Of a DNA stretch of 25,538 bases, positions 1 to 25,538 are shown one piece after another (the first letter of the stretch is position 1; each line of letters opens with the position of its first letter). This DNA is from a virus: positions 1-25,538 of the IMG/VR virus record IMGVR_UViG_3300031612_000063, one strand, 5' to 3'. The notes beneath the pieces are model-generated. The model saw only the letters and a program-made list of their open reading frames with translations. It was not told the origin of the DNA and did no database searches. Position numbers and translations under genes: made by a program.

Positions 1-36
1 CAATTCACTGTTTGGGCTCACTTTGAAGATGCTCAT
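1..36 (-). CDS. Possible N-terminus of the next structural gene (portal?), partial
   Basis: An ATG at 36..34 opens a frame reading MSIFKVSPNSEL to the window edge. No good Shine-Dalgarno sequence precedes it; the nearest purine-rich stretch (ggaa) is too far upstream. Portal is the gene most often found directly downstream of the large terminase, so this is the position where it would be expected. Only 12 codons are visible and none are diagnostic, so both the gene and the product are guesses from position. Confidence 0.25.
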   Translation of the reverse strand, partial: MSIFKVSPNSEL

Positions 37-75
37 AAAGTAAGGGAGTATTCCAACAAGCTAAAAGATCAGCGT

Positions 76-1320
76 TTAAATACTGCCGATAACGTAGGGC
101 ATAGTTGATTGAGGTTCATTCCACCCTACCGCAAAATATCTAAAAGCATCCGCTCCGTGACTAGAAAAATCATGGACGGGCTTTGCTTTATATACCCGGT
201 TAATCTCGTCATACTCCTTGTGGTATGTAGCCAGACAATCTAATCCTAATTTACAATTTTGCTCGTCAAACCAACAGCGGTTAAACAATGATCTAGCTGC
301 CTGTATCCCATCCATTATTCCGATATTCTTAACCACGTTAAAATGCAATCCTAGATCCGCTGCTAACTCTAGTCGTGATCTACCCGTGCCTAGCTCTCTT
401 ACTCTAATATCGTGTGGAGCCCAATGCTCATCATAGACATAAGGCTTGTCTCTTAAAAGCTTAACGTAAAATGCTAAACCTTCCCCGGAGTGTTCTTCAT
501 AATCTATAAATCTTATTTCTTTGCCATTGTTAACAGACTGAGTGAACCAGATAGAGGTGCTATCTGCCACCCCGAGGTCGAACCACGTTTGAACGGGTAT
601 AGATTGCTCCCACGGCACGTTTGTTATCCTACCCTCAGCCTTTGCCTGCCTCATTGAATCAGCATAGTACGCGCCCTTATGGGCCGTCATGCACTCACCT
701 TCCCAAATATGCTCATATAGGGCTGGATCAATTTTTTGAAGATAAAGCCGCTCTTTATTTAGCTCAATCGGGAACCAAGGGTTTGCAGACCAATTCGCCT
801 TAACTACGATGCTATCCGGGTGAGGTGAAATAACGAACCGCTGGTATGTATCGTCATGCTGGCGCATAGGGTTAAATGACACCATAATCTGACTGCCGGG
901 AGTTCTAATGGTAGGTATAAGAGTATCCCATGAAGACTTTGTAACCGCCTCAGCTTCTTCTACCCATACCCGATCTATTCCTTCCATAGATTTAATTTTA
1001 TTAATATTAGAACGTAGCCCTTCAAATATAAACCTTGACCCGTTCTTTCCTAATATCTGAGTTTTTTGAATTTCAAAGAATGAAGATAATCCAAGACGAT
1101 CAATTGTATCTGACAGTAGTTGAATAACAGAATCAGAAACGGATCTTTGTATTTCCCGGGCACATAAAATTCTAGTCTTTTTAGAGTATGCTTGAATAAT
1201 GAGGAGTTGAGCTATGGCCCATGATTTGCCTGATCCCCTTCCACCATATGCCACCAAAAATCTTTTATCAGAAGTTGCAAATTCTTTAAACACTGCTGGC
1301 ATTTCGGTATGTATTGTCAC
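76..1320 (-). CDS. terL: Terminase large subunit (packaging ATPase/nuclease)
   Basis: This is the motor that pumps phage DNA into the procapsid and cuts it. The 414-aa protein has a Walker A motif GGRGSGKS (about residues 26-33), a hydrophobic Walker B ending in two acids (VWVEEAE, about 118-124) and a C-terminal RNase H-like nuclease. Likely nuclease acids are D248 (WFDLG), D304 (APHD) and D391 (SSHGADAF). Order and spacing fit the PBSX/Terminase_3 group, and the length is normal. The ATG start overlaps the stop of the preceding small terminase candidate by 4 bases (ATGA), so the two are probably coupled. The portal gene should follow but is outside the window. Confidence 0.95.
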   Translation of the reverse strand: MTIHTEMPAVFKEFATSDKRFLVAYGGRGSGKSWAIAQLLIIQAYSKKTRILCAREIQRSVSDSVIQLLSDTIDRLGLSSFFEIQKTQILGKNGSRFIFEGLRSNINKIKSMEGIDRVWVEEAEAVTKSSWDTLIPTIRTPGSQIMVSFNPMRQHDDTYQRFVISPHPDSIVVKANWSANPWFPIELNKERLYLQKIDPALYEHIWEGECMTAHKGAYYADSMRQAKAEGRITNVPWEQSIPVQTWFDLGVADSTSIWFTQSVNNGKEIRFIDYEEHSGEGLAFYVKLLRDKPYVYDEHWAPHDIRVRELGTGRSRLELAADLGLHFNVVKNIGIMDGIQAARSLFNRCWFDEQNCKLGLDCLATYHKEYDEINRVYKAKPVHDFSSHGADAFRYFAVGWNEPQSTMPYVIGSI

Positions 1321-1601
1321 TCAGGAACGTCCCGGAAACCAACCATAATGTCAGAGTAAACATCTAAACCAACGTCACCAGAAACTTCAATAGACTTTCG
1401 TTTTGGAGCAACATATTGTGCCAGTTCTTTGTACATAGACCCGGCTAACATTAACTCGCCCTCTTCCATGGCCTGACTTGCAATTAATGCCATGCCCTCT
1501 ATTGGATCACAATCAAGCTCTGCCAACCTATCAATAATGTTTTGAGTAGGTTTATTCGGAGTGCCTTTTGTACGACCTCCAGTTTTTATTCCTTTTGCCA
1601 T
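1317..1601 (-). CDS. Candidate terminase small subunit (DNA-recognition)
   Basis: A 94-aa protein directly upstream of the large terminase, overlapping it by 4 bases. It begins with a basic, glycine-rich stretch (MAKGIKTGGRTKGTPNKP) that resembles an AT-hook-like DNA contact. A helical region follows (about 21-65), then a motif containing YVAPKRK and a short acidic tail. Position, size and basic N-terminus suit a small terminase that recognises phage DNA and loads the motor. I see no clear helix-turn-helix, and related phage proteins are often left as hypothetical. The ATG has a good ribosome site (AGGAA, 7 bases upstream). Confidence 0.55.
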   Translation of the reverse strand: MAKGIKTGGRTKGTPNKPTQNIIDRLAELDCDPIEGMALIASQAMEEGELMLAGSMYKELAQYVAPKRKSIEVSGDVGLDVYSDIMVGFRDVPE

Positions 1602-1610
1602 AACAAATTC

Positions 1611-1805
1611 CTAATGCTCAGTCATGTTGTCTTCAATAAAATTAGAAAAAGATTCGACCCACGCCATAGCTTCCGCAATTAATAAATCATCTTCTTCATT
1701 CATAGACCTACCGCCATTAATATTAATGACTGCTTTAGCCAATAGGGTCAGATATAACGCGCCTTGATTTACTACGTCCTGCCCATACACGCTTTCAATC
1801 GTCAT
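1611..1805 (-). CDS. Small hypothetical protein (64 aa)
   Basis: I do not recognise this family. The frame is open from 1847, but the ATG at 1805 is preferred because GAAGAAGG lies a few bases upstream and this start leaves only an 11-base overlap with the preceding gene. The protein (MTIESVYGQD...) is acidic and probably helical, with a hydrophobic segment around LYLTLLAKAV that is too short and interrupted for a clear membrane span. It sits between the dUTPase/HTH genes and the terminase genes in the leftward operon. Confidence 0.7.
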   Translation of the reverse strand: MTIESVYGQDVVNQGALYLTLLAKAVININGGRSMNEEDDLLIAEAMAWVESFSNFIEDNMTEH

Positions 1806-2028
1806 AATTACCTTCTTCTTTTGGAAATAAAAGCATTGCGTTATCAATGGATTTATCCATCATTTCATCATCAATAGTTTCACTAACACCATCACCCAAA
1901 TAAACAAATATGTGATCAATAACACCAACTCTATTCGGCTCATCCATTTCATCCAACATATCTCTACAGCCGTTGTTTTGAGTGGTTTTTAGGTAGCGAT
2001 AACGAGCAGCGTCCTTCTCAATCGTCAT
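1795..2028 (-). CDS. Small hypothetical phage protein (77 aa, DAARYRYLK motif)
   Basis: The frame is open from 2052, but the ATG at 2028 forms an ATGA overlap with the stop of the upstream HTH gene, so translational coupling favours it. The product begins MTIEKDAARYRYLK. A D-A-x-R-Y-R-Y-L motif at the N-terminus is recurrent in small phage proteins of unknown function. The rest is strongly acidic. No enzyme motif is visible. The next gene also begins with MTIE; this may be chance or a sign of local duplication of the start region. Confidence 0.7.
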   Translation of the reverse strand: MTIEKDAARYRYLKTTQNNGCRDMLDEMDEPNRVGVIDHIFVYLGDGVSETIDDEMMDKSIDNAMLLFPKEEGNYDD

Positions 2029-2462
2029 AATATCCACTTTTTCCTTAACCATATGCTGGTTATGTCCGTCCCGGTAGGTTCCCGGTCAGTCCCTTCCCTG
2101 TGCGTCCAATTGCCCCCTCTCACTGGCTGTATTACCGCTTCTTCTGCTGTCCAGCCATACCGCAATCGGTCAGATAGCGTTTTCCAGTTCATGTTATTTT
2201 CGTCAGCTAATTCTTTAATTCCAACTTCTCTTCCGTGAAACATAACTTTATGATGCCTGTCGATGGTAGAACTTCCATTCTTAAATTTTATATTCAATTC
2301 CCACGCTTGGGTTTTCAGCGTTGAGTATTTCATTTCTAAAGCGTTCGCTGTTTCGCGCAGGGTATAACCCCTCATAGCAAATAACTGCAAGATTTCTTTA
2401 GTCTCACAGTTATACCGCTCTTTAAGATAATTATGCTTTCGTCTTTTCGCCTGTTGAGCCAA
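2025..2462 (-). CDS. Helix-turn-helix protein of unknown role (start uncertain)
   Basis: A helix-turn-helix is visible in the first half: KEILQLFAMRGYTLRETANALEMKYSTLK has the layout of a sigma-like or RWP-type HTH. A second HTH-like segment reads VGIKELADENNMNWKTLSDRLR, followed by GWTAEEAV. Two DNA-binding elements suggest a regulator or a homing-endonuclease-like DNA reader. The open frame runs back to a TTG at 2534, deep inside the dUTPase gene. I use the TTG at 2462, which overlaps dUTPase by 32 bases. An ATG at 2375 is the conservative alternative but would cut into the first helix. It ends in an ATGA overlap with the next gene. Confidence 0.65.
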   Translation of the reverse strand: MAQQAKRRKHNYLKERYNCETKEILQLFAMRGYTLRETANALEMKYSTLKTQAWELNIKFKNGSSTIDRHHKVMFHGREVGIKELADENNMNWKTLSDRLRYGWTAEEAVIQPVRGGNWTHREGTDREPTGTDITSIWLRKKWIL

Positions 2463-2898
2463 AGCCGCCCATCCCTCTTTCTGTTTCGCTAAGACTTTCA
2501 ACTTTCTCCCATTTAAATGGAATGTTTTCCTCAATCATAATTTGAGCAATTCTTTCCCCCGGCTCAATGTATTGAGTCACTTCACTGTGGTTAGCCAAAG
2601 AAATGTAAACTTGCCCGGTATAATCTGAATCAATAATCCCAACAGCATTAGATGGTGCAAGCCCTCGCTTATCAGCTATACCCGACCTCGCGTAAATTTT
2701 GGCGCAATAACCCGTAGGCACTTGAATACTGATACCCGTAGGTATCATTTGACTGCTGCCTTGTATAATGTGTTGCGGTTGCCCAATCTCTGCCACCAGA
2801 TCCATTGCAGCCGCGCCAATAGTTGAATATTCGGGCAGCGGAAACCTACCAGTGTGCTTAACTTTTACTGCAATTATTTTTTTCTTTGCTACTGCCAT
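2431..2898 (-). CDS. dut: dUTPase (deoxyuridine 5'-triphosphate nucleotidohydrolase)
   Basis: This enzyme hydrolyses dUTP to dUMP and pyrophosphate, which keeps uracil out of phage DNA and supplies dTMP synthesis. All five motifs of the trimeric dUTPase family are present in order: AAAMDLVA (about 29-36), ARSG (70-73), GIIDSDYTG (87-95), PGERIAQ (113-119) and the C-terminal RGMGGFGSTG (141-150). The length of 155 aa is typical. The ATG at 2898 has GGAG 5-6 bases upstream; the open frame extends to a TTG at 2916, which is less likely. It follows the NinG-like gene with one base between stop and start. Confidence 0.95.
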   Translation of the reverse strand: MAVAKKKIIAVKVKHTGRFPLPEYSTIGAAAMDLVAEIGQPQHIIQGSSQMIPTGISIQVPTGYCAKIYARSGIADKRGLAPSNAVGIIDSDYTGQVYISLANHSEVTQYIEPGERIAQIMIEENIPFKWEKVESLSETERGMGGFGSTGEKTKA

Positions 2899-2899
2899 G

Positions 2900-3331
2900 T
2901 TAACTCCAACTCTCAATAGTAATCTTGCCTGTTACACCTTCGGCCCTTAGATCGTAGATGCGTTTAAATTCTTGCCTGTAATGTTTGGCAATATCTTTGA
3001 CTTCTCGCTTTGCAGCCCGGCCTAAAGATGTGTCGTTAGATTTTTCGCGGAGAATATCAATAGCGCCTTGGCCTATCATTTCTAATTTATGTTCAGCGTG
3101 AAGGTTTGGCTGTGATCCAAGATAAGAATGACACCCGTAACAAAGCGCCTCAGCGTTTTCAACGCAAAACCTAATACCCCACTTTCCTCTGCCATGAAAA
3201 TGGCTACAGTGTAATCCCATTCTTCGGCCCTCTTCGTAATAGGTGTGACACCTTTCACAAGTCCACTCTGCGGCAGACCTAATGCAATCACTAAAGGCTT
3301 TGTCAGCAGGGGTTCGTTTGATCGCTGCCAT
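2900..3331 (-). CDS. NinG-like recombination nuclease with zinc-binding cysteines
   Basis: A 143-aa protein with the cysteine/histidine pattern of lambda NinG (Rap) and related HNH-type phage proteins. C25-x2-C28 (CERC) is followed by LHCSHFHGRG (about 40-49), then CYGCH (64-68) and SQPNLHAEHK. NinG/Rap proteins cut branched recombination intermediates. The C-terminal half is basic and helical. The gene overlaps NinB by one base (TAATG), and the NinB-NinG pairing is the usual nin-region arrangement, which supports the call. A general HNH endonuclease is the alternative. Confidence 0.75.
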   Translation of the reverse strand: MAAIKRTPADKAFSDCIRSAAEWTCERCHTYYEEGRRMGLHCSHFHGRGKWGIRFCVENAEALCYGCHSYLGSQPNLHAEHKLEMIGQGAIDILREKSNDTSLGRAAKREVKDIAKHYRQEFKRIYDLRAEGVTGKITIESWS

Positions 3332-3756
3332 TACGCGGCTTCCTTGTATTCCGAATATAATTGCAGGCTCGGCTCACTCCATTTAACGTGCCGCTCAGAT
3401 CCAAAAGCGTATATGTATTCAATACAGTCAGACATTTGTTTCTTTTTTAATTTTCTGGAAGATCCACCGATCATAATAATTCCACCTTCCGGGGTCGGGA
3501 CGGGCTTTTGCCCTTGAATGATGCCAGTAAAAAAATACCGCCACTCGTCTTCTGTGATCAACCCCATCCACTCGACTTGAGTTTGAACGTCCCGTATTAG
3601 AGGATGAAGCTTATCGTTTTGTTTAGGCGTTCTTAACGGACGACTCAAGGTGCAAACAACCTCCCCTGCAAATAACCCCTTGTTGATCATTTGAGATATT
3701 CGCGGAATTACATCGGCAACATTTTTATTAGTAACGCTAAAGATCATTTCGCTCAT
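3331..3756 (-). CDS. ninB: NinB/Orf-type recombination mediator
   Basis: Lambda NinB (Orf) helps load recombinases onto ssDNA and can replace RecFOR functions. The family signature is clear: LRTPKQNDKLHPLIRDV, then EDEWRYFFTG, then GGSSRKLKKKQMSDCIEYIY and the C-terminal WSEPSLQLY. The length of 141 aa is normal. The open frame starts at a GTG at 3771, but the ATG at 3756 forms an ATGA overlap with the preceding winged-helix gene and is preferred. Confidence 0.9.
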   Translation of the reverse strand: MSEMIFSVTNKNVADVIPRISQMINKGLFAGEVVCTLSRPLRTPKQNDKLHPLIRDVQTQVEWMGLITEDEWRYFFTGIIQGQKPVPTPEGGIIMIGGSSRKLKKKQMSDCIEYIYAFGSERHVKWSEPSLQLYSEYKEAA

Positions 3757-4007
3757 AGTGAGGTGGGCCACAGCAAACCGCGCTTTACCCGATTGCTTGT
3801 ATCATTGCCAGATTCAATAATATTATTTTTATCAAGCAATTCACGAACACGACCAGTAACCCGATTAATTTCCCATCCCAAAGCCGCGCCAATGTCTTGT
3901 CGTGTAATCGGCGCTTTTTCTTTAATCACCCTTAAAACTTCAATTCTTGCTTGCCCTGTTACCGGGGCGATTGAAGCCATTGCTTCCCTGCTATTTGAAT
4001 GGATCAT
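3753..4007 (-). CDS. Small winged-helix DNA-binding protein (84 aa)
   Basis: The middle of this protein (about 20-62) reads as a winged helix: RIEVLRVIKEKAPITRQDIGAALGW is helix 1, turn and helix 2, and INRVTGRVRELLDKNNIIES is the recognition helix and wing. Proteins of this type occur in phage replication/nin regions, where they may modulate origin firing or replace a ninH-like gene. It overlaps both neighbours by 4 bases (ATGA), so it is embedded in a tightly coupled operon. The function is not known. Confidence 0.75.
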   Translation of the reverse strand: MIHSNSREAMASIAPVTGQARIEVLRVIKEKAPITRQDIGAALGWEINRVTGRVRELLDKNNIIESGNDTSNRVKRGLLWPTSL

Positions 4008-4204
4008 GCTGTTCTCCGCTGGTTAAACTTTTGTTGTGCAATCTTTTTTAATTTTGGGTTCATCATTGACTTGTGAATAGGATCTAAGCCGCCAGATTGC
4101 CCGTGAGAGCATTTCTTTATAGTTAACCCTCGGCCTAGGTAGTCTTTTATTTTTTGATCGCTACATGGGCTTACAGGCTTTGGTGGAGGTAAATAGTCTT
4201 TCAT
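4004..4204 (-). CDS. Small basic hypothetical protein (66 aa)
   Basis: A lysine-rich, proline-containing protein starting MKDYLPPPKPVSPCSDQKI, with an IKKCSHGQSGG segment and a basic C-terminal tail (KLKKIAQQKFNQRR). I do not recognise a family. One Cys and a Cys-x-His are present, but there are too few ligands for a classical zinc finger. ATGA overlaps at both ends place it firmly within the operon. Confidence 0.7.
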   Translation of the reverse strand: MKDYLPPPKPVSPCSDQKIKDYLGRGLTIKKCSHGQSGGLDPIHKSMMNPKLKKIAQQKFNQRRTA

Positions 4205-4578
4205 GCTAGTTTGTAGGTTAGGGTGTTTCGGTTAAGTGTTGTAAAGATAGAGCAACGCCTTTCTCCGAACAGAACCATATCCCCTGATTTTTTTAATTCT
4301 TGCAATCTGTGCTTAACATCCAGTTCATCAATATCTAAAATTGCAGCAATTTCTCGTCTAGTTTTGGGCTCGCTGTTTTTCATTTTGTCTAAAATTAACA
4401 ATCGCTGTATTGCGGCTTTACTTAAATTAGTTTTAGGTTCTTTTTTCTGCGACATTTTAAACGCAAGATCAATTTCATCCTGATTGTTAGAAAGCTGCCA
4501 TTCACCCGAGCTAGAAAAATAAAAGTATTTATTTAAATGTCCAACTTTATAAAGTAACGGCCCTTCTCTAAATATCAT
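4201..4578 (-). CDS. Hypothetical protein with C-terminal winged helix (125 aa)
   Basis: The frame is open from an ATG at 4611, which has no ribosome site and would overlap the DUF1376 gene. The ATG at 4578 has AAGGA 7 bases upstream and is preferred. The N-terminus (MIFREGPLLYKVGHLNKYFYF) looks like a small beta-rich domain containing a GEWQL segment. Residues of about 57-110 (LILDKMKNSEPKTRREIAAIL, then LDVKHRLQELKKSGDMVLFG) form a winged helix resembling the one in the 84-aa protein two genes on. The repeated use of this fold in one operon is unusual. The function is unknown; a role in replication is inferred from position. Confidence 0.75.
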   Translation of the reverse strand: MIFREGPLLYKVGHLNKYFYFSSSGEWQLSNNQDEIDLAFKMSQKKEPKTNLSKAAIQRLLILDKMKNSEPKTRREIAAILDIDELDVKHRLQELKKSGDMVLFGERRCSIFTTLNRNTLTYKLA

Positions 4579-4588
4579 CTTGTATTCC

Positions 4589-5440
4589 TTACCAATCTGT
4601 ATTGTGAACATCTAGCACTGCTGCTGTGACGCTTTTATTCTTTATTTGTTTAGCATTAAATCCACTGTTAATTTTGTTAATAAATATCTGACTATCCTCT
4701 TGTGGAATCACCCCAATGTTTTCAGCAAACTGTTCTAGCTTGTCTCCATCACGGCAAATTAAGGATAAGCAGTTGTACTTAGTTCCTTTGTCGTTTTGCC
4801 CCATGTGATGAGCAGATTTAGAACACCCATCAATCGCTTTTAAAATGTAATCAAGCTCGTATCCTTGCTTCATACGCGCCTTAATAAACTTCTTCCTCTC
4901 GGGAGTTAACTTGCATGATGCGTTTTTCTTCATCACCATTACCCAGTAATCAAAAATAACTTGCACTTCATCGACAGGTTGAGGCGCAGCCTCGACAATG
5001 CTTTTATTGTTTATTGTTTCTTGTTTCTTGTTTACTGGTTCTTGTTTAGTTGCACATCCGTTCAACGTCTGTTCAACAGGTGTTGATTTCTGTTTAACCT
5101 TTTTACTTTTCGCTTGCCTCGCTTTGGCAGAAGCAATGCCTGCTTTAGCCTTGGCAGTAGTGTTAGCTCGGTATTTAGCAATCTCTAAATCACACCGGGC
5201 ATGAGTATAAGTAGATCCAGAATCAACAAAAAACTCGCTCAATACATAAGACAATGAGGTTTTTTCTTCTTCGCTGTGGGCTAAAACTCGTTTGGATAAA
5301 CGATCAAAGTCAACAGACTGTAACGGCTGTTCGGTGTCGTAATACAGTTCTATTAACTCTCTGTACAACGCACGTTCAACACGCGTTAAATGTCGTGTGG
5401 AGTTATTGAAGTCGCCTATATTGTGGCTGTAGTAATGCAC
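4589..5440 (-). CDS. DUF1376-family phage replication protein
   Basis: Residues 1-110 (HYYSHNIGDFNNSTRHLTRVERALYRELIELYYDTE...) match the DUF1376 domain, which is common in the replication initiation proteins of temperate phages. A basic low-complexity linker (AKAKAGIASAKARQAKSKK) follows, probably contacting DNA. A C-terminal helical domain contains IFDYWVMVMKKN, LTPERKKFIKARMKQGY and AIDGCSKSAHHMG; this pattern is seen at the C-termini of phage replication proteins that contact helicase or loader. The start is a GTG with a strong AGAGGAGAGA ribosome site 5-6 bases upstream. No DnaB or DnaC homologue lies nearby, so the host helicase is probably recruited directly or the gene is outside the window. 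Confidence 0.8.
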   Translation of the reverse strand: MHYYSHNIGDFNNSTRHLTRVERALYRELIELYYDTEQPLQSVDFDRLSKRVLAHSEEEKTSLSYVLSEFFVDSGSTYTHARCDLEIAKYRANTTAKAKAGIASAKARQAKSKKVKQKSTPVEQTLNGCATKQEPVNKKQETINNKSIVEAAPQPVDEVQVIFDYWVMVMKKNASCKLTPERKKFIKARMKQGYELDYILKAIDGCSKSAHHMGQNDKGTKYNCLSLICRDGDKLEQFAENIGVIPQEDSQIFINKINSGFNAKQIKNKSVTAAVLDVHNTDW

Positions 5441-5474
5441 ATATCTCTCCTCTGCTCATCTATCTGATATATCG

Positions 5475-5657
5475 CTATTCATCTAAAAGGGGTTGGAATA
5501 CATTGAGGTCACGCATTTTCTTTTTGTATTCATTATTGAGGGCTAATCGAATGACTGCCGACAAATCAGTACCCGTATGTTCACCCGTAAGTTTTACAAA
5601 CTTATATAACTTATCGTCTAGGTGTACTGTGACTGGATTATTTAGCTTACCTTCCAT
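5475..5657 (-). CDS. Ribbon-helix-helix DNA-binding protein (60 aa)
   Basis: A short protein with an N-terminal beta strand (PVTVHLDDKLYKFVK) and two helices (GTDLSAVIRLALNNEYKKK), the layout of Arc/MetJ/CopG ribbon-helix-helix repressors. It is the second gene of the leftward operon, 14 bases after Cro. That position suits an early regulator that represses the operon or another promoter. The ATG has GGAAG 6 bases upstream. The target operator is not known. Confidence 0.75.
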   Translation of the reverse strand: MEGKLNNPVTVHLDDKLYKFVKLTGEHTGTDLSAVIRLALNNEYKKKMRDLNVFQPLLDE

Positions 5658-5671
5658 CGGTTCTTCCTTGA

Positions 5672-5851
5672 CTATTCAGCTTGAGCTATTTGAGTTAGTA
5701 GATAATGGATATGGTAAAGCCGCGAATCAGGAACAAACTCACCCCACTGAATTACAGCTTGGGGAGTTATGCCAACGGCTCTAGCCACCTTGGATTTATT
5801 GCCATAAGCAGCAATCACTTCGGCTGTTTGTATTTGTTTAGGTATATTCAT
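5672..5851 (-). CDS. Cro-like regulator (YdaS/Cro HTH)
   Basis: A 59-aa protein. IAAYGNKSKVARAVGITPQAV (starting about residue 13) is a Cro-type helix-turn-helix, followed by IQWGEFVPDSRLYHI, a sequence typical of Cro and YdaS proteins. It is transcribed away from the CI-like repressor, as in lambda-type switches, and heads the leftward operon. The frame is open from a TTG at 5875, but the ATG at 5851 is preferred because the family normally starts close to the HTH. A promoter ends only 6 bases before this ATG, so the mRNA may have no leader. Confidence 0.8.
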   Translation of the reverse strand: MNIPKQIQTAEVIAAYGNKSKVARAVGITPQAVIQWGEFVPDSRLYHIHYLLTQIAQAE

Positions 5852-5857
5852 AGAAAA

Positions 5858-5886
5858 ATGATAGCGCGCTTTCAATAATAACGCAA
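5858..5886 (-). promoter_or_regulatory. Leftward early promoter for the cro operon, possibly leaderless
   Basis: On the minus strand, TTGCGT (5886-5881) and TATCAT (5863-5858) are separated by exactly 17 bases, a good sigma-70 match. The start of transcription would fall about 7 bases downstream, at or next to the A of the Cro ATG at 5851. No ribosome site exists in that gap. Operator-like repeats lie immediately upstream, within RNA polymerase reach. Confidence 0.55.
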
Positions 5887-5890
5887 CACC

Positions 5891-5940
5891 TGTAAACGCA
5901 GTTTCATTAATACGTTGTAAACTGGCTTACATTTTTACAA
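5891..5940. promoter_or_regulatory. Operator-like repeats between cro and repressor
   Basis: TGTAAAC occurs twice as a direct repeat (5891-5897 and 5916-5922). TTGTAAA (5915-5921) and TTTACAA (5934-5940) form a perfect 7-base inverted repeat. The shorter GTAA/TTAC symmetry at 5917-5930 nests inside it. This density of related half-sites between divergent cro and repressor genes is what an operator cluster looks like. Which protein binds is inferred, not seen. Confidence 0.55.
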
Positions 5941-5961
5941 AAGAGAGAGTTAAATATAAAC

Positions 5962-6591
5962 ATGGATTTAGGTAAACGAGTTAAAGCTCTAAGAAAATCT
6001 AAAGGCTGGTCACAAGAAGAGCTAGCAAGCCGAACATCAATGAGTAGAGGTCGAATAGGCCAACTTGAAACTAATCCGTTAGCAGAAGTTAAAGGTGCTA
6101 ATTTAGTTTCTTTAGCATCAGCATTGGGATTTTCAACTGAAAAGTTGCTATCAAAAGAAGAATTATTAGCCGTTGCAGGAGTAAAAACCAAGCCATTAAC
6201 AAGGAAAATTCCCATACTTTCATGGGTCTATTTAAGCAGTATCAATAAAGGAGAAAGTTTAATGCTTGAGAGTGATCGTTGGATAGGTTGTCCCGACGAT
6301 ATTGGAGAAAATAGTTTTGCCTTAGCGGTAGAAAATGATCTTATGACGAATAGTGTGGGTAGAAGTTACCCGGTTGGCTCATTTGTTTTTGTAGATCAGG
6401 ATAGACCCCCAAAGAGCGGTGACAGGGTTATAGCTGTTAACCGAAAGACTTTGGATTCAGTATTCAGAGAATACGTGATTGAGGGTTCAGTGAGTTATTT
6501 AAAGCCATTGAATCAACAATATTCAACTAAAGAGTGTGATGAACACACCGAAATAATAGGGGTTGTGGTCGGTAGTTATCTGGCTGAATAA
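5962..6591 (+). CDS. CI-like phage repressor, HTH plus degenerate S24 domain
   Basis: Residues 1-62 form an HTH_3/Xre domain (MDLGKRVKALRKSKGWSQEELASRTSMSRGRIGQLE). A linker follows, then a LexA/CI-type S24 C-terminal domain from about IPILSWVYLSS (83-93). A possible A-G cleavage site exists in the linker (AVAGVK, 72-73). The catalytic motif is altered. Where family members read V-x-GDSM, this one has VENDLM, which puts leucine at the serine position (L127). The expected lysine position in DSVFREY is a phenylalanine (F168). The protein should dimerise and repress but probably cannot cleave itself. It is divergent from the Cro-like gene, and its ribosome site is weak (a purine-rich AGAGAGAG about 12 bases upstream). 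Confidence 0.88.
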   Translation: MDLGKRVKALRKSKGWSQEELASRTSMSRGRIGQLETNPLAEVKGANLVSLASALGFSTEKLLSKEELLAVAGVKTKPLTRKIPILSWVYLSSINKGESLMLESDRWIGCPDDIGENSFALAVENDLMTNSVGRSYPVGSFVFVDQDRPPKSGDRVIAVNRKTLDSVFREYVIEGSVSYLKPLNQQYSTKECDEHTEIIGVVVGSYLAE

Positions 6592-6592
6592 T

Positions 6593-6793
6593 ATGTTAGT
6601 AATTAACTTAAACAATAACCGATCAAAAAAGCTTGCATGGATGGTTCAAGATTGGCCTTGGTGGATTATACACACAGACCGATACTTTGATTGCTACCCT
6701 GCGGTTAATTTAGATCAGCCAATATTTCAATTTATGGCAACAAATTTTGGAAACAACAAAAATGAGCAGTGTCCAAGTGGGCCACCACTATAA
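6593..6793 (+). CDS. Small Trp-rich hypothetical protein (66 aa), uncertain
   Basis: The ATG at 6593 starts one base after the repressor stop. The product begins MLVINLNNNRSKKLAWMVQDWPWWIIHTDRYFDCYP and is rich in aromatic residues. No family is recognised and there is no ribosome site, so expression would depend on coupling to the repressor. A hydrophobic stretch (WPWWIIH) is too short for a membrane span. If real, it would be co-expressed in the lysogen and could be a moron or immunity gene. Confidence 0.45.
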   Translation: MLVINLNNNRSKKLAWMVQDWPWWIIHTDRYFDCYPAVNLDQPIFQFMATNFGNNKNEQCPSGPPL

Positions 6794-6868
6794 TTTAAGT
6801 TATTTTCCATACCCTCCTATCTAATAATTATTCCTAGTTATCATTTCTACAACTCTTTTAAATTCCTC

Positions 6869-6957
6869 AAAACTTACAAAAACTATCAATTTTAAAAAAT
6901 TATATATAAAGCCTTGCTAAAAATTGAAAGCCTGCTAACATAACGATTGTAAGTTTT
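6869..6957. promoter_or_regulatory. 11-base inverted repeat flanking the rightward promoter region
   Basis: AAAACTTACAA (6869-6879) and TTGTAAGTTTT (6947-6957) are perfect reverse complements 67 bases apart. They bracket the AT-rich region holding the likely rightward promoter. Both contain the TTGTAA half-site also seen between cro and the repressor, so they may be a second operator pair allowing looping. The 182 bases from 6794 to 6975 hold no gene; apart from these repeats and the promoter candidate I see only AT-rich sequence. Confidence 0.5.
6914..6941 (+). promoter_or_regulatory. Candidate rightward early promoter
   Basis: TTGCTA (6914-6919) and TAACAT (6936-6941) are 16 bases apart, an acceptable sigma-70 match. 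They lie about 35 bases before the ATG of the first rightward gene, next to a TTGTAAG operator-like half-site just downstream. The AT-rich surroundings offer other weak matches, so the exact promoter is uncertain. Confidence 0.4.
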
Positions 6958-6975
6958 TGTTAAAAAGGAAAGAAA

Positions 6976-7314
6976 ATGAACTCAATTAACCATTGCCATG
7001 TAACCGCACAAGTTAACGCACACACAGACTCAATCGATCTTCCTGACTTTATCTTAACTGACGCAATTGCTGAGATCACGCAAGAGTTGCTAGACCACGG
7101 CTTAATCATTATTGCAGGTGAAGAGATTCATGTAATGGATCTTTACCAATATGGCGATCAAGACGACCAAGCCAATTTAATTTTTATGACGAGGCGCGAC
7201 CCTGAGAACGCTCAAGAATTTTCAACCAAGATCATAAGTGATTGTGCAAAATCCTATTTTGAAGATAACGAGCTAGTTATTACCTACCTTTCCGAAAAGC
7301 ACTCGGAGTATTAA
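6976..7314 (+). CDS. Hypothetical early protein (112 aa)
   Basis: First gene of the rightward operon, with an AAAGGAAAG ribosome site just upstream. The acidic protein (MNSINHCHVTAQVNAHTDSI...) contains a helical stretch (AIAEITQELLDHGLIIIAG) and ends with LSEKHSEY. I recognise no family. Position in front of recombination genes suggests an early accessory role such as host nuclease inhibition, but no sequence motif supports that. Confidence 0.75.
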   Translation: MNSINHCHVTAQVNAHTDSIDLPDFILTDAIAEITQELLDHGLIIIAGEEIHVMDLYQYGDQDDQANLIFMTRRDPENAQEFSTKIISDCAKSYFEDNELVITYLSEKHSEY

Positions 7315-7316
7315 CC

Positions 7317-7406
7317 ATGACTAAAGAGACTTTAATCATTAACACCATCGGATGCGTGATTTGGGCTGTTTGCTCAATCTGGTTTTGGATAGGTTTAACA
7401 GCATGA
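7317..7406 (+). CDS. 29-aa single-span membrane peptide
   Basis: The ATG at 7317 starts two bases after the previous stop. It encodes MTKETLIINTIGCVIWAVCS followed by IWFWIGLTA. A hydrophobic segment of about 20 residues follows a short charged head, so a single membrane helix is likely. Its stop overlaps the next ATG by 4 bases (ATGA). It is too short for most gene finders. The coupled arrangement on both sides argues that it is real. Confidence 0.55.
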   Translation: MTKETLIINTIGCVIWAVCSIWFWIGLTA

Positions 7407-7471
7407 GCCGGGCAACAATTAATGTTTGGCTGTTTGTAATTGTATTAATTTTATCGGGAGTAGAGATATGA
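7403..7471 (+). CDS. 22-aa single-span membrane peptide
   Basis: The ATG at 7403 overlaps the preceding stop (ATGA), and its own TGA overlaps the next gene's ATG at 7468 (ATGA again). The peptide is MSRATINVWLFVIVLILSGV followed by EI, almost entirely a membrane helix behind a small polar head. With its neighbour it makes two consecutive tiny membrane peptides in one coupled chain. The function is unknown; candidates include a small membrane effector or superinfection factor. Confidence 0.5.
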   Translation: MSRATINVWLFVIVLILSGVEI

Positions 7472-7647
7472 ATATTGAAAAGAAAAAGTTTTTAGCTAAA
7501 CAAAAAGCAGATCTTGATTGGCAAAAAGTAGGAGGCAATGAAAACCCCTACTTGGCAGATAGAGAGCCAGAAGCGCGACAGGCTTATGATGATCGCTTTA
7601 ATCAAATAGCATTTGAAATGGATTTTTTTCATGGGAGAACTGTTTAG
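7468..7647 (+). CDS. Hypothetical early protein (59 aa)
   Basis: The frame is open from 7426, but the ATG at 7468 has GGAG 7 bases upstream and an ATGA overlap with the 22-aa peptide. The product is charged and helical (MNIEKKKFLAKQKADLDWQKVGG, then a REPEARQAYDDRFNQIAFEMDF segment). No family is recognised. It directly precedes the Rad52-like gene with no gap, so it may be a recombination accessory. Confidence 0.7.
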   Translation: MNIEKKKFLAKQKADLDWQKVGGNENPYLADREPEARQAYDDRFNQIAFEMDFFHGRTV

Positions 7648-8226
7648 ATGGATATTTTAAACCTTTTGTATATGCCGTTTACCAAAGCCGAAGTTGATTT
7701 TAGACAAGGCAGTGGCGGCAAAAGATTAGCTTACATTGACGCTCGAACAGTAATGAAAAGGCTTGATGATGTTATGGGTATTGATGGTTGGCAAGATTCT
7801 TATAAGTCTATTGAGAATAGAACAATCTGTGAACTTTCATTAAAGATTAATGGCGTTTGGATTACCAAGTCTGATGGGGCTGGCGACACTAAAATTGAAG
7901 GCGCTAAGGGCGGTATTTCAGATTCATTTAAACGTGCGGCTGTAAAATTTGGCATTGGTCGATACTTATATTATTTACCAAAGGACGTAAATTCTTTTGA
8001 CCAAATGCCTACTTGGGCACTGCAAAGCACAAAAAGAATAGATAAAGAGCTAATGCAAAGGGTCTTAATGGCATTAATAGAAGCCATTGAATCCGATGAT
8101 TCAGTGCAAGCTAAAGACGCATTAGAAGGTCTTTCTGAGCGTGAACAAAGTTTTATTTGGAGCATAACTAACAGTAAACAAAAATCAGCAGTTCATTCAT
8201 TAACATTTGAAGAGGTAGCAGCATGA
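7648..8226 (+). CDS. Rad52-family single-strand annealing protein
   Basis: It anneals complementary single strands during phage recombination, the role Red-beta, RecT or Erf fill elsewhere. The conserved core is clear. IDARTVMKRLDDVMGIDGWQ (30-49) is followed by CELSLKINGVWITKSDGAGD (61-80), then IEGAKGGISDSFKRAAVKFG (83-102) and IGRYLYYLP (103-111). This is the Rad52/Rad22 DNA-binding fold as found in phages. The C-terminal 80 residues are variable and acidic, perhaps a protein contact. At 192 aa it is typical. Its stop overlaps the next gene (ATGA), an SSB-like protein that is its natural partner. No exonuclease is seen next to it in the window. Confidence 0.85.
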   Translation: MDILNLLYMPFTKAEVDFRQGSGGKRLAYIDARTVMKRLDDVMGIDGWQDSYKSIENRTICELSLKINGVWITKSDGAGDTKIEGAKGGISDSFKRAAVKFGIGRYLYYLPKDVNSFDQMPTWALQSTKRIDKELMQRVLMALIEAIESDDSVQAKDALEGLSEREQSFIWSITNSKQKSAVHSLTFEEVAA

Positions 8227-8540
8227 GTCAGTTTGACAATAATAACACCGGGGCTTTATTCAGAAATACACGCAAAGATACTGATCGACACCCTGATTAC
8301 AACGGAAATTGTGAAATAAATGGTGTCCATATGTGGATGTCTGCATGGCTTAAAACTAGCAAAAATGGGCAAAAGTTTATGTCATTTAGTTTTAACCCAA
8401 AAGAAAATCAGCCACATCAACAGCCACCGCAGCAGTCAACACAAATGGCTCAAGCTAAGGAAAATGCTATAGCTGAATGGGACAAAAGCCCAAGCAAAGG
8501 AGATGGGGATGGTTTTGGTGATGATGATATTCCATTTTAG
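8223..8540 (+). CDS. DUF736-like/ssDNA-binding protein with SSB-type acidic tip
   Basis: Residues 1-60 (NTGALFRNTRKDTDRHPDYN, then MWMSAWLKTSKNGQKFMSFS) match the compact DUF736-like domain found in phages. A Gln/Pro-rich flexible linker (61-80) and an acidic tail follow, ending in DDDIPF. That C-terminal tip is the hallmark of bacterial SSB, where it docks partner enzymes. The arrangement suggests a small phage ssDNA-binding protein working with the coupled Rad52-like annealase. Binding itself is inferred. Confidence 0.7.
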   Translation: MSQFDNNNTGALFRNTRKDTDRHPDYNGNCEINGVHMWMSAWLKTSKNGQKFMSFSFNPKENQPHQQPPQQSTQMAQAKENAIAEWDKSPSKGDGDGFGDDDIPF

Positions 8541-8548
8541 GAGGCGTT

Positions 8549-8737
8549 ATGAAATCTCAAATTGGTTACAGCATTAATGATAAGACTAAGGTTGGTTACA
8601 ACATTAATGAATTAAACCGGGCTAATAACGACATTGACGCTGACATTTGCACAGATTGTGGAATGTCAGTTGACGATGAAGATTTTACTTGGCATCACCC
8701 GGAAGCCATGAGTGATGAAGAAATGGGGTTAGCATGA
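8549..8737 (+). CDS. Small hypothetical protein (62 aa)
   Basis: A strong GGAGG ribosome site precedes the ATG. Near the N-terminus a short repeat is visible (IGYSINDKTK then VGYNINELNR). The middle holds a C-x2-C pair (DICTDCGM) and HH further on, which could bind one metal ion but is incomplete for a zinc finger. The tail is acidic (MSDEEMGLA). Not recognised. It overlaps the following gene by 4 bases. Confidence 0.7.
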   Translation: MKSQIGYSINDKTKVGYNINELNRANNDIDADICTDCGMSVDDEDFTWHHPEAMSDEEMGLA

Positions 8738-8928
8738 ATACTAAACTGCAAGTACAAGTTCCTGTGCCTATAACAATGTTGTCTGACGAGGATATAGTTG
8801 CAGAAATAAACAGGAGAAATCTTTTAATTAAATTTGCTCGTAAGCCTGCAAAGGCTAAAGAATCAAAACCGAAAGATTGGGTTAAATTGGGATTAAGCCC
8901 TAGCACTATTGTTGAAGATTGGAATTGA
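8734..8928 (+). CDS. Small hypothetical protein (64 aa)
   Basis: Begins MNTKLQVQVPVPITMLSDED, with a basic central helix (AEINRRNLLIKFARKPAKAKES) and an acidic end. ATGA overlap with the preceding gene. I recognise no family. Its position just before the excisionase is common for short accessory genes of integration modules. Confidence 0.65.
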   Translation: MNTKLQVQVPVPITMLSDEDIVAEINRRNLLIKFARKPAKAKESKPKDWVKLGLSPSTIVEDWN

Positions 8929-8938
8929 AGGGGATAGT

Positions 8939-9217
8939 ATGCTGGATCGTGTATTAATTAAAAAGTTTTGTGAGCAGTCAGGTTATAGTTATACGGCTGT
9001 TTACAAGAAATGTGTGACCGGGGTATTTACTGAGGGAAAAGAGTTTTTCCGCGCCCCCGATAACCATATCTTTATAAGCAAGTCGGGGTTTGACAAATGG
9101 GTAGCAAGTACGTTGGAATCAAAGCAAGGGCAGAATCTTCGATTGAAATCGGCTTCTCGTATAAGGGCTTATGGAGGCGCGAAACAATCCGCCTCAAACC
9201 TACAGCCGCTAACTTAA
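8939..9217 (+). CDS. Excisionase-like protein
   Basis: A 92-aa basic protein. LIKKFCEQSGYSYTAVYKKC and the following EGKEFFRAPDNHIFISKSGF resemble the winged-helix fold of small phage excisionases (MerR-like). Its place directly before the integrase supports this. The open frame extends to 8909, but the ATG at 8939 has AGGGGA 5 bases upstream. The reading frame overlaps the integrase gene by 121 bases in a different frame, which is longer than the usual few bases. Its C-terminal 40 residues are therefore constrained by the integrase N-terminus. Confidence 0.65.
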   Translation: MLDRVLIKKFCEQSGYSYTAVYKKCVTGVFTEGKEFFRAPDNHIFISKSGFDKWVASTLESKQGQNLRLKSASRIRAYGGAKQSASNLQPLT

Positions 9218-10302
9218 AACGTGCTGCCAACCACCGAGCGTCAATCCTACATGAGATTGACCTTGGTACTTTTAACTATGCGTTAGTCTTCCCCGAATCC
9301 CCTAACCTACATTTATTTGCCTCCGTAGAAGCTGACACAACTATAGAAGAAGTGTTAAAGAAATGGTACAAAGTTAAAGCCCCTCAATGCCATTCATCCA
9401 CGTTAGATGGATACCGAAAAATAGTCTTTAATCAATTAATCCCTCAGTTTGGTCATATTTCTGTGCATGAGTTTCGCGCTCACCACATGAGAGATTGGAT
9501 TATTAGTTGTACAAAAATGGGAAACAAGAGGATTCGGAATGTGGTATCTCCACTTCGTTGCGCTTTATCTCTTGCCGTTACAGACCAAGTAATTGAGAAA
9601 AACCATTTGCACCTATTTGTTTATGCCCGGTTAGAAACTGCCGCGCAAATAAAAGCTAGGGGCAAAAAACTTGATCCGTTTAACTTAGAAGAAATGAACC
9701 TAATTTTTGATACGGCAACAGGGCAAGAGCATAATTTATTTAAAACGGCTTTTTGGTCAGGCATGAGAACCAGCGAGTTATGCGCTTTACTGTGGGAAGA
9801 TATTGATTTTGTCATGGGTACTATTAAGGTGGATAAAGGTTTAACTATGGCGGCTGATGAAGCCGAGCCGCCTAAGACTATTGCCGGGGAAAGATTAATT
9901 AAAATGCTGCCTCAAGCAAGGAAAGCATTACTAGCCCAAAAAGAACATACTTTTTTAAATGGTCAAGAAGTATTTCACGACTCTTTGCATGGCAAGCCTT
10001 GGGTTGGTGATCAACCAATTCGTAAACGCTGGACTACTATTTTACGCAAAGCAGGGGTTCGTTATCGCAGACCATACCAAACAAGACACACCTACGCGTC
10101 CATGATGTTAACGTCTGGAGAAGAGTTAGGCTGGTTTAGCCGACAGCTAGGTCATAAGAATGTTAACGTCACTACTAGCATTTACGCACAATGGATAGAA
10201 TTAGCAGGCCATGATGGTGGAAGCTTAATAGATGCTAAATTCGGGGACGGGGGTTCGATTCCCCAAGTGGGAACTGAACCAATAAAGTTGATTAAAAAGT
10301 GA
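9097..10302 (+). CDS. int: Tyrosine-type site-specific integrase
   Basis: It recombines attP with attB and, with the excisionase, reverses the reaction. The N-terminal 70 residues (SKYVGIKARAESSIEIGFSY, then ETIRLKPTAANLKRAANHRA) form the arm-site-binding DUF3596 domain. A core-binding SAM-like domain spans about 80-165. The catalytic domain carries R224 (SGMRTSEL), probably K260 (PPKT), R330-H331 (QTRHTYAS), H353 (LGHKNV) and nucleophile Y363 (SIYAQW). Start 9097 is fixed by this domain even though it lies inside the excisionase frame. The last codons overlap a 19-base copy of the att T-arm sequence. Length is normal at 401 aa. Confidence 0.95.
   Translation: MGSKYVGIKARAESSIEIGFSYKGLWRRETIRLKPTAANLKRAANHRASILHEIDLGTFNYALVFPESPNLHLFASVEADTTIEEVLKKWYKVKAPQCHSSTLDGYRKIVFNQLIPQFGHISVHEFRAHHMRDWIISCTKMGNKRIRNVVSPLRCALSLAVTDQVIEKNHLHLFVYARLETAAQIKARGKKLDPFNLEEMNLIFDTATGQEHNLFKTAFWSGMRTSELCALLWEDIDFVMGTIKVDKGLTMAADEAEPPKTIAGERLIKMLPQARKALLAQKEHTFLNGQEVFHDSLHGKPWVGDQPIRKRWTTILRKAGVRYRRPYQTRHTYASMMLTSGEELGWFSRQLGHKNVNVTTSIYAQWIELAGHDGGSLIDAKFGDGGSIPQVGTEPIKLIKK
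10246..10264 (+). repeat. Second copy of the att T-arm sequence inside the integrase 3' end
   Basis: GACGGGGGTTCGATTCCCC matches 18 of 19 bases of GACGGGGGTTCGACTCCCC at 10381-10399, exactly 135 bases downstream. This copy is coding (GDGGSIP in the integrase tail) and lacks the CATCTCCACCA that follows in the main copy. It may be a relic of an earlier attachment site or a decoy core site. Confidence 0.6.
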
Positions 10303-10380
10303 TCAATTATGGTATAAAATTGGTACATATTACACAACCACTACACAGTGAGTTTGTAAGTCATTGATTCATATAACATA

Positions 10381-10411
10381 GACGGGGGTTCGACTCCCCC
10401 CATCTCCACCA
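10381..10411 (+). other. attP core: 3' end of tmRNA (ssrA) or a tRNA
   Basis: The sequence has the shape of a T-arm plus 3' acceptor. GGGGG-TTCGACT-CCCCC is a perfect 5-base stem and 7-base loop, followed by CATCTCC, discriminator A and encoded CCA. No D-arm or anticodon arm lies upstream, so this is only the 3' end, as carried by phages that integrate into tmRNA or tRNA genes. The ending resembles bacterial tmRNA (CTCCACCA), so ssrA is my first choice. Phage genes lie on both sides, so it is attP, not attL or attR. Confidence 0.75.
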
Positions 10412-10428
10412 CATAGCAGTATTAAAAG

Positions 10429-10466
10429 GCAGCGTTTTCAATTACTTGAGAGCGTTGCTTTTTTTT
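10429..10466 (+). terminator. Intrinsic terminator downstream of attP
   Basis: A 13-pair stem (10429-10441 with 10446-10458, three G-U pairs) closes over a TTAC loop and is followed by eight T residues. It would stop the int transcript. After integration it would sit just behind the restored tmRNA/tRNA 3' end and could terminate that gene. Confidence 0.8.
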
Positions 10467-10611
10467 GTTGTGTAATAAAGTAGCGCTCAATAGTACACAA
10501 TTGCTCTGATAACTACACAGAATACTACACAAGATTGTAATATTGAAAAAAAATATAATTATTTTACAATGGTCTTAACTGGGTTAATCTGAGTTGTTTA
10601 GAGCCACCTAT

Positions 10612-10638
10612 AAAAAAGCCCTCATTGATCAGGAGGGC
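10612..10638 (-). terminator. Intrinsic terminator of the late (tail/lysis) operon
   Basis: On the minus strand GCCCTC pairs with GAGGGC across a 9-base loop (containing TGATCA) and is followed by TTTTTTA. It lies about 30 bases after the holin stop and ends the long leftward late transcript. Confidence 0.8.
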
Positions 10639-10666
10639 AAGGCTAGGGAGCACTAGCAGGGGAACC

Positions 10667-11020
10667 TTATTTCTTTTTCATTACACTTTCGGCTAACCCG
10701 CCTCCGAAGTAAAACATGACTATTGTTAACATAATCCAATCAATCTGAAACTCTTGGAGGATGCTTTTTACTGCTGCAACGTCTTTGTCCAAGAACATCA
10801 TCACAATTACTAGCACATAGGTTGAGATGTAAGTCACAGCAAATAGGGTGGCTAGTATGCGTTGAGCGATCTTGAAGGGAGCGTAAGCACTCATTAAGTC
10901 AGTTTTAGCCTTGGTCTTGGCTTCAACCATTTCAACGTCAGAGGTGTGGAATGAATCAATTAAATCCATGCCCTTACTTATAACGTCACTACTGCCAAAA
11001 ATCGTGCTTAGAACACCCAT
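10667..11020 (-). CDS. Holin (GTA_holin_3TM-like)
   Basis: A 117-aa membrane protein. An amphipathic N-terminus with an acidic/lysine helix (about 20-48) precedes a strong hydrophobic segment (IAQRILATLFAVTYISTYVL, 51-70, extending to about 76). A second hydrophobic segment lies at about 94-110 (DWIMLTIVMFYFGGGLAE), and the tail is basic (MKKK). The C-terminal F-x-F/Y-G-G pattern is seen in the GTA_holin_3TM family. Its position directly behind the endolysin supports a pore-forming role that releases the enzyme to the periplasm. No clear ribosome site is seen; translation may follow from the endolysin, which ends two bases before. Confidence 0.75.
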   Translation of the reverse strand: MGVLSTIFGSSDVISKGMDLIDSFHTSDVEMVEAKTKAKTDLMSAYAPFKIAQRILATLFAVTYISTYVLVIVMMFLDKDVAAVKSILQEFQIDWIMLTIVMFYFGGGLAESVMKKK

Positions 11021-11022
11021 AA

Positions 11023-11412
11023 TTAGTCAACAACCTGAAAGTGAGGAAGGTCTTGCCATGACCGCCAGAGGCCAGCCCACTGTAGCTCTGTTCCTAACTG
11101 GCTGGCACTCTGCAACATAGCAGTGGCGATTGTGGTAAGGTGAAGGGTGTCCCAACTGGCCTTTCCATCAACGTAAGCGAACACATCGAGGGCTTTGCCA
11201 GTTTGGTGATATGACTTGTTAGTTGACCCGTCACACTTAGATTTGCCAGAGGCGTACAGTTCAGCTTGGTCTTGGGTACTGCGAAAGCCGCCAGTAGAGG
11301 GGATACCAAAATCAATAGGGCTAAGTTTAATCGCAAGCTCTGCAATGTCAATGAGCCTATCATCTATACCCTCCATATTTTTCATACTGTTTGTGCCTAA
11401 CTGAAACGTCAT
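11023..11412 (-). CDS. Endolysin, M15-family L-Ala-D-Glu/D-Ala-D-Ala peptidase
   Basis: It cuts peptide cross-bridges in peptidoglycan at the end of infection. The M15 zinc site is complete: SYHQTGKALD gives H69 and D76, and DLPHF gives D121 (likely catalytic acid) and H124. The spacing resembles the phage T5 endolysin. The Gly-Phe-Arg-Ser segment (GGFRSTQDQAELYASGKS, 41-58) is also typical. There is no signal peptide, so export needs a holin. The ATG overlaps the previous stop by one base (TAATG), with GGAGA as ribosome site. Confidence 0.9.
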   Translation of the reverse strand: MTFQLGTNSMKNMEGIDDRLIDIAELAIKLSPIDFGIPSTGGFRSTQDQAELYASGKSKCDGSTNKSYHQTGKALDVFAYVDGKASWDTLHLTTIATAMLQSASQLGTELQWAGLWRSWQDLPHFQVVD

Positions 11413-11630
11413 TAGATTCTCCCCATTACATACGATGAAACGCCACCTAAAGCAGCAGCCAAGATGATTACGCCAGCCGCCATACCCTTGCCCTTTGCTA
11501 GCTGGATCTCTTGAGCAGCTAATCGGTCATTAAGTTTAGCCATTGTTCGCGTCAAAGATTCAACGTCTTTGTTTAACTGAGTAACTGCGCTGACCAATTG
11601 GCCTGCTTCAAAGTCTGGCATACCTGACAT
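11412..11630 (-). CDS. Small coiled-coil, C-terminal-TM protein (lysis accessory?)
   Basis: Residues 12-42 form a probable coiled coil (VSAVTQLNKDVESLTRTMAK and onward), a lysine/glycine turn (AKGKG) follows, and a C-terminal membrane helix (MAAGVIILAAALGGVSSYVM) ends the 72-aa protein. The architecture resembles XhlA-type haemolysin/holin partners encoded beside endolysins. It could be a second holin, an anti-holin or a spanin-like component. Only position and topology support this. Confidence 0.65.
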   Translation of the reverse strand: MSGMPDFEAGQLVSAVTQLNKDVESLTRTMAKLNDRLAAQEIQLAKGKGMAAGVIILAAALGGVSSYVMGRI

Positions 11631-11635
11631 TTGTC

Positions 11636-12088
11636 TTATCTCTCAAAATTAAAAATCATGTAAAGACTTAAAAGTCCGATACCTAATAAACTAACAACAA
11701 TAAACAGTGCAGTTTGTATCTGGCTAATAGTCTCTGCCCATTCGCTGTCTTTTTTTGCTTTAGCTTTAATTGCAGCCTTTGCCGCGTTAGCTCTTTGAAT
11801 ACTTCTTTTATTTTTAAACGCTTGGAAATCTTGCCACATATGAAGCCGAGTTTTTTTCATCAAAAATTCAAGTTGTTTTTCAGCGTTATTCAACTTTTCC
11901 AATTCGTAAAAGGCTTCTAGATCGTTACTAGTACCGCTTGTTTTGTTGACCTCATCTTCTACCTTTTCTTTATGGCTCAGATATGACCCAATTGCCTTAC
12001 CACATTCGGCAATATCTTTGCCGTTTTGCACAGCTTTTTTAATTACCGAGAACGCCACATTAGCAGCCATAACCGATTCTAGGAGCAT
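11636..12088 (-). CDS. Hypothetical phage protein with coiled coil and C-terminal TM (150 aa)
   Basis: The N-terminus (MLLESVMAANVAFSVIKKAVQNG) is amphipathic. A long charged helical region with coiled-coil character follows (about 55-120, including LEKLNNAEKQLEFLMKKTRL and a Lys/Ala-rich stretch). It ends in one clear membrane helix (TALFIVVSLLGIGLLSLYMI). Proteins of this layout recur in podovirus tail/lysis regions without assigned function. A spanin-like or virion role is possible, but no lipobox is present. It overlaps its neighbour by 10 bases. Confidence 0.7.
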   Translation of the reverse strand: MLLESVMAANVAFSVIKKAVQNGKDIAECGKAIGSYLSHKEKVEDEVNKTSGTSNDLEAFYELEKLNNAEKQLEFLMKKTRLHMWQDFQAFKNKRSIQRANAAKAAIKAKAKKDSEWAETISQIQTALFIVVSLLGIGLLSLYMIFNFER

Positions 12089-12270
12089 TTAGCCACCCAG
12101 TGTAAGGTTGATATGAATCTAGGATTCTCATACGCCACCACGCCTGTAACTTTCGCTACGCTGTAACGCTCGGTCACTTCACGCTGGCTTGTCTGCGCTT
12201 CAGCCACAATTGTCTGTCCTACAGGCGCAGGCATAAAGACGGGATACACCTCACCAATCGTTGACCACAT
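12079..12270 (-). CDS. Small hypothetical protein (63 aa)
   Basis: Begins MWSTIGEVYPVFMPAPVGQT, with a predicted beta-rich middle (VTERYSVAKVTGVVAYENP) and an end close to the next gene's start. Its ATG directly follows the stop of the 32-aa protein, so it is probably coupled. No family is recognised. Beta-strand content and position suggest a minor structural or tail accessory protein, but the evidence is thin. Confidence 0.55.
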   Translation of the reverse strand: MWSTIGEVYPVFMPAPVGQTIVAEAQTSQREVTERYSVAKVTGVVAYENPRFISTLHWVAKCS

Positions 12271-12369
12271 TTACTTCTTCTTAATTTTCTTAGGTGTCCT
12301 AGCTGCTGCTGCTGCTGCTTTCTTCCCAGCAGGCGTGTATGCGTATTTCTTCCCTTTAACTACTGGCAT
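12271..12369 (-). CDS. 32-aa lysine/alanine-rich phage protein
   Basis: The ATG at 12369 has a clear AGGAG ribosome site 7 bases upstream. The product starts MPVVKGKKYAYTPAGKK, has a run of six alanines encoded by the repeat (GCT)6 read on the plus strand, and ends RTPKKIKKK. Tiny proteins of this form (M-P-x-V-x-G-K-K-Y-x-Y-T, then Ala/Lys) recur in marine podovirus-like genomes. The strong positive charge suggests binding to DNA or another polyanion. The length makes it invisible to many gene finders. Confidence 0.7.
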   Translation of the reverse strand: MPVVKGKKYAYTPAGKKAAAAAARTPKKIKKK

Positions 12370-12414
12370 TGTTAACTCCTATATATTTTTTTAGTCTTTC
12401 ATCACGATCTCTTT

Positions 12415-12846
12415 TTAGGGCAGAGCTACCCAATTAGTAGTCGATTCATCCCACCTATATTCCCCCTCAGACGGCATGGCTGTTGGTGGTTTATATGCAC
12501 AAGTTGTTTCGTTAAATGTCCATGATGCCCAATTTGGAGCTATAGCCCAACTAGCCTTAACTTGGTTCTGTTTTTCTGTTTTCTCTGCGTCAGTCATTTG
12601 TAAAATATACCAAACGTCTGTAAATCCACTTTCCGTTGCTTCATATTCACAACCGCAACTTTCGTGACCATGTGATATATCAATCTTTTCATATACACCA
12701 ATAACTGGCTGCTCTACTCTAACAAAATGAGCAAACCCATCAGGTGCAGTTTCAAGATCATGGTCAGGGAATAACTGCCGCATGTTATCTTCGAGAATTG
12801 GATGTTGGTATGGTTGACCCTCGCGTATTTGTATAAATAGTGACAT
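12415..12846 (-). CDS. Tail fibre assembly-like / tail accessory protein (143 aa)
   Basis: The ATG at 12846 overlaps the adhesin stop by one base (TAATG), with AGGAG 7 bases upstream; a longer open frame to 12894 has no support. The N-terminus (SLFIQIREGQPYQHPILEDN) resembles proteins attached to phage fibres. The C-terminus (PNWASWTFNETTCAYKPPTA, then YRWDESTTNWV) is a W-rich motif shared by tail fibre assembly and tail accessory proteins. Following directly after an adhesin gene, it may be its chaperone. A minor tail protein is the alternative. Confidence 0.65.
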   Translation of the reverse strand: MSLFIQIREGQPYQHPILEDNMRQLFPDHDLETAPDGFAHFVRVEQPVIGVYEKIDISHGHESCGCEYEATESGFTDVWYILQMTDAEKTEKQNQVKASWAIAPNWASWTFNETTCAYKPPTAMPSEGEYRWDESTTNWVALP

Positions 12847-13874
12847 TACAAATCTCCTGTATTTGTTTGTGGAAATGAACGCCCTGCACCCCAAATTATA
12901 CGAACTGCCCCGCCCCCAGAAATGGTCATTCCTGCACCGCCATACGTGCCGCCACTAGAAGAACTGCCGCTACTGCCACCAGAACCACCACCGCCGCCTG
13001 TATTTGAACCTCCTGCACCATTAGACCCTTTACCTAGAATGCCAGTTCCGCCGCCTCCAAAGGCTCTGTAGTTGGTACGTGAGGCGCCGCCACCGCCACC
13101 TCCCCCCTCACCCGCACCACCATTTTGGTTATAATAAGTAGCGTCTCCACCACCCATACCCCCTCCCCCAGTGTAACCGCCAGCACCGCCACCGCCGCCT
13201 ATGCCACTGTATATCACGCCTGACGTCCCACCTTGACCACCTCCATCACCAACATAGCTACCTCCAGCTGTATAATCGCCGCCACCACTGCCTTTCATTC
13301 CACGAACTGTAGTGGGGCTATTAAAATATGAATCATTCCCTGAGTATCCACCCGCTGCGGCACCGACTACAACAGTGTAAGCAGTACCCGAGTTAACGCT
13401 GATATTATTCTTCCACCCCAGACCTGCACCTGAACCAGACCTGTACGCTTCGCCGCCATGACATGCGCCGCTTCCAATACAAACAACAGATACGCTAGAA
13501 ACCCCCGATGGAGGTACAAAAGAATATGATCCCGCTGTTGTATAAGCCTGTTGTCCTATAACTGGAACAGTGCTGCTATTATTTGAGTTAGCAGAAACAG
13601 CCCCTAGCGAGTTGGTAGCAGTAACTACGCATCTTATTGTACTGCCAGCATCAGCGGCAACAATCGTATAAGAACTAGAAGTTGCACTACCAAGGTTAGT
13701 TGAGCCACGCTGCCATTGATAAGTAAATGATGGCGCTGGTGCGCCTGTCCACGTTCCTGTCGAACTAGACAATGACTGACCGACTGACGCTGTCCCCGTA
13801 ACCGCTGGCGCATTAGTATTGACGGGCAAAGAGCCATAAGAGTTGCCGACAAATGCTAGATTTATGCCGCTCAT
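12846..13874 (-). CDS. Glycine-rich tail adhesin with Ig-like domain
   Basis: Residues 18-105 form an Ig-like fold (PAVTGTASVGQSLSSSTGTW, then YQWQRGSTNLGSATSSSYTI, then IRCVVTATNSLG). A beta linker (YTTAGSYSFVPPSGVSSVSV) follows. From about 180 to 325 the sequence is dominated by GGGGG-type runs broken by aromatic or polar residues (NGGAGEGGGGGGGASRTNYR). The end, GGAVRIIWGAGRSFPQTNT, is a motif common to Gly-rich phage tail-tip proteins. Such regions can form polyglycine type II helix bundles, as in the T4-like S16 gp38 adhesin. Receptor recognition is the likely job. It overlaps the previous fibre gene by 4 bases (ATGA). Confidence 0.75.
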   Translation of the reverse strand: MSGINLAFVGNSYGSLPVNTNAPAVTGTASVGQSLSSSTGTWTGAPAPSFTYQWQRGSTNLGSATSSSYTIVAADAGSTIRCVVTATNSLGAVSANSNNSSTVPVIGQQAYTTAGSYSFVPPSGVSSVSVVCIGSGACHGGEAYRSGSGAGLGWKNNISVNSGTAYTVVVGAAAGGYSGNDSYFNSPTTVRGMKGSGGGDYTAGGSYVGDGGGQGGTSGVIYSGIGGGGGAGGYTGGGGMGGGDATYYNQNGGAGEGGGGGGGASRTNYRAFGGGGTGILGKGSNGAGGSNTGGGGGSGGSSGSSSSGGTYGGAGMTISGGGAVRIIWGAGRSFPQTNTGDL

Positions 13875-14719
13875 GTCACGTTACCTGTGACCACGCATAC
13901 AGTTCCGCTAATAAATAAAACATTACAAATGCCTCTTGTTGCAAGTGTCATTGTAGAAGCATTGGCGTTAGCTCCACCAATAAAGGCGGTTGTAACTGAG
14001 CAAGTTAACGTGATATTACCAGAAGTATTGTTGAAAATTAAAACAGCATCACCCGTTGCAAATGTTGAATTGGGAATCACAATTGCACCACTTGAACCGC
14101 ACTCAATTAGTTCACCAATATCGGTTGTTGCCAATGTATAACTGGCGGTTTTTGATGCGCCCGATTTTGGTATATTCGGATAAATAGTGTCTAGTTTCGT
14201 CCCATCCGTACCTACGTCACGACCATCAAATGTGGAATTAGTCGTAATGGCTCCTGTCATTGCCCCACCCGCCTTCGGGAGTGCTGCCCCACTTGTATTA
14301 GTTGTTGTTGTAACGTCTGATTGCTTTGCTAGCTCTACCCATGCGCCTCCATGAGCATAATAGGCTTGCCCTGTGGCGTGTACGTGAGCAAACATTCCAT
14401 GATACGTAGTAGCAGAAGGAAGATCGCTAGTCTGGGCATACATATTAGAGAATAAAATCTTACCTGTGCTGGTAATAGTGTTTGCACCCATTGCCAAACC
14501 ACCCGTCATAGTACCGCCAGCCTTTGGTAAAGCTGCTGCTGCCGTTGCAGTGGTAGTAGTCAAAGCAGATTCACGCGCCAATGGAAAACCGCCAGCCGTT
14601 GAACCATCATGCACAACAAGTGTGTCTTTAGTCGTATCAACAGTAGTTTCTCGCACTGCGCCAGTAAAAGACCCATGTTCGGAAGTCGTACCGCCGCGAA
14701 GTTGTAATAATTTGCTCAT
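13871..14719 (-). CDS. Tail fibre protein with LPKAGG-MTG repeats
   Basis: The N-terminus (LLQLRGGTTSEHGSFTGAVR, then VDTTKDTLVVHDGSTAGGFP) is the short beta domain found at the heads of many tail fibre and receptor-binding proteins. The motif AALPKAGGTMTG occurs at about 63-74 and AALPKAGGAMTG at about 144-155, the classic phage fibre repeat. The C-terminal 90 residues are beta-rich (SGAIVIPNSTFATGDAVLIF) and probably form a knob. ATGA overlap and a GGAGG ribosome site tie it to the T7-type fibre before it. Length 282 aa. Confidence 0.8.
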   Translation of the reverse strand: MSKLLQLRGGTTSEHGSFTGAVRETTVDTTKDTLVVHDGSTAGGFPLARESALTTTTATAAAALPKAGGTMTGGLAMGANTITSTGKILFSNMYAQTSDLPSATTYHGMFAHVHATGQAYYAHGGAWVELAKQSDVTTTTNTSGAALPKAGGAMTGAITTNSTFDGRDVGTDGTKLDTIYPNIPKSGASKTASYTLATTDIGELIECGSSGAIVIPNSTFATGDAVLIFNNTSGNITLTCSVTTAFIGGANANASTMTLATRGICNVLFISGTVCVVTGNVT

Positions 14720-16620
14720 GTTAGACCTCCAAAGTCTAGTTGTAGGTTCGCACCTGAAATCGTTCCTATGTTAGTCATGTTGTTATTTTGTCCGTCTAAA
14801 GCACCGCCAAGTTGAGGTGATGTATCAGCTACAACACTTGTAATTCCTGATATGATTCCGCTAAACGCTGAACCTGTATAATATTTCAAAACATTCGCGG
14901 TGCTGTCGTACCAAAGATCACCCGTACTAGGGCCAGCAGGAGCAGAGGACGATATTTTATATTCGTTTGCATAGCGGTTAACGTCTGCGATTGAGCCAGC
15001 AACAGTGTTTACATTAGCTATACCAGAGCCGACAGTGTTTACGTTTGCTATTCCTGCGCCTACTGTATTTACGTTTGCCACTGCGCCAGCGACAGTATTT
15101 ACATTGGCGATTGCACCACCAACAGTATCAATTGAGTTGCCCGTTGCTGTAGTAACTGCTGCTGTGATGGAGCCTAAATCTTCTGAGTAAACAATGTTGC
15201 CAGCAACAATATCCACGTTAGCCTGATTCGCGGCAGAGGGTGCAATTACTGCCCATGCGCTGCCATTCCAAACACTCATTACCTGCGAACTGGTATTGAA
15301 ATATAACGCTCCGACTATTAACGAATTAGAGTCGTTATCAGTTGCGGGTACTGACCCCTTCGCTCCTAAATATCGGTCGTCAAATGAGTCGAATGAGGCT
15401 GCTGCATTAGTTGCAGAAGACGCGGCAGCGGTTGCAGAGTTAGCTCCTGCCGTTGCGCTGTTAGCACTAGCAGTGGCAGAGTTAGCACTAGCGGTAGCAG
15501 AACTAGCCGCTTGACCAGCTTTGGTTGTTGATATGGCAGATTGGGCAGTTGCTAAAGTTACTTGGGCAGTTGCTAGAGTTACTTGGGCTGCACCATTTGT
15601 TGTCGCCTCACTAGCTTTGGTACTTGCTGTTGACGCGCTAGACGCTGCCGCAGTAGCAGAGTTAGCCGAATTGGTAGCTGATGTAGACCCTGCGCTGGCA
15701 CTGTTAGCTCCTGCGGTAGCTGAGTTAGCAGACGCGGTAGCAGAAGACGCGGCTTCACTAGCTTTAGTCGTTGCTGTACTAGCTTTAGTCGTTGCTGTAT
15801 TAGCTTGAGTAGTAGCTGTGTTTGCTTTAGTTGTAGCAATAGACGCTTGCGCGGTTGAAGTGTTTGCTTGCGTAGTTGATGTGCTAGCAGAGTTTGCGGC
15901 AGCAGTAGCAGAAGAAGCGGCTTCTGATGCCTTTGTAGTGGCTGTGGTGGCTGATGCTGCGACTGCTGTGGCATTGATGACCAAGGCCCACTTAGAGGCT
16001 GACACATCACTTGATAGTGTTCCAGACGTATGCCCGACTAAACATATATAAACATTGTTAGTCGCAGAGTCTAAGACTAAATCACGCGCTGCAAATGCGG
16101 TGCTTGTTGCCCAATTACCTTGCCACTCTCCTAGCTCTGACGCTATTGATATGTTGCCTGCGGAATCATACGCTAAAACTTTGCTTGCTCGGTTAGCAAC
16201 AGTGTCAGAAATTTCTTGAGTGCCACCATCGTAGACTGTGGCTGAAAACCGAATAGAGCGACTAACTTCTTCTTGAAGCTGCTGCACCATCATCGTTAAT
16301 TTATCGTATGCTGACTCAATAATGTTGGCATCAAACGCGCCATAGTTAATCAGATCAACACCTTGGGTTAACGCCAAGCTTCTCAATAATATGACATTAC
16401 CAGTAGCAGCCGAGGGTACACTGCCACTAGTAAAGGTGACATTACCACCACCTGTAAGACCTACATTTGATAACGTGTAATGAGTGTTAATGGTCTTTAA
16501 AACACCATTTAAATAGACTTGTATATCTGCCGCAACAAATATTTTAAACGTATATGCAAAAGCAGTTTGAGAGCCGTTGCCGTTGTAGCTATGTTTGTTT
16601 GTGGTACTAGATACAGTCAC
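14716..16620 (-). CDS. T7-type tail fibre protein
   Basis: Residues 1-125 match the T7 gp17 N-terminal domain that attaches fibres to the short tail (NGNGSQTAFAYTFKIFVAAD, VNYG-like block LINYGAFDANIIESAYDKLT and a QLQEEVSRSIRF segment). Residues about 219-408 are an Ala/Ser/Thr heptad-repeat shaft (units such as ATTKANT, ATTQANT, SANSATA), expected to be a trimeric coiled coil. A TGDLWYDSTANVLKYYTGSA-type block and a 10-residue tandem repeat (ANVNTVxxxI) follow. The start is GTG with AGGAGA about 10 bases upstream. Confidence 0.88.
   Translation of the reverse strand: MTVSSTTNKHSYNGNGSQTAFAYTFKIFVAADIQVYLNGVLKTINTHYTLSNVGLTGGGNVTFTSGSVPSAATGNVILLRSLALTQGVDLINYGAFDANIIESAYDKLTMMVQQLQEEVSRSIRFSATVYDGGTQEISDTVANRASKVLAYDSAGNISIASELGEWQGNWATSTAFAARDLVLDSATNNVYICLVGHTSGTLSSDVSASKWALVINATAVAASATTATTKASEAASSATAAANSASTSTTQANTSTAQASIATTKANTATTQANTATTKASTATTKASEAASSATASANSATAGANSASAGSTSATNSANSATAAASSASTASTKASEATTNGAAQVTLATAQVTLATAQSAISTTKAGQAASSATASANSATASANSATAGANSATAAASSATNAAASFDSFDDRYLGAKGSVPATDNDSNSLIVGALYFNTSSQVMSVWNGSAWAVIAPSAANQANVDIVAGNIVYSEDLGSITAAVTTATGNSIDTVGGAIANVNTVAGAVANVNTVGAGIANVNTVGSGIANVNTVAGSIADVNRYANEYKISSSAPAGPSTGDLWYDSTANVLKYYTGSAFSGIISGITSVVADTSPQLGGALDGQNNNMTNIGTISGANLQLDFGGLT
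14972..15121 (-). repeat. Tandem 30-base repeat in the tail fibre gene
   Basis: Four clear 30-base units (15002-15031, 15032-15061, 15062-15091, 15092-15121) and one degenerate unit at 14972-15001 encode ANVNTV followed by four variable residues. The regular spacing is coding and in frame, so copy number can change without frameshift. Each unit probably adds one turn to a beta structure. Confidence 0.75.
15397..15962 (-). repeat. 21-base repeats encoding the heptad shaft of the tail fibre
   Basis: Divergent 21-base units encode heptads such as ATTKANT, SANSATA and ASTKASE. The closest pair is 15760-15780 and 15781-15801, which differ at a single base. The repeats also leave long alanine-rich frames open on the other strand; these are by-products. 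Confidence 0.7.
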
Positions 16621-16675
16621 GTTATGTAATCTCCTAAAGATTTAGAAGACACATTAACTATTTCCTACGCGGTTA

Positions 16676-19105
16676 TTAGAAGCTAATCGCTTTATTTAAG
16701 TCAGGAGATCGTCCCGGGGTAGGCTTCCCTTTGTCCCACCAATAATCTTGATTGTAATCTTTTTTCCTAGTTTTCATTTGCTTTTTAAATTTCTTTCTGG
16801 CTTTAGGATCAGCCATTTGTTGCATTTCATTTATAACCATTCGCTCAAATGCAAGTCGCGTATACCACAATGAGCCTGCCGGGAGGTTTTGTTGTGCAAA
16901 TCTTATAGCTTCACTACCAAGGTTCATATCCTCACCTTTAATGGCTTGTTGCATATTGCCTATAGTTAGCGTTGTAAAGCTATCTGCAAGGCCAGCGACC
17001 GGGCCAAGCAATGAAGTAACCGGGCCTTGACCAAATCGGTTTGCATCAGCAAATAAGAAGTCTCCAAATATACCAGCGCCACCACCTTGAAGAAACGCTG
17101 CACCAAAGAACTGAGGGGTGTTTGTATCCATAGGATCTCGACCCTTTGCAATTTCTTTAGCTTGCAGAGAAAGGCCACCCATTATCGTTGTAGATACCAC
17201 TAAGCTACCTAAATAAGAGCCTTTGCCCCTCCAGCCTTTTTGCTTTATTCCGCGCATTAAGTGAGTGGTCATTACAGTAATGGGGAAAGATTTAAACATA
17301 AACGCTGATCTGGATATTTCCCCCATAATGGTTCCGCTTCTTTGGCCCATTGTAGTAATAGCTCTAACCCTAGCGTCTGGTGTTGGAACTGCATAATCAG
17401 TCTCAGTCAAAACCATTTCTTGCACTTTAGTTGATAAGTCTATTTTCTGTCGCTCACTAAGATCAGAGCGAGACATTATGTTTTCAGCGGAAAAATACTT
17501 AGCCCCTTTATAATCTATGGCTTCGGTTGTTCTCATTATCTCCCAATCATCTGAGTTTATTCCATAACGCTTAAACCCTTTTTGTAAAGCAGGAGGCAGA
17601 TCATTAAACGATCTTGCGGCTTGGTCAGATATAAAAGAATGAAACTCCATGCCAAAAGCTTTACGGCCTGCGTCAGTCCAAGAACTAAGAAACGAGGCTT
17701 TCATTACAAAATCGGCAGCTTTTGCACTAAACCCTGATCCAGTTACTTCGGATTCTCTGTTAGCCGCTAATGCCCTTGTTGCCCAAGCGTCAGCCGTTAG
17801 CTGCATTTTTACCGCCATTAAACGATCGTCTGCGTTCTGTGGATTAAATAATGCCATTTGCCTAGCGATTACTTTATTGGAAGATAGGCCATTAAACTTA
17901 GAAGTTAGGCGTTGGAATGCGAGGTCAGATATTGCAGATAAGAATGCTCCACCCAATTTAGCAGACACTATTAAGCTACGAGAAGCTTTCATAAAATCAG
18001 CCATAACAATAGATTCAGCTTGATTAATTTTGCCAGATACAGTGTTCCATGTGCTTTCTAGTGTGCGTAAGTCATTACCTGTTGTGCCGTCTATCTTTGC
18101 CATATCTCGCAAAGTACGAAAAGCAGCCTCCGGGTTAGGGCCAAGCACTTCAAGCTTCGCTATATCTTGAGACATACTATTTAAGTGGTCAGTTAAAGTT
18201 GTGTATATGTCGTTGTGTCCATACTTGTCATGGTATTTAAGCCAAGCGTCACCATCTTTAAACATTAATACTCTGTGATCTTGCCGGGTGTTGGCTAACT
18301 TACTACCACCAGAAGCACCGGGAACCATATCAGACAAGCCATTAGTGGTAATCGTGTCATAAGCCTTATCCAGCATTAACTCCATTTCCAGATCGTTCAT
18401 AGGTTGCCCGGAAGAATTGAGCATTTTTTGACGATTAAGAAGCGGTTGTATCTCATCTTTCCACTTTAACTTTGACGTTCCCTTTACTCTTAGTGAGTCA
18501 TGGAATTGCGGCAAGCCCCATCCTTCTAACTTTTTTATGTCACCGCCTGCTTGATTAAATCTAACTCGGGCCGTTTCTGCTACCTGTGTCCATGTATCAG
18601 CGTGTTTTTTAGCTAAGGTGTTAGTTGTACCCTGCCCGAATAACTCACGAACCATATCCCTTAAGCCCTGTTGATCTTGCTTTAAGCCCATCATCTTTAA
18701 GCGATAGCTGTCCATTACTGGCGCAAACTCTGCATGAAAGGTTCCAAGTATAGCTTTAGCCCGGTTATCAATATTAGAGTATCCAGCACCCTCGCCCATA
18801 TCTTTAACCAGCAAAGCCATTACCCCATCCCCAAAGGTTCCAGAATGGTTTTTTGCGTCATTAACGGCCCGGTTCATTACAACGGCCTGTAGTGCTGTTT
18901 GTCTTTTTCTTAACGCGACTTCTTGAGCTTTAGCTTGGAGTGCTTTTTTCTCTGCCAATGGCCTAGCTTGCTTTATGTCCATCTTGCCATTAAGAGTTAA
19001 CTCCCGAGTAAAACCATCAATCTTATGCTGCAAGTCTAAACCTGTTTGCTCTTTGAGTAGGCCAGAAGAAATACCCCGGTCAATACAGTCGTGTAAATTA
19101 GCCAC
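16676..19105 (-). CDS. Large internal virion (ejection) protein, 809 aa
   Basis: A protein of the type stored in podovirus heads and injected with the DNA. The N-terminal half is helical and charged (ARPLAEKKALQAKAQEVALR), the middle holds a SASFLSSWTDAG-like segment (VMKASFLSSWTDAGRKAFGM) common to large phage virion proteins, and MGQRSGTIMGEISRSAFMFK and a hydrophobic stretch (LGSLVVSTTIMGGLSLQAKE) come later. The C-terminus is very basic (KKFKKQMKTRKKDYNQDYWW). It could help form the channel across the envelope, as T7 gp15/gp16 do. The start is GTG with AGGAGA 7 bases upstream, one base after the previous stop. Confidence 0.75.
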   Translation of the reverse strand: MANLHDCIDRGISSGLLKEQTGLDLQHKIDGFTRELTLNGKMDIKQARPLAEKKALQAKAQEVALRKRQTALQAVVMNRAVNDAKNHSGTFGDGVMALLVKDMGEGAGYSNIDNRAKAILGTFHAEFAPVMDSYRLKMMGLKQDQQGLRDMVRELFGQGTTNTLAKKHADTWTQVAETARVRFNQAGGDIKKLEGWGLPQFHDSLRVKGTSKLKWKDEIQPLLNRQKMLNSSGQPMNDLEMELMLDKAYDTITTNGLSDMVPGASGGSKLANTRQDHRVLMFKDGDAWLKYHDKYGHNDIYTTLTDHLNSMSQDIAKLEVLGPNPEAAFRTLRDMAKIDGTTGNDLRTLESTWNTVSGKINQAESIVMADFMKASRSLIVSAKLGGAFLSAISDLAFQRLTSKFNGLSSNKVIARQMALFNPQNADDRLMAVKMQLTADAWATRALAANRESEVTGSGFSAKAADFVMKASFLSSWTDAGRKAFGMEFHSFISDQAARSFNDLPPALQKGFKRYGINSDDWEIMRTTEAIDYKGAKYFSAENIMSRSDLSERQKIDLSTKVQEMVLTETDYAVPTPDARVRAITTMGQRSGTIMGEISRSAFMFKSFPITVMTTHLMRGIKQKGWRGKGSYLGSLVVSTTIMGGLSLQAKEIAKGRDPMDTNTPQFFGAAFLQGGGAGIFGDFLFADANRFGQGPVTSLLGPVAGLADSFTTLTIGNMQQAIKGEDMNLGSEAIRFAQQNLPAGSLWYTRLAFERMVINEMQQMADPKARKKFKKQMKTRKKDYNQDYWWDKGKPTPGRSPDLNKAISF

Positions 19106-19106
19106 C

Positions 19107-22100
19107 CTAATCTCCTAAGCAAATAAATAATGAATCAAGTGAGTCTTGTTCTTTTTCAATATCGTCAAAAGCTTCTCGCATTGTTTGAGTCTCTACGATT
19201 TCCTCGCCAGCCTCATTAACAACCACTCTTTTAGGCAGCAAAATGCCGTCACCATTAGAAGCTAGTAATTCACTAGCTGCGGCTAAGTCTTCGTCAAACA
19301 TATCTTTTAAATTGGGATCGTCTAGGTCAGACGCAATGGAATTGGCTAGTTGTTGCTCATCGTTAAGACTTGTGCGCCCCTGTACTTCTCGGCCCACTCC
19401 GAATCGTCTTGATACCCCTGTAAGATCACTTCCGTCATATCCAGCGTCAATGTTTCTTTCTTGGGTTCCAATAATTCTTTCTTGGATCTCTGTATGGGTT
19501 TTGCTTTCTTCATTTAATAATCCTCTTCGTTCAAGTACATTATACGCCTGTGTGTCCGATGGATCTATAAGTTTTGCGCTGCTTCCTGAGTTGTCAAAAA
19601 TCCTGGCACTATCAACCAGTTTTGCATACTCCGAATAAGAAGCATTAAAGCCTTTGTGAGCCTGCACCATATCAGGAACACGCGGTAATCTACCTGATCC
19701 ATAATAACGCTCTAAGGCTCTAATTAAAGCCTCTGACGGGTCTACAGTAACGCCAACCAACTCAACTCTATAACCATTAGCTTTAAAGTATTCGATTTGT
19801 TGAATTGCTTTTTTTTGATTACCCATAGTCTTGTCAACAATCAAATTCTTTCTACCGCTAACAGACAGATTTATTATCTCATTAGCAATCTCAGAACTTT
19901 CCTCATGCACAACCATTGCAGCCCTAAAATCTTTTTTATCCAAAATTATTTTATACTCGGGCAAGACTTCTTTAATGCCGTCCGGGTCTATATGAACAAA
20001 TCCAGACTTAGGGATTTCACCAGACTCTTGTAGCATTTTTAGAACACCACCTTTTCCAGAAGCCCCTCCACCTCCCATTAAAACCACAAGAGGCTTTTCT
20101 CCATCTTTAGCAGAAACGCCCTCATCCATAATTTTTTTCATTATGGAGTCATGTAAAATTGATCTTTCTTCTGTGTAAGAATCGTTAAGCTTGTATCTCT
20201 TATAAGTTTCGATGAGTAACTCATCACCCTCTTTAATAGTGGGGCCGAGCTCTGGATAACCAAAATTATCTTTATCTGGATTAATTAAATTGCGATCAAC
20301 TACAACCCTTGCAGTAAGTTTTCCTTTCTTGTCTTTAACAACCCTAAAAGATAACTCTGGCGAATCTTCGGGGATAACTGAGGGTCGAATAATGTTATCA
20401 GGTAATGATTCAATGTCTGTTACCGGGAATAACCCATCTTCGCGCGGTGCTTCATTTGCTTGTCTAGCCTCGCCAGCATCAACCCTTGTTCTATGTTTTT
20501 GAATTGCCTCTCGTTGAATGGCTGAGAAAATGTCGGCACTTGCTTTTTGTATTGACTCTCCAGATTTAAGTCTTTCTGCGGCTTGCTGTATTGCATCACT
20601 TACTGCCCCTTTTGTATTGGCTAACTTTGACAAGGCTACCATTGCGGCCTCACCATCTGCCACACGAACTAAGTTTTCATCCCGGTTAAGAACATTTCCA
20701 GCCGATTCAATACGACCACCTTGCTCATTTAAAACGCTAAAAGTTTGTCGATCACGCTTTACTTGCTTCATGGCGTGATCAATAACCCTTGCACGTTCCT
20801 TAAACAATGTTTCAGTTAAGGTCTGCCCACCGAATAAGTCCTCAGTCTCAGTACGCTGGAAGCCTGCCGCTTTCATATCTTGAACCATTATTCTTGCTTG
20901 GTTCAAATTGCTTGGCTTATGAATTGATAGCGCATTAATGATTGCAGATTGTTCATTTGAATCAGCAATTAAATCACCTACAATCGCACCATAACGAGCA
21001 TCGACCACATCGTTAATAACCGCTTTAAAAGCATCATCACCTAACTTAGATAGTCCTTGTGCATCACGCACTAAGACGCTACTAGGAGGCAGTGGTGACA
21101 TTCTTGACATACCATCAGCACCTAGCTCACGCAATACTTTAGCCGCGTCTATAGGCGTTCCTGTCCCTTCTGCAATGTTCTTAATTGCGGCCCTTTGTCG
21201 TGCATCAGAAGGTGTAACTCCATCAGTCTCTTTCCATACCCGGGCATTAAGTAAAACTTGTTCCGGGTCTTGACCAGCATCAAGAGCGCGATTAGCTAGT
21301 GCAAGCCTTTGGTGTCCATCAACAATGAACTGTTTACCATCGGCCCTTTCCCATACAACCACCACGCCTGCTAAATCAGCGTCCCATTCGTCAACACCTT
21401 TTAATCTATCTGTAACTCCGGCCTTATCGCCAGACGCTTTAAACTGAAATTGGTTAGCATCTACTGTGACATTTCTAGGATTAATAGATTCAATTTGCTG
21501 TCTGCCGTCAGACTCTAACCTAATATCATCAATTTCAGACTGAGTTATGGGTTTGCCTTTACTAGCGTTATCCATTGCCCGCTCTGTGACATTTAAGTGA
21601 GTGTTAATCTCTTGGGTGTTTTGAGGAAGAATATCATCCGCCAACTGTTGAGCGGCCTCATGTTCTTCCATTCCTTTTCTTAACTCAGGTGTATCAACGA
21701 TTTGACCAGACGATACCGCTTTTTTGTAAGCTGCGACTAAGCCATGACCAGCGCCCCGGAGCATTGCTGCGCCTGCGCCTGTGGTTAATACAATATTAAG
21801 CGCTTCTTGAAAGGTAGGCTCTCGACCTAACTCTTCTTTATATTGGTATGCGTTATACTGAATACCTGCCTCAGTAATCATGGCGATACTAGCATCCCAA
21901 CCCATCTTAGCTGCAATACCCCACTTTGCCGGGGGAGGGGCTAATACCATTGCTGCCACGTTTACCGGGTCAGTCATTGCACCGCCAGCAACGCCCATTA
22001 AGCCACCTATAACTCTCTGAGAAGGGTAGACTTGGCTGTATACTCTTTGCTGCTCTGCTTCTAATGCGTCAATGTCAGCATTAATAAAAGCCATGATTTC

Positions 22101-22463
22101 GTCACGATTAATAAAGCCTGCTTCTGGAAACTGCTTTTGTAAATCAGGGACAGAATCTAAAAAGTTTTCTGCCGTTGAAAGAAAAACAGCATTAAACTCA
22201 GGGCTTGTTTCGTCAAAGTTTTCAGACGGGCCTAGAAGGTTTGGCCTAGCAATGGTTAACTCTTCAACCTCTGGAAACATTTGTGGCGCATATTTTTTTA
22301 CAGCGTTCATGTTTTGAATGTGGTACTTGAGGAAGGAGTTGCTTCTTGAAGTAGATTTCTCTGTTGCTCCAAAAGCATCAAAATCAATTCCAGCTACATC
22401 AAGTGTATTACTAATGCCTGTAAATGGTTCACTTGTGTCTATATCTAAACGCCCAATACCCAT
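19107..22463 (-). CDS. 1118-aa internal virion protein with ParB-like and zeta-toxin-like domains
   Basis: Position and length mark an ejected virion protein. Residues 1-300 include hydrophobic segments (IGGLMGVAGGAMTDPVNVAA and MVLAPPPAKWGIAAKMGW). Residues about 328-450 form a ParB/DdrB-like domain; VVVVWERADGKQF then IVDGHQRLALANRA is the diagnostic box, with VTPSDARQRAAIKNIAEG behind it. Residues about 700-970 form a zeta-toxin/UNAG-kinase-like domain: YTEERSILHDSI (763-774), P-loop GGGGASGKGG (797-806), VHIDPDGIKEVLPEYK (823-838), LIVDKTMGN (874-882) and a lid with RALERYYGSGRLPRVP (915-930). The Walker A Ser/Thr is replaced by Gly. No antitoxin gene is adjacent. Domain calls are by pattern, not by search. 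Confidence 0.8.
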   Translation of the reverse strand: MGIGRLDIDTSEPFTGISNTLDVAGIDFDAFGATEKSTSRSNSFLKYHIQNMNAVKKYAPQMFPEVEELTIARPNLLGPSENFDETSPEFNAVFLSTAENFLDSVPDLQKQFPEAGFINRDEIMAFINADIDALEAEQQRVYSQVYPSQRVIGGLMGVAGGAMTDPVNVAAMVLAPPPAKWGIAAKMGWDASIAMITEAGIQYNAYQYKEELGREPTFQEALNIVLTTGAGAAMLRGAGHGLVAAYKKAVSSGQIVDTPELRKGMEEHEAAQQLADDILPQNTQEINTHLNVTERAMDNASKGKPITQSEIDDIRLESDGRQQIESINPRNVTVDANQFQFKASGDKAGVTDRLKGVDEWDADLAGVVVVWERADGKQFIVDGHQRLALANRALDAGQDPEQVLLNARVWKETDGVTPSDARQRAAIKNIAEGTGTPIDAAKVLRELGADGMSRMSPLPPSSVLVRDAQGLSKLGDDAFKAVINDVVDARYGAIVGDLIADSNEQSAIINALSIHKPSNLNQARIMVQDMKAAGFQRTETEDLFGGQTLTETLFKERARVIDHAMKQVKRDRQTFSVLNEQGGRIESAGNVLNRDENLVRVADGEAAMVALSKLANTKGAVSDAIQQAAERLKSGESIQKASADIFSAIQREAIQKHRTRVDAGEARQANEAPREDGLFPVTDIESLPDNIIRPSVIPEDSPELSFRVVKDKKGKLTARVVVDRNLINPDKDNFGYPELGPTIKEGDELLIETYKRYKLNDSYTEERSILHDSIMKKIMDEGVSAKDGEKPLVVLMGGGGASGKGGVLKMLQESGEIPKSGFVHIDPDGIKEVLPEYKIILDKKDFRAAMVVHEESSEIANEIINLSVSGRKNLIVDKTMGNQKKAIQQIEYFKANGYRVELVGVTVDPSEALIRALERYYGSGRLPRVPDMVQAHKGFNASYSEYAKLVDSARIFDNSGSSAKLIDPSDTQAYNVLERRGLLNEESKTHTEIQERIIGTQERNIDAGYDGSDLTGVSRRFGVGREVQGRTSLNDEQQLANSIASDLDDPNLKDMFDEDLAAASELLASNGDGILLPKRVVVNEAGEEIVETQTMREAFDDIEKEQDSLDSLFICLGD

Positions 22464-22465
22464 AG

Positions 22466-24556
22466 CTATTTATACTCCAACACAAAGTTTTCATTCCCGG
22501 ATTTTAAAGTCTGGTTATTCCACATTAAGTAGTAACGCCCCTGCTCTCCAAACGATCTAATTTGAATCGTATTACTGTCTATTAATGATTTAATGTATGA
22601 GGATGAATCTTGTATCTGCACTGTTCCCTCAGCCTGACTGAGATCAGAATAATTGGCAGCACGACCATTCTCAAATTCCTCATAAACTATAATACTTTGT
22701 TCAGTAATCCCCGTTATGCTGTCAAAGGTAGACACTGGTAAACTAAGCTTCCAAGTGTTCATATCCTTTTCAGTCATTGATCGCCTTGCAGGAAATGTAT
22801 AGTAATCTTCACTAAACATATTTCTACTGTCGCCTTTCATTTCTATAGGCTTTTGCATGACTAGATCCATAGCGTTATTCATGCGGTCTTCGTCTAAAAC
22901 TTTTCCATAATCGCCAACATCAGCCGACATTGAGGCGTATACATAACGAATATTTGCCATCATTCCCATGCGATAGTTAGCATCCCCTTGAGGATAAAGG
23001 CCCGACTTAGTAAACCTATCTTCAAATAAATCTGACATATCCGCTGTGCTTGGAAGTATATCTCCGGGCTTTAATTTCATTCCTTTGGTTACATGGTTTA
23101 CTGCCTCAGCACCATCTTCTTGAGCCATAAGCGTTCCTAAAATAACCTTGTCGTCAGACACTTTGCCTAAAAGGTTTTCTAGAACGTCATAAGACTTTTG
23201 CCCGGCTGCATCAATAAAACTACCTAAGAAATTAGAATCTTTTTTATTAATCATCTGAGCCAATAAGCTTGTGTCAGATTCAGAGAACAAGCTTGAATCA
23301 ATTCCCCACTGATCATCAAGACGGCCTTTTCTAATCTCCATTTCTTGAATAAAGGTTTTCAGATTATTATTATCTATAGCGTCTTGAAGCGTGTTTATTT
23401 GTGGTTTTAATATACCCATTTGTACTGCTGCTAATTGAGGGTCTTTTTTAACTAAACTCATTACACGCTCAATTGAAGTTGCCACAAACTGATTTTTCTC
23501 AGACTCTTCTAAGGTGTCTGCCAAGCCACCTAGCGCGGCTTGTTTCATAGAGTTGAGTTCTGCCATGCTACTTGAACTTATAGAATCACGCAGTTCTGAA
23601 CTCCAAGCTAAGGATTGAGCCATTTCTTTTTGAATTTCGGGGTCTGCGATCTCGTTAGCTATGGCTGTGAACTCGTCAATAAAAACGTCAGTAACTAACT
23701 GGCCCTCTTTTAATTGGTTAGCCATAGCCAAACCTGTTTTCTCAAGCCCTTTTTGTCGCTCCTTTTCAATTGCAACCACCGCTTTAGCTTCGATTCTAGC
23801 GTTAGTTAAATCCTGTTTTAAAAGAGTATTCATACGAGATTGCAAACTTAATTGCTCGTCTACTGGCATTTCAACCGGGGGGTTTTCAATAAAGCTATCT
23901 AAAAATGCTTGACCATCACCACTTGCTCTTTCAACACCAAAATCACTAGATACTTTAGCGGCCTGCCATTTTGATCTAAAGCTGTCATATTGGCTTTCCC
24001 CTTGGCTTGGGGTTACTACTGATCCGGCAACCTTAGATTCAATATCTGATCTAGCTCGATCTAGTCCATTTTCTAAGTCTAGCTCATAATGATTTAGGTT
24101 CTTTGTTAGCTCACCTTGCAAATGTTCTGTCTGCCTGCCTCGGTGAAAACTATTTACTTTACCTGTCATACTCAAGCTGTATTTTTCAACACTTTGGTTA
24201 TAAGCCACTTTAGATGAAGGAAAAGATAGATTCTCCCTATGCTTACTAATTAGTCCTTCCATGTTTTTTTTAAACTGATCTTGTATACCGCCATAGGTAG
24301 GCTTGCCATTAGCATCATAAGCATCAGAATCTTGAAGTGATTGCATTAAGGCTTGAGTGTCTTTTTCCAATCCTATAGAAGCGGAGTGCATTTCTGCTTC
24401 TTGTTCGGCCTTTTGAACTTTAGCCTCATAATCACCGACAACTTTAGTCAGTGCTTGGGTTGTTTTCATCTTGGCTTGAGCCGCAGAAGATATAGCGCCT
24501 AAACTTATCTGCTCTGCCCCGGGTACACCTGTTTGACTTATTCCTTGGATTCTCAC
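22466..24556 (-). CDS. Internal virion protein, 696 aa, coiled coil
   Basis: Begins with a GTG that overlaps the preceding stop (GTGA). The first 100 residues (GAISSAAQAKMKTTQALTKV, then EAKVQKAEQEAEMHSASIGL) are a long amphipathic helix or coiled coil typical of podovirus gp15-like internal proteins. The remainder is mainly helical with no enzymatic motif, and the end turns beta-rich (EQGRYYLMWNNQTLKSGNEN). It lies between the gp14-like gene and the 1118-aa effector-like gene, so together these make the ejected core. Relation to T7 gp15 is by position, not by clear identity. Confidence 0.7.
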   Translation of the reverse strand: MRIQGISQTGVPGAEQISLGAISSAAQAKMKTTQALTKVVGDYEAKVQKAEQEAEMHSASIGLEKDTQALMQSLQDSDAYDANGKPTYGGIQDQFKKNMEGLISKHRENLSFPSSKVAYNQSVEKYSLSMTGKVNSFHRGRQTEHLQGELTKNLNHYELDLENGLDRARSDIESKVAGSVVTPSQGESQYDSFRSKWQAAKVSSDFGVERASGDGQAFLDSFIENPPVEMPVDEQLSLQSRMNTLLKQDLTNARIEAKAVVAIEKERQKGLEKTGLAMANQLKEGQLVTDVFIDEFTAIANEIADPEIQKEMAQSLAWSSELRDSISSSSMAELNSMKQAALGGLADTLEESEKNQFVATSIERVMSLVKKDPQLAAVQMGILKPQINTLQDAIDNNNLKTFIQEMEIRKGRLDDQWGIDSSLFSESDTSLLAQMINKKDSNFLGSFIDAAGQKSYDVLENLLGKVSDDKVILGTLMAQEDGAEAVNHVTKGMKLKPGDILPSTADMSDLFEDRFTKSGLYPQGDANYRMGMMANIRYVYASMSADVGDYGKVLDEDRMNNAMDLVMQKPIEMKGDSRNMFSEDYYTFPARRSMTEKDMNTWKLSLPVSTFDSITGITEQSIIVYEEFENGRAANYSDLSQAEGTVQIQDSSSYIKSLIDSNTIQIRSFGEQGRYYLMWNNQTLKSGNENFVLEYK

Positions 24557-24978
24557 GTTATCTTACCCCACCAATCATTCTTGTTGCCTATGTTGCCTAC
24601 GTTAGAAATAAGCAAGCTTTCACCTTGGCTGCTCATTGCGCTAGCCTGCGCAGAAGCACCAGCGCGTCTAGCTGAGGCGGTTCTTGCACCTTGCTGTGCT
24701 GTGAAATTCATTTCATTTTCTGCCACATTAGCTGCCTCAGCCATAACCGCAAGAGTAGAAACGCTACCAATATCCACGCCTGCTTTAGCATAAGAAACAA
24801 CTCTTTGCCCTTGCTCTTGTTGATATTTATACCTAGTGCGCCTTAATCTTTCTTTTGTTTCTAACTCACTTAGTTGTGCATTCTTTTCGCCTGCTTCTTT
24901 CATATCAGAAGACGCGCTCTGAGAATCGCTAAATTGCTTCACTGCCCCTGCGATTTGCAGAAAAGTCATAAAACTCAT
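24553..24978 (-). CDS. gp14-like internal virion protein
   Basis: A 141-aa protein with the composition of T7 gp14-family core proteins. The first 20 residues are hydrophobic (MSFMTFLQIAGAVKQFSDSQ). The middle is rich in charge and Ala (ELETKERLRRTRYKYQQEQG). RVVSYAKAGVDIGSVS followed by an Ala-rich helical tail (GARTASARRAGASAQASAMS) ends near GNIGNKNDWWGKIT. In podoviruses this gene precedes the larger internal proteins, as it does here. gp14-like proteins insert in the outer membrane during ejection. Confidence 0.75.
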   Translation of the reverse strand: MSFMTFLQIAGAVKQFSDSQSASSDMKEAGEKNAQLSELETKERLRRTRYKYQQEQGQRVVSYAKAGVDIGSVSTLAVMAEAANVAENEMNFTAQQGARTASARRAGASAQASAMSSQGESLLISNVGNIGNKNDWWGKIT

Positions 24979-24980
24979 AC

Positions 24981-25538
24981 TTAATCTCCCACGCTTAACG
25001 TGCCGAACAGCGATACAATATGGCAGGCCAGCGGTAAATCTTGTTCAATGGTAATGCGACCATCCCGGTCATAGCCTAGATTTTTAATGTTTATATCCTC
25101 AGTTGCCGTAGGTTCTTCATTACCATAGTTTGTGCCGGGTGATCTAACAGGCGGCCTCTGCCCATTAATCTTAGGAATGGCTGAATTATCTAAACGAACA
25201 AATATCTCATTCCAGCGTTTCATCTTGCCCAGTGTTGTGCCAGATCCAGCATTAGCGCCCGGGCGAGTAGGTGTTAACCTTGAGACATATTTAAGACCAA
25301 CCTTAATGCTTGTTGCCGCATAATTTAAGGTAAGCGCACCGCTAGAAACGACTAAATCAGGGTGTACAGCACCATCGGCTGTAATCTGAACAGTCTTGCC
25401 CTCTAGGTGAGAAAGTCCCGTCACTGAGCTTGTAGAGCTTCCAGAGTAGGAAATCATACTGTCCATAAAGAAATTAGGGGTGTAACGCTCAACGAACTGC
25501 TTTACAGCGCCATTAATCGTGCGCTTAACAACAAGCCA
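24981..25538 (-). CDS. C-terminal part of a large phage tail/stabilisation protein (partial)
   Basis: The frame is open through the window edge: upstream of the first methionine it continues as WLVVKRTINGAVKQFVERYT and so on, so the true start is outside. The visible part includes FFMDSMISYSGSSTSSVTGL, then SHLEGKTVQITADGAVHPDL, then YVSRLTPTRPGANAGSGTTL. The D-x-x-(I/L)-x-Y-S-G...GLxHLEGxTVxxxADGxVHP pattern is characteristic of a large podovirus tail protein often described as FCCH-domain or tail-stabilisation protein. It is followed by the gp14-like gene, as expected for a tail-to-core order. Confidence 0.75.
   Translation of the reverse strand, partial: WLVVKRTINGAVKQFVERYTPNFFMDSMISYSGSSTSSVTGLSHLEGKTVQITADGAVHPDLVVSSGALTLNYAATSIKVGLKYVSRLTPTRPGANAGSGTTLGKMKRWNEIFVRLDNSAIPKINGQRPPVRSPGTNYGNEEPTATEDINIKNLGYDRDGRITIEQDLPLACHIVSLFGTLSVGD

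What the first reader, a model, noticed from the sequence alone, without database searches (positions are those of the whole stretch)
19107..22463. Zeta-toxin-like kinase and ParB-like domain inside an ejected virion protein
The 1118-aa protein lies in the block of internal virion proteins yet carries a ParB/DdrB-like box (VDGHQRLALANR, about 382-393) and a zeta-toxin-like domain (P-loop at 797-806, LIVDKTMGN at 874-882, lid RALERYYGSGRLPRVP). Zeta toxins phosphorylate UDP-N-acetylglucosamine and block wall synthesis. Placing the fold in a protein likely delivered with the DNA suggests an injected effector acting on host wall precursors, nucleotides or competing elements before phage genes are transcribed. 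No epsilon-type antitoxin is adjacent, so this is not a standard toxin-antitoxin operon.
Basis: partly seen in the sequence, partly recalled or inferred. Interest (0 to 1): 0.78.

Follow-up and report, generated by a model that had tools for sequence, protein, structure and literature searches.

The report
Phage injection protein carrying swappable toxin-like kinase
A protein that a short-tailed marine phage most likely injects with its DNA carries an intact toxin-type kinase in a slot where close relatives carry a different toxin-type enzyme or nothing, and it appears to be joined to its partner injection protein by one conserved cysteine on each side.

Summary
Observation confirmed: the 1118-aa ORF (19107-22463, minus) has a zeta-fold kinase (Pfam E=2.3e-34; Foldseek zeta/PezT/AvrRxo1) and a ParB-fold module. 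Catalytic residues are intact, but the UDP-GlcNAc motif (GTXR) reads KTMG, so the proposed substrate is not supported.

Relatives show what it is. About 70 non-identical proteins keep the N-terminal domain, the ParB module and a short C-terminal tail, with a variable slot between. The slot holds a zeta kinase (31), a Tas1-like alarmone synthetase (21), other domains (4) or nothing (11). Scaffolds 97% identical carry zeta or Tas1-like cargo. The protein lies in the epsilon15 gp16 position, so it is very probably an ejection protein with exchangeable cargo. Polyvalent phage proteins, including zeta fused to MuF, were described in 2017; this is a new variant.

Unexpected: this protein and the next each have a single cysteine, at facing ends (C1115; C7). 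All 108 adjacent pairs keep the tail cysteine and nearly all the head one, as do epsilon15, 13 other divergent phages and 9 genome loci. A natural fusion of the two (2812 aa) has none. I predict a disulfide staple. Virion presence, substrate and disulfide are untested.

The parts
19107..22463 (-). Protein A: 1118-aa modular ejection-type protein (N-terminal domain, ParB-like module, zeta-kinase cargo, C-terminal Cys tail)
21513..22463 (-). Conserved helical N-terminal domain (about residues 1-317), also present in relatives without ParB or cargo
20406..21500 (-). ParB-like module, residues 322-686; box VDGHQRLALANR at 381-392 (21288-21323)
19581..20108 (-). Zeta-fold kinase cargo, residues 786-961
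20049..20075 (-). Walker A GGGGASGKG, residues 797-805, K804
19971..19988 (-). DPDGIK, residues 826-831; D828 aligns with zeta catalytic Asp67
19818..19835 (-). DKTMGN, residues 877-882, in place of the UDP-GlcNAc motif EGTxR
19674..19721 (-). Lid RALERYYGSGRLPRVP, residues 915-930, with invariant R915, R919 and R925
19110..19244 (-). Conserved C-terminal tail (beta hairpin plus helix), residues 1074-1118, with the protein's only Cys (C1115, 19119-19121)
16676..19105 (-). Protein B: 809-aa phrog_684 virion structural protein, homologous to epsilon15 gp17; its only Cys is C7 (19085-19087)
22466..24556 (-). 696-aa protein in the epsilon15 gp15 position, no Cys
24553..24978 (-). 141-aa internal virion protein (phrog_418)

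Best explanation
Protein A is a modular ejection protein of a temperate podovirus, equivalent in position to epsilon15 gp16. Its N-terminal domain and Cys tail are the constant delivery scaffold; the ParB-like module is semi-constant; the zeta-fold kinase is exchangeable cargo. A and the next protein B (a gp17 homologue) are most likely joined end to end by a disulfide between C1115 and C7, so that they behave as one chain in the virion and during passage through the oxidising periplasm. In the reducing cytoplasm the bond could open and free A. The kinase then most likely phosphorylates a nucleotide-type host metabolite (an adenine nucleotide or NAD rather than UDP-GlcNAc) as a few-copy, pre-transcription effector. 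Shown: domains, catalytic residues, cargo exchange, cysteine pattern. Inferred: virion location, injection, disulfide, release, substrate.
For: Kinase fold and catalytic residues. N-terminal domain and Cys tail shared with upstream neighbours of B in about 60 other loci, including 366-810-aa versions without cargo. Cargo exchange: scaffold 97.3% identical with zeta in L141 and Tas1-like in L142; 97.7% identical with none in L073 and Tas1-like in L079; 89.8% identical in L161 and L162. The alternative cargo is a Tas1-like alarmone synthetase (PDB E=3.1e-18; Foldseek 6.3e-8) with an invariant Glu in GEIQ. Gene order as in epsilon15 gp13-gp17 and in podoviruses annotated with internal virion proteins. 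Proven ejection proteins are Cys-free (T7 gp15 and gp16; P22 gp7, gp20 and gp16). A has a tail Cys in 108/108 pairs and B a head Cys in 104/108; of the other four, one is a frameshift and three carry a single Cys at 71-73. The same holds in epsilon15, phiV10, K300 and 11 further divergent phages and in 9/9 split pairs from bacterial genomes. A proven A-B fusion of 2812 aa has no Cys.
Against: No proteomics for this phage or close relatives. Sequence homology of A to epsilon15 gp16 itself is not significant (phiV10 homologue about E 0.4). Homodimeric disulfides or another thiol chemistry would give much of the same pattern. Few copies of a kinase may not deplete a metabolite. A host-damaging enzyme at entry could harm a temperate phage.
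Confidence: 0.6

Rival explanations
1. One reading: the kinase is a true zeta toxin that phosphorylates UDP-GlcNAc to weaken wall synthesis during entry.
For: Fold and catalytic Asp/Lys match zeta and PezT; Iyer et al. 2017 suggested this role for zeta domains fused to MuF (PMC5512222).
Against: The GTXR motif is absent (KTMG; PMC6362051). AvrRxo1, which also lacks it, is an NAD kinase (PMC5087710).
Confidence: 0.12
2. The kinase is a polynucleotide or nucleotide kinase that repairs or primes the incoming DNA or supplies nucleotides, working beside the ParB-like module.
For: P-loop kinase superfamily; weaker matches to Pnkp1, UMP/CMP kinase and T4 polynucleotide kinase; the ParB fold often binds DNA and NTP.
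Against: Better matches to zeta/AvrRxo1; the same slot takes an alarmone synthetase, which has no DNA-repair role.
Confidence: 0.15
3. The cargo acts against rivals: it disables co-infecting or resident elements or counters a nucleotide-based (for example NAD-dependent) host defence rather than poisoning the host in general.
For: Fast exchange of cargo between near-identical scaffolds fits an arms race; polyvalent proteins are thought to serve such conflicts (PMC5512222).
Against: No direct evidence for any target.
Confidence: 0.3
4. The single cysteines do not join A to B but form A-A and B-B dimers, or bind a metal or another partner.
For: Sequence alone cannot tell the partner (searches show only positions).
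Against: Both lie at the facing ends of adjacent, often overlapping genes; both occur together in the pairs examined; the only A-B fusion proven by homology has neither.
Confidence: 0.25

Closest known systems
Polyvalent phage proteins (Iyer et al. 2017, PMC5512222)
   Same: Several unrelated enzyme domains in one large protein next to virion genes; DdrB-like ParB and RelA/SpoT domains; zeta-like kinase fused to MuF in phages.
   Different: Here the host protein is an epsilon15 gp16-type podoviral ejection protein with constant ends and one exchangeable slot; no MuF or metallopeptidase domain was found; the Cys pair is not mentioned in the passages read.
Zeta/PezT toxins (1gvn, 2p5t)
   Same: Fold, Walker A, catalytic Asp, lid arginines.
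   Different: No GTXR motif, no epsilon antitoxin, embedded in a virion-type protein.
AvrRxo1/XopAJ kinase family (4z8q)
   Same: Zeta fold without the UDP-GlcNAc motif; best NCBIfam hit (1.9e-8).
   Different: Below that family's cut-off (34 against 300 bits); different delivery route; NAD as substrate not tested here.
Cyanophage PSS2 minor head protein (MuF-zeta, P0004)
   Same: 33% identical zeta domain in a virion-gene context.
   Different: MuF scaffold instead of an ejection-protein scaffold.
Epsilon15 gp16-gp17 and T7 gp16 ejection proteins
   Same: Gene position; B is homologous to epsilon15 gp17; the epsilon15 pair has the same two cysteines (C629, C5).
   Different: Epsilon15 gp16 (634 aa) is much shorter than A; T7 gp16 is one chain without Cys.
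Tas1 (6ox6), (p)ppApp synthetase
   Same: Alternative cargo in the same slot of relatives.
   Different: Not present in the window protein.

Membership tests
Zeta/PezT UDP-GlcNAc kinases | Zeta fold and Walker A lysine | tested here: met
   K804; Pfam 2.3e-34; Foldseek 6.9e-7
Zeta/PezT UDP-GlcNAc kinases | Catalytic Asp (Asp67 in zeta) | tested here: met
   D828, invariant in 10 relatives
Zeta/PezT UDP-GlcNAc kinases | GTXR substrate motif | tested here: not met
   KTMG at 878-881 (motif from PMC6362051)
Zeta/PezT UDP-GlcNAc kinases | Adjacent epsilon/PezA antitoxin | tested here: not met
   Both neighbours are virion-type genes
AvrRxo1/XopAJ NAD kinases | Score above family cut-off | tested here: not met
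   33.9 bits against 300
Polyvalent phage proteins | Unrelated catalytic-type domains in one chain in virion-gene context | tested here: met
Polyvalent phage proteins | Delivered into the host with DNA | not testable with these tools
   Inferred from gene position and scaffold only
DdrB-like ParB domain | ParB/Srx fold with active-site Arg | tested here: inconclusive
   Foldseek Noc 6e-4 and ParB 7e-3; D382-G383-H384-Q385-R386 invariant; no Pfam ParB hit
Epsilon15 gp16/gp17-type ejection pair | B homologous to gp17 | tested here: met
   tblastn 7e-23; profile 5.7e-119
Epsilon15 gp16/gp17-type ejection pair | A homologous to gp16 | tested here: inconclusive
   Same position and Cys tail; N-terminal profile not significant for phiV10 p19 but 7e-17 for Vibrio K300 gp18
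Epsilon15 gp16/gp17-type ejection pair | Single Cys at facing ends of A and B | tested here: met

The most novel reading that the evidence does not exclude
In a very widespread group of podoviruses, two ejection proteins form one functional chain joined by a single disulfide (a covalent staple in place of a peptide bond). The bond holds in the virion and periplasm and opens in the host cytoplasm, freeing the cargo-bearing half, whose enzyme is swapped between phages (zeta-type kinase not acting on UDP-GlcNAc, Tas1-like alarmone synthetase, others).
Probability: 0.45. Interest if true: 0.87.

Novelty: new variant of a known kind. Interest (0 to 1): 0.74.

Why it matters
It turns the general idea of injected multidomain phage proteins into a testable system: a constant delivery scaffold with one cargo slot, and nearly identical natural pairs that differ only in cargo. 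It suggests that phages and bacterial competition systems use the same poison enzymes (zeta-type kinases, Tas1-like synthetases). The invariant cysteine pair, if it is a disulfide, would be a simple rule for how two ejection proteins are held together and perhaps released, checkable in epsilon15, a laboratory model.

Tried and rejected
A plain plus-strand reading of the coordinates is meaningless; the gene is on the minus strand. Local hhalign runs gave the same high probability for every target with nonsensical alignments and were discarded. T7 gp16 as a homologue of B: weak, not claimed. Giant single chains without Cys in P-SCSP1f, L122, L126, L173, Ruegeria 45A6, L195, L197, L200, L202 and L205 were not counted as A-B fusions because B homology could not be shown; only L206/L217 was. 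The giant chains L149 and L207 hold one Cys each and are weak counter-examples. Searching viral contigs with the zeta domain alone found only 3 relatives. Searches for published reports of a disulfide in ejection proteins found none, but most subscription journals are not held, and the epsilon15 genetics paper (PMID 24286036) was not available.

Full report
The observation. The 1118-aa ORF on the minus strand at 19107-22463 is real. Pfam finds Zeta_toxin at 786-961 with E=2.3e-34. A profile of ten relatives finds the solved zeta, PezT and AvrRxo1 structures (3.7e-16, 3.3e-14, 2.4e-10). The AlphaFold model (30 sequences) is confident over the kinase (block-mean pLDDT about 86-97 over 750-920), and Foldseek finds zeta, PezT and AvrRxo1 first and then the ParB-family protein Noc (6e-4) and ParB (about 7e-3). 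Both claimed domains are therefore supported, the ParB one by structure more than by sequence.

Is the kinase intact, and on what does it act? K804, D826, D828, K831, H853, E855, D877, T879, R915, R919, R925 and D957 are invariant in ten relatives. The segment that binds UDP-GlcNAc in zeta and PezT, EGTxR, reads DKTMG; PMC6362051 names GTXR as the motif required to bind it. The paper on AvrRxo1 (PMC5087710) reports that this related kinase keeps the ATP site but not the UDP-GlcNAc site and phosphorylates NAD. NCBIfam ranks that family above PezT for the window domain, although far below its cut-off. A working kinase is likely; UDP-GlcNAc as substrate is unlikely.

What the protein is. Scans of viral contigs with the downstream protein and with the ParB module gave 92 complete relatives with the ParB module, 72 of them with distinct slots. 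Their plan is constant: N-terminal domain of about 330 aa, ParB module of about 340 aa, a slot of 0 to about 590 aa, then a tail of about 40 aa, followed at once by the phrog_684 gene. A few giant outliers (P-SCSP1f, S31-C1, L122, L126, L149) share only the ParB module. Profiles of the N-terminal domain also match the upstream neighbours of phrog_684 in about 60 other loci that lack ParB and cargo (366-810 aa), and those end in the same kind of Cys tail. ParB and cargo are thus insertions into a smaller protein. Its place, after the tail protein and the internal virion proteins and before the epsilon15 gp17 homologue, is the place of epsilon15 gp16. A cryo-EM paper cites earlier genetics assigning gp15 and gp17/16 to the epsilon15 injection device (PMC12391199). 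I conclude that it is very probably an ejection protein; virion presence is not shown for this phage.

The slot. Of 67 non-identical proteins classed, 31 carry a zeta-type kinase, 21 a second domain without a Pfam name, 11 nothing, 3 another unknown domain and 1 a second ParB-like domain. The unnamed domain matches Tas1, the (p)ppApp synthetase effector, by profile (3.1e-18) and by predicted structure (6.3e-8, then other small alarmone synthetases), with an invariant Glu in GEIQ. Exchange is recent: scaffolds 97.3% identical carry zeta (L141) or Tas1-like (L142) cargo; scaffolds 97.7% identical carry none (L073) or Tas1-like (L079); 89.8% for L161 and L162. This is the best evidence that the kinase is cargo and not a structural part.

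The cysteines. The window protein has one Cys, C1115, four from the end; the next protein has one Cys, C7; the 696-aa and 141-aa neighbours have none. In 108 non-identical adjacent pairs the tail Cys is present 108 times and the head Cys 104 times. Of the four exceptions one is a frameshift with the Cys in the other frame and three have a single Cys at 71-73, consistent with an N-terminal extension. The downstream proteins form 15 clusters at 50% identity. Further tests agree: epsilon15 gp16/gp17 (C629 of 634; C5), phiV10 and K300, 11 of 11 further divergent phages and 9 of 9 split pairs in bacterial genome contigs. A few of these A proteins have extra Cys (L194, L196, L208). Proven ejection proteins T7 gp15 and gp16 and P22 gp7, gp20 and gp16 have none, though epsilon15 gp15 has two. 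Other long ORFs in the same loci average 0.4% Cys against 0.11% in A and 0.13% in B. One genome contig encodes A and B as a single 2812-aa chain: N-terminal domain 7.6e-41, ParB 4.8e-88, B 2.5e-131, and it has no Cys at all. The simplest reading is a disulfide that stands in for a peptide bond. It is a prediction.

Mechanism. Shown by sequence: the modules, intact catalytic residues, cargo exchange and the cysteine pattern. Inferred: A and B are packed in the head, leave ahead of or with the DNA, pass the periplasm as one chain, and in the reducing cytoplasm may separate; the kinase then alters a nucleotide-type metabolite before phage genes are expressed. Whether this serves host shut-off, counter-defence or exclusion of rivals cannot be told from these data.

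Known or new. Iyer et al. 2017 (PMC5512222) already proposed injected polyvalent phage proteins, named zeta-like kinases fused to MuF, RelA/SpoT domains and DdrB-like ParB domains in them, and suggested wall weakening. New here, as far as these searches reach, are the exchangeable slot in an epsilon15-type ejection protein, the zeta/Tas1-like exchange on near-identical scaffolds, the missing UDP-GlcNAc motif and the cysteine pair.

Noticed in passing
window 19119-19121 and 19085-19087: Single cysteines at the facing ends of two adjacent virion-type proteins (C1115 of A, C7 of B), kept in all related split pairs examined and absent from a natural fusion (L217).
   Followed up: yes
L142, L103, L111, L079 (slot regions listed): Relatives carry a Tas1-like alarmone synthetase in the slot that holds the zeta kinase in the window.
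   Followed up: yes
L101:7033-7707: One relative carries a further small ParB-like domain in the slot that also matches Pfam 'Antitoxin VapB-like' (E=1.8e-6).
   Followed up: no
L147:7024-8388, L153:6970-8256, L167:6985-8313: A third cargo type; L147, L153 and L167 gave no Pfam match (L153 no PHROG match).
   Followed up: no
L190:29-619, L178:2587-3129, L175:1928-2473, L009:3314-3967: T7 gp14, epsilon15 gp14 and related small internal proteins have a single Cys at residue 2; the window's 141-aa protein has none.
   Followed up: no
L010:4795-9294 (cyanophage PSS2): The minor head protein joins MuF and a zeta-type kinase 33% identical to the window's.
   Followed up: partly
L205:2402-10108: A 2569-aa Cys-free protein in a Hyphomicrobiales contig carries both the ParB module and a zeta-type domain.
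   Followed up: partly
window 5962-6591, 7648-8226, 9097-10302: S24-type repressor, Rad52-like recombinase and integrase: the phage is probably temperate.
   Followed up: partly
window 12846-13874: 342-aa predicted tail-region protein with long glycine runs.
   Followed up: no
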